DNA from: Actinomycetes bacterium
Lineage (GTDB): Bacteria; Actinomycetota; Thermoleophilia; Gaiellales; F1-60-MAGs149
Reading direction: 5' to 3'
Assembly (NCBI GenBank): GCA_025360225.1
Contig: JANYCN010000031.1
Span: 1-43,723 of the forward strand
Length of the DNA: 43,723 nt
Shown here: positions 1 through 43,723 of the stretch, in pieces
Layout: each line of letters starts with the position of its first letter
Numbering within the stretch: the stretch's first letter is position 1
Made by a program: the position numbers and the translations under genes
The notes under the pieces: generated by a model
What the model saw: the letters and a program-made list of their open reading frames with translations, nothing else
Databases searched by the model: none
Told to the model about the DNA's origin: nothing

Positions 1-56
1 GTCAAGGCCTTCGCCTTGACACGCGTGCGAGCGGGCGTGCTATCCAGCACGCCCGC
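1..56. other. Two tandem perfect hairpins
   Basis: Positions 1-8 pair perfectly with 13-20 around a CTTC loop. Positions 31-40 pair perfectly with 47-56 around the loop TATCCA (10 bp, almost all G-C). Neither is followed by a T run. They could be a GC-type terminator for a gene left of the window, or part of the repeat-rich debris that continues to position 140. No gene can be read in 1-140. Confidence 0.45.
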
Positions 57-108
57 GATCAGCAAGCCCTGCGCGACGCGCAACGCTCCCGCTCGCTCCA
101 GACACCCG

Positions 109-140
109 ATGACCATGCCATTTGACAATCAGACCACTAG
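109..140 (+). repeat. Dispersed repeat, copy A
   Basis: This copy runs from ATGACCATGCC to CAGACCACTAG. It matches repeats at 25518-25549 and 28266-28297 and, inverted, at 28195-28243. Similarity extends left to about position 95 (TCCAG, then GATGACC). It ends in CTAG, a tetramer usually scarce in high-GC genomes, and the next base begins the PIN-gene remnant. See the repeat-family finding. Confidence 0.65.
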
Positions 141-266
141 CTCGTCGCGCCTGCTCTCGCGACCGGCGTCCGCTACCTCGTTTCGGGAGACGCTCACCTG
201 CTCGGCGTCAGCTACCCCACCCTCGTGGTCATCGCGCCCCGACAGTGGCTCGAGCTCGTGGCGTGA
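141..266 (+). pseudogene. 3' remnant of a PIN-domain (VapC-like) toxin gene
   Basis: The frame ending at the TGA at 264-266 reads like the last ~41 residues of a PIN-domain ribonuclease. It has a leucine/alanine-rich helix (PALATG), then RYLVSGDAHLL containing the late acidic residue of the PIN active site, a strand (LVVIAP) and the closing PRQWLEL motif. Going upstream the frame meets TAG at 138-140, inside repeat copy A, so there is no start, no antitoxin and none of the early catalytic aspartates. I infer that a vapBC-type module lost everything except the end of the toxin gene. The family assignment rests on motif order only. Confidence 0.6.
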
Positions 267-331
267 CGGGCCAGCGTGACATCTCCGTGATCCTTCGGAA
301 CGACTCGAGCGTTTGACCCTTCGGCTGAGAG

Positions 332-343
332 TACGATCCGGTC
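332..343 (+). promoter_or_regulatory. Leaderless promoter -10 for the nitrilase gene
   Basis: TACGAT at 332-337 fits the actinobacterial -10 pattern TANNNT and is followed by exactly 6 nt before the GTG at 344. Transcription would start at or next to the start codon. No Shine-Dalgarno sequence is visible. TTGACC at 313-318 is too close (13 nt) for a standard -35. Four other genes in the window have the same spacing. Confidence 0.5.
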
Positions 344-1159
344 GTGACGACGGTCCGTGTAGCGGTCGCCGCGACGCCGCTCGTGTCGAGCGTTGAGTCC
401 GGTCTATCGGGTGTGCTTGCGGCGATCGCGGAGGCGGGGCGGCAAGGGGCGGCGATCGTCTGCGTGCCGGAGACGGCGATTCCCGGGCACCGCAGCCAGC
501 CCGACGCCGTCGAGGACACCACTGCTGATCAGGTCGAGGCGGCGGTCGCGGTCGTCGCGGCGGCGGCGCGGGTCGCCGGCGTGTCGGTCGTGCTCGGGAT
601 CGAGCGGCCCAGCCCTGCCGGGAGGGAGATCGTCGCGGTGGTGTTCGATGCGTCGGGGCAGCGCGTTGGCGAGCAGCCGAAGACGCAGATCGACCCGAGC
701 GAGGAGCGCTGGTACGTCCCCGGATCGGGACGCCAGACCTTCACGATCGGTGACCTGACGTTCGGCATCGTCACCTGTCACGAGGCGTTCCGCTACCCGG
801 AGCTAGCCCGTCTTGCCGTCCGCGAAGGCGCGCAGGTGATCTTCGCGCCCCATCACGTGACGACCGACGACGGTTCGTTGCCGACACGCTGGTGCGACGC
901 CGCGAACCCCTACAACGAGAAGGCGTTGATGTGCCGCGCGATTGAGAACACGGTGTTCGTCGCACAGGCGAACACGGCGATGCCCGATCAGGGATCGATC
1001 ACCGGCATCGTCGGCCCTGACGGTGACCTCGTCGTCGCGCTCCCCTACGGCGACGTTGGCGTCGTCAGCGCGGCGCTCGAGCTTGACCTGGCGACACGGC
1101 TCATCGCCGTGCGCTACGCGCCCGAACGAGCTCGCTCCAGAACCCGAACGCCCACGTGA
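344..1159 (+). CDS. Carbon-nitrogen hydrolase (nitrilase superfamily)
   Basis: A 271-residue cytoplasmic enzyme of the family that hydrolyses amides, nitriles or carbamoyl groups through a Glu-Lys-Cys triad. All three catalytic residues are visible: Glu43 in VPETAIPG, Lys113 in EQPKTQ, and Cys145 in GIVTCHEAFRYPE. The length is normal for a single-domain member. There is no signal peptide. GTG344 is chosen because it sits 6 nt after TACGAT. The substrate cannot be told; the His after the catalytic Cys and the RYPE motif resemble the omega-amidase/carbamoyl hydrolase side of the family. The last 59 bp overlap, tail to tail, the end of the glycosyltransferase gene on the other strand. Confidence 0.88.
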   Translation: MTTVRVAVAATPLVSSVESGLSGVLAAIAEAGRQGAAIVCVPETAIPGHRSQPDAVEDTTADQVEAAVAVVAAAARVAGVSVVLGIERPSPAGREIVAVVFDASGQRVGEQPKTQIDPSEERWYVPGSGRQTFTIGDLTFGIVTCHEAFRYPELARLAVREGAQVIFAPHHVTTDDGSLPTRWCDAANPYNEKALMCRAIENTVFVAQANTAMPDQGSITGIVGPDGDLVVALPYGDVGVVSAALELDLATRLIAVRYAPERARSRTRTPT

Positions 1160-2114
1160 GGTGCAGCGTCGCGATCGCCGCCGGGACACCGAGCACGAGG
1201 ACGGGATCGCGATTGCGAAGCGCGAGCCGGACGCCGACGGCGAGCAGCAGCCCGCCGTACAGGCCGGTCTCGAGGGTCAAGAGCAGCGCGATCGGCGTCG
1301 CGAACGGTGCGCCGATCGCGAGCAGCACGAGGCTGGCGAGGAGGATCGTCGGCGCGACCTGCCGTGGTCGGAGGCTCTTCAGGTTCGCGCGGTCGCGGCG
1401 CAGCATCCGCACCTTCCACACGCCGTAGCGACGGTACTGCCGGCCGAGGCGGCGGAGCGTCTCGCGGCAGTAGTAGGTGGAGCGGATCGTCGGATCGAAC
1501 CAGACGCGACCACCGCGCAGGCGGATGCGGTGGTTCAGCTCGAAGTCCTGGTTCGCCTCGAGCGCCTCGTCGAAGCCGCCGACCTCGATGAGCAACGAGC
1601 GTCGCCAGGCGCCGAAGGGGACGGTCTCCACCTCCCCTTCGCGTTCGGAGAAGCGGTAGCGCGCGCCGCCGATCCCGAGAGGATGCGTGACGGCCTGCAC
1701 GATCGAGCGCGCGATCGGCGTCTGGGCGTGGGTTCGCACCTCCCAGCGGCCGCCGACGACGTCGCCCTTGCCGGCTACGAGGGCAGCGACGGTGCGCTCG
1801 ACGTAGGTGGGCTGCGGCGTGCAGTGCGCGTCGAGGCGCAGCACGAGATCGCCCGTCGCCGCCGCGATCGCGCGGTTCAGGCCGACAGGGATCACCGCGC
1901 CCGGATTGTCGATGACGCGGATCACGAGGTCGGGGTGGGCGGCGGCGTAGGCGGCGATCCGCTCGCGTGTCGCATCACGCGACATGCCGTCGGCGATCGC
2001 GACGTCGATCAGATCTAACGGGTAGGTCTGGGCCGAGAGCGCCGCGAGCAGCTCGTCGATCGTCGCCTCCTCGTCGAGGGCGGGGATGATGATGCTGACG
2101 GTCGATGGCTCCAC
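1101..2114 (-). CDS. Family 2 glycosyltransferase, ExoA-like
   Basis: A 337-residue membrane-anchored GT-A glycosyltransferase likely to extend a polysaccharide repeat unit on a lipid carrier. The N-terminus STVSIIIPALDEEATI is the typical GT2 nucleotide-sugar strand. RLDAHC supplies the metal-binding acidic position, EANQDFELNHRIR the catalytic Asp region, and the motif around GRQYRRYGVWK the acceptor-side basic segment seen in succinoglycan ExoA. Two or three hydrophobic helices follow (about residues 255-330). I choose GTG at 2112-2114 because minus-strand TACCGT lies 6 nt upstream; an ATG at 2154-2156 would overlap the divergent gene. It diverges from the Wzy-like gene and probably belongs to the same polysaccharide locus. 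Confidence 0.85.
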   Translation of the reverse strand: MEPSTVSIIIPALDEEATIDELLAALSAQTYPLDLIDVAIADGMSRDATRERIAAYAAAHPDLVIRVIDNPGAVIPVGLNRAIAAATGDLVLRLDAHCTPQPTYVERTVAALVAGKGDVVGGRWEVRTHAQTPIARSIVQAVTHPLGIGGARYRFSEREGEVETVPFGAWRRSLLIEVGGFDEALEANQDFELNHRIRLRGGRVWFDPTIRSTYYCRETLRRLGRQYRRYGVWKVRMLRRDRANLKSLRPRQVAPTILLASLVLLAIGAPFATPIALLLTLETGLYGGLLLAVGVRLALRNRDPVLVLGVPAAIATLHLTWAFGFWSELVRARSARR

Positions 2115-2143
2115 GATCTCACGGTACTCCGTACGATCAGAGG
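2115..2143. promoter_or_regulatory. Divergent, overlapping leaderless promoters
   Basis: Only 29 bp separate the two divergent start codons. On the minus strand TACCGT (plus positions 2121-2126) lies 6 nt before GTG at 2114. On the plus strand TACGAT (2132-2137) lies 6 nt before GTG at 2144. The -35 region of each promoter must fall within the other gene's first codons, so the two polymerases would compete for the site. Confidence 0.55.
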
Positions 2144-3535
2144 GTGCTCGTCGCATCCCCTGCGCAAGCCCGTGCGCCGATCCCGCTCGTCGTTGGCGGT
2201 CTTCTCACCGCAGCGCTCCTCGGCGTGGCCGTCGGCGCATCGCCGCGGCTCACGCTCGCGCTGGTCCTTGGCGTCGCGGTCGTCGCGAGCGTCCTGCGTG
2301 ACTTCACCACTGGCGTCGCGCTCTTCATCGTGCTGCAGTACCTCACGCCGACCTTCGGGTTGGCGGAGGGGACGATCCTCAAGCTCCTCGGTGCAGTGCT
2401 CGTTGCGAGCTGGGTCCTCGCCCGCGTCGGGCGTCAGACGTCGATCTCCGTCTGGCGTGCGGCGCCGCTCGTCACTGGCTCGCTGACGGCCTTCTTGCTG
2501 TGGGGCGCCGTCTCGATCGAGTGGGCGCCCTCGCACGGCGACGTGGTCACCGCGCTGGCGCGGATCGGCCTGAACGTGTTGCTGGTCGCGATGATCGTCG
2601 CCTCGATCCGTTCGCAGCGCGACGCGAAGGCGATCGCGTTCTCGCTGGCGATCGGCGCCGTGCTCTCCGCCACCGCCTCGATCGCCCTCGGGTCGTCCGG
2701 TGGTGATCGCCTCGAAGGGGCCGGTGGAGATCCGAACGACTTCGCCGTCGTGCTCGGGCAGGGCGTCGTCTTGACGATCGGCATCGTCAACGGCGTCATT
2801 CGCCGCCGCGCGCTGCGCCTCGGTTTCGCGCTCGCCGCGCCGCTCCTTGCCTACGCGCTCCTCACGACCCTGTCTCGCGGTGGAATGATCGCCCTCACGT
2901 CGGCCGTGATCGCCTTCGTCGCCTTCAGCGGTCACTGGCGGCGCCACGCGATCCTGATGACGGTGGTGATGGTCGCCGCGGCTGGTGTCTGGTACGCGAC
3001 GATTGCCAGTCCGGCGGCCCGCGAGCGGGTCGCGTCGATCGCCGGCCAGGGCAGCTCGGCGAGCGATGGTGGCTCTGGACGAACGGACATCTGGCAGGTC
3101 GGCTGGCGCGCCTTCAAGGCGGAGCCGGTGCGCGGGTCCGGGCTCGGCAACTACACCAACGTGACGCCACGGTTCCTGCTCGCCGAGCCGGGCCTTCTGC
3201 GCCGAACCGACCTGATCATCGTTGACCCGAAGGTCGCCCACAACATGTACCTGCACCTGCTGGTGGAGACCGGCGTGATCGGCCTCTTGCTGTTCGCGGG
3301 CGGCCTCCTTGCTGGCGTCGGCATGGCGGTGCGCGCGGCTGGTCGGTTCCGCCGGTCGGGCCACGTCGAGCTTGAGCTGCTCACGCGCACGGCCGTCGCG
3401 GCATCGATCGGCGTGCTCACCGCCGACTTCTTCCTCTCCGGCCAGTACACGCGCACGCTGTGGCTCGGGCTCGGCCTGTGCTGCGGGCTCGGTGCCCTCG
3501 CTCGACGCCTCGAGCTGGCGGCGACGCCACGGTGA
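2144..3535 (+). CDS. O-antigen ligase/polymerase-like membrane protein (Wzy_C)
   Basis: A 463-residue polytopic membrane protein with roughly ten hydrophobic segments. The Wzy_C hallmark lies in the large C-terminal loop: an RGSGLGNY motif, then AHNMYLHLLVETGVIGLLLF. Members polymerise lipid-linked repeat units or transfer glycans to an acceptor at the outer face of the membrane. In a bacterium that may lack LPS, a surface polysaccharide polymerase or a glycan transferase acting on proteins or wall are both possible. GTG2144 is preferred because TACGAT sits 6 nt before it. The stop overlaps the next gene's GTG by 4 bp, so the two are translationally coupled. Confidence 0.85.
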   Translation: MLVASPAQARAPIPLVVGGLLTAALLGVAVGASPRLTLALVLGVAVVASVLRDFTTGVALFIVLQYLTPTFGLAEGTILKLLGAVLVASWVLARVGRQTSISVWRAAPLVTGSLTAFLLWGAVSIEWAPSHGDVVTALARIGLNVLLVAMIVASIRSQRDAKAIAFSLAIGAVLSATASIALGSSGGDRLEGAGGDPNDFAVVLGQGVVLTIGIVNGVIRRRALRLGFALAAPLLAYALLTTLSRGGMIALTSAVIAFVAFSGHWRRHAILMTVVMVAAAGVWYATIASPAARERVASIAGQGSSASDGGSGRTDIWQVGWRAFKAEPVRGSGLGNYTNVTPRFLLAEPGLLRRTDLIIVDPKVAHNMYLHLLVETGVIGLLLFAGGLLAGVGMAVRAAGRFRRSGHVELELLTRTAVAASIGVLTADFFLSGQYTRTLWLGLGLCCGLGALARRLELAATPR

Positions 3536-5373
3536 CCCGCAACGCTGTACTGCCGACGGCGAGCGTCGTCGCGCTGGTGGCCGCAGCGGCGATGACCGGT
3601 GCGACCGCTCCCGCCGACTGGTACCCGTTCGCCCTCGCGGCCCTGGGTGTCGCGATCCTCGCCCTGGTGTCGGGCGCCGTGGCGCGCCCGACACGGCTGC
3701 AAGGCGTCGGCCTGTCGGCCCTTGGCCTGCTCGCGGTGTGGAGCTTCCTCTCGCTCGCCTGGGCCGAGCTTCCCGGCTCCACCGTCGTCGCTGCGAACCG
3801 CACCGCGACCTACGCGGTCGTCGTCGCCCTCGTCGCCCTGTCGGCGCGCACGACCACAGCGCGACGGCAGATCGTTGTCCTGGTTGGTGTCGCCGTCGCC
3901 ATCGTTGCCTGGTGGGCGCTCGTGCGCTCGGCGCTGCCGGGCGCCACTGCGTTCTACGACCAGGCGCGCCTGACGTGGCCGGTCGGCTCACCAAACGGCC
4001 TTGCAACCCTCGTTGCGATCGGGCTCTGGCCGCTCCTGACGGTCGCCGCAAGCCGCGAGGGGCGGTTGCTCGCGCGACTCGGCGCACTTGGCGCCGGCTC
4101 GGCGATTCCCGCCGTGATCGTCCTCACCGCCTCGCGCGCTGGAGCGCTGTTCGCGCTGCTCGCGGTCGGCACGCTCCTCGCGATCACGCCGGTTCGCACG
4201 CGGCTTTGCGTGGTCCTCGCGCTGGTCGCGATCCCGGTCGTGATCGGCTGGCACGAGCTCCACGCGCTCGCGGCGATGGACGAGGCGTCGCTCGCTGCGG
4301 CAAACGACGCCGGGCGTCGTGCGCTCGTCGGCGTCGCGCTGTCATTGGTCGCCGGGGCGGGATGGCTGCTGCTCGACCGGCGGTTCAGCCCGCCGGACGC
4401 CGTCGGTCGCCTCGTGCGGCGTGGGCTCTGCGTCCTGACGGTCGTCGGCGTGCTCGTGGGCGTCGGCGTCGGCATCGAGCACGACGCAGCAGGCTTCGTT
4501 GGACGCAAGTGGACGGTGTTCAAGGGAGGGTCGCTCGCCGAGCATCCGGTCGGCGTCGACCGCTACCTGACGGCGGGCACGAACCGCTACGACTTCTGGC
4601 GCGTCGCCGTCGGCGAGCTGCGCGACCGGCCGTTGACGGGGTACGGTGCCGGGAACTGGGGCTGGCCGTACGTTGCCCGGCGGCAGTCCTACGAGACGCC
4701 TGACAACGCGCACGGGGCGGTGTGGGAGATGGCGGCTGACCTCGGCGTGCCCGGGCTCGCGCTCTACCTCGTCGTGATCGCCCTCGCCGTCGCCGGGACG
4801 CGACGGTTTCTCGCGGCCGATGATCGACGGGTCGCCGCGGCGCTCGCGGCAATGCTCGTCGGCGTCGTCGGTCACGGCCAGGTCGACTGGCTCTGGGAGC
4901 TCTTCCCGGTCGGCCTTACGACGGCCGTGCTGCTTGGCGTCGCGCTCGCCGCGCTCGGCAGCGAAGGAGCGCGGGGCGTGCGTCGTCGGGATGCGCGGCT
5001 GGCGGCCGTGATGATTGGTGCCGTCGGCGTCATCGGTGTCGTGCCTGCCATGCTCGCGGAGCGCTACACCGAGGCCGCGTACCGGTTGCCCGTCGCTGGG
5101 GCGAGGGTGGCGGCTTCGCGAGCGGCGTCGCTCGCACCGTTCTCCGCCGCTCCGTTGGTTGCGTTGGCGCGTGTCGAGGAACGTGCCGGGCGGCCAGCGC
5201 AGGCACTGTCGGCGCTCCGCGCGGCGACGGATCGAGAACCGGCGTCGTGGACGGCGTGGTTGAAGCGTGCCGGCGCGGCGGCGTTGCTCGGCCGAGCCAC
5301 GGAGGAGCGGATGTCCTGCTTGCGCGTGCACCAGATCAATCCTTCGGCGACACTGTCGCCATGCCTGATCTGA
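3532..5373 (+). CDS. Second Wzy/WaaL-like membrane protein with TPR-like tail
   Basis: A 613-residue polytopic membrane protein and paralogue in kind of the gene before it. Its Wzy_C loop carries [13 protein letters not shown] and then [19 protein letters not shown]. After the last membrane helix (near residue 510) comes a soluble tail of short alanine/arginine-rich helices, with the TPR-like stretches [20 protein letters not shown] and [15 protein letters not shown] tails are known in some Wzy_C proteins. GTG3532 shares GTGA with the preceding stop. The 3' end overlaps the reductase ATG by 13 bp. Two different Wzy_C proteins side by side suggest a split of jobs, such as polymerase and ligase. 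Confidence 0.82.
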
Positions 5374-6143
5374 CATCTGTTCTTCTCGAGGGCCGCGTTG
5401 CGCTCGTCACCGGCGCGGGCTCGCCCGCCGGCATCGGTGTTGCGGCGGCGCGGGCGCTCGGTCGCCTTGGTGCAACCGTTGCGGTCGCTGCGACGACACG
5501 CCGGATCGACGAGCGTGTCGCCGAGCTCGCAGCCGAGGGCCTGGTGGTCTCGGGGCACGTAGCCGACCTGACGCACCTGGCGAACGCCGAGGCGTTGGCG
5601 TCCGAGGTCATCGCTCGTCATGGGCGGATCGACGTGCTCGTGAACAACGCGGGTCTGGCCCAGACGGGCGTCGACCAGCCGTCGCGTCACCTGGCGGAGA
5701 TGGCGGAGGCCGAGTGGGAGCTCGACATCGCGTTGAACCTGAAGACGGCGTGGGCGATGACCCGTGCCGTGGTACCGCAGATGATCGAGCGTCGCGCTGG
5801 CCGGATCATCCACGTGTCCTCCGTCACCGGCCCGCTCGTGTCGGCAGCAACGTCGAGCGGCTACAGCGCCGCCAAGGCCGGCGTTGACGGGATGATGCGC
5901 AGCCTCGCGATCGAGGTCGGGCCGCTGGGGATCACCGTCAACTCGGTCGCTCCCGGGTGGATCGAGACTGCGTCATCCTCGGCCGCGGAGATCGAGGCGG
6001 GTCGCCACACCCCGGTTGGTCGTGCGGGGCGCCCGGAGGAGGTCGCCGCGCTGATCGCGTTCCTCGCCTCGCCCGGCGCGAGCTACATTACCGGCCAGTC
6101 GATCGTTGTCGACGGCGGCAACGTCGTGCAGGAATATCACTGA
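5361..6143 (+). CDS. Short-chain dehydrogenase/reductase, FabG-like
   Basis: A 260-residue classical SDR that reduces or oxidises a carbonyl/alcohol with NAD(P)(H). The Rossmann motif is [10 protein letters not shown], a slight expansion of TGxxxGIG. NNAG is followed by HVSSVTG with the catalytic Ser, then YSAAK with the Tyr/Lys pair. The C-terminal cofactor-side segment is PGWIETA and the end is the usual GQSIVVDGG. Arg residues after the second strand (TTRRID) suggest NADP(H). ATG5361 gives the expected N-terminus and overlaps the upstream gene by 13 bp. The substrate is unknown; placement after the polysaccharide genes could be functional or incidental. A strong hairpin follows it at 6208-6271. 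Confidence 0.88.
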
Positions 6144-6207
6144 TGAGCACGCCTCATTCGCGACCTAACGGCCCGGAGACGTCCGTATCTTCGCGGTGCG
6201 ACGTTTG

Positions 6208-6271
6208 ACGGGAACCCGGGAGCGAAGTCTTGCCCTGGGGTAAAGCCCGGAGAATGTCCGGGCTTTCCCGT
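6208..6271 (+). terminator. Three-way-junction fold containing a bidirectional terminator hairpin
   Basis: AAAGCCCGGA (6242-6251) pairs perfectly with TCCGGGCTTT (6257-6266) around GAATG. The A run on one side and T run on the other suit termination from both strands, matching its place after the SDR gene. A larger nested fold is also possible: 6208-6214 with 6265-6271 (7 bp), 6215-6220 with 6234-6239 (6 bp, one G-T pair), and 6244-6251 with 6257-6264 (8 bp), with only GTAA unpaired at the junction. Confidence 0.7.
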
Positions 6272-6832
6272 TGGTATTCAGCACTTCTGTATCGCCCTGC
6301 TCGCAGATACCAGGAGGAACGCTCGCGGGTTGAGCAAACGGTGCACCTGAAACATCCCGCTACTGGCGGTGGTCGAAGCATGGACAGGGACACCCCACCG
6401 CGATCCACCCATCACGGCCGGATCCAGGTAGCGGCGTGCGCTCGGTCAGCTGACGAGCGCACGGACCCGCGAGGGGTCGACGTGCGCGTGCGCGCGAAGA
6501 GCGCTCGCAGCGTGACGGGTGATCGTATTGACGAGCGCCCGCGGGTCGCGTACCTCGGCCGTGCGCGCCGGGGGCGTGTCGGTGTGCTCGGTGCGCGCAG
6601 CAGCGTCCCGTCGTGGCGGTCGTGGCGGCATGCCCGGTGCATTCGACGCGTCGATGCGGAGGCTCATCGCATCGCACCGTAGCGATCTCACGCGTCGCGT
6701 GCCTCCCTCGGATGCGTGATCTGTCCGACCGCGTTCGACCGATCGCGGCACGCCGCACTGACGTTGCAGAAGCGCTTGCCGGTTCGACCCGGCGTGAGAA
6801 TCGCCGGCGATCGCCCTCGACGGGCTCCTAGG
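6272..6832. other. Gene-poor stretch
   Basis: I see no clear gene here apart from the doubtful minus-strand ORF at 6446-6667. GTCAGCTGAC at 6445-6454 is a perfect 10-bp palindrome, and GGCGATCGCC at 6806-6815 is another. Open frames on the plus strand are Arg/Ser-rich and resemble no family I know. Confidence 0.5.
6446..6667 (-). CDS. Doubtful small basic ORF (73 aa)
   Basis: ATG at 6665-6667 (minus) opens a 73-codon frame that begins MSLRIDASNAPG and is rich in Arg, Ala and Pro. TACGGT lies 8 nt upstream of the ATG, close to the leaderless layout seen elsewhere, and the frame ends before the bidirectional terminator at 6242-6266. The sequence matches no family I recognise. Composition alone could produce such a frame in DNA this GC-rich, so it may not be a gene. 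Confidence 0.25.
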   Translation of the reverse strand: MSLRIDASNAPGMPPRPPRRDAAARTEHTDTPPARTAEVRDPRALVNTITRHAASALRAHAHVDPSRVRALVS

Positions 6833-7192
6833 CTAGGCCTGAGCGTCGGGTCGGCCGCTGCGGCGCAGCACGAAGCCGACGACGATCAGCGAGAAGCCAA
6901 GCACGATGAACGTGCCGGTCTCGAAGCCGGTGAACGGCAAGGTGCCGGCGCCGGACGAGGAGGTCTGGTCGCCGAGCGCTGAGCGAACCGCCTCGACGCC
7001 GCCGTCGCCGCCGTACGTCTTCAGCAACGGGCTGTTGAGCGCCGCCTGGAGCTGCGCGGTCGTGTACGTGCCATTGATGTGGCCGTCCCGGGCGTCCTTG
7101 ATGATCTGGTCCGTGACGCTTGCGAGCGCGCTTGGTACGGCGACGAGCAGCGCGGCGATGACGAGTGCGAGCGTGGTGCGGAGCCTTCTCAT
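6833..7192 (-). CDS. Small secreted protein with LPFTG-type C-terminal anchor
   Basis: A 119-residue exported protein. Residues 1-25 form a signal peptide (MRRLRTTLALVIAALL, cleavage near ALAS). A short soluble domain of about 55 residues contains a helix-turn-helix-like stretch (YTTAQLQAALNSP), then an SSSGAG linker. LPFTG at 85-89 is followed by a hydrophobic helix and the basic tail RRSGR, the layout of a sortase substrate. ATG7192 is chosen for GAGGT at good spacing and for the signal peptide. No sortase gene is in the window. In several actinobacterial lineages such LPxTG-like tails occur without a known sortase, so it may simply be a membrane anchor. Confidence 0.75.
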   Translation of the reverse strand: MRRLRTTLALVIAALLVAVPSALASVTDQIIKDARDGHINGTYTTAQLQAALNSPLLKTYGGDGGVEAVRSALGDQTSSSGAGTLPFTGFETGTFIVLGFSLIVVGFVLRRSGRPDAQA

Positions 7193-7235
7193 GGGGGACC
7201 TCAGGTTGTGCGTGAACGATGCTGGATGGGGATCT

Positions 7236-7292
7236 CGACCTTGAAAACCTTCAAGAGTCGTAGCATCCCTCGATGCGAACGTCGAAATTCTA
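7236..7292 (-). promoter_or_regulatory. Promoter and leader hairpin of the LPFTG gene
   Basis: On the minus strand TAGAAT (plus 7287-7292) is a good -10. Transcription from about 7280 would give an ~88-nt leader. Within it CGAC plus CTTGAA (7236-7245) pairs with TTCAAG-A-GTCG (7250-7260) with one bulge. No clear -35 is seen. Confidence 0.35.
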
Positions 7293-7394
7293 ACCCCTCG
7301 GTCGCTGCGCGCGAGTCGGATCACGGGCAACATGATCAAGCTATGTCGCTACGAGCGGGGAATGCGTCCCCCGACGGAGGGATCTGCAGTCCTG

Positions 7395-7425
7395 TACACT
7401 CGCCGGATCAGTGAGGGCGAGGAGG
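7395..7425 (+). promoter_or_regulatory. Candidate operon promoter and Shine-Dalgarno site
   Basis: TACACT at 7395-7400 fits TANNNT. AGGAGG at 7420-7425 sits 5 nt before the ATG at 7431, the strongest ribosome-binding site in the window. It marks the first gene of the eight-gene transport operon. No convincing -35 is seen. Confidence 0.45.
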
Positions 7426-7430
7426 CTCTG

Positions 7431-9146
7431 ATGCGACGTGTTCTCGTGGTTCTGGGGGTGGCGGTCACCTGCACGGTGCTCACCGCCTGCGGCGGTGGCT
7501 CGGCGACAACGCCGACGACCAGCAGCGGCTCGACCAGCCCTGGGCCGGTCGCGGTCAAGGAGGGCGGCATCCTCCGCATCGGCACGGGCAACTACATCGA
7601 CTCCTTCAACCCCTGGAACTGGATCGAGAGCCAGTCCGGGATGGCGATGTACGAGATCTACCCGGCGCTCGTGCAGTACGACCACGACTTCAAGTTCGTG
7701 CCGGACTGGGCGCAGACCTGGGAGACCTCGGCGGACGGTCTGACGTGGACGTTTCACCTCCAGTCCGGCGGCCAGTGGTCGGACGGGAAGCCGCTGACGG
7801 CTGACGACGCCGCCTGGACGATCAACACGTCGGTCAAGTACAAGGACGACGCGACCGCGAACGCCGCCGTCAACGTCGGCCACGTCGTGAGCGCGGCCGC
7901 ACCGGACGCGAACACGCTCGTGATCACCTACGACAAGCCGTCCGCGACCGTCCTCGGGGGTCTCGGCGAGATGCCGATCCTCCCGCGGCACGTCTGGGAG
8001 CCGCTGGACACCGACGGCAAGGGCTCGGGCCTGAAGAAGTACAGGCCGGAGCTCCACATGCCCATGGTCACCGCCGGGGCGTTCACGATCGCCAAGTACG
8101 AGAAGAAGGGCACGACCGTCTTCAAGGCCGATCCGAACTTCTACGGCCCCAAGGCGCACGCCCAGGCCGTGGCATTGACGTTCTACACGAATCCCAACGC
8201 CATGATCGCCGATCTCAAGGCAGGCAAGCTCGACTACCTCGACCAGGTCCCATTCAAGGCCGTCAAGGCCGTCTCGGCGATGCCGAACGTCACGGTCGAC
8301 AAGTCGGCCGGCGCGGAGTTCACCGACGTCACGTGGAACTCGAACCCGAAGAAGAAGAAGCACCGCGAGCTGCTCGACCCGGCCGTGAAGAAGGCGCTCG
8401 CGATGGGGATCGACCGCCAGCGGATCATCGACGTCGTCTTCGAGGGCAACGCGTCGCTCGTCGACTCCGTCGTCGGTCACGTCGCGGGGTACTTCGAGAA
8501 CACGAACCTCGTGCCTACGAGGTTCGACATCGCCGCCGGGAACGCGGCGCTTGACGGGCTCGGCTACACCCGTGGCGCTGACGGATCCCGCGTCGTTCCG
8601 GCGTCCGCAACGGAGGCCGCCCACCCGATGGCCTACGACGTCATGATCCCCACGAGCCTCGACTACGACGGAGACCGCACGTTCCAGATCATCAAGGACG
8701 GCTGGGCGCAGATGGGCGTCAAGGTCACCCAGGTCTCCGGCGGCGACTCGACCGCGGGCTACGCCTACGAGACCGGCGACAACTGCGACGCGACGAAGGG
8801 CACCGGATACGAGAAGTTCGACATCGCGCTCTGGGACTGGGTTCCGTACCCCGATCCCGACCAGCAGCTCAGCTACATGACGAAGGCCCAGTGGTGCTCG
8901 TGGAACGACACGGGCTACGACAACCCGGCCTACGATGCCCTCTACGACCAGCAGTCGACGACGATCGACCGCACGGCCCGGAAGGTGATCGTCGATCAGA
9001 TGCAGCAGATGCTGTTCGACGCCCAGATCTACACCGTGATCGCGAACGAGGTCGCGCTGTCAGCTCACTCGAACGCGTGGGTCGGCATCGACCAGAAGGT
9101 CGACGCGTACTCCAAGACGTACCTGGCGGCGCCGCACGAGGCGTAG
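7431..9146 (+). CDS. Peptide-type ABC transporter substrate-binding lipoprotein (SBP_bac_5)
   Basis: A 571-residue lipoprotein that should capture a peptide or related amide outside the membrane and deliver it to the two permeases that follow. The signal peptide ends in the lipobox LTAC with Cys20. A Gly/Ser/Thr linker follows, then a mature start (GGILRIGT) typical of the DppA/OppA family. The SBP_bac_5 signature is clear: PDWAQTWETSADGLTWTFHL and WSDGKPLTADDAAWTI near residues 100-130. The usual length is 530-600. ATG7431 is fixed by the lipobox and AGGAGG. The ligand cannot be told; the creatininase downstream hints at a cyclic or amide compound. Confidence 0.92.
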   Translation: MRRVLVVLGVAVTCTVLTACGGGSATTPTTSSGSTSPGPVAVKEGGILRIGTGNYIDSFNPWNWIESQSGMAMYEIYPALVQYDHDFKFVPDWAQTWETSADGLTWTFHLQSGGQWSDGKPLTADDAAWTINTSVKYKDDATANAAVNVGHVVSAAAPDANTLVITYDKPSATVLGGLGEMPILPRHVWEPLDTDGKGSGLKKYRPELHMPMVTAGAFTIAKYEKKGTTVFKADPNFYGPKAHAQAVALTFYTNPNAMIADLKAGKLDYLDQVPFKAVKAVSAMPNVTVDKSAGAEFTDVTWNSNPKKKKHRELLDPAVKKALAMGIDRQRIIDVVFEGNASLVDSVVGHVAGYFENTNLVPTRFDIAAGNAALDGLGYTRGADGSRVVPASATEAAHPMAYDVMIPTSLDYDGDRTFQIIKDGWAQMGVKVTQVSGGDSTAGYAYETGDNCDATKGTGYEKFDIALWDWVPYPDPDQQLSYMTKAQWCSWNDTGYDNPAYDALYDQQSTTIDRTARKVIVDQMQQMLFDAQIYTVIANEVALSAHSNAWVGIDQKVDAYSKTYLAAPHEA

Positions 9147-9152
9147 CCTGCC

Positions 9153-10124
9153 ATGGGCCGGTATGCCGCGAAACGGATCGGGTTTGCGCTGATCACGGTG
9201 CTCGTCGCGATCACGCTCAACTTCGTCCTGTTTCGCGCGCTCCCCGGCGACGCGGTCTCGGCGCTGCGGTGCAAGGCCTGCACCGCAGCGTTCCGCGCCG
9301 CACAGCGGCACGACCTCGGCCTCGACCGTCCGCTCGTCACCCAGTACGGGCTCTACCTGAAAGGGATCGCGTCCGGCGACCTGGGAAGCTCTCTGCGCAC
9401 GGAGGCGCCGGTGCGTGGCGCGATCTGGGAGGCGATCAAGAACACGGTGCCGATGGTGACGCTTGGCACCGTCTTCTCGATCGTGTTCGGGATCATCGCG
9501 GGCGTGATCTCGGCCTGGAGGCGCGGCACGTTCGTCGACAAGATCACGCAGCAGACCGCCCTCGCCTTCTACTCGATGCCGACCCAGTGGCTCGCGCTGC
9601 TGATCGTGCTCTTCGTCGCCGGCGCGGTCGGCCTGCCGACGTCGGGCCTCGCCGACCCCTCGATCGACATCCTCGGCGACGCGTCGACCTGGTCGATCCT
9701 CGTCGACCGGTTCCAGCACATGGTCCTGCCGTCTCTCACGCTCGGCCTCGTGCTGTACGGCGACTACTCCCTGATCGTCCGCTCCGCGATGCTCGAGACG
9801 CTCGGTGAGGACTACGTCCTGACCGCCCGCGCGAAGGGGCTCTCGAGCTGGCGGATCGTGTGGCGGCACGGCCTGCGGAACGCGCTGCTGCCGATCGTGA
9901 CGCTCGTCGCGCTCTCGCTCGGCTTCGTGATCGGCGGCACCTACACGATCGAGTTCATCTTCTCGTACCCGGGCATCGGCTATGCGACCGTCGAGGCGAT
10001 CGACCAGCGCGACTACCCGATCCTGCAGGGGATCTTCCTGCTCGTGACGTTCTCGGTGATCGGGTTCAACCTGATCGCCGACCTGCTGTACCCGAAGCTC
10101 GATCCCCGCGTGGTGTCGTCGTGA
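9153..10124 (+). CDS. ABC importer permease, DppB/OppB family
   Basis: A 323-residue inner permease subunit. The N-terminal helix (RYAAKRIGFALITVLVAITL) is followed by the FRALPGD motif typical of DppB-type proteins, an extracytoplasmic loop, and then five more helices. The coupling (EAA) loop is ETLGEDYVLTARAKGLSSWRIV, which docks on the ATPases. It starts 6 nt after the lipoprotein gene and ends sharing GTGA with the next permease gene. A cysteine pair (RCKAC, near residue 38-42) in the first outside loop is unusual and might form a disulphide. Confidence 0.92.
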   Translation: MGRYAAKRIGFALITVLVAITLNFVLFRALPGDAVSALRCKACTAAFRAAQRHDLGLDRPLVTQYGLYLKGIASGDLGSSLRTEAPVRGAIWEAIKNTVPMVTLGTVFSIVFGIIAGVISAWRRGTFVDKITQQTALAFYSMPTQWLALLIVLFVAGAVGLPTSGLADPSIDILGDASTWSILVDRFQHMVLPSLTLGLVLYGDYSLIVRSAMLETLGEDYVLTARAKGLSSWRIVWRHGLRNALLPIVTLVALSLGFVIGGTYTIEFIFSYPGIGYATVEAIDQRDYPILQGIFLLVTFSVIGFNLIADLLYPKLDPRVVSS

Positions 10125-11023
10125 AGCGCCGCGGGCCCGTGCTCCAGGCAGTGCTGGGCGAGTGGCAGTCGCGGATCGGCCTGGCGATCCTTTTCGTCAC
10201 GTTGATCGCGGCCGTGTTCGGGCAATTGCTGGAGCCCTACGGGATCGATCAGCAGGTCGGCGGGACGCTCGACCCGCCGAGCAGCGCGCACTGGCTCGGC
10301 ACCGATGGTGGCGGGGTCGACCTCGTGACGCTCCTGATCGCGGGTGCGCGGGTGTCGCTGATCGTCGGGTTCGCGGGCGCCGCCGTCGCGATGGTGATCG
10401 GCGGCCTCGTCGGCGTGCTCTCGGGGTTCTTCGGCGGCAAGACGGACGCCGCGTTGATGCGCGTCACCGACTACTTCCTCGTGTTGCCCGACGTCCCGCT
10501 CCTGATCATCGTCGCCGCGATCTGGGGACGCAGCCTGCAGAACATCGTGCTGATCATCGGCCTGATCTACTGGACGTCGACGGCGCGCCTGATCCGTGCG
10601 CAGGTGAAGTCCGTGCGCGAGCGGGTGTACGTGCGCCGGGCACAGGCGCTCGGCGCATCGAACACGCGCCTGATCTTCCGCCACATCGTCCCCCAGATCG
10701 CGCCGCTGCTGATCGCGAACACGGTGCTGATGGTCGCGCAGGCGATCTTCCTCGAGACCTTCATCACCTTCCTCGGTCTCGGCGACCCGTCCGCGATCTC
10801 CTGGGGCAAGCTGATCGAGAACTCGTTCAAGGATGACGCGGTCCTGAACGGCGCCTGGTGGGCGGTCGTCCCGCCGGGTCTCGCGGTGACGATCGTGATC
10901 CTCGCCTGCACGCTGGTCGGCCAGTCGATGGAGGACGCGCTCAACCCGCGCCTGCGCGTCGGCCACCTCTCGGTGCGGCGATTCCGCGTGCGACCGGCCC
11001 TTCGCGAGCGGGACGGCGCGTGA
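10121..11023 (+). CDS. ABC importer permease, DppC/OppC family
   Basis: A 300-residue partner permease. It has a short N-terminal extension before the first helix, then the DppC-type motif HWLGTDGGGVDLVTLLIAGA (canonically GTDxxGRDxLSRLIYGAR). Five core helices follow, and the EAA loop reads ERVYVRRAQALGASNTRLIF. GTG10121 overlaps the previous stop by 4 bp, and the gene ends sharing GTGA with the first ATPase gene. Together with the preceding gene it should form the transmembrane channel of one importer. Confidence 0.92.
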   Translation: MKRRGPVLQAVLGEWQSRIGLAILFVTLIAAVFGQLLEPYGIDQQVGGTLDPPSSAHWLGTDGGGVDLVTLLIAGARVSLIVGFAGAAVAMVIGGLVGVLSGFFGGKTDAALMRVTDYFLVLPDVPLLIIVAAIWGRSLQNIVLIIGLIYWTSTARLIRAQVKSVRERVYVRRAQALGASNTRLIFRHIVPQIAPLLIANTVLMVAQAIFLETFITFLGLGDPSAISWGKLIENSFKDDAVLNGAWWAVVPPGLAVTIVILACTLVGQSMEDALNPRLRVGHLSVRRFRVRPALRERDGA

Positions 11024-11981
11024 GCGGCGCACCGGTCATCTCGGTCGAGGACCTGCACGTCTGGTTCGACCTCGCCGACGGTGGCGAGCTGCACGCCGTG
11101 CGCGGGATCTCCTTCGACCTCCACCCGGGCGAGCGGCTCGGGCTCGTGGGCGAGTCTGGCTGCGGCAAGACGACGGCGATCCTCGCGCTGATGGGGCTCC
11201 TGCCGGCGAGCGCGAGCGTGCGCGGCCGGGTGCTGCTGGAGGGCAGCGAGATCATGGCGGGCGGCGAGGACACGATCTCGCCGCACCGCTGGAAGGACGT
11301 CGCGATGGTGTTCCAGGGCGCGATGAACGCGTTCAACCCGGTGCAGCGCGTCGGCAAGCAGATCGCGGAGGCGATGGAGCTGCATGGCACCGCGACCGGC
11401 CGGTCGGCGCGACTGCGTGTCGCGGAGCTGCTCGAGCTCGTCGGGATCGCCGGCGAGCGCCAGGACCGCTTCCCGCACGAGTTCTCGGGCGGCATGCGCC
11501 AGCGCGCCGCGATCGCGATGGCGCTCGCCTGCGATCCGAAGGTGCTGCTGGCGGACGAGCCGACGACCGCGCTCGACGTGATGGTGCAGGCCCAGATCCT
11601 CGAGCTGCTCGTCTCGCTCACGCGCGACCTCGGGCTGGCGCTGATCCTGATCACGCACGACCTGCCGCTGATCGCGCAGGTCTGCGACCGCGCCGCGGTG
11701 ATGTACGCCGGCGAGATCGCGGAGATCGGTACGGTCCACGACCTGTACGCCGATCCGCGCCACCCGTACACGCGGCTCCTGTTCGCCGCGACGCCCGACA
11801 TCTACGGCGACGACCTCGTCGTCTCGATCCCGGGCTCCCCGCCCCGCCTCGATCACGAGCCTGTTGGCTGCCCTTTCCGGCCCCGTTGCGATGCCTTCCT
11901 CGAGCGCTGCGACACGGTCGCGCCCAGGTTCCGAACGGTCGCGCCCGGCCGCTCCGTTACGTGCCACAACGGAGACCCGGC

Positions 11982-11985
<4 letters not shown>
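11020..11985 (+). CDS. ABC importer ATPase, DppD/OppD family
   Basis: A 321-residue cytoplasmic ATPase. It has Walker A GESGCGKTT (44-52), signature FSGGMRQR, Walker B VLLADEP with the catalytic Glu, a D-loop TTALDV and the H-loop His in ITHDL. The C-terminal oligopeptide-transporter tail is present, with a Cys cluster (GCPFRPRC, then ERCD and TCH) that in related proteins can hold an iron-sulphur cluster. GTG11020 overlaps the permease stop by 4 bp. All catalytic residues are intact. It should pair with the next gene product. Confidence 0.93.
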
Positions 11986-12940
<955 letters not shown>

Positions 12941-12944
<4 letters not shown>

Positions 12945-13783
12945 CCGAACCAACACCGAACATGACCGGCCTGCCGAGGCTCCGCTACGGCGATCACACG
13001 TGGCTTGAGCTGCGCGAGCTCGCGCGCCGCGACGACATCGTCGTGGTGATCCCCGCTGCGACGCTCGAGGACCACGGCTACCACCTCCCGATCGACACGG
13101 ACGTTCGGCTCGTCGAGGCGATCGCGAGCGGAGCCGTCGAGGCGTTCAATGCCGCGGGCAGCTCGCGAGCGATCCTCGCGCCAACCCAGGTGCATGGCTA
13201 CACGCCCCACCACATGGACTTCCCTGGATCGATGACGCTGCGGTGGAACGTGTTCGTCGAGAGCCTGCTCGACCAGGGGCGCAGCCTGATCCACCACGGC
13301 TTCGAGCGGATCCTGATCGTGAACGGGCACGGCTCGAACATCCCGCTCGTGAACATGGCGGCGCGGCTCTTGAACGTCGAGCACCGCAGCGCGATCTGCG
13401 CCTCCTCGTTCTACCTGACGAGTCCCGAGTCGCTGGCCCTGCTCGAGCAGCACCGCACGTCCGGCCAGGGTGGGATGGCGCACGCCTGCGAGCTCGAGAC
13501 GAGCCTCTACCTCGCGATCCGGCCGGACCTCGTGCAGATGGAGCACGCCGTCACCGAGATCCCGGCGAGCTACACCAAGCACGTCTGGATGGACTGGTCG
13601 GACGGTGCCCTCTCCTACATGCCGCACTGGAGCGCGATCAGCGAGTCGGGCGTGACGGGTGACGCCGCTGCCGGCACCGCCGAGAAAGGTCGGATCTGGC
13701 TCGCCCAGGCGATCCGCGAGATCGCGGAGTTCATCGACGACGTTGCGACCCGGCCACACGCACCAGGCAAGGACCACCATTGA
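12941..13783 (+). CDS. Creatininase-family amidohydrolase
   Basis: A 280-residue metal-dependent amidohydrolase of the creatininase/MftE family, which opens cyclic amides or clips short peptides. The signature LEDHGYHLPIDTD (42-54) supplies Glu, His and Asp metal ligands, with D and Y replacing the usual Q and P (EQHGPHLPLxTD). VNGHGSN and ACELETSL supply the later His and Glu. GTG12941 overlaps the ATPase stop by 4 bp, and the TGA overlaps the TTG of the exporter gene. Its position between importer and exporter genes implies that it acts on the transported compound. It is not an MftE proper, since no mycofactocin genes are visible. Confidence 0.85.
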
Positions 13784-15549
13784 ACGATCGGCCGGACGTC
13801 GACCCGGCTGACCTCTCGTTCCTCGCCACCGTGCGCCGGCTCTCGGTGCTCTGGCGCGAGCAGAAGCGGTACGTCGTTGGCGGCGTCGCGGCTGCCTTCG
13901 TCGTCGCCGGCCTGTCGATCTGGATCGCTACGCTGATCCAGCAGGCGATCGATGACGCGATCGTGCCGGACCGGCCGGAGAGGCTCGTGCCGATCCTCGT
14001 CCTCATGGTCGTGCTCGCGACCGTGCGCTTCGGCGCGAACTTCTTCCGCCGTTGGACGACGTCCCAGATCGGCATCCGTGTCGAGGCACGGCTGAGGGAG
14101 ATGATGTACGCCGCGTACCTTGGCTATCCACGGCGCTTCTACGATCGCCACTCGACCGGTCAGGTCCTGTCGCGGGCGACGAACGACCTCTACCCGATCC
14201 GCTACTTCATTGGCTGGGGCGTCGTACAGACGCTCCAGAGCGCGATCACGATCGTCGGCACCGCGGTCGTCCTCGCCTACGTGAACCCGCTCCTGGCCGT
14301 GATGGCGGGGCTCGCGATGCCGCTGATCGCGCTCCTCACGTGGCGGTTCGCGCACGTCATCATCCCGATCTCGCGCGTCGCCCAACAGAAGGTCGCAGAC
14401 GTCACGGAGGCAGCGGACGAGGGCGTCGTCGGCGTTGAGATGGTGCAGGCGTTCGGCCGCGAGGATGACGTGCGCGGGCGGTTCGGCGACAAGGCCGCGG
14501 CGGTGCGAGCGGTCGCGCTCAGCGGCGCACGGGTCGAAGGCCGCTACCTGCCGGGGCTGACCTTCCTACCGACGTGTGCGATCGCGCTCGTGCTGCTGAT
14601 CGGTGGGCACCTGGTGATCTCCGGATCGCTCACGATCGGCCAGTTCGTGCTCTTCAACACGCTGCTCCTGCAGCTCGTCTGGCCGCTCGAGGCGCTCGGC
14701 TGGATCCTCAACCTGGCGCAACGAGCGATCGCCTCGGCATCACGCAGCTTCGCCTGGCTCGACCACGTCGCTCCGGTCGTCGAGGCCACCGCTCCGACGT
14801 CGCTACCGGACGGGGCGCTCGCCGTGCGGTTCGACGACGTGCGCTTCGGCTACGGGGACGGGGAGGAGGTCCTCACCGACCTTGCTCTCGAGCTTCATCC
14901 CGGTGAGATCGTCGCCGTGTGCGGCGCCACCGGCTCTGGGAAGACGACCCTCCTGTCCCTTCTCCCGCGTTTCTACGACGCTGATGCTGGCACCGTCAGC
15001 GTCGGCGGCGTGGACGTCCGCGATGTCGGTCTCGGCGAGCTTCGATCCGCCGTCGGCATCGTCACGCAACGGCCGGTGCTGTTCAGCGTCACGCTGCGCG
15101 AGAACCTTCTTGCTGGTCGGCCTGGCGCCGTGTGGGAAGAGGTCCTCGCGGCGTGCGACGCCGGCGGCGTCTCGGCGTTCGTCGACGAGCTACCCGACGG
15201 CTATGACACGCTGATCGGCGAGCGTGGCGTGAACCTCTCCGGCGGTCAGCGACAGCGTGTCGCGCTCGCTCGGGTGCTGCTCTCCACGGCGCGTGTCCTG
15301 GTGCTTGACGACCCGCTGTCGGCCGTTGACACCGAGACGGAGCACGCGCTGCTCGAACGCCTGCGCCCGGCCGTCGTCGGTCGCACGGTGCTGGTGGCGA
15401 GCCAGCGTCTCTCGACGGTGCTGGTGGCTGACCGCGCGGTCGTGCTCGTTGCTGGCAAGGTTGCCGAGCAGGGTGTTCCTGGCGACCTGCTGCACCGAGG
15501 CGGTCCGTTCGCCCACCTGTTCGCGGAGGAGACGACCGGTGTCGCGTAG
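13780..15549 (+). CDS. ABC exporter half-transporter, subunit 1 (degenerate ATP site)
   Basis: A 589-residue type IV ABC exporter half: six membrane helices (about 35-310) then an ATPase domain. Walker A GATGSGKTT lies near 382-390 and the signature LSGGQRQR is canonical. Walker B reads LVLDDPLSAVD, with Asp511 in place of the catalytic Glu, and the switch His is Gln542 (ASQRLS). These changes mark the non-hydrolysing site of heterodimeric exporters such as TM287/288 and BmrCD. The start is TTG13780, overlapping the creatininase stop, with AAGGA at 13769-13773 at good spacing. It should pair with the next gene product. The substrate is unknown. Confidence 0.9.
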   Translation: MNDRPDVDPADLSFLATVRRLSVLWREQKRYVVGGVAAAFVVAGLSIWIATLIQQAIDDAIVPDRPERLVPILVLMVVLATVRFGANFFRRWTTSQIGIRVEARLREMMYAAYLGYPRRFYDRHSTGQVLSRATNDLYPIRYFIGWGVVQTLQSAITIVGTAVVLAYVNPLLAVMAGLAMPLIALLTWRFAHVIIPISRVAQQKVADVTEAADEGVVGVEMVQAFGREDDVRGRFGDKAAAVRAVALSGARVEGRYLPGLTFLPTCAIALVLLIGGHLVISGSLTIGQFVLFNTLLLQLVWPLEALGWILNLAQRAIASASRSFAWLDHVAPVVEATAPTSLPDGALAVRFDDVRFGYGDGEEVLTDLALELHPGEIVAVCGATGSGKTTLLSLLPRFYDADAGTVSVGGVDVRDVGLGELRSAVGIVTQRPVLFSVTLRENLLAGRPGAVWEEVLAACDAGGVSAFVDELPDGYDTLIGERGVNLSGGQRQRVALARVLLSTARVLVLDDPLSAVDTETEHALLERLRPAVVGRTVLVASQRLSTVLVADRAVVLVAGKVAEQGVPGDLLHRGGPFAHLFAEETTGVA

Positions 15550-17278
15550 GCGCGGCCTCCTGCGCCTGACGACCTACGTCACGGCGAGCCGCGGCCGGCT
15601 GGTGCTGGTGTTCGGCGCGGCAGCGCTGGCGTCGGCGATCCAGGTCGGCGGCTGGTTCCTCGTGCGCGACGCCGTCGACCACGGGATGAAGGCGCGCGAC
15701 GAGACGCGGCTGCTGGTTGACGTCATCGCCTACGTTGCTGTCAACGCCGCCGCCTGGGTCGTCGGCGCGTTCACGGTGCGCGGGCTCGCCGCGGTCGGCC
15801 AGGGCATCGTGCTCGAGCTGCGGCGCCACCTGTTCGGTCACCTCACAACGCTGTCGTTGCGCTACTTCTCCCAGACCAAGGCCGGCTGGCTGATTGCGCG
15901 GTTGACCAGCGACATTGACGCGCTCTCCGACGTGCTCTCTGAGGGGCTCCGGAACCTCGTTGGCAACGCGATCACCTTCGTCGTTGCGGTCGTCGCGCTC
16001 CTCGCGATCGACTGGCGCCTCGGGCTCGTCGCGCTCTGCGTGATGCCGCCGTCGATCGCGTTCGCGCGCTGGTTCCAGGTGCGCTCGTCCGTCGCCTTCG
16101 GCGACGTGCGAACGCGCATCGCCGCTGTCACTGCCGGGATGGCGGAGTCGCTCGCCGGCATGGCGGTGATCCAGGCGTTCAACCGTGAGCGCCACTTCCA
16201 GGCGACGTTCGACGAGCTGAACATGGCCAACCGCAAGGCGAACTTCCACGCCCAGACGCTGTGGTCGGTGTTCTTCCCCGGGATCGAGCTGTTCGGCGTC
16301 GCTGCGACAGCGGCGGTGTTGTGGGTTGGCGCGAACCTGCACGGGTCTGGCTCGACGTCGATCGGCACGCTGATCGCGTTCATCGGGCTCTTGAACCTGC
16401 TGTTCCAGCCGCTGCAGGAGCTCTCGGAGCTGTACGGCCAGGTGCAGTCGGCCGCTGCGGCGATGATCAAGATCGTCAGCGTTCTCGACACCGAGCCGGA
16501 CATCGCCTCGCGTCCCGGCGCGCGCGTGTTGCCGCGGATCGAGGGGCGGATCGATCTCGACGCGGTGACGTTCTCCTACGGCGCTGAGCCGGTGTTGCGG
16601 GCGATCGACCTGCACGTCCCCGCTGGAGGTTGTCTTGCGCTCGTCGGCGAGTCGGGTGGCGGCAAGTCGACGACGGCGAAGCTGATGGCGCGTTTCTATG
16701 ACCCCGACCCGGGGCATGGCACGGTCAGGGTGGACGGCGTCGACCTGCGCGAGGTTGAGCTCCGCGGGTTTCGTCGCCAGCTCGGCGTCGTGTTGCAGGA
16801 CCCGTTCCTGTTCAGCGGCACGATCGCCGACAACCTCCGGTTCGCGAAGCCCGACGCATCGGACACCGAGGTTGAGGAGGTCGCGCGCGCGATCGGCATC
16901 GACGTCGTCGCTGCGCGGCTGGATGGCGGGCTCGCGCACGTCGTCCGAGAAGGCGGATCCGGGCTGTCTGCGGGGGAGCGTCAGCTGATCTCGATCGGGC
17001 GGGCGCTGCTCGCCGACCCGCGAGTCCTGATTCTCGACGAGGCGACGTCGAACATCGATCGCCCGACCGAGGTGCTGATCGAGCGCGCGCTGGATCGGCT
17101 CCTGCATGGCCGAACGTCGCTGATCATCGCTCACCGGCTCTCGACGGTGCGGCGCGCGGACGAGATCGTCGTGATCGACCACGGGCGGATCGCCCAGCGC
17201 GGGACGTACACGGCGCTGTTGGCGGTCGACGGGCCGTTCCGCCGTCTCGCGCACGATCTCGGCGGCACGTTGCGGTAG
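15539..17278 (+). CDS. ABC exporter half-transporter, subunit 2 (catalytic)
   Basis: A 579-residue partner of the preceding exporter half. Six helices precede an ATPase domain with Walker A GESGGGKSTT, Walker B LILDEATSNID with Glu501, and His532 in the AHRLS switch, so this Walker site is catalytic. Its own signature is altered to LSAGERQ (476-482). That fits, because this signature faces the degenerate site of subunit 1. GTG15539 follows GGAGGAGA at 15525-15532 and overlaps the upstream gene by 11 bp. It is the last gene of the operon; the next gene starts 37 bp later and may be read through. Confidence 0.9.
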   Translation: MSRRRGLLRLTTYVTASRGRLVLVFGAAALASAIQVGGWFLVRDAVDHGMKARDETRLLVDVIAYVAVNAAAWVVGAFTVRGLAAVGQGIVLELRRHLFGHLTTLSLRYFSQTKAGWLIARLTSDIDALSDVLSEGLRNLVGNAITFVVAVVALLAIDWRLGLVALCVMPPSIAFARWFQVRSSVAFGDVRTRIAAVTAGMAESLAGMAVIQAFNRERHFQATFDELNMANRKANFHAQTLWSVFFPGIELFGVAATAAVLWVGANLHGSGSTSIGTLIAFIGLLNLLFQPLQELSELYGQVQSAAAAMIKIVSVLDTEPDIASRPGARVLPRIEGRIDLDAVTFSYGAEPVLRAIDLHVPAGGCLALVGESGGGKSTTAKLMARFYDPDPGHGTVRVDGVDLREVELRGFRRQLGVVLQDPFLFSGTIADNLRFAKPDASDTEVEEVARAIGIDVVAARLDGGLAHVVREGGSGLSAGERQLISIGRALLADPRVLILDEATSNIDRPTEVLIERALDRLLHGRTSLIIAHRLSTVRRADEIVVIDHGRIAQRGTYTALLAVDGPFRRLAHDLGGTLR

Positions 17279-17315
17279 GCTCAAGGAGCACTCACGACAA
17301 GTCGATACCTGAGCT

Positions 17316-20300
17316 GTGCGCCGATTGCTCGGATCCTTGTCCCTGCTCGCGATCCTCGCGCTCGTTGATGCGGCCTCAGCGCTCGCCGCGCCGTCTCAGC
17401 CGCTCTCCCTGACGGCCGCGTCGCCGACGAACCTGCGCCCTGCGCTCAGCTGGGCGGTGCCCGCGTCGGTCGGCGCCGGGATCGCGGGCTACAACGTGTA
17501 TCGCGGCGCGACGAAGCTGACGACGAGCGTGATCTCCGCGACGACGTACACCGACACGACGGTTGGCGCGAACACGACGAGCAGCTACACGGTTGTCGCC
17601 GTCGAGGTCGGAACCCTCGCCACCAGCCCGCCGTCGGCGGCGCTGAGCGTCGCGTACGACACCGCACCACCGCCCGCACCGACCGCGGCGGCGGCGGCGA
17701 CACCGACGAACGCAGCCGTCGTGCTCACCTGGACGGCCGGCGCCGCCGACGCCTTCTCGGGCTTCCGGCGGTTCGACATCTACCGCGGCACGACCCTGAT
17801 CGGGAGCACCCCGGCGGCGACGTTCACGGACGCGACGCTGGTCTCGGCTGGCAGCAACACCTACGGCATCAAGGCCGAGGACTGGGCGGGAAACCTGTCG
17901 GGCGCCTCGACGAAGACGGTCGTCTTTGACAACGTCGCGCCCGCGACGCCGGCAGGGTTTGCCCCGTCCGGTGCGCAGCGGACGAAGCCGACGCTGTCGT
18001 GGACGGCAGCGGTCGACACAGGCGGCGCCGGGATCGGCCACTACGAGGTGTATCTCGTGCCGGCATCCGGCCCGCTCGTCGACATCGGCGGCACCACGGC
18101 GACCAGCTTCGTCGACGCCGCGATCACGACCGAGGGGACGTACGCCTTCCAGGTTGTCGCCGTCGACAACGCCGGTAACGTCAGCCCACCGACCGCGGTG
18201 CGCCCGGTGCAGTACGACGTCACCGCGCCGAGCGTTCCTGGCACGTTGACCGCCGGGCCCTCGCCAACGGCGGCGAAGCCGATCTTCGCGTTCGGCACCG
18301 CCCTGGACACCGGCGGTAGCGGTGTCACCCTGTACCGCCTCTATCGCAACGGCACGGGCGTCGCCTCGTCCGCGTCGGCGACCGTCACCGACTCGACGGT
18401 GGCGACCGACGGCAGCTACGCCTACTACGTCACTGCCGTCGACGCGGCTGGCAACGAGTCAGCGCCATCGAACCAGGTCACGGTCGTGTACGACAAGACG
18501 GCGCCGCCAGCGCCGACCGGTCTCACGGCCGGACCGTCGCCCACCTCGAGCGCACCGACCTTGAGCTGGAGCTCCGGTGGGCCCGACAACCTGTCGGGCT
18601 TCGCGCGGTATGACATCTACCGCGGCGCGGCACTCGCGGGATCGACGACCGGGCTGTCGTTCACCGACTCGTCGCTCGCGAGCTCCGGCCCGCAGAGCTA
18701 CACGGTGAAGGCCGTCGACATCGCCGGCAACGTCTCGGCCGCCTCGGCCGTCAGGTCGATCACCTACGACGTGTTGGCACCGCCCGCGCCGGCGACCGTG
18801 ACCGCACCGGTCGCCACGCGTCTCAAGCCGACCATCACGTGGACGACGTCGACCGACCCTGGCGGGTCGGGGATCGCCCGCTACAACATCTACCGCGACG
18901 GCGCGCTCGCCGGCACTGCCACGGCGTTGACGTTCACCGAGCCGACGCCGACCTTCGCGGACGGTAGCTACACGTACACCGTAAGCGCGGTCGACAACGC
19001 CGGCAACGAAGGTCCACAGACCGCGCCGAAGGTCGTCACCTACGACACGGCCGCACCGCTCGCCCCGGGCGATCCGACAAGCGCCCCCGCCGTCACGAAG
19101 AACCCGCCGGCCGCTACCTGGACGGCAGCAAGCGACGTCGGCGGCTCGGGCATCGCCACCTACACGGTGTACCGCGACGGCGGCCTGGTCGGTTCGGTCA
19201 CGGGGCTCAGCTATCAGGAACCGGCGAGCTTTCGGACGAGCGGCACGTACAAGTACACCGTGCGCGCGGTCGACGTCGCCGGGAACACGTCGGCGCTCAC
19301 GGCGCCCGCGTCGGTCGTCTACGACACGCTCGCGCCGCCGGTGCCGACCGGCCTGACCGGCCCGTCGCCGACGGGCGTAAAGCCCGTGCTCTCGTGGACG
19401 TCTGGCGGCCCTGATGCGCTCTCTGGCCTCGACCACTACGAGCTGTACCGCGGGGTGACGCTCGTCGGTTCGACGACGGCGACGACCTTCAGCGACCTTC
19501 TTGCACCCTCCGCCACGAGCTCGTACACCGTCAAGGCCGTCGACCTCGCTGGCAACGTGTCGGCGGCGAGCGTCCCCCGCTCGATCGTGTATGACACGAC
19601 CCCGCCGCCAGCTCCGAGCGGGCTGAAGGCGACCTCGCCGACGGCTCTGCCGGTGCTCTCATGGGTAGCGCCGGTGGACACGTCGGGCATCAACCAGTAC
19701 TTCATCTACCGCGATGGCGCCGCGATCGCCGTCGGGTCGACGACGGCGAAGACGTGGACGGACACCCCGGCGCCGGCGGAGGGCACGCATAGCTACGCCG
19801 TCGCTGCGGTCGACAACGCCGGAAACGCAGGGGTGCAGACGTCGGCGATCAACGTCGTCGTCGACACCACGCCGCCCCCCGTGCCGACGTCGCTCACGGG
19901 CGCATCGCCGACGAGAGGCAAGCCGCTGCTCGTGTGGACGAGCGGCGGAGCCGACGTCGGCTCGGGCTTCGCCCACTACGACGTGTTCCGCAATGGCGCG
20001 CCGCTCGGCTCGTCGCTCGCGACGGCCTACACCGACTCGACGCTGACCACCAACGACATCTACACCTACACCGTGACGGCCGTCGATGTCGCCGGGAACA
20101 CCTCAGCACCAACGGCCGGCATCCAGGTGGCGTGGGATAACGCGCCGCCGCCGGCTCCGAGCGGGCTCACCGCCGCGACGCCTGTCACGGGCTCGCCGCA
20201 CCTGACGTGGCTCTCCAGCGGACCCGACGGCCTCTCCGGCTTCGATCACTACGATGTCTACCGCGGCTCGACGCTTGTCGGGTCGCCGACGATGCCGGTC

Positions 20301-23174
20301 TTCGACGACGGAGCGCTCTTGGTCGACGGCACCTTCTCGTACTCCGTCAAGTCCGTTGACGTGGCGGGAAACGCGTCCGTTGCGTCGATCCCCCGCATCG
20401 TCGTGCGTGACACGACGCCGCCGGCGCCGCCGGTGATCCTCACCGCGGCGACACCGACCCGCGTGCAGCCAGCACTGAGCTGGAGCGCGCCGAGCGATGG
20501 CACGGGGTCCGGCGTCGCCAGCTACACGGTGTTGCGTGACGGCGTCCCGATCTTCACGACCGGCGCGCTCGCCTACATCGATGACGCTGCCCTCGTCGAC
20601 GGCGTCTACGCGTATGCCGTCGTCGCGACGGACGGAGCTGGCAACGGCTCGGGCCCGTCGCTCGCAGCGTCGATCCGGCTCGACACGGCCGCTCCACCCG
20701 CCCCGTCCGGGCTCGCAGGGCCGACACCGACGAGCCAGCCGTCGCTCGCCTGGACGCAGACCACCGACGCGCTGACCGGCGGCTCCGGCATCGCGAGCTA
20801 CCGCCTCTACCGCAACACCGTGTTCATCGGGACGAGCGCGACAGCAACCTTCATCGACGTCGCTGTGGCGCTCGACGACGTCTACGACTACACCGTCACC
20901 GCGGTTGACGGTGCGGGGAACGAGTCGGCGAGAGGGTCGATCGCGACCGTCATGTTCGACCACACGCCGCCGTCCAGGCCTGTCGGCCTGCTGGCGGTGA
21001 CCACGTCGCAGGCGAAGCCATCGCTGAGCTGGTCGTCGGGTGTGCCGGACGCGTTGTCGGGGTTCGCCCACTACAACGTCTACCGCGACGGCGGGCTCAT
21101 CGGATCGCCGACGGTGCCGACCTTCGTCGATGCCGCGCTCCCTGTGAACGGGTCGTTCGTCTACATCGTGCGGGCCGTCGACGCAGCGGGGAACCTGTCC
21201 CTTCCCACCCCCGCCCTTGCGGTTGTCTGGGACACCACCGCACCGGACGTTCCCGGATCGGTCGTCGTCTCGACACCCTCGATCCAGCCGGTCCTCTCCT
21301 GGACGCCGTCGGGGGACATGGGCGGTGCGGGAATCGCGCGGTACGTCGTGTATCGCGACGCCGCGCCGATCGCCTCGACGACCAATGCGACCTACCAGGA
21401 CGGCGACGTCCTGGCCGTCGAGGGCGTGCACGTCTACGCCGTCCAGGCCGTTGACGGCGCCGGGAACGCAAGCGCTCTCTCCGACAGCGTGAACGCGAGC
21501 ATCGACCGCACGGCGCCGGCGGTGCCGGCAGGCGTCGCCGCCGCCTCGCCGACGGCGCGGCCCGTCCTGCGCTGGACGGCAAGCGCGGACCTCGGCGCGG
21601 CACCGGTCGGCGTCGCTCGCTACGACGTGTTCCGCGGCGGCGTGCTGATCGGGTCGACGTCCGCGACGACCTACCAGGACGACGCGATCACCACGGAGGG
21701 GACGGCGTACTACACCGTCACGGCGATCGACCGCGCGGGGAACGTGTCCGTGCCGTCGCTCGGGGTTCCCGTGCTGTTCGACGTCACGCCGCCGCCGATC
21801 CCCTCGCACGTGCAGTCGACGACGCCGACGGCGGACCTGCCGGTGATCACCTGGACGCCGAGCGGCAACGACAACCTGTCGGGGCTCGACCACTACGACG
21901 TGTACCGCGACGACGTGCTGGTGAGCTCGCCGGTGTTGCCGAGCTTCGTCGACGCCGCGCTTGGCGTGCAGGGGGTGCACACGTACGCGGTCCGGGCGGT
22001 GGACGTCGCCGGTAACCGCTCGCCGTTGTCGCCGCACGTCACGGTCGTCTACGACACGACGCCGCCGATGACGCCTACCGGGCTCTTCGTCGCTTCGCCG
22101 ACGAACCTTCCGCACCTCGTCTGGGACGCTGCCGTCGACGACGACACCGGGGCGTCCGGCCTCGACCACTACAACGTGTACCGGGACTCGAGCGTCGTCG
22201 GCCACGCCACCACCACGTCGTTCGACGACGCGACGGTGCCCGGTGACGGCAGCTACGGCTACACGGTGACGGCCGTCGACCGAGCGGGGAACGAGTCGCT
22301 CGCCTCACGCGTCTTCGTCGTGCGCGTCGACCTGACCCCGCCTCCCGCGCCCGGCGATCTGACCGCGGCGACGCCGACGCACACGCCGATCCTCAGCTGG
22401 TCGGCTGGCACGGACGCAGGGACGGGCGGCTCGGCGATCACCGGCTACCGCGTGTACCGCGACGGCGCGTTGCTCGGTGACACGCTCGGGACGACCTACA
22501 CCGATGTCAATCCCGGGTCGTCAGGGCATCGCATCTACACCGTGCGCGCGATCGACTCGGCGGGCAACTCTGGCGCGCCGACGGCGCCGCTCGACGTCAT
22601 CGTCGACCTCGACGGTCCGACCCTGACGAACGTGACGCTTCCGGCAACAGCGTACGTTGGACGGGTCGTGACGTTCTCCGTCGTGCCGGTCGACGTGCTG
22701 TCGAGCGTCGATGGTCAGGCGAGCTGGGACCTCGGCGATGGCTACCTGCTCGGGAACGGCATCGCCCACACCTACCAGGCGCCGGGCACCTATCCCGTGA
22801 CGGTGAAGGTGAAGGACATCCTCGGCAACGTGACCGTCCTCATCGGACGGTCGATCACCGTGACGATCCCGCCTGGCGGCGTGCCGCCGAAGATCCTCAA
22901 GGTCGACCTGATCCGGAAGATGAGCTTCTCGGCCGTGTCCAGCAACGGTCGCCAGTTCAGCTACCGCGTGTACAGCGACGTCAGGACGCAGATCGAGGTG
23001 ATCCTGTTCCGCCATGGGGCGGTGATCCTCGACCGTGTCCGAATCGTCCCGGCCGGTGCGTCGAGAGGAGTGATTCGGATCCCGAAGGTCGAGTTCCGGC
23101 GCGATGGCTACTCGATCCAGATCCTCGCAACGAACGCCAACCTCTCCGCTCGTCGGACGTTCCGGATCGTGTAG
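17316..23174 (+). CDS. Giant secreted FnIII-repeat protein with PKD-like domain
   Basis: A 1,952-residue exported protein. The signal peptide is residues 1-24 (cleavage near ALAA). Nineteen tandem fibronectin-III-like repeats of about 90 residues follow (about 25-1764). Each opens with a T-P-P-x-P-like segment, holds a LSW strand, a YxVYRDG strand and an AVDxAGN motif, and closes with YD or VD. A PKD-like domain follows (about 1765-1858, with ASWDLGDG and HTYQAPGTYPVTV). The last ~94 residues are a separate beta-rich, Arg-rich module of unknown family. No LPxTG or membrane anchor is seen. Its likely role is surface adhesin or scaffold, or matrix binding. GTG17316 is chosen for the signal peptide; AGGAG lies 28 nt upstream, too far to act as its ribosome-binding site, and ATACCT ends 5 nt before GTG. 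Confidence 0.9.
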   Translation: MRRLLGSLSLLAILALVDAASALAAPSQPLSLTAASPTNLRPALSWAVPASVGAGIAGYNVYRGATKLTTSVISATTYTDTTVGANTTSSYTVVAVEVGTLATSPPSAALSVAYDTAPPPAPTAAAAATPTNAAVVLTWTAGAADAFSGFRRFDIYRGTTLIGSTPAATFTDATLVSAGSNTYGIKAEDWAGNLSGASTKTVVFDNVAPATPAGFAPSGAQRTKPTLSWTAAVDTGGAGIGHYEVYLVPASGPLVDIGGTTATSFVDAAITTEGTYAFQVVAVDNAGNVSPPTAVRPVQYDVTAPSVPGTLTAGPSPTAAKPIFAFGTALDTGGSGVTLYRLYRNGTGVASSASATVTDSTVATDGSYAYYVTAVDAAGNESAPSNQVTVVYDKTAPPAPTGLTAGPSPTSSAPTLSWSSGGPDNLSGFARYDIYRGAALAGSTTGLSFTDSSLASSGPQSYTVKAVDIAGNVSAASAVRSITYDVLAPPAPATVTAPVATRLKPTITWTTSTDPGGSGIARYNIYRDGALAGTATALTFTEPTPTFADGSYTYTVSAVDNAGNEGPQTAPKVVTYDTAAPLAPGDPTSAPAVTKNPPAATWTAASDVGGSGIATYTVYRDGGLVGSVTGLSYQEPASFRTSGTYKYTVRAVDVAGNTSALTAPASVVYDTLAPPVPTGLTGPSPTGVKPVLSWTSGGPDALSGLDHYELYRGVTLVGSTTATTFSDLLAPSATSSYTVKAVDLAGNVSAASVPRSIVYDTTPPPAPSGLKATSPTALPVLSWVAPVDTSGINQYFIYRDGAAIAVGSTTAKTWTDTPAPAEGTHSYAVAAVDNAGNAGVQTSAINVVVDTTPPPVPTSLTGASPTRGKPLLVWTSGGADVGSGFAHYDVFRNGAPLGSSLATAYTDSTLTTNDIYTYTVTAVDVAGNTSAPTAGIQVAWDNAPPPAPSGLTAATPVTGSPHLTWLSSGPDGLSGFDHYDVYRGSTLVGSPTMPVFDDGALLVDGTFSYSVKSVDVAGNASVASIPRIVVRDTTPPAPPVILTAATPTRVQPALSWSAPSDGTGSGVASYTVLRDGVPIFTTGALAYIDDAALVDGVYAYAVVATDGAGNGSGPSLAASIRLDTAAPPAPSGLAGPTPTSQPSLAWTQTTDALTGGSGIASYRLYRNTVFIGTSATATFIDVAVALDDVYDYTVTAVDGAGNESARGSIATVMFDHTPPSRPVGLLAVTTSQAKPSLSWSSGVPDALSGFAHYNVYRDGGLIGSPTVPTFVDAALPVNGSFVYIVRAVDAAGNLSLPTPALAVVWDTTAPDVPGSVVVSTPSIQPVLSWTPSGDMGGAGIARYVVYRDAAPIASTTNATYQDGDVLAVEGVHVYAVQAVDGAGNASALSDSVNASIDRTAPAVPAGVAAASPTARPVLRWTASADLGAAPVGVARYDVFRGGVLIGSTSATTYQDDAITTEGTAYYTVTAIDRAGNVSVPSLGVPVLFDVTPPPIPSHVQSTTPTADLPVITWTPSGNDNLSGLDHYDVYRDDVLVSSPVLPSFVDAALGVQGVHTYAVRAVDVAGNRSPLSPHVTVVYDTTPPMTPTGLFVASPTNLPHLVWDAAVDDDTGASGLDHYNVYRDSSVVGHATTTSFDDATVPGDGSYGYTVTAVDRAGNESLASRVFVVRVDLTPPPAPGDLTAATPTHTPILSWSAGTDAGTGGSAITGYRVYRDGALLGDTLGTTYTDVNPGSSGHRIYTVRAIDSAGNSGAPTAPLDVIVDLDGPTLTNVTLPATAYVGRVVTFSVVPVDVLSSVDGQASWDLGDGYLLGNGIAHTYQAPGTYPVTVKVKDILGNVTVLIGRSITVTIPPGGVPPKILKVDLIRKMSFSAVSSNGRQFSYRVYSDVRTQIEVILFRHGAVILDRVRIVPAGASRGVIRIPKVEFRRDGYSIQILATNANLSARRTFRIV
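17388..22608 (+). repeat. Nineteen ~270-bp coding repeats (FnIII-like units)
   Basis: The DNA encoding the FnIII units repeats with a period of about 270-285 bp. Units share protein motifs far better than nucleotides, so this is an old expansion rather than a recent duplication. Units alternate loosely between SGGPDxLSGFxHYDVYRG and DTGGSGIAxYxxYRDG variants, for example units 5, 8, 11, 14 and 17 against 4, 6, 7 and 15. Confidence 0.85.
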
Positions 23175-23189
23175 GAGCCTCGCTCGGAG

Positions 23190-23870
23190 CTACGAGCTGA
23201 GGGTCGCGATGATCTCCATCGATCGCGCGTCGAGGCGCGCGGCGCCGTACCGCACGCCCCGGCACCACGCGCCGGCCCCGAGGCTGATCGCGACCGTTGC
23301 GCTCGCAAACGTCGACCCGAAGACGACCTCGCGCACCACGATCTCGACGAGGATCACGGACGCTGTTCCCCCTCCGATCAGGTAGCCGATTGACGACCAG
23401 CCAGCGGCGCGGCGCCCTCCGCGGCGCTTCACGTCGCGCGGAACGGCGAACACGACCCGCGTGGATCGCACCGCCCCGACGCCCATCCAGAGCGCGAAGA
23501 GGGCCAGGGTGAGCGCGATCGCGGGCACGATCGCGCCGATCTGGGCGCGCCAGATCGAGGCTGCCACCACCCCGATGATCGTCGGCGGTAGCACCAGCGC
23601 TGCGAGCCCAACCTGCTTGCCGAGAAGGATCGGCCGAGCCCTCGACGCCAGGCCGAGCGACCAGAACGCGGCACCGTCCCACGCGACCAGCATGCCAGCC
23701 TCCCGGGACGCCGCCCAGGCCATCCCAGCGACCGCGACGTACGGCCAGAGGCCGGGTCGGTCGGTCGCGCTCCGGCCGTACATGAACATGCCCATCCCGG
23801 CCGGGAAGGCGACGCTCATCAGCCGCCCCGGGTGTCGGCGGATCTGCCGCGCCTCGGCGAGCGCCGAGGC
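23190..23870 (-). pseudogene. 3' part of an ABC-2 exporter permease gene
   Basis: The frame ending at 23190-23192 reads as the C-terminal ~220 residues of a polytopic permease: GMGMFMYGRSATDRP, then hydrophobic segments such as LVLPPTIIGVVAASIW, IVPAIALTLALFALWMGVG and YLIGGGTASVILVEIVV. Upstream the frame runs straight into the out-of-frame coding sequence of the ATPase remnant, so its own start and first helices are missing. It ends convergent with the FnIII gene, 15 bp from that stop. It is probably not expressed as a working transporter. Confidence 0.65.
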
Positions 23871-24276
23871 TGTGCTCCGCAACCTGGCGGTCGGCCTCGT
23901 CACCGAGTCCGAGAACGTCGAGCAGCTCGTCGGCGCGCAGCCTGACCGCCGCTGGTGGCAGGCGCCGCATCTGGCCGAGGAACAGGAGCAGCTCGCGCGC
24001 TGTCAGACGATCGAGCAGGACCGGCTCCGCCGGCACGAAGCCGAGCACGCGGCGGGCCTCGAGCGTGTTTGCGACGACGTCCAGGCTGCCGACCTCGGCC
24101 GTCCCGGCGTCCGGTCGCGAGAGCGTCGCGAGCATCCGGATCAGGGTGGTCTTGCCGGCGCCGTTCGGTCCGGCGATGCCGAAGAAGGAGCCCTCAGGCA
24201 CCTCGAGGTCGAGCCCATCGACCGCGATCGTCGCGCCGAAGCGCTTCTGCAGTGACACCGCCTTGACGGCCGCCAT
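23866..24276 (-). pseudogene. 5' part of an ABC-2 exporter ATPase gene
   Basis: ATG24276 begins a normal ABC ATPase: Walker A GPNGAGKTT (36-44), then the Q-loop region and LGLGDEADRQVAEHS near 122-136. Just where the signature motif should follow, homology stops. The frame turns into out-of-frame permease sequence, so signature, Walker B and H-loop are absent. I infer one deletion that removed the ATPase 3' half and the permease 5' half, fusing the remainders out of frame near 23,870. The frame stays open for 431 codons, but the tail is not a real domain. Confidence 0.75.
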
Positions 24277-24340
24277 GGTGAAAGGCTACTCGCGCCGCCG
24301 CGCGTCGCTCGATTGGCGGTCGAGCTGGCAGACTGCGCTG

Positions 24341-25381
24341 GTGCGCGCACGCGACATGGGCATCGTCATCGGTCGCCTTTCGCCGGGTGCGGCGAACGCG
24401 ATCACGGACGTCGCCGGCGTGGGCGTCGCTCACGCGAACGCGCATCCCGATCACTGTGGCGTGACGGTGGTCGTCCCAGGGATCGACCGAGACTGTTGGC
24501 TCGAGCCGTTTCCCGTTGGCGCAGCGCGACTGAACGGCGCGGCCGAGGTTGCCGGCATCACGCAGGTCGACGAGTGGGGGATCGGCGAGACGCCGATCTT
24601 CCTCACGGCGACACCGTACGTCGGCGCCGTGTACGACGCGGCGACCGCGGAACTCGGCGCTCGTCAGCCGAGGATCGGGCGCGACGACGTGGTGATCCCG
24701 CTCGTCGCAGAGTGCAACCCGAACGCCGTCTGCGACGTCCGTGATGGACCGGTCCCCGACCGGGCGCTGGTCGACCGCGTGCTCCGGACGGCCGCCGCTG
24801 GCCCGGTCGCCGAAGGACAGGTCGGCGCCGGGGTCGGCATGAACTGCTTCGACTGGGCGGGCGGCATCGGGACGTCGTCGCGGCGTGTTGGAGCCTGGAC
24901 GGTCGGCGTCCTGCTGCTCGTGAACTTCGGCGACGCCGAGGAGCTCCGCGTCGCTGGCGAGCCCGTCGGCCGCACCCGGATCCCGCCGACGCGCGGGTCT
25001 GAGGGCTCGTGCGTGTGCGTCGTCGCGACCGATGCGCCGCTGCTCGGCGCACAGCTCGAGCGTCTCGCTCGTCGCGCCTTCCTCGGCCTTGCGCGTGCGG
25101 GCTCGTACGCCTCGGACGGCTCGGGTGAGGTCGCGCTCGCCTTCTCTACGGCAAATCGAGACGCCCTTGCGCGCGACCGGTCGGGCGACGTCCTCCGCCT
25201 GGACGTGCTCACGGGCAGCGCCCTCAACCCGCTGTTCCTGGCGACCGTCGATGCGGCGGAGGAGGCGGTCCTGAACGCGCTGTACGGCGCCCGGACGATC
25301 GTCGGCGCGAACGGAACGCTCGCCGCCTACGCGGACGGGTTGGTCGCTGAGGGCAGCTCGCCACCCCGTCAGCGAGGGTAG
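24341..25381 (+). CDS. P1 family peptidase (DmpA / L-aminopeptidase D-esterase-like)
   Basis: A 346-residue self-processing N-terminal-nucleophile enzyme of peptidase family S58, acting on short peptides, beta-peptides or D-amino acid amides and esters. The N-terminal ITDVAGVGVAHA motif, the VAECNPN segment and VNFG (Asn195, oxyanion) match. Cleavage is expected before Ser223 in SEGSCVCVVATDAPLL, which frees the nucleophile. The end (RLDVLTGSALNPLFLATVDAAEEAVLNAL) is typical. There is no signal peptide, so it is cytoplasmic. GTG24341 is chosen because CAGACT, a weak -10, lies 6 nt upstream; ATG24356 is the alternative. It could break down peptides brought in by the importer. Confidence 0.88.
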   Translation: MRARDMGIVIGRLSPGAANAITDVAGVGVAHANAHPDHCGVTVVVPGIDRDCWLEPFPVGAARLNGAAEVAGITQVDEWGIGETPIFLTATPYVGAVYDAATAELGARQPRIGRDDVVIPLVAECNPNAVCDVRDGPVPDRALVDRVLRTAAAGPVAEGQVGAGVGMNCFDWAGGIGTSSRRVGAWTVGVLLLVNFGDAEELRVAGEPVGRTRIPPTRGSEGSCVCVVATDAPLLGAQLERLARRAFLGLARAGSYASDGSGEVALAFSTANRDALARDRSGDVLRLDVLTGSALNPLFLATVDAAEEAVLNALYGARTIVGANGTLAAYADGLVAEGSSPPRQRG

Positions 25382-25450
25382 AACTCGGCGCGCGACGCTC
25401 CCGCGAAGCCCACGATCCGGCACGCACAGCGGGCCGGAACGTGGTCGCCG

Positions 25451-25488
25451 CAGCTAGCTGGCAGAGCCACCCGACGGGTGGCAGAGCC
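25451..25488. repeat. Short palindromes and a 10-bp direct repeat
   Basis: CAGCTAGCTG at 25451-25460 is a perfect palindrome. TGGCAGAGCC occurs at 25459-25468 and again at 25479-25488. Between them CCACCC (25467-25472) pairs with GGGTGG (25476-25481). The stretch is non-coding, lies just after the peptidase gene and leads into repeat copy B; it may act as a terminator. Confidence 0.45.
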
Positions 25489-25492
25489 GACC

Positions 25493-25549
25493 AGCGCAGG
25501 ACGATCCAGGCAGTCGGATGACCACGCTATCTCACCGTCAGACCACTAG
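25493..25549 (+). repeat. Dispersed repeat, copy B
   Basis: This 57-bp copy opens AGCGCAGGACGATCCAGGC and ends GTCAGACCACTAG. It matches copy C (28241-28297) at 47 of 57 positions by direct count, and shares TGACCA and CAGACCACTAG with copy A. The minus-strand small ORF ends in the TAG contained in this copy's CTAG. Confidence 0.75.
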
Positions 25550-25686
25550 TAGTCGGCGTGCGCCGAGTTCGGTCGCCCGCAGCGCGGACACACCGCGCGC
25601 GTCACCGGATGGTCGTCCGCGAAACCGACGACGACGATCACCGAGGGGTGGTGACGACCGAGGATCTGGCAGAGAAGCCTGCGCAT
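25546..25686 (-). CDS. Tiny Cys-rich protein (46 aa), zinc-ribbon-like
   Basis: A 46-residue frame with MRRLLCQILGRHH at the start and VCPRCGR near the end, giving a CPRC knuckle and a lone early Cys. Mini-proteins of this shape (an LLC..LGRH head and a CxxCG tail) are found in many bacteria and phages, and their function is generally unknown. GGAG ends 2 nt before ATG25686, closer than usual. The TAG stop lies inside dispersed repeat copy B. It is divergent from the acylase gene with 94 bp between the two start codons. Confidence 0.5.
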   Translation of the reverse strand: MRRLLCQILGRHHPSVIVVVGFADDHPVTRAVCPRCGRPNSAHADY

Positions 25687-25768
25687 CGCTCCGGGGGTGT
25701 TCGGGACGGACGCCGAGCGTCCTGCCCACCGCATCGACCATCCCGCGCCGAGACTTGAGCCTGCCGTG

Positions 25769-25780
25769 TACGATCGCTGG
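25769..25780 (+). promoter_or_regulatory. Leaderless promoter -10 for the acylase gene
   Basis: TACGAT at 25769-25774 is followed by 6 nt and then ATG25781, where the signal peptide begins. No Shine-Dalgarno sequence is present. It uses the same hexamer and spacing as the nitrilase and first Wzy-like genes. Confidence 0.55.
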
Positions 25781-28198
25781 ATGCGCCGACTGCTCCCCGT
25801 GCTCGCGATGGGCACCGCTTTTGCCATAACCGCTGCCGCGAACGGTGCCGCGACGAAGCCACCGCCGCCGATCGCCGTGGCGCAGAACGTGCTGCAGCCC
25901 GGTCAGAGCGGCGACCCCTCGAGCGCGCACTTCGCCGACCAGTTGCCGCTCTATCGCTCGTGGACGTTCAAGCCGATGCCGCTCACCGCGCCGGCGAACG
26001 CCATCGTCGAGACGCCCAGGGCAGGCACGACGATCGCCCGCGATACGTGGGGCGTGCCGTACGTGGCGGCCGCGACGGACGCGAACGCTGCTTTCGGCGT
26101 CGGTTTCGCGGAGGCCGAGGACCGGTTCTTTGAGATGGACGTGCTGCGCCACCAGGTCGAGGGGCGGCTCGCTGAGCTGATTCCCCCTTCGCAGCAGACG
26201 CTCGCCGAACGCGCTGCGACGATCGACGGCGACGCCACTAACCGCACCGCCGACCAGACCGACGCCAACCTTCTCGCGCAGCTCGCGAAGCGCCCGCTGG
26301 CCGAGCGCCAGATGCTCCAGGCGTTCGTCGATGGCATCAACGGCTGGCGCGCTGATCGCGTCAAGAACGGCGGGCTGCCGGTCGAGTATCTCCTCCTGGG
26401 ACGGCCAGACGCCTGGCGCATGGTTGACACCCTGCACATTGCCGCCTACATCGCCCGCAACTTCGGTCAGGCCGGCGGGCAGGAGCTCCGCGACGCCGAG
26501 ATGCTTCGAGCGCTCCGCGCTGCCTTCCCGCTGGCGCGGGCGAACGCGTACTTCGACGACGTTGCGTGGGTAACCGACCCGGCCGCGCCGACGACGATCC
26601 CCAGCTCGGCCCGCTTCTTCACGTATCCGACCGGGGGGACGAGCGGCGTCACGGGGCGGGGGGTCGCCATTCCTGATGCTGCCCCGCGGCCTGCGGCGCC
26701 CCGCGCAGGCATATCGGGGCCGTACATCGCTGGGCTGCGCCACCTCGCGTCGAACGCGATCGTCGTGTCCGGTGCGCTGAGCGTGACGGGAAACAACCTG
26801 CTGCTCGGCGGGCCGCAGGTCGGACAGTACGACCCGCAGATCCTCCTCGAGGTCGCGATCAACGGCAAGACGGTGCACGCGCGCGGCGCGACCTTCCCCG
26901 GCATCGGGCCGTTCGTGCTGATCGGGCGCACGGTAAGCCACGCCTGGACGTTCACCACCGGGGCCGACGACCAGTCTGACACCTGGGCGAACCTCGTCAA
27001 CCCGAAGAACGCCGCGCAGTACCGCTTCAATGGCAAGTGGGAGACGTTCTCGACGCGGACCGAGGTGATCTCGGCGCGCAACGCGACCGGCACCCTTGAC
27101 GTCGTGCGCACGCTCCACCTGCGCTACGCCGGGCATCATCACGGGCTCGTCCGATCGACCGGTACGGTCGCCAAGCAGAAGGTCGCGTTCTCGACCGGCT
27201 CGTCGTTCCAGTCGCACGAGCTGGACGTGGTCGGGGCGATCCTCGCGCTCAACCGCGAGACGACGTTCGCCCCGATCCTTGCGGCGCTCCCGACCTTCCC
27301 GGCCGGGTTCAACCTGCTCTACGGCGATCCGACGCGCATCGCCTACTACCACCTTGGCTGGTACCCGTTACGGGCGGCTGACAGCGACGCGCGCCTGCCG
27401 GCGTGGGGGAACGGCCAACACGAGTGGACGGGTCGGATCCCCTTCGCCCAGATGCCGTCGATCGTCAACCCGGCGCAGGGCTGGCTCGCGAACTGGAACA
27501 ACAAGCCCGAGGCCGGCTGGCTTGACGGCGACTCGACGCCGTGGGGAGGTGCGCAGCGGGTGCAGATGCTGCAGGACCAGCTCGCCGGCGCGCACGCGAT
27601 GAGCCTGACGAAGCTCCGCCGTGTTGCGCAGAACGCCGCCTACCTCGACGGTCGTGTTCGCCCGTTCCGTCCGCTCATCCTCGACGCCGTCGAGCGCTCG
27701 ACAAGCGTGCCGGTGCAGGGTGCCGCGGACGTGCTCGCGAGCTGGGACGGCATGCGGATCGACCGCGACGGCGACGGCAAGGTCGACTCTGGCGGCGTCG
27801 CGATCCTTGATGGCTGGTGGCTGCACGTGCAGCAGGACCTCCTACGAACGACGCTTGGCAAGCCGGCCTTCGACCTCGCCGGTGACTCGACGTTCGACCG
27901 CGAGTTCTGGGGCTCCGACCGCGCGAGCCTGCTCCTGCACGTGCTGCGTGGCTCCGCCTCGTCCGTCTCCTTGAAGGGTGTCTGGCCTGCTGGTGCGCCG
28001 CTGCGGGCGATCGTCCTGAAGGCCTTCACCGAGACGATGGCCGACCTGAAGGCGCAGTACGGCACGGCAGATCCGGCGAGGTGGCTCGAGCCGGTCGACC
28101 ACCTCTCATACACGTCGTTCTCGACGCTCGTGACGCCGCCCTCCGACGTTCCGTACATGAACCGCGGCACCTACAACCAGCTGATCGAGCTCGGCTAG
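25781..28198 (+). CDS. Secreted penicillin acylase family protein (Ntn hydrolase)
   Basis: An 805-residue exported acylase that should self-cleave into A and B chains and hydrolyse an amide such as an acyl-homoserine lactone, a beta-lactam side chain or an acylated peptide. The signal peptide spans about residues 1-24. The A-chain motif is IARDTWGVPYVAAATDANAA with EAEDRFFEMD (about 85-120). The nucleophile is Ser324 in HLASNAIVVSG, followed by LLLGGPQVG. The C-terminal NRGTYNQLIELG ends abruptly at TAG. Residues 35-66 (NVLQPGQSGDPSSAHFADQL, then LYRSWTFKPM) resemble the tail that I recall coming after NRGTYNQ in other members; see findings. ATG25781 fits both the signal peptide and the leaderless promoter. 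Confidence 0.9.
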   Translation: MRRLLPVLAMGTAFAITAAANGAATKPPPPIAVAQNVLQPGQSGDPSSAHFADQLPLYRSWTFKPMPLTAPANAIVETPRAGTTIARDTWGVPYVAAATDANAAFGVGFAEAEDRFFEMDVLRHQVEGRLAELIPPSQQTLAERAATIDGDATNRTADQTDANLLAQLAKRPLAERQMLQAFVDGINGWRADRVKNGGLPVEYLLLGRPDAWRMVDTLHIAAYIARNFGQAGGQELRDAEMLRALRAAFPLARANAYFDDVAWVTDPAAPTTIPSSARFFTYPTGGTSGVTGRGVAIPDAAPRPAAPRAGISGPYIAGLRHLASNAIVVSGALSVTGNNLLLGGPQVGQYDPQILLEVAINGKTVHARGATFPGIGPFVLIGRTVSHAWTFTTGADDQSDTWANLVNPKNAAQYRFNGKWETFSTRTEVISARNATGTLDVVRTLHLRYAGHHHGLVRSTGTVAKQKVAFSTGSSFQSHELDVVGAILALNRETTFAPILAALPTFPAGFNLLYGDPTRIAYYHLGWYPLRAADSDARLPAWGNGQHEWTGRIPFAQMPSIVNPAQGWLANWNNKPEAGWLDGDSTPWGGAQRVQMLQDQLAGAHAMSLTKLRRVAQNAAYLDGRVRPFRPLILDAVERSTSVPVQGAADVLASWDGMRIDRDGDGKVDSGGVAILDGWWLHVQQDLLRTTLGKPAFDLAGDSTFDREFWGSDRASLLLHVLRGSASSVSLKGVWPAGAPLRAIVLKAFTETMADLKAQYGTADPARWLEPVDHLSYTSFSTLVTPPSDVPYMNRGTYNQLIELG

Positions 28199-28243
28199 TG
28201 GTGTGATTGTCAACTCGCGGCGTCGTCGGGTGTCCGGAGCAGC
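28195..28243 (-). repeat. Dispersed repeat, inverted copy E
   Basis: Read on the plus strand it begins CTAGTGGTGTGATTGTCAA, the reverse complement of the copy A end with one mismatch, and continues into GTCGTCGGGTGTCCGGAGC, which matches the flank of copy A. Its CTAG holds the TAG stop of the acylase gene (28196-28198). It sits head to head with copy C. Confidence 0.7.
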
Positions 28244-28297
28244 GCAGGACGATCCAGGCGCGCGAGTGACCACGCTATTTGACCATCAGACCACTGA
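28241..28297 (+). repeat. Dispersed repeat, copy C
   Basis: It opens AGCGCAGGACGATCCAGGC like copy B and ends ATCAGACCACTGA. Together with inverted copy E it makes a 103-bp inverted-repeat element (28195-28297) whose ends can pair at about 15 of 19 positions. Beyond it, 28298-28364 is non-coding and I see nothing certain there. Confidence 0.75.
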
Positions 28298-28364
28298 GGA
28301 GCCCGTCCACAATCGTCTGTGATGGCGCGTTCGTCGACACGCGAATGGACATGCCGCTTTCGAA

Positions 28365-29039
28365 TCAGACCGGGACGGTGAGCCCGTGCGATGCGGGATG
28401 GTCGGAGCAGATGCCATCGACGCCGAGCCGCTCGAGGCGCGCGGCCTCGGCTGGATCGTCGACCGTCCAGCACCACACCTCGCCGCCGGCCGCATGGACG
28501 GCGTCGACGAGGGCGGCGTCGACGAGTCGGTGGTACACGGTGACGAGCGTCGCCTCGTGGCGTGCCAGCAGGCGTGGCGCGGCGACGGCAAGCCTTCCGC
28601 GCAGCGCGGGCGCGGCGAGCGGGCGGAGCGCGCGCGGCAACGAGGCTCCACGCCGCGGGATTGTCAGGCCGGCGCGGATCCCCGGCTCGTAGCGTTGCAG
28701 CGCTGAGAGGCTGCTCCAGCACGTTCCGGTCGCGGTCGCAGCCCCGGTCAGGTTGGCGGAGCGAACCGCCTCGGCGGTGTCGCGCCAGACGCCGGGTTCC
28801 TTGAGGTCGAGATTGACGCCGACGCCGGCTGTTGCCAGCAGCGCGAGCGCTTCGGCGAGAGGAGGGGCGCCGGGCGCCTGCGCGTTGTCGTGGTCGAGCA
28901 CGAGGACGCCGTCGCGCCGTCGACGGACGTCGACCTCGACCATGTCGGCACCGAGCGCGGCTGCCCCCGCGATCGCCTCCAGCGAGTTCGCGCGGGCGAT
29001 CGCGGCGTAGCCACGGTGAGCGATCCGAAGCATAGGCAC
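28365..29039 (-). CDS. Glycerophosphodiester phosphodiesterase family protein
   Basis: A 224-residue TIM-barrel enzyme that cleaves glycerophosphodiesters to glycerol-3-phosphate and an alcohol. The GDPD signature is present: AHRGY (His8, Arg9), NSLEAI in place of ENT, GADMVEVDV (Glu35, Asp37), RDGVLVLDHD (His50) and NLDLKEP. The last motifs ILTDHP-like CSDHPA near the C-terminus also fit. There is no signal peptide. Translation could start at GTG29039 or ATG29033. No separate promoter is seen; it begins right after tRNA-Ser on the same strand, so it may ride on the tRNA transcript. Confidence 0.85.
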   Translation of the reverse strand: MPMLRIAHRGYAAIARANSLEAIAGAAALGADMVEVDVRRRRDGVLVLDHDNAQAPGAPPLAEALALLATAGVGVNLDLKEPGVWRDTAEAVRSANLTGAATATGTCWSSLSALQRYEPGIRAGLTIPRRGASLPRALRPLAAPALRGRLAVAAPRLLARHEATLVTVYHRLVDAALVDAVHAAGGEVWCWTVDDPAEAARLERLGVDGICSDHPASHGLTVPV

Positions 29040-29043
29040 GAGG

Positions 29044-29133
29044 CGGAGAAGGCGGGATTCGAACCCGCGATGGGGGTCAACCCCCCATACCCACTTAGCA
29101 GGCGGGCGCCTTCAGCCACTCGGCCACTTCTCC
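29044..29133 (-). tRNA. tRNA-Ser (anticodon GCU)
   Basis: The acceptor stem GGAGAAG/CTTCTCC (29133-29127 with 29051-29045) closes a full cloverleaf. The anticodon stem-loop CCGCCTGCTAAGTGGG shows GCU. A long G/C variable arm (GGGGGG-TTGA-CCCCCC) marks the class II tRNA-Ser, and the T-arm is GCGGGTTCGAATCCCGC. The discriminator base is G, and CCA is not encoded. Confidence 0.96.
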
Positions 29134-29144
29134 GCGCCAGACCG

Positions 29145-29173
29145 AGTCTACCAGCGGACCGCCATCCGGTCGG
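29145..29173 (-). promoter_or_regulatory. Promoter of tRNA-Ser(GCU)
   Basis: On the minus strand CCGACC (plus 29168-29173) and TAGACT (plus 29145-29150) are separated by 17 nt. The start point would lie about 5 nt before the mature tRNA 5' end. It abuts the divergent -10 of the cation transporter. Confidence 0.5.
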
Positions 29174-29174
29174 C

Positions 29175-29186
29175 TACGGTCCGTCG
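29175..29186 (+). promoter_or_regulatory. Leaderless promoter -10 for the CDF transporter gene
   Basis: TACGGT at 29175-29180 is followed by 6 nt and then GTG29187, with no Shine-Dalgarno sequence. It lies back to back with the tRNA-Ser promoter. Confidence 0.5.
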
Positions 29187-30086
29187 GTGCCCGTCGCCGA
29201 CCCCCGCCGGAAGCAGCGTGCCGCGTGGCTCTCGGTTGGCGCGAACCTCGGCGCGATGCTCGTCAAGCTCGCTACGGCGGCCGTGACGGGGTCCTCCGCC
29301 GTGCTCGCCGAGGCGGCACACTCGGCTGGCGACCTCACGGCCTCGGTGATCGCGCTCCTGAGCGTGCGTGCCGCCGACCAGCCCCCTGATCCCGGGCACC
29401 CGTTCGGGCACGAGAAGTTCGAGCACGTGTCGAGCGTGGTGGAGGGTGCGTTGATCGTGGTCGGCGCGGTCGCGGTCGCCGTCGTTGCTGGCCTGAACAT
29501 CGGCTCGCCCGTTTCCCACGGCTCGGCCGGGATCGTCATCATGGTCGGAGCGGCGGCCCTGAACATCGTCGTCGCGCGACGTGTCCGTACCGTGTCGCGG
29601 GAGACCGGTTCGGCTGCGCTCGAGGCAGATGCGGCGCACCTGCTCGCTGACGTCGTCACGTCGCTTGGCGCGGCGCTCGCGCTTGCCCTCGTTGCTGTCA
29701 CCGGGATCAGCCAGCTTGACGCGCTCGTCGCGTTCGTGATCGCCGCGCTCGTTGCGACGACCGGGATCAAGCTGATCGTTGGTGGAACGCGGGTCCTGGT
29801 GGACGTCGCGATTCCCGCAACGGAGGTTGAGGTTGTTCGCTCCGTCCTCGACGGCTTCACCGGCGACGAGGTGCGCGGCTATCACCGTCTCCGCGCCCGG
29901 CGGGCTGGGAACGTCCGCCACGTCGACCTGCACCTGATCGTCGATCCGGCGATGTCTGTGGCAGCGGCGCATGCGATCACCGACGCGATTGAGGAGCGGC
30001 TGCGCGATCGTCTCGGTGGCGCGGACGTCGTGATCCACGTCGAGCCAGCAACCCACGTGGAGGAGGAGGACGCACGGCTCCTATGA
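29187..30086 (+). CDS. Cation diffusion facilitator (CDF) family transporter
   Basis: A 299-residue proton-coupled divalent metal exporter. The six-helix core holds the metal site AEAAHSAGD (His45, Asp49) in helix 2 and DAAHLLADVVTS (HxxxD) in helix 5. DPGHPFGHEKFEHVSS is the usual loop. The C-terminal cytoplasmic ferredoxin-like domain (EVEVVRSVLDGF to DVVIHVEP) is complete and ends with the usual amphipathic HVEP segment. The His/Asp pairs suggest Zn or Fe/Mn type, though the metal is not settled by motif. GTG29187 is preferred because of the TACGGT hexamer. The stop overlaps the lipoprotein ATG (ATGA). Confidence 0.9.
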   Translation: MPVADPRRKQRAAWLSVGANLGAMLVKLATAAVTGSSAVLAEAAHSAGDLTASVIALLSVRAADQPPDPGHPFGHEKFEHVSSVVEGALIVVGAVAVAVVAGLNIGSPVSHGSAGIVIMVGAAALNIVVARRVRTVSRETGSAALEADAAHLLADVVTSLGAALALALVAVTGISQLDALVAFVIAALVATTGIKLIVGGTRVLVDVAIPATEVEVVRSVLDGFTGDEVRGYHRLRARRAGNVRHVDLHLIVDPAMSVAAAHAITDAIEERLRDRLGGADVVIHVEPATHVEEEDARLL

Positions 30087-30517
30087 CGCGCGCGCTGGCA
30101 TGCATCGTCGTTCTCGCCGGCATCGCGACGCTGGCCGCCTGCGGGGTCGGTGCGGACGACTACCGTGCTGCCGTGCACGACGTGCAGGTGCGTCACGAGG
30201 CGCGCCTGACAGCCCTGACAACGAAGGCGACGGCTGACCTGGCTGGTCGGATGGACGCGGCAGTCGTCGACCTTGGAGCGCTCGCGCAGGAGATCGCCGC
30301 GTTCGCCGCCGAGGTGAAGCGCGTGCCGACACCCGAGGCTGATCAGACCGCCGCCGACGCCCTCGTTGCTGCCTACACGCGGCTTCGGGCCGCCACCTTG
30401 GCGGTTCGTGCCGCGGTGATCGCGCGCAACCGTACCGCGCTCGCCGCAGCGCTCGTCGCGTTCAACGCGGCGGCCGACGGCGAGGCTGCTGCGGTCGATG
30501 CCTTCAACGGGACGTAG
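30083..30517 (+). CDS. Small helical lipoprotein of unknown function
   Basis: A 144-residue putative lipoprotein. The signal ends in lipobox LAAC with Cys20. The mature part is almost entirely alanine-rich amphipathic helix, roughly three helices of 30-40 residues (VQVRHEARLTAL, then MDAAVVDLGALAQEIAAFAAE, then AALVAAYTRLRAATLAV). I recognise no family. ATG30083 overlaps the stop of the CDF gene, so the two are co-translated, which suggests a helper role in metal handling or envelope. Its TAG stop forms the first three bases of the -10 of the following tRNA gene. Confidence 0.75.
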   Translation: MTRALACIVVLAGIATLAACGVGADDYRAAVHDVQVRHEARLTALTTKATADLAGRMDAAVVDLGALAQEIAAFAAEVKRVPTPEADQTAADALVAAYTRLRAATLAVRAAVIARNRTALAAALVAFNAAADGEAAAVDAFNGT

Positions 30518-30520
30518 TAT
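30515..30520 (+). promoter_or_regulatory. -10 box of tRNA-Ser(CGA)
   Basis: TAGTAT lies 16 nt before the mature tRNA start and overlaps the TAG stop of the lipoprotein gene. The -35 region would lie inside that gene; no strong match is seen there. Confidence 0.45.
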
Positions 30521-30536
30521 TCTCAGAGCACCTCGC

Positions 30537-30625
30537 GGAGGGGTGGCTGAGTGGTTGAAAGCGGCGGTCTCGAAAACCGTTATGGGGCGCGAGTTCCATC
30601 GGGGGTTCGAATCCCCCCTCCTCCG
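30537..30625 (+). tRNA. tRNA-Ser (anticodon CGA)
   Basis: The acceptor stem is GGAGGGG with CTCCTCC (one G-U pair). The anticodon stem-loop GCGGTCTCGAAAACCGT shows CGA. A long variable arm and the T-arm GGGGGTTCGAATCCCCC complete a class II tRNA-Ser. The discriminator is G (30625) and CCA is not encoded. Confidence 0.96.
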
Positions 30626-31022
30626 TTAGCACGCAGCGAAACCTCTCGTTTAGCAGGCAATATCGGGCGAGAGAGCTGCTGTCCCGATTGGCCGATGTGG
30701 CCGCACGAAGCCGCCGAGCGCCGCTCCAACTGGGAGAGGACTGGTGCGCAGACTGGTGCCCACCAGGACCTGGTGGGTGGAGAGGGCGTCGCAGACGCGG
30801 TGGGCGCGCGGTGCGGTGGTCGGCGCCCGCGTGGCTACCCAGCAAAGGTCTTGGGCGGCGGATCGTGAGGCTGAGCGCCCGGCCGCGGGGGGGTCGCGCC
30901 TTGGTGTAGTCGTCGAGGTACTCGACAAAGCGAGCGCGTCGGGCGCTGCATGGGCGGTATGGCTAGGGCGTGGTGTTCCTGATGGCCGTTGCTGGTTCGC
31001 GGGCACTCCCGTGTTTCATCCC
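30626..31022. other. Non-coding stretch between tRNA-Ser and the Rhs gene
   Basis: About 400 bp with no gene I can defend. Frames on both strands that overlap the tRNA give the familiar false peptide GGFEPP and should be ignored. GTCGAG (30912-30917) and CTCGAC (30921-30926) make a perfect inverted repeat around GTA, about 100 bp upstream of the Rhs promoter, and could be an operator. Confidence 0.5.
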
Positions 31023-31051
31023 TTGACACGGTGGTGGGGAGTCCGTAGAGT
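31023..31051 (+). promoter_or_regulatory. Strong sigma-70-type promoter of the Rhs gene
   Basis: TTGACA at 31023-31028 is a perfect -35 consensus. After exactly 17 nt comes TAGAGT at 31046-31051. The ATG at 31061 is 9 nt after the -10 and has no Shine-Dalgarno sequence, so the mRNA is probably leaderless or nearly so. This is the best promoter in the window. Confidence 0.75.
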
Positions 31052-31060
31052 CCCACTCCC

Positions 31061-34000
31061 ATGCGTCGCCTCCGTTCCACCTTCTTCGTCGAGTTCCGTC
31101 GTTCCCTGCGCCGCGTGTCCGGCACGCTCGGGGCGCGCTGTCGTGCGCAGGTGGGGGCGCTGCGGGTGTCGATGGTGCCGATCCTGGTGATGGTCGTGGC
31201 GGGCGCCGGGTTGATGGTGTCGGTGCGGTTGGCGGGCGCGGCGTCCGTCGTGACGACGGTGGCGGCCGATGGCTCGTCCCGGTCGTTGGTGTTGGAGCCG
31301 GGTTCGTCGGCGACGTTCTCGGTGGCGGCTCCGGTTGGGTCGCGGCTGGTCGTCGGGTTGACGGCGTCGTCGTTTGGGGCTGGAGGACGACTGTTGGTGA
31401 CCGACCAGTCTGGGGCCGAGGTCGCGGGCTCTGACCTTGTTGGGTCGTCGGTGTGGCTCGGCCCGCTGACAGTCCCTTCGGGTGGGCTGGTGTCGGTGAC
31501 GGTTGATGGTGGTGTCGATGGCGGCGGGGCCCGCCTTGGCGTGTGGACGGTGCCGGCGGATGCCTCCGCGGTCGTTGGTGCGCCGACGACCGCGGGCGTC
31601 TCGGCGGGGTCGTTGACGCTGGGCGTGCCGGGTCAGCAGGGTGTCGTCGTGTTCGCTGGTCATGCCGGGGAGCGGGTCAGTGTCCGGATCGACGGGTCGT
31701 CGATCGGGTACGGATCGGCCGCCGTCACGGACGCGACCGGCACGCTCGCCGGGTCGGGGTGGTTCTCCTACGGCCGAAGCCTCGTCGGACCGTTCGTGGT
31801 TGGGATGGACGGCGCCGTCTCGGTGCGCGTCGTGCCACAGCTTGGGTTGACCGGTTCACTACGGATGTCGGTGTTCGCGGTGCCGGCGGACGCTGAGACG
31901 TCGCTGGTCGCGGTGAGTGATGGAGCGTCGGCGTCGCTCGCGGTTCCGGTGCCGGGGGAGCGCTCCTCGGCGCTGTTCGCTGCTCCGACGGGCCGTGTCG
32001 GGGTCGTCGTTGATGGTGCCGGGTCGCTCGCGGCGGGGTCGGTAACGCTCGTCGATGGCGCGGGTGTTGTGCGCGGCCGGGTCGCGCTCCCGGGTGGCGG
32101 CTATCTCGGGCCGGTCGTCGTCGCCTCTGGCGAGGCTGGTGGGGTGTGGCGGGTCGTCGCGGACGGCGCCGGCACGACCGGCCAGGTCGCGGTACGCGTG
32201 TACGCGGTGCCGGAGGATCCGGCGCTTGCTGGCAGCCTCGGCGGGGCGGGGGTGGCGGTCGCGTTGCCGGCGCCGGGGATGCGTGGCAGCGTCACGTTCC
32301 CGCTCGAGATGGGCGAGAAGGTCGCGGTCGACGCGTCCGCGTCATCGCTGGTGGCGATGCTGGTGCGGGTCGTTGACCCTGCCGGTGTGGAGGTCGCACG
32401 CGCGGTCTGCGGCGTCGGCGCCTGTCCGCTGCCGATCGTCGCCGCGCAGAGCACCGGTGCCTACCAGGTGCTGGTCGATCCGAACGGTGCTGCTACCGGT
32501 TCCGTGACGGTGAGCGCTGCCTCGGTCGTGGATGTCTCCGCGGCGGTGATCGCGGCGGGCGCGTCCACGACGCTCACGTTCGCGACGCGGGGCCAGTCGG
32601 CACTGGTCGGCGTCAGCGCTGCTGCCGGCTCGCGGCTCTCGGTGCGCGTTGACGCCGCGGGCGTGCGTGGTGCGGCCGGGCTTGTCGGCGTCGGCGGCGG
32701 GATCGTCGGTTCCGCGCCGCTTGCTGGCGGGTTGTTGTTGGGCCCGGTGGTGGTGGGCGCGTCCGGGTCGGTCTCGGTGCGCGTCGACGCGCAGAGCGCC
32801 GGCACCGTGACCCTGCACGCCGACACCGTGATCGACGCCTCGACGACAACGAGCGTCGGCGCCGCCGCGGTGGCGCTCACTGTTTCCGGCGCCGGTGCTG
32901 TCGGCTCCGTCGACGTCGCGCTTCGCCGGTTGGAAGCGATCCGCGTCGACCTGTCGGCCTCCACGTTTGCGGACGGCACGATCAGCGTCGAGGACGACGC
33001 CGGTACGGTTCTTGCGACTGCGCCGCTTCCGGGATCGGCGGATGGGAGCGTCCTTGACGGTTTCCTTGCGCCGACGAGCGGGGTCTATCATCTGCGCCTG
33101 CGCCCCGCCGGATCGGTGACTTCCGGTTCGCTGCTGATCGGGATGGTCGATGTCGCGCGACCACCGATCGATGCGACGCCGGGTTCGCCCGTGCTGCTCG
33201 AGACGACCGGCGACGGCGCCGGCGCCCAGGCAACGCTCCCGATCGGCACCGCGCGGCTCGGGGTTGTCGTTTCCTCCGCGTCGACGCCGGGCGTCGTGGC
33301 GCTCCTTGATGGCTCCTCCGTGCTTGCCCAGGCGACGATCACGAGTGGCGCCGGGTCGGTGCTGGTCGGGCCGGTGCGGTCGGTGTCTGGCTCGCTTCGG
33401 GTTGTCTGGACGCCGACGGATGGGGCGGTTGCCGGGTCGTTGCTGGTTGATCCGGAGGTCGTCCCGGACGATGCTGATGTCGTTGTGGGCGCCACCGGCA
33501 GCGCCGTTTCGGTATCGACGGTTGCGGCCGGGCAGGGCGCGGTCGTGCGCGTGCACGCCGACACCGGCGAGCAGATCCGCCTGGACGCAGCGTCGGACGG
33601 GGTGTTCGCCGCGTCGGTGTCGGTGATCGGCGCGGACGGCACGATCCTCTCCCCGTCCACGACGATGGCCGCTGGTGGACGGTGGCAGTCGAGCGTCGTC
33701 GCGGCGTCGTCTGGGTGGCTGCGTGTCGTGTTCGCAGCGACCGGCGCGGCGTTCGGGAGCGTATCGGTGACCGCTACCAGTCTCGGCGGGCAGGCAACGC
33801 GGAGCCTTGGCCTTGATGACCCGTTCGTCGCGATCCCGCTCGACAACACCGCGTCCGCCACGGGCGTCGTAGCTGTGCCGGCCGGCGCGCGAGTGACGCT
33901 CCTTGCGGCGCCGACGACCATCACCGGCCACCTCGAGCTCGCGACGAGCGACGGCACGACGATCGCGTCCACGCCGCTTCGCGCCGACGGCGACGCCGCA

Positions 34001-37000
34001 TCAACACCGCAGGCGATCAGCGCTTCGGGAAGCTACCTCGTGCGGATCGTCGCCGACGCGGGCCAGACCGGGGCTGTGCGTGTGCGGGTCGCGAGCGCCG
34101 GTGCGGATCTCGCGCTCGCCGCCGCGACCGGCCAGGGCGCTGTGACCGCGACGACGACGCGGCCCGGTGAGCGCGTCGTCGCGACGATCACCAGCACGGC
34201 GACCAGTCCGGTCGCGATCGCCGTGCACGCTCCGGGCCTCACGGGCGCCACCCTGACGGTCACGACCGCGACGGGCACCGTCTCGACACGGCTGGTGAGC
34301 GACGACCAGACGGTTGTCGTGCCGTCGACGCCGGCCGGTGCCCAGATCGGACTGGTGATCGATCCCGATGGCGCCGCAACGGGCAGCGTCACCATGACCG
34401 CGTCGACGACGAGCGCCGCTCCTGTCAGCAACGACGGCGTCCCGACCAGCATCCTCGAGATCGCCGGGGTGCCCGCGCCGGCAGATTTGACGCTCGACGC
34501 GGGCGCTGGTGTCGGCTTCGAGACCGTCGACGTCTCCCCGGGTGCGGCACTGGCGGTCAGCGACAGCACGGGAGTGCCGGTGGTGTCCGCTACGAGCGCC
34601 GGGTGGCTGGGTGTGCAGCCGCTCGCGAAGGGTTCCTACCCGATACGCCTTTCGACGAGTGATCCGTCCGGGGCGGCGGTCGTGACGGTGCGGGCTTGGG
34701 CGGAGCAGGACGCGGCCGCGGTCGCGCTGCACGCCGGCGTCGCGGCCGCTGCCGTGCTCCCGATCCCGGGCGCGCGAGCCCGGTTCATGATCCACGCCCA
34801 GCCCGGTGATCGTCTCGCGGCAGGGATCGCCGGGTCGTCGCTCGGCGAGACCGACGTCACCATCCACGCCCCGGACGAGAGTGTCGCGGCGCGGGGCGCG
34901 ACGAGCGCCGACACCGGCGTCGTCGCGTCGCTGGCGGTCGTGACGGGCGGCGTGTACACGGTCGAGGTGGCGGCTGGTGATGGCTCCACCGGTGCCGCCT
35001 CGCTGACCGTTGACCGGGCCGCGAAGTCGGCTCCGCGTCGGGTGGTCGTGAACGGCGCGGCGGTCGCGGAGACGATCACCGGCGCCGGGCAGGGCACCTG
35101 GCTCGTCAACGCCCAGCAGGGCTGGACGCTCACAATCAACGAGTCCGGCACCTTGGCTGGCGGCCAGTTCTCGATCTGGGCGCCGGACGGAGCACTCGTC
35201 GCCGCGAGCGCCCTCTCGGGTAGCGCCACCTCGCTCGCGACGGTGCCGCTTCCGGCGACCGGGGCCTATCGGGTCGTTGTTGACCCATCCGACGGATCAC
35301 ACGGTTCGGTCGTGATCGGCGTGTCGAGCGCGGACGCGCCAGCCTCGTCTGGGTCCGCGCTCGTTATTGGCGCGGCGCCGATCAGCGTTACCGTGCCGGC
35401 CGGCGAGACGCGCACGCTGGCGCTCCCGACGAGCAGCACCGCGATCGTCGTGCACGCCTCATCAAGCACCAGCGGCGGCGCGATCCGCGAGCTGAACGCC
35501 GGCGCCGCCGCGGATGGCGCGATGCTCGGCACCGACACGTTCCTGCCGGCCGTGACACCCGGGGTAGACGGCGTTCTGGTGGTGTCCGCACCGACGACGT
35601 CCGCGTTCACCGCCCAGGTCAGTGTCCTCGACGCCACCGCCAGGCAGGACACGATCAGCCTCGGCGATGACCCGCGCGGCGAGATACTCGACACGCCGGG
35701 CGCCAGCATCGAGCTGACAACGACCGCGGCGACCACTGATCGGGAGCGGTTCGCGATCGCGGGATCGACGATTGAGCCCGCCGCGATCACGATCACCAGC
35801 GCCAACGTCGTGCTCGCACGGGCCACGATCACCGCCGATGCCGGCTACGTCGACTTCACCGCGCCGAGCGCCGGGGCGACGATCACGATCAAGGTGACCG
35901 CTGCCGCGGGTGCGGCCGGTGGGTTCGATGCGGTGCTCGCTGACCCGGCCGCCTACCCGACGATCATCGCGACCCCTCCCGCGGCGGCGCTTGGCGCGCT
36001 CGCCGACAACGCGCTCGCGGCGGCCGCGAACACCGCGTTGTCGATCGCCGGGAACGACGCTACCCCGCACGTCACCGGTGACGCGGCGCATGGCTTCTCG
36101 TTCTCGTCCGTCGCCGGCCCCACTCGGCTCGGCGCTGACCAGCGAGACGGCACCGCCACCACAACCGCTGCTGGACTGGTAACGCTGCACCCGCTCGATC
36201 AGCAACCCGCCAATCCGCAGGTGATCGGCGGGAGCGCGGTCGTCTACCAGGACACAGCGTCCGCAACGGACATGATCTATCGCGCGAGCGCAGCCGGGTA
36301 CGAATCGTTCCTGCAGCTTCGGGACGGATCCGCTCCGACGGTATTCCGCTGGCAGGCACAGCTCCCGCCGGGCGCATCGCTCGAACAGGTCTCGGCGACG
36401 CGCGTCGCGGTCGTCGTCCCGACCACCGCCGACGACCTCGCCGCCGCGGTTTCACCTCGTCCGGGGTCGACGGCTGTCCCGACGACACTCACGAGCCATG
36501 TCACGGAGTCGGCGGCGCAGCTCGCTGACGCGAACAAGGAGCTTGCGGCCGCCACGAACGCCACGCTGATCCAGCACCCGCCGGTCGACACGCTCGACAG
36601 CGGCGCACCCGCGCCCTGGTCGCGGCCCTACAAGGTGCTCGCGGTCTTCGACGCGGCCTGGGCTCGCGACCACAACAACACGCTCGTGCCTACCAGGTTA
36701 TCGGTGAGCGGGACGACGATCACGCTCACCGTGGACCACACGACGCTGTCGGGCGTCACGTATCCGGTGCTCGTCGATCCGGCGTTCGTCGCGGACTTCG
36801 AGAACGAGCGCATGCGCGACTACCAGCGTCTGTTCGCGGACGAGGACCCGGTGATCACCCAGGACACCCCCGCCGTCGCACAGTGCACCGCAGCGAACGC
36901 GACGACGACGCTCGTGAACCAGTGCGTCACGGCGTTCTCTGAGGCAGCCTCGATGATCGATGCCGTGCAGGCGTTCCTTTCCGCGCAACCCTACAGCGTC

Positions 37001-40000
37001 GCGCTCAACCAGACCCGTGCGACCGCCTATCGTCACGCGCTCTACCAGGCCTGGCTCGCGATCGACCTCGCACAGTTCGGCCAGTCGGATGCAACGGCCA
37101 TCGGGTTGGCGCAACTGTTCGAACCGACGCCAGTCACCGACCCGTCCTCCACGACACGTCTCGGATACGACCAGTGCGGCCAGTCGATCGCGTCAGGCGT
37201 CGCCTGCTCGACCGTCCCGGCGGTCGGCGACCTGATCCAGTCCCACCTGAACACGCGCACCGGCACGACTGACGCAGCGGTGCCACCCCTGACGACCTGG
37301 GCATCGACGATCAACCAGGACGCCGTGGCGCCGGTTCTGAACGTCTCGACCGGCGTTGAACGCCGGTACGCGTACACATCAGGCACCCTCGGGTGGGGCG
37401 CGTCGTGGCTCGTGAACGACGCCGCGAACCAGGACACCACACCGACATCGACGACCACCCACGTCGCAGCGGACGGCACCCCCGCCTACCCGAACGTGCT
37501 CGTGCACTGGTCACCGTTGTCGTCCGCCGGGAAGGGCCTGGCAACGGTCGTGTCCGTCACCTACAACAGCAACGAGAAGCCGTCCGCGGTCTGGGACGGC
37601 GCCGCACCGCTCGCGACCGGCACGACGCCCGGCGTCAACCCGTCCGCGCTCGGCGAAGGGTGGACGCTCGGGATCAGCGGTCTGACACCACTGAATGAAG
37701 GCCTCGTCCTGTCTGACGCCTCGGCAACCGCGACAACGAGCACGCCGCCTGATCGGTTCGCGTTCCGCGACATCGACGGCACCGTGCACCGCTTCCTGAA
37801 GGACACCTCCTCCACGCCGACGGGGTGGACGGCGTACTGGCCGCAGAACGGCGAGCAACTGTACGCGGCGCGGATCACCGATACCACGATCAACGCCGGC
37901 GACAGCGTCGCGCCGGCGAACCCGGACGGCTCGATCGGCGCCGCCGCGGCACTTCCGGTGCCGCGCTGGGAGGTCTCGACCCGGGACGGCGTCACGTACG
38001 TGTTCGACGCCGCAGGCAAGCCGATGTACGTCCGCGACCGCGACTACAACCGGATCGCCTACCAGTACGAATCAACCAGCGAAGGCGGTCGGATCATCGG
38101 CGTCGTCGACCAGCGCGGCCGGCGGTTCACGATTGGCTACGTCGGTGGGAGCGGTCGCGTCGCGACGATCACCGGCCACCCGACGGTGCCGAACACGTCC
38201 GGCTTCGTCGGCACGATCACGAACACGCCGCAGGCCTACCTGCCAACACCCGGCGTCGCATTCCTCTACACCGCCGGCAACCATCTTGGTGCGATGCTGC
38301 GCTGCGGCACCCGGACGAACGGCGTCGCGAGCGGTGCCTGCACGACAGGGTCGGCGACGCTCTCTGACCACGTTCTGGCGATCGGATACGCTGCTGATAC
38401 GTCGGGCCAGGTGCCGCTACTCACGAGCGTGACGCGCGCGACGGCGTGCGCGGCTTGCGCGACGACGCCGCTCGCCTACACCGGTGACACCACGACCGTT
38501 GGCTACACCTCCTCGATGCCGGACGGCGTGCACGTGCGGGATGCTGTGACGGTGACCCCGCCGCAGGGGACCAGTAGGTACAAGTACTCTGACCTGTCGA
38601 CGACGAATCCGGACGCGATCTCCGTCGGCGTCGAGGCCGACACCCGTCAAACGATCATCAGCGACCACCCAGCCGGCTCGACGACCCCGGACCGCGTCCG
38701 CTACGTCGACCTTGACGGCGCCGGGCGACCGGTACGCGTCAGCGACCTAGCAACGCCCACGAACCGCGCCGCCGGCACCGCCAACGACCTCGTCACACGC
38801 CTTCGCTGGCAAGCCGCCTCCCCCGCGCCGGGGAGCCGAACGACCGGCTTCGTCGCCGACGACCTCGTCGCGACGAGCGTCGAGCCGGCCGGCGCGGTCA
38901 CCCGAACGACGTACACCACCCCGCTCGGCAGCATTGCGAGTGTGACCGACGACAACAAGCACACGACGCGCCTTGGCTACACCACATTCCCGCTCTACAC
39001 GTGCCCTCAAGCGGTGTCCTGCCCGGGCGGCGTTGCCGAGCTCGAGACGAGCACGACGAAACCGAACCAGGGCCGGATCTGGACAGTCAGACAAGGGTCT
39101 GGCGCGCCGTCCTGTGCGGCGGCCCCGAATGCGACTACCGCGAGCGTGATCCGCGCGGCGACGACCATTGGCCTCGCCGCGCCAGTCGGTGAGCCGATCC
39201 TGGTCTGCAGCGAGAACGACATGAACAGCTTCGGCTCCGTCAGCTACGCCTACTACTCCAATGCCGCGGCCGGTGCGTTGCTCGACAACGAGTGGCAGCT
39301 TCAGACCGTCGCAAACGATCCGCTCAGCGCTCGCGACGCCTACCGGGTGGAACGCTACGACCAGAACGGCCTCCCCGACCGCGTCAGCCACGGCACGATC
39401 GACGCCACCAGCGGCGCCTACGTCGCGAACGACTACACCACCTCGCTGCACGACAACCAGGGCCAGACGATCTACGCCCAGCAGGCCAACAACGAGTCAA
39501 CGACCCGGTTCGGAAACGTCCGGGCGCTAACGAACGAGACGAGCGTCGACCAACTGATCGACGACCCCGACCTGCTCGACGGCACCTGGACGCAGTACGA
39601 CCCGTACGGCCGGGACATGTCCGTCACGACCCCGCAATGGGCCGCCGACGTGTCGCAGCGCGGGAAACTCTACGTCGCCATCTCCAGCTACATCGACAAC
39701 GCCGCCTCGACACCGACGGCGGGCGTCACGCAGCGCGAGGCGATCACCAGCGACGCGTCGTTCACGACGATCACCGGCGCGGGGCCACTGCCAATGCGCG
39801 ACGCGTTCGCGGCGTCCGCGGCGAGTGCGCTCCCGGTCGCCGCTGCGCCGCCCCAGCCCGCCGGTGTGCGTGGGAGCGCGACGTTCATCGACGCCCTCGA
39901 CCGAGCCGGCCTCACGGCTCGGCTCGCGAATGCCGCGACCGGCACGATCGCAACGAAGACGTGGACAACCGACACCGCCGGAACGCCGAGTGTTCCCGTC

Positions 40001-43000
40001 GCACTTCAGAGCGAGACCGGGTACGCCGCGACCGGCGAGGCCGCGTTCACGCTCGACGCATCCCAGTACGCCAACTGGTTACTCCAGAAGGCAAGCGTCA
40101 CGCCGAACCTGTCGGAGAGCTTCTTCGGCGCCGCAACGACGTATGACGCGCTCGGTCGGGTCGTGAGCAAGACCGCCGGCGACGTTACCCCGGCCACGAG
40201 TCCGCCGTCCGCGGTGACACGGCGAAGCTACTACTGTTGGGACAACGCTGGTCGGCTGATTCTGCAGACACGACCAAGGGACGACACTGGCACCACCCCA
40301 CCGTGCTCGTGGAATGATTACGGATTCGCCGCTAGCTACATCGACCTGAACTCCTACGACGGTGTCGGGAATCTTGTCGCGTCCACGCACTCCGCGACCG
40401 GCGGCACCGACACCTACACCTACGACGCGGACAACAACCCGATCACCCACACCGACCCGCTCGGTCACACCACCACGACCGTCTACACCGTCGGCGACCA
40501 ACCTTACGCCGTGATCCAACCCACCGACGCCACGCACAATGCGATGTCGCTGGCGTCCTACACCAGCGACGGTCACCTCGCCGCGACGATGACGCCGTCG
40601 GAGGTCGTCCTGGACGGGATCGCGACCTCGACGACACCGACCGCGCCGACCTACACGGCCTTCCGCAGCAGCCTCGCGAGCGGGTCCAAACTCGACGCGA
40701 CGTTCTACTACTATCGCTGCGGCAGGCTCACATCGACACTCCATAGTAGCGGTCAAGACCTCTCAACGCAGCAGAGCCTGCTGTACGACCATAGCGGCAA
40801 CATCGTTCGCTCGGGCGGCTGGAACGCACTGACCCCGGACGGCGTCGACCCGGTCAACGGCGACTACGCCTACGCAACCAACAGCTGCGCAGAGGTCCAC
40901 GCGACCGGCGCGTACAACACCGGATGGACGAGCGGGAAGTCGCTATCGTACACGACTTACATGGACACCGGAGCGATCGCGAGCGACCACACCGCGGGCC
41001 GTTCGAGCCTCGCCTACGGTTATACCGACCCAACACAACCAACAACGAAGACGTCGCGTCAGGTCTGCGGCTGGACCGGCACCGTCGTCTCGAACGCATG
41101 CAGCGGCGGCACCGACGCGGGAGGGACCGAGGGGTGGACGTATGACCTCAGCGGATGGAGTCGTCCGGTGGCAACGCACACCTGGACGAACGCAGGCGGC
41201 ACATCGCCGGCGGTCACGGACACGTTCACGACCGACCCGGTAGGACGCGTCACGAAAGCCGTCGGCGGCGGGGGTGTGGCGGTTTCTATGACGCACACGA
41301 CTTCGGCGACCGGTGCGACGACGATGTACATCACGTACAACGACTTCGGGCAGGACACTCACGACGTCGAGCAGAAGCCCGGCGCGCCGACGACAAACAG
41401 TGCAGTCGTCACGAACGAGTACGACGCGGACGGGATGCTCTGGCGACGAGTAACCAGCACTGGCAATCACGTCGCGACCGGTGCGATCACGTCCACCGCC
41501 CTCGACTTCCGGTATAGCGACGACCTGCTGATCGGTGTCTACTCGGGCACCAGTTCCCTCTGGAGCAACAACGGCTCCGTCGCCTACTCCTACGACGTTG
41601 CCGGGAGGCTGATCGACGCGCAGCGCTCCAACAGCGCGACCGGGGCGCAGCTTGAGGACACGACCACTAGCTACTCCTACACCGGGCAGCCGACCGACCA
41701 GGCTGTCTTCAACGCCGCCGGTACGAAAATCGCCGATCATACCTACACCTACCTGGACAGCAGCGGCGGCTACCAGGACGGGCGGCTCGTGTCGGAGCGC
41801 TACTGGACATCACCGTCGCAAGCGTCGAGCTGGCACACGGCGACCACCGTCGCGCTCGCCTGCACGACGTCTGCCACCGCCTGCACGAACAGCTACAGCT
41901 ACACGACGCAGGGCCAGCTCCAGGGAGCGGCGATCCAGAAGGGCTGGGACGCCGTGCCCGGCGTCCACACCAACGCCGATGAGACCGACTGCTACTGGAA
42001 CCAGACGAACGCCGGCAACGTCGACGTCGACGCGCAGACCACCCAGACCGGCACGATCTGGCGCTACAAGACCCTCAACCTCTCCCTCTGCCAGTACGTG
42101 AACGGCCCCTTCCGTGGAGGCACTGGCGGCACGATGCAAGGATCGATCACGAGCACCCTCGGAGCAGGGAGCCAGATCACCTCCCAACGCGTGATTACAC
42201 CACGCGACGCGAACGAGCAGGGCGCGACGCTACAGAACTGGACGCGCTACTACACCTACAACGCAAGCGGCGACGTCTGCTCCACCCGCCGGCGAGCCGA
42301 CGGCGTCACGCCGACCTCGGTCGCGACGCCGTCGATCCATGCAGCCTGTCCGGCAGAGTCCACGGTCTTCGGGAACGACCAGAAAGCCGGCGCCGGAGCA
42401 AACGGCAACGCGACCTACGAGTGGTGGTTTGAGACCGACAACACCTACGGTCCGTTCGACCGCATCCAGACCACGTTCCACTACGACGGCCAGTCGACCG
42501 CGTCCATCGGCGGCGCCCAAAACAGCGACTCGAACACCTACGACCCGCTCGGACGCGTTGTCCAACAAGCCGCCGCCTACCACCAACAGGGCTACGGCGC
42601 CACCACCACGACATCCTACATCGACCTCGCGCAGGGCGTCCTCCAGAGCCACACCACGTTCAACGACTATGCAAGCGGCGTCGACCGTACCTACGCCGAC
42701 AGCCCCGACGGCACGCCACTCGCGCTACAAACCGTCCCCGACATCCGCACGAGCACCGGGCCTTACTACCCGGTACCCGGACCGCACGGCACGAACAGCC
42801 TGATCCTGACCGCTGCCGGCACGATCCTCAGCACCTACGCCACCCAGCCAAACGGCACCCAGATCGAAGCAGCAAGCGACGGGCCGGCCGCGACCTCCGG
42901 CTGGAACGCCGCCATCGGCTCCACCCAGAACGGCCAAGCGGAACGCCAACTCGTCAGCGACCTCAGCGCGTTCGCCGGCGCCGCCAACACCATCCACAAC

Positions 43001-43723
43001 ACCCCGTTCGACGGAGTCACCAACTTCGGCGGCCCCTCCGCCGTCAACCTCGGAGCCCGCCAATACAACACAACCCTCGGAGGCTTCCAGCAATTCGACA
43101 CCTACCACGACCCCAACGCCGACCTCAACCTCACCCTCAACCCCCTCACCAACAACCGCACCGCCTACGGATCTGGCAACGCCGCCACCTACACCGACTA
43201 CGACGGACACTGTGGGTCGCCGAGTCAGCCGTGCCCAGAGAGGCCGACCCCCGCAGACACGGGTCACGGGCGATCGTCCGTCTATCCGTCGCCGGAGCAG
43301 CTGAAAGTCGCACCTCCGCACGCGGACCACTACAAGGACACGTGGGCATGGCGGGAAGGGCCCGCGTCGTGCCCGTATTTTTACAGACCACTAGGATGCT
43401 CCGGTGACCTGCCAACGATGGACGGCGTCCCGATCCGTGACGAACACCCAGAGATCGCGCTGAACATGGTGCTGTTTCTTGTGCCGGTTGGTGAGGAAGT
43501 CCAGGCAGGGCGCGCCGTAGGCGCTCTGGTCAGGAGCGAGCGCGTTCTAAATTGGGTGCGGCGTTTCGGTTTCGGCGGGAACGCCGCAGAAGACGCCGGC
43601 GGCAGCCTCCTCAGCGACGCGGCGCGCGCGTGCGACGCCAACAGCTTCACCGCTACGACCCTCGTCTCGATGGCGGACGGATCGAAACGACCGATCCGCC
43701 GGGTAGGGATCGGCGACCTCGTT
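31061..43723 (+). CDS. Giant Rhs/YD-repeat polymorphic toxin-like protein, 3' end outside window
   Basis: One frame runs 4,221 codons from ATG31061 to the last base without a stop. Residues 1-60 hold a basic N-terminus and a signal/membrane helix (VPILVMVVAGAGLMV). About 65-1,630 is a beta-rich stalk of degenerate ~100-residue units with motifs such as YQVLVDPNGAATGSVTVS. About 1,725-1,910 matches the pre-Rhs region (VYQDTASATDMIYR to GVTYPVLVDPAF). A helical insert lies near 1,930-2,060. YD repeats run from about 2,300 (YTYDADNNPITHTDPLGH, TYDALGRVVSK, YSYDVAGRLIDA). The Rhs core ends near 4,000 with GARQYNTTLGGFQQFD. From Cys4191 the start of a Hint domain appears (CDANSFTATTLVSMADGSK). The toxin domain and any immunity gene lie beyond the window. 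Confidence 0.92.
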   Translation, partial: MRRLRSTFFVEFRRSLRRVSGTLGARCRAQVGALRVSMVPILVMVVAGAGLMVSVRLAGAASVVTTVAADGSSRSLVLEPGSSATFSVAAPVGSRLVVGLTASSFGAGGRLLVTDQSGAEVAGSDLVGSSVWLGPLTVPSGGLVSVTVDGGVDGGGARLGVWTVPADASAVVGAPTTAGVSAGSLTLGVPGQQGVVVFAGHAGERVSVRIDGSSIGYGSAAVTDATGTLAGSGWFSYGRSLVGPFVVGMDGAVSVRVVPQLGLTGSLRMSVFAVPADAETSLVAVSDGASASLAVPVPGERSSALFAAPTGRVGVVVDGAGSLAAGSVTLVDGAGVVRGRVALPGGGYLGPVVVASGEAGGVWRVVADGAGTTGQVAVRVYAVPEDPALAGSLGGAGVAVALPAPGMRGSVTFPLEMGEKVAVDASASSLVAMLVRVVDPAGVEVARAVCGVGACPLPIVAAQSTGAYQVLVDPNGAATGSVTVSAASVVDVSAAVIAAGASTTLTFATRGQSALVGVSAAAGSRLSVRVDAAGVRGAAGLVGVGGGIVGSAPLAGGLLLGPVVVGASGSVSVRVDAQSAGTVTLHADTVIDASTTTSVGAAAVALTVSGAGAVGSVDVALRRLEAIRVDLSASTFADGTISVEDDAGTVLATAPLPGSADGSVLDGFLAPTSGVYHLRLRPAGSVTSGSLLIGMVDVARPPIDATPGSPVLLETTGDGAGAQATLPIGTARLGVVVSSASTPGVVALLDGSSVLAQATITSGAGSVLVGPVRSVSGSLRVVWTPTDGAVAGSLLVDPEVVPDDADVVVGATGSAVSVSTVAAGQGAVVRVHADTGEQIRLDAASDGVFAASVSVIGADGTILSPSTTMAAGGRWQSSVVAASSGWLRVVFAATGAAFGSVSVTATSLGGQATRSLGLDDPFVAIPLDNTASATGVVAVPAGARVTLLAAPTTITGHLELATSDGTTIASTPLRADGDAASTPQAISASGSYLVRIVADAGQTGAVRVRVASAGADLALAAATGQGAVTATTTRPGERVVATITSTATSPVAIAVHAPGLTGATLTVTTATGTVSTRLVSDDQTVVVPSTPAGAQIGLVIDPDGAATGSVTMTASTTSAAPVSNDGVPTSILEIAGVPAPADLTLDAGAGVGFETVDVSPGAALAVSDSTGVPVVSATSAGWLGVQPLAKGSYPIRLSTSDPSGAAVVTVRAWAEQDAAAVALHAGVAAAAVLPIPGARARFMIHAQPGDRLAAGIAGSSLGETDVTIHAPDESVAARGATSADTGVVASLAVVTGGVYTVEVAAGDGSTGAASLTVDRAAKSAPRRVVVNGAAVAETITGAGQGTWLVNAQQGWTLTINESGTLAGGQFSIWAPDGALVAASALSGSATSLATVPLPATGAYRVVVDPSDGSHGSVVIGVSSADAPASSGSALVIGAAPISVTVPAGETRTLALPTSSTAIVVHASSSTSGGAIRELNAGAAADGAMLGTDTFLPAVTPGVDGVLVVSAPTTSAFTAQVSVLDATARQDTISLGDDPRGEILDTPGASIELTTTAATTDRERFAIAGSTIEPAAITITSANVVLARATITADAGYVDFTAPSAGATITIKVTAAAGAAGGFDAVLADPAAYPTIIATPPAAALGALADNALAAAANTALSIAGNDATPHVTGDAAHGFSFSSVAGPTRLGADQRDGTATTTAAGLVTLHPLDQQPANPQVIGGSAVVYQDTASATDMIYRASAAGYESFLQLRDGSAPTVFRWQAQLPPGASLEQVSATRVAVVVPTTADDLAAAVSPRPGSTAVPTTLTSHVTESAAQLADANKELAAATNATLIQHPPVDTLDSGAPAPWSRPYKVLAVFDAAWARDHNNTLVPTRLSVSGTTITLTVDHTTLSGVTYPVLVDPAFVADFENERMRDYQRLFADEDPVITQDTPAVAQCTAANATTTLVNQCVTAFSEAASMIDAVQAFLSAQPYSVALNQTRATAYRHALYQAWLAIDLAQFGQSDATAIGLAQLFEPTPVTDPSSTTRLGYDQCGQSIASGVACSTVPAVGDLIQSHLNTRTGTTDAAVPPLTTWASTINQDAVAPVLNVSTGVERRYAYTSGTLGWGASWLVNDAANQDTTPTSTTTHVAADGTPAYPNVLVHWSPLSSAGKGLATVVSVTYNSNEKPSAVWDGAAPLATGTTPGVNPSALGEGWTLGISGLTPLNEGLVLSDASATATTSTPPDRFAFRDIDGTVHRFLKDTSSTPTGWTAYWPQNGEQLYAARITDTTINAGDSVAPANPDGSIGAAAALPVPRWEVSTRDGVTYVFDAAGKPMYVRDRDYNRIAYQYESTSEGGRIIGVVDQRGRRFTIGYVGGSGRVATITGHPTVPNTSGFVGTITNTPQAYLPTPGVAFLYTAGNHLGAMLRCGTRTNGVASGACTTGSATLSDHVLAIGYAADTSGQVPLLTSVTRATACAACATTPLAYTGDTTTVGYTSSMPDGVHVRDAVTVTPPQGTSRYKYSDLSTTNPDAISVGVEADTRQTIISDHPAGSTTPDRVRYVDLDGAGRPVRVSDLATPTNRAAGTANDLVTRLRWQAASPAPGSRTTGFVADDLVATSVEPAGAVTRTTYTTPLGSIASVTDDNKHTTRLGYTTFPLYTCPQAVSCPGGVAELETSTTKPNQGRIWTVRQGSGAPSCAAAPNATTASVIRAATTIGLAAPVGEPILVCSENDMNSFGSVSYAYYSNAAAGALLDNEWQLQTVANDPLSARDAYRVERYDQNGLPDRVSHGTIDATSGAYVANDYTTSLHDNQGQTIYAQQANNESTTRFGNVRALTNETSVDQLIDDPDLLDGTWTQYDPYGRDMSVTTPQWAADVSQRGKLYVAISSYIDNAASTPTAGVTQREAITSDASFTTITGAGPLPMRDAFAASAASALPVAAAPPQPAGVRGSATFIDALDRAGLTARLANAATGTIATKTWTTDTAGTPSVPVALQSETGYAATGEAAFTLDASQYANWLLQKASVTPNLSESFFGAATTYDALGRVVSKTAGDVTPATSPPSAVTRRSYYCWDNAGRLILQTRPRDDTGTTPPCSWNDYGFAASYIDLNSYDGVGNLVASTHSATGGTDTYTYDADNNPITHTDPLGHTTTTVYTVGDQPYAVIQPTDATHNAMSLASYTSDGHLAATMTPSEVVLDGIATSTTPTAPTYTAFRSSLASGSKLDATFYYYRCGRLTSTLHSSGQDLSTQQSLLYDHSGNIVRSGGWNALTPDGVDPVNGDYAYATNSCAEVHATGAYNTGWTSGKSLSYTTYMDTGAIASDHTAGRSSLAYGYTDPTQPTTKTSRQVCGWTGTVVSNACSGGTDAGGTEGWTYDLSGWSRPVATHTWTNAGGTSPAVTDTFTTDPVGRVTKAVGGGGVAVSMTHTTSATGATTMYITYNDFGQDTHDVEQKPGAPTTNSAVVTNEYDADGMLWRRVTSTGNHVATGAITSTALDFRYSDDLLIGVYSGTSSLWSNNGSVAYSYDVAGRLIDAQRSNSATGAQLEDTTTSYSYTGQPTDQAVFNAAGTKIADHTYTYLDSSGGYQDGRLVSERYWTSPSQASSWHTATTVALACTTSATACTNSYSYTTQGQLQGAAIQKGWDAVPGVHTNADETDCYWNQTNAGNVDVDAQTTQTGTIWRYKTLNLSLCQYVNGPFRGGTGGTMQGSITSTLGAGSQITSQRVITPRDANEQGATLQNWTRYYTYNASGDVCSTRRRADGVTPTSVATPSIHAACPAESTVFGNDQKAGAGANGNATYEWWFETDNTYGPFDRIQTTFHYDGQSTASIGGAQNSDSNTYDPLGRVVQQAAAYHQQGYGATTTTSYIDLAQGVLQSHTTFNDYASGVDRTYADSPDGTPLALQTVPDIRTSTGPYYPVPGPHGTNSLILTAAGTILSTYATQPNGTQIEAASDGPAATSGWNAAIGSTQNGQAERQLVSDLSAFAGAANTIHNTPFDGVTNFGGPSAVNLGARQYNTTLGGFQQFDTYHDPNADLNLTLNPLTNNRTAYGSGNAATYTDYDGHCGSPSQPCPERPTPADTGHGRSSVYPSPEQLKVAPPHADHYKDTWAWREGPASCPYFYRPLGCSGDLPTMDGVPIRDEHPEIALNMVLFLVPVGEEVQAGRAVGALVRSERVLNWVRRFGFGGNAAEDAGGSLLSDAARACDANSFTATTLVSMADGSKRPIRRVGIGDLV
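43631..43723 (+). other. N-terminal part of a Hint (pretoxin HINT) domain
   Basis: Cys4191 opens CDANSFTATTLVSMADGS, then KRPIRRVGIGDLV: the block A pattern of Hint domains (Cys, NSF, T-x-V, ADG, PI, V-x-x-GD-x-V). In Rhs and other polymorphic toxins this domain sits just before the C-terminal toxin and is thought to release it by autoproteolysis. Only the first ~31 residues are in the window. Confidence 0.8.

What the first reader, a model, noticed from the sequence alone, without database searches (positions are those of the whole stretch)
25781..28198. Acylase looks circularly permuted at its tail
In many penicillin acylases, as I recall them, the C-terminus continues after NRGTYNQ into a tail of the type LPPGQSG, then HFxDQLPLY, then FKPM. 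Here the protein stops 6 residues after NRGTYNQ, while NVLQPGQSGDPSSAHFADQL and LYRSWTFKPM stand at residues 35-66, between signal peptide and A-chain. Moving that segment from tail to head is what a circular permutation would do. Some actinobacterial members also have an LPPGxxG segment at the head, so the change may be ancestral to a subfamily.
Basis: partly seen in the sequence, partly recalled or inferred. Interest (0 to 1): 0.58.

Follow-up and report, generated by a model that had tools for sequence, protein, structure and literature searches.

The report
Naturally circularly permuted penicillin acylase
This bacterial penicillin-acylase-like enzyme carries at its front the short piece that its relatives carry at their back end, a natural rearrangement shared by a large group of actinobacterial enzymes and much like a layout that protein engineers have built by hand.

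Summary
ORF 25781-28198 (+) encodes an 805-residue, apparently secreted PF01804 acylase. Its body matches PF01804 positions 3-585 and then the chain ends. Positions 634-671, which normally follow, lie at residues 34-71, before the A chain. That head alone hits PF01804 above Pfam's cut-off. An HMM trained only on 28 C-terminal tails of standard-order acylases scores it 49.6 bits. Among PDB sequence matches, the head runs on into the A chain only in engineered permuted acylases: 7reo/7rep and cpPvdQ 5ubk. A predicted head+A-chain model overlays cpPvdQ across that junction (194 residues, 3.1 A). The new ends lie in the loop between the last body strand and the tail.

It is not peculiar to this gene. 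Of 131 complete acylase ORFs, 52 carry the segment only at the head, 58 only at the tail, none at both. In a phylum sample, 36 of 298 genomes hold a head-bearing match. The window protein keeps a very tail-like head. Whether the rearrangement happened once or several times is unresolved. I found no report of it in the open-access library.

The parts
25781..28198 (+). whole acylase gene, 805 aa (ATG start; an in-frame GTG start at 25697 would add 28 residues in front of the signal peptide)
   Evidence: PF01804 381.2 bits, E 1.9e-113
25781..25849 (+). likely signal peptide, residues 1-23
   Evidence: sequence shows basic start, hydrophobic stretch, small residues; no signal-peptide program was run
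25880..25987 (+). permuted head, residues 34-69 (AQNVLQPGQSGDPSSAHFADQLPLYRSWTFKPMPLT): the family's C-terminal tail moved to the front
   Evidence: PF01804 634-671 from this segment alone, E 3.3e-7; DNA 25880-25990 as a separate match; tail HMM 49.6 bits; 25 of 36 residues identical to the C-terminal tail of L108
25988..26023 (+). junction linking the head to the A chain, residues 70-81; in the engineered single-chain PGA 7rep the same join is about 9 residues longer
   Evidence: alignment
26024..26635 (+). A (alpha) chain, about residues 82-285
   Evidence: PDB alpha-chain alignments
26636..26749 (+). spacer, about residues 286-323; limits inferred
   Evidence: lies between the end of the alpha-chain alignments and the catalytic serine
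26750..28195 (+). B (beta) chain, residues 324-805, starting at the nucleophile Ser324; Gln346, Asn573 and Arg593 match PGA GlnB23, AsnB241, ArgB263
   Evidence: alignment to E. coli PGA and eight others; roles of these residues are recalled
28160..28195 (+). new C-terminus NRGTYNQLIELG (residues 794-805): last body strand, after which relatives continue into the tail
   Evidence: chain ends at the residue aligned to PGA B 473-474; predicted strand

Best explanation
The gene encodes a secreted, self-cleaving N-acyl amide hydrolase of the penicillin G acylase type whose chain is naturally circularly permuted. The last ~36 residues of the usual B chain (a strand, the PGQSG turn and a short helix, with DQLxLYxxWxxKP) have been moved to the front, between signal peptide and A chain. 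The old C- and N-termini are fused, and the new ends lie in the loop between the last body strand (NRGTYNQLIEL) and the first tail strand (AQNVLQPG). After autoproteolysis before Ser324 the moved piece would stay on the A chain but fill the same place in the fold, so the enzyme should mature and work as usual, with a longer alpha and a shorter beta chain. Shown: order, homology of head and tail, conserved catalytic residues, distribution. Predicted: the fold. Inferred: secretion, cleavage, activity.
For: Head alone hits PF01804 634-671 above the curated cut-off; body hits 3-585. Tail HMM: 49.6 bits, shuffles at most 7.9; best hit inside acylase bodies 2.7. Profile-profile: heads of permuted group I against PGA tails 99.3%, score 95; group II 97.4%, score 59.7; column-shuffled heads at most 18.3 and 15.2. 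Contiguous sequence match of residues 33-283 to 498-753 of 7rep/7reo and of 34-189 to 494-655 of 5ubk. Head+A model aligns across the junction of 5ubk at rmsd 3.1. Whole model ends at PGA B residue 473-474 of Bacillus-type chains of about 525 modelled residues. Standard-order L108 has MNRGTYNQ...AQNVISPGQSGDASSPHFSDQLTLYSTWTYKPM at its C-terminus.
Against: No coordinates could be superposed, so the place of the head in the whole enzyme is predicted, not measured. Head confidence in the models is moderate (block means of pLDDT 51-77 for mature residues 1-40). The 7rep/7reo structural alignments have rmsd near 14. Some cephalosporin-acylase precursors in the whole-model list have aligned ranges starting at model residue 2-3; a range gives only its ends, so this cannot be interpreted. 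Taken alone, heads of most other permuted members are weak: of seven other heads scanned, only one touched the Pfam tail, at E 0.33. No activity or maturation data exist.
Confidence: 0.93

Rival explanations
1. One ancestral permutation in Actinomycetota: every head-bearing acylase descends from it, and the window protein is an early branch that kept the most tail-like head.
For: Body trees place the window protein as sister of the big permuted group II (SH-aLRT 88; bootstrap 90 / SH-aLRT 84). A single clade of all permuted rows is not rejected: p-AU 0.5 (57 rows) and 0.088 (39 rows).
Against: Both best trees need two changes of order, and 0% of 200 bootstrap trees need only one.
Confidence: 0.45
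2. The same cut happened more than once (group I, the L139/L141 lineage, group II), perhaps separately again in the window protein from an L108/L136-like ancestor.
For: Two changes on the best trees. The window head is closer to the standard tails of L108 (25/36) and L136 (25/39) than to any permuted head compared. Grouping it with those is not rejected: p-AU 0.07 (L108 alone) and 0.135 (both).
Against: The best trees join the window protein to group II; the head may simply be conserved.
Confidence: 0.45
3. The head is an unrelated Gly/Pro-rich N-terminal segment, or an artefact of assembly or gene calling.
For: The segment is short and many permuted heads are weak singly.
Against: Pfam and HMM scores with shuffle controls. 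The same layout occurs in many genomes, among them records titled complete chromosomes of Paraconexibacter antarcticus and Conexibacter sp. DBS9H8.
Confidence: 0.02

Closest known systems
Penicillin G acylase, e.g. Bacillaceae 8brq-8brt and E. coli 1gk9/1pnk (PF01804)
   Same: Body 324-804 aligns to B chain 1-473 (211.8 bits in 8brr); catalytic Ser, Gln, Asn, Arg conserved; predicted fold
   Different: In PGA the PGQ-G...DQLxLY...KP segment follows the last strand at the B-chain C-terminus (8brr_B 482-517); here it precedes the A chain
Engineered single-chain Kluyvera PGA, 7reo/7rep
   Same: B-chain tail directly joined to the A chain: window residues 33-283 align contiguously to chain 498-753
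   Different: Man-made; there the whole B chain precedes A, here only the last ~36 residues do, so the nucleophile stays internal in the precursor
Engineered circularly permuted PvdQ, 5ubk/5ubl
   Same: Tail-to-A junction, matched in sequence and in predicted structure
   Different: Man-made, AHL-acylase branch, different cut
Standard-order actinobacterial acylases L108 and L136
   Same: L108 has the highest body identity of the nine compared (36%); near-identical segment (25/36, 25/39)
   Different: Segment at the C-terminus

Membership tests
PF01804 Penicil_amidase | score over Pfam's gathering cut-off | tested here: met
   381.2 bits against 21.3
PF01804 Penicil_amidase | profile positions in colinear order, C-terminal positions ~586-675 after the B body (usual layout; Pfam itself asks only for the score) | tested here: not met
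   positions 634-671 lie at residues 34-71, before positions 3-585
Penicillin G acylase-type Ntn hydrolase | Ser at B1 with Gln B23, Asn B241, Arg B263 (roles recalled) | tested here: met
   S324, Q346, N573, R593
Penicillin G acylase-type Ntn hydrolase | autoproteolysis and amide-bond hydrolysis | not testable with these tools
   needs expressed protein
Circular permutation | N-terminal segment homologous to relatives' C-terminal segment | tested here: met
Circular permutation | segment absent from its old place and the rest colinear | tested here: met
Circular permutation | moved segment in the same place of the fold | tested here: inconclusive
   head+A model overlays engineered permutant 5ubk at 3.1 A over 194 residues, but no coordinates of the full enzyme could be superposed and 7rep gave rmsd 13.9
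PvdQ (NF051460) | score over NCBIfam cut-off 950 | tested here: not met
   56.7 bits

The most novel reading that the evidence does not exclude
Actinobacteria have cut and re-joined the penicillin acylase chain at the same loop more than once, so the tail is a module that can sit at either end of the gene, and a large permuted subfamily has remained undescribed.
Probability: 0.45. Interest if true: 0.62.

Novelty: new variant of a known kind. Interest (0 to 1): 0.52.

Why it matters
Natural circular permutations test which chain connections a fold needs. This one is in a much-used industrial enzyme family, and engineers have made a related layout on purpose (7reo/7rep, cpPvdQ). A widespread natural version shows that evolution tolerates the tail-to-A-chain join with the nucleophile still internal, supplies ready-made permuted enzymes and shorter junctions to borrow, and gives a pair (window protein or group II against L108/L136) for asking how the order of synthesis affects folding and self-cleavage. 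It also means that tools assuming colinear PF01804 domains may call these proteins truncated.

Tried and rejected
Considered and rejected: chance similarity and assembly or gene-calling artefact (see rivals). Considered and left open: one or several origins. Tried without result: genome-contig search with the window protein alone, 7 stretches matched a pattern but none encoded a relative; tblastn of the head plus A-chain start against plasmids, no match. Order outside Actinomycetota is therefore only lightly sampled: of eight acylases fetched from plasmid records (L128-L135: three Proteobacteria, three Archaea, one Deinococcota, one Streptomycetaceae) none gave a head hit (L129 is a broken gene). 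Literature: ten searches of the held open-access library. The listings showed no report of a natural permutation in this family; I saw listings and abstract starts only, plus term passages of PMC5474475 (0 hits for 'permut') and PMC4434042 (both terms only in its reference list). Subscription journals were not searchable. I recall, from no call, a 2004 Protein Science paper on an engineered permuted single-chain PGA.

Limits of the counts: searches used loci chosen as best matches to my queries, so the ratio of orders is not a population estimate. The 28 training tails come from among the tail-bearing proteins, so their own tail hits are by construction (one training locus, L129, fell into the no-A class). 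Fifteen open-ended ORFs were dropped. Of its 18 'neither' ORFs, three are pieces of broken genes and fifteen are group II-like proteins without a tail whose heads score under 5 bits. In one search three runs printed errors (among the group II shuffles), so that control rests on slightly fewer than 60. One search scored at most three candidates per genome and its list was cut, so 36 of 298 is a lower bound, counted by eye from the listed rows (matches starting at profile position 9 or less).

Full report
WHAT IS THERE. The ORF at 25781-28198 (+) reads through to an 805-residue protein that belongs to PF01804 with 381.2 bits. The best Pfam stretch covers residues 84-779 and profile positions 3-585 of 675. 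The own-genome search lists a second, separate match upstream: DNA 25880-25990 against positions 634-670. Cut out on its own, the 51-residue head matches PF01804 634-671 at E 3.3e-7, above the curated cut-off. The piece that ends the family profile therefore stands before the piece that begins it. The own genome also holds a second PF01804 gene in standard order, G000:C49:50890-53055, positions 1-674.

HOMOLOGY OF HEAD AND TAIL. phmmer against the PDB gives, for Bacillaceae penicillin G acylase 8brr_B, a main domain (query 324-804 to chain 1-473) and a weak second one (query 36-66 to chain 482-517, 8.0 bits). The break therefore falls in the short stretch 474-481 between the last body strand and the tail. 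A profile HMM built from 28 tails of standard-order proteins, with no permuted protein in it, scores the window head 49.6 bits. The excised head scores 56.5 bits against at most 7.9 for 4381 scored shuffles, and the best hit anywhere inside acylase bodies is 2.7 bits. Profile-profile comparison extends this to the other permuted proteins: group I heads against PGA-type tails 99.3% (score 95), group II heads 97.4% (score 59.7), column-shuffled controls at most 18.3 and 15.2. The nearest standard tails are those of L108 and L136, with 25 of 36 and 25 of 39 residues identical; the bodies are 35-36% identical.

STRUCTURE. An AlphaFold2 model of the mature protein with 16 aligned rows has mean pLDDT 74.2 and pTM 0.80. 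It predicts a strand at mature residues 7-14 (head), a helix at 31-36 and a last strand at 774-780. Structural comparison aligns its B part to PGA B chains from residue 1 to 473-474 in the Bacillus-type chains and to 489 in most E. coli-type chains, where the model's chain ends and the PGA tail begins. For the head itself I used a model of head plus A chain (37 rows, mean pLDDT 80.5). Ordinary PGA and PvdQ alpha chains align to it only from residue 51-57. The engineered circularly permuted PvdQ 5ubk aligns from residue 4 (194 residues, rmsd 3.1, Z 12.9) and single-chain PGA 7rep from residue 2 (247 residues, Z 15.3, but rmsd 13.9). Sequence says the same: window residues 33-283 align in one piece to 498-753 of 7rep/7reo, and 34-189 to 494-655 of 5ubk. 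The head thus stands to the A chain as the tail does in permutants built by engineers.

HOW IT PROBABLY WORKS. Ser324 opens the B chain; Gln346, Asn573 and Arg593 align with GlnB23, AsnB241 and ArgB263 of E. coli PGA (their roles are recalled). A working Ntn hydrolase is therefore expected. The precursor would be exported, fold with the head strand beside the C-terminal strand, and cut itself before Ser324, leaving the old tail on the alpha chain. Export, strand pairing, cleavage, activity and substrate are inferred; nothing here was measured.

HOW WIDESPREAD. Of 131 distinct complete acylase ORFs collected, at a 5-bit threshold 52 have the segment only at the head, 58 only at the tail, 0 at both, 18 neither and 3 could not be placed. 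Fifteen of the 18 are group II-like proteins without a tail, most ending in NRPTFQQ-, NRPSGIQQ- or RGTYHQ-type motifs, whose heads score under threshold; three are pieces of broken genes. In a sample of 298 Actinomycetota genomes, 117 have a match to a profile that includes the head, and 36 hold at least one match that covers the head positions (my count of the listed rows, a lower bound); the other listed rows start at profile position 60 or later. A search of genome contigs with permuted members found 335 relatives, of which the best 80 were kept. All are titled as Actinomycetota groups (Solirubrobacterales, Thermoleophilia, Streptomyces, Amycolatopsis and others) except one titled only 'bacterium'. 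In those 80 loci, 75 of 81 ORFs contain head and C-terminal end, 6 are partial, and 0 carry a tail. The window's genome is in the class Thermoleophilia, inferred because L035, from a genome labelled same class, is identical to the Paraconexibacter antarcticus protein.

ORIGIN. On bodies with head and tail removed, permuted proteins form two or three groups. The window protein is sister to the large group II (SH-aLRT 88 in a 57-row tree; bootstrap 90 and SH-aLRT 84 in a 39-row tree). Best trees need two changes of order; a single permuted clade is not rejected (p-AU 0.5; 0.088), and neither is grouping the window protein with L108 (0.07) or with L108 and L136 (0.135). One or several events remain possible.

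NOVELTY. It is a member of a known family in a rearranged order. Engineered permutants exist in the PDB. Ten searches of the open-access library listed no paper on a natural permutation of this family; subscription journals were out of reach, so an existing description cannot be excluded.

Noticed in passing
25489-25547, 28237-28295, 111-138: A repeat flanks the acylase gene on both sides in the same orientation (85% identical), with a weaker third copy. The own-genome search lists 41 matches, many 80-160 bases from contig starts; copies align over roughly 160 bases and most end in CAGACCACTAG. It looks like a dispersed, perhaps mobile, element.
   Followed up: partly
24203-25378 (+): The gene upstream encodes a peptidase of family S58 (289 bits), by recall also a self-processing hydrolase family; a functional link is untested.
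   Followed up: no
L129 1075-3674 (Haladaptatus halobius plasmid): A standard-order haloarchaeal acylase is split into two annotated genes within the spacer between A and B chains, beside a run of C; a frame break, sequencing error or natural two-gene enzyme.
   Followed up: partly
L136 and L019: Two standard-order actinobacterial acylases continue after the tail into repeats that look like cell-wall-binding (L136) and S-layer-like (L019) domains; names recalled from the look of the sequence, not searched.
   Followed up: no
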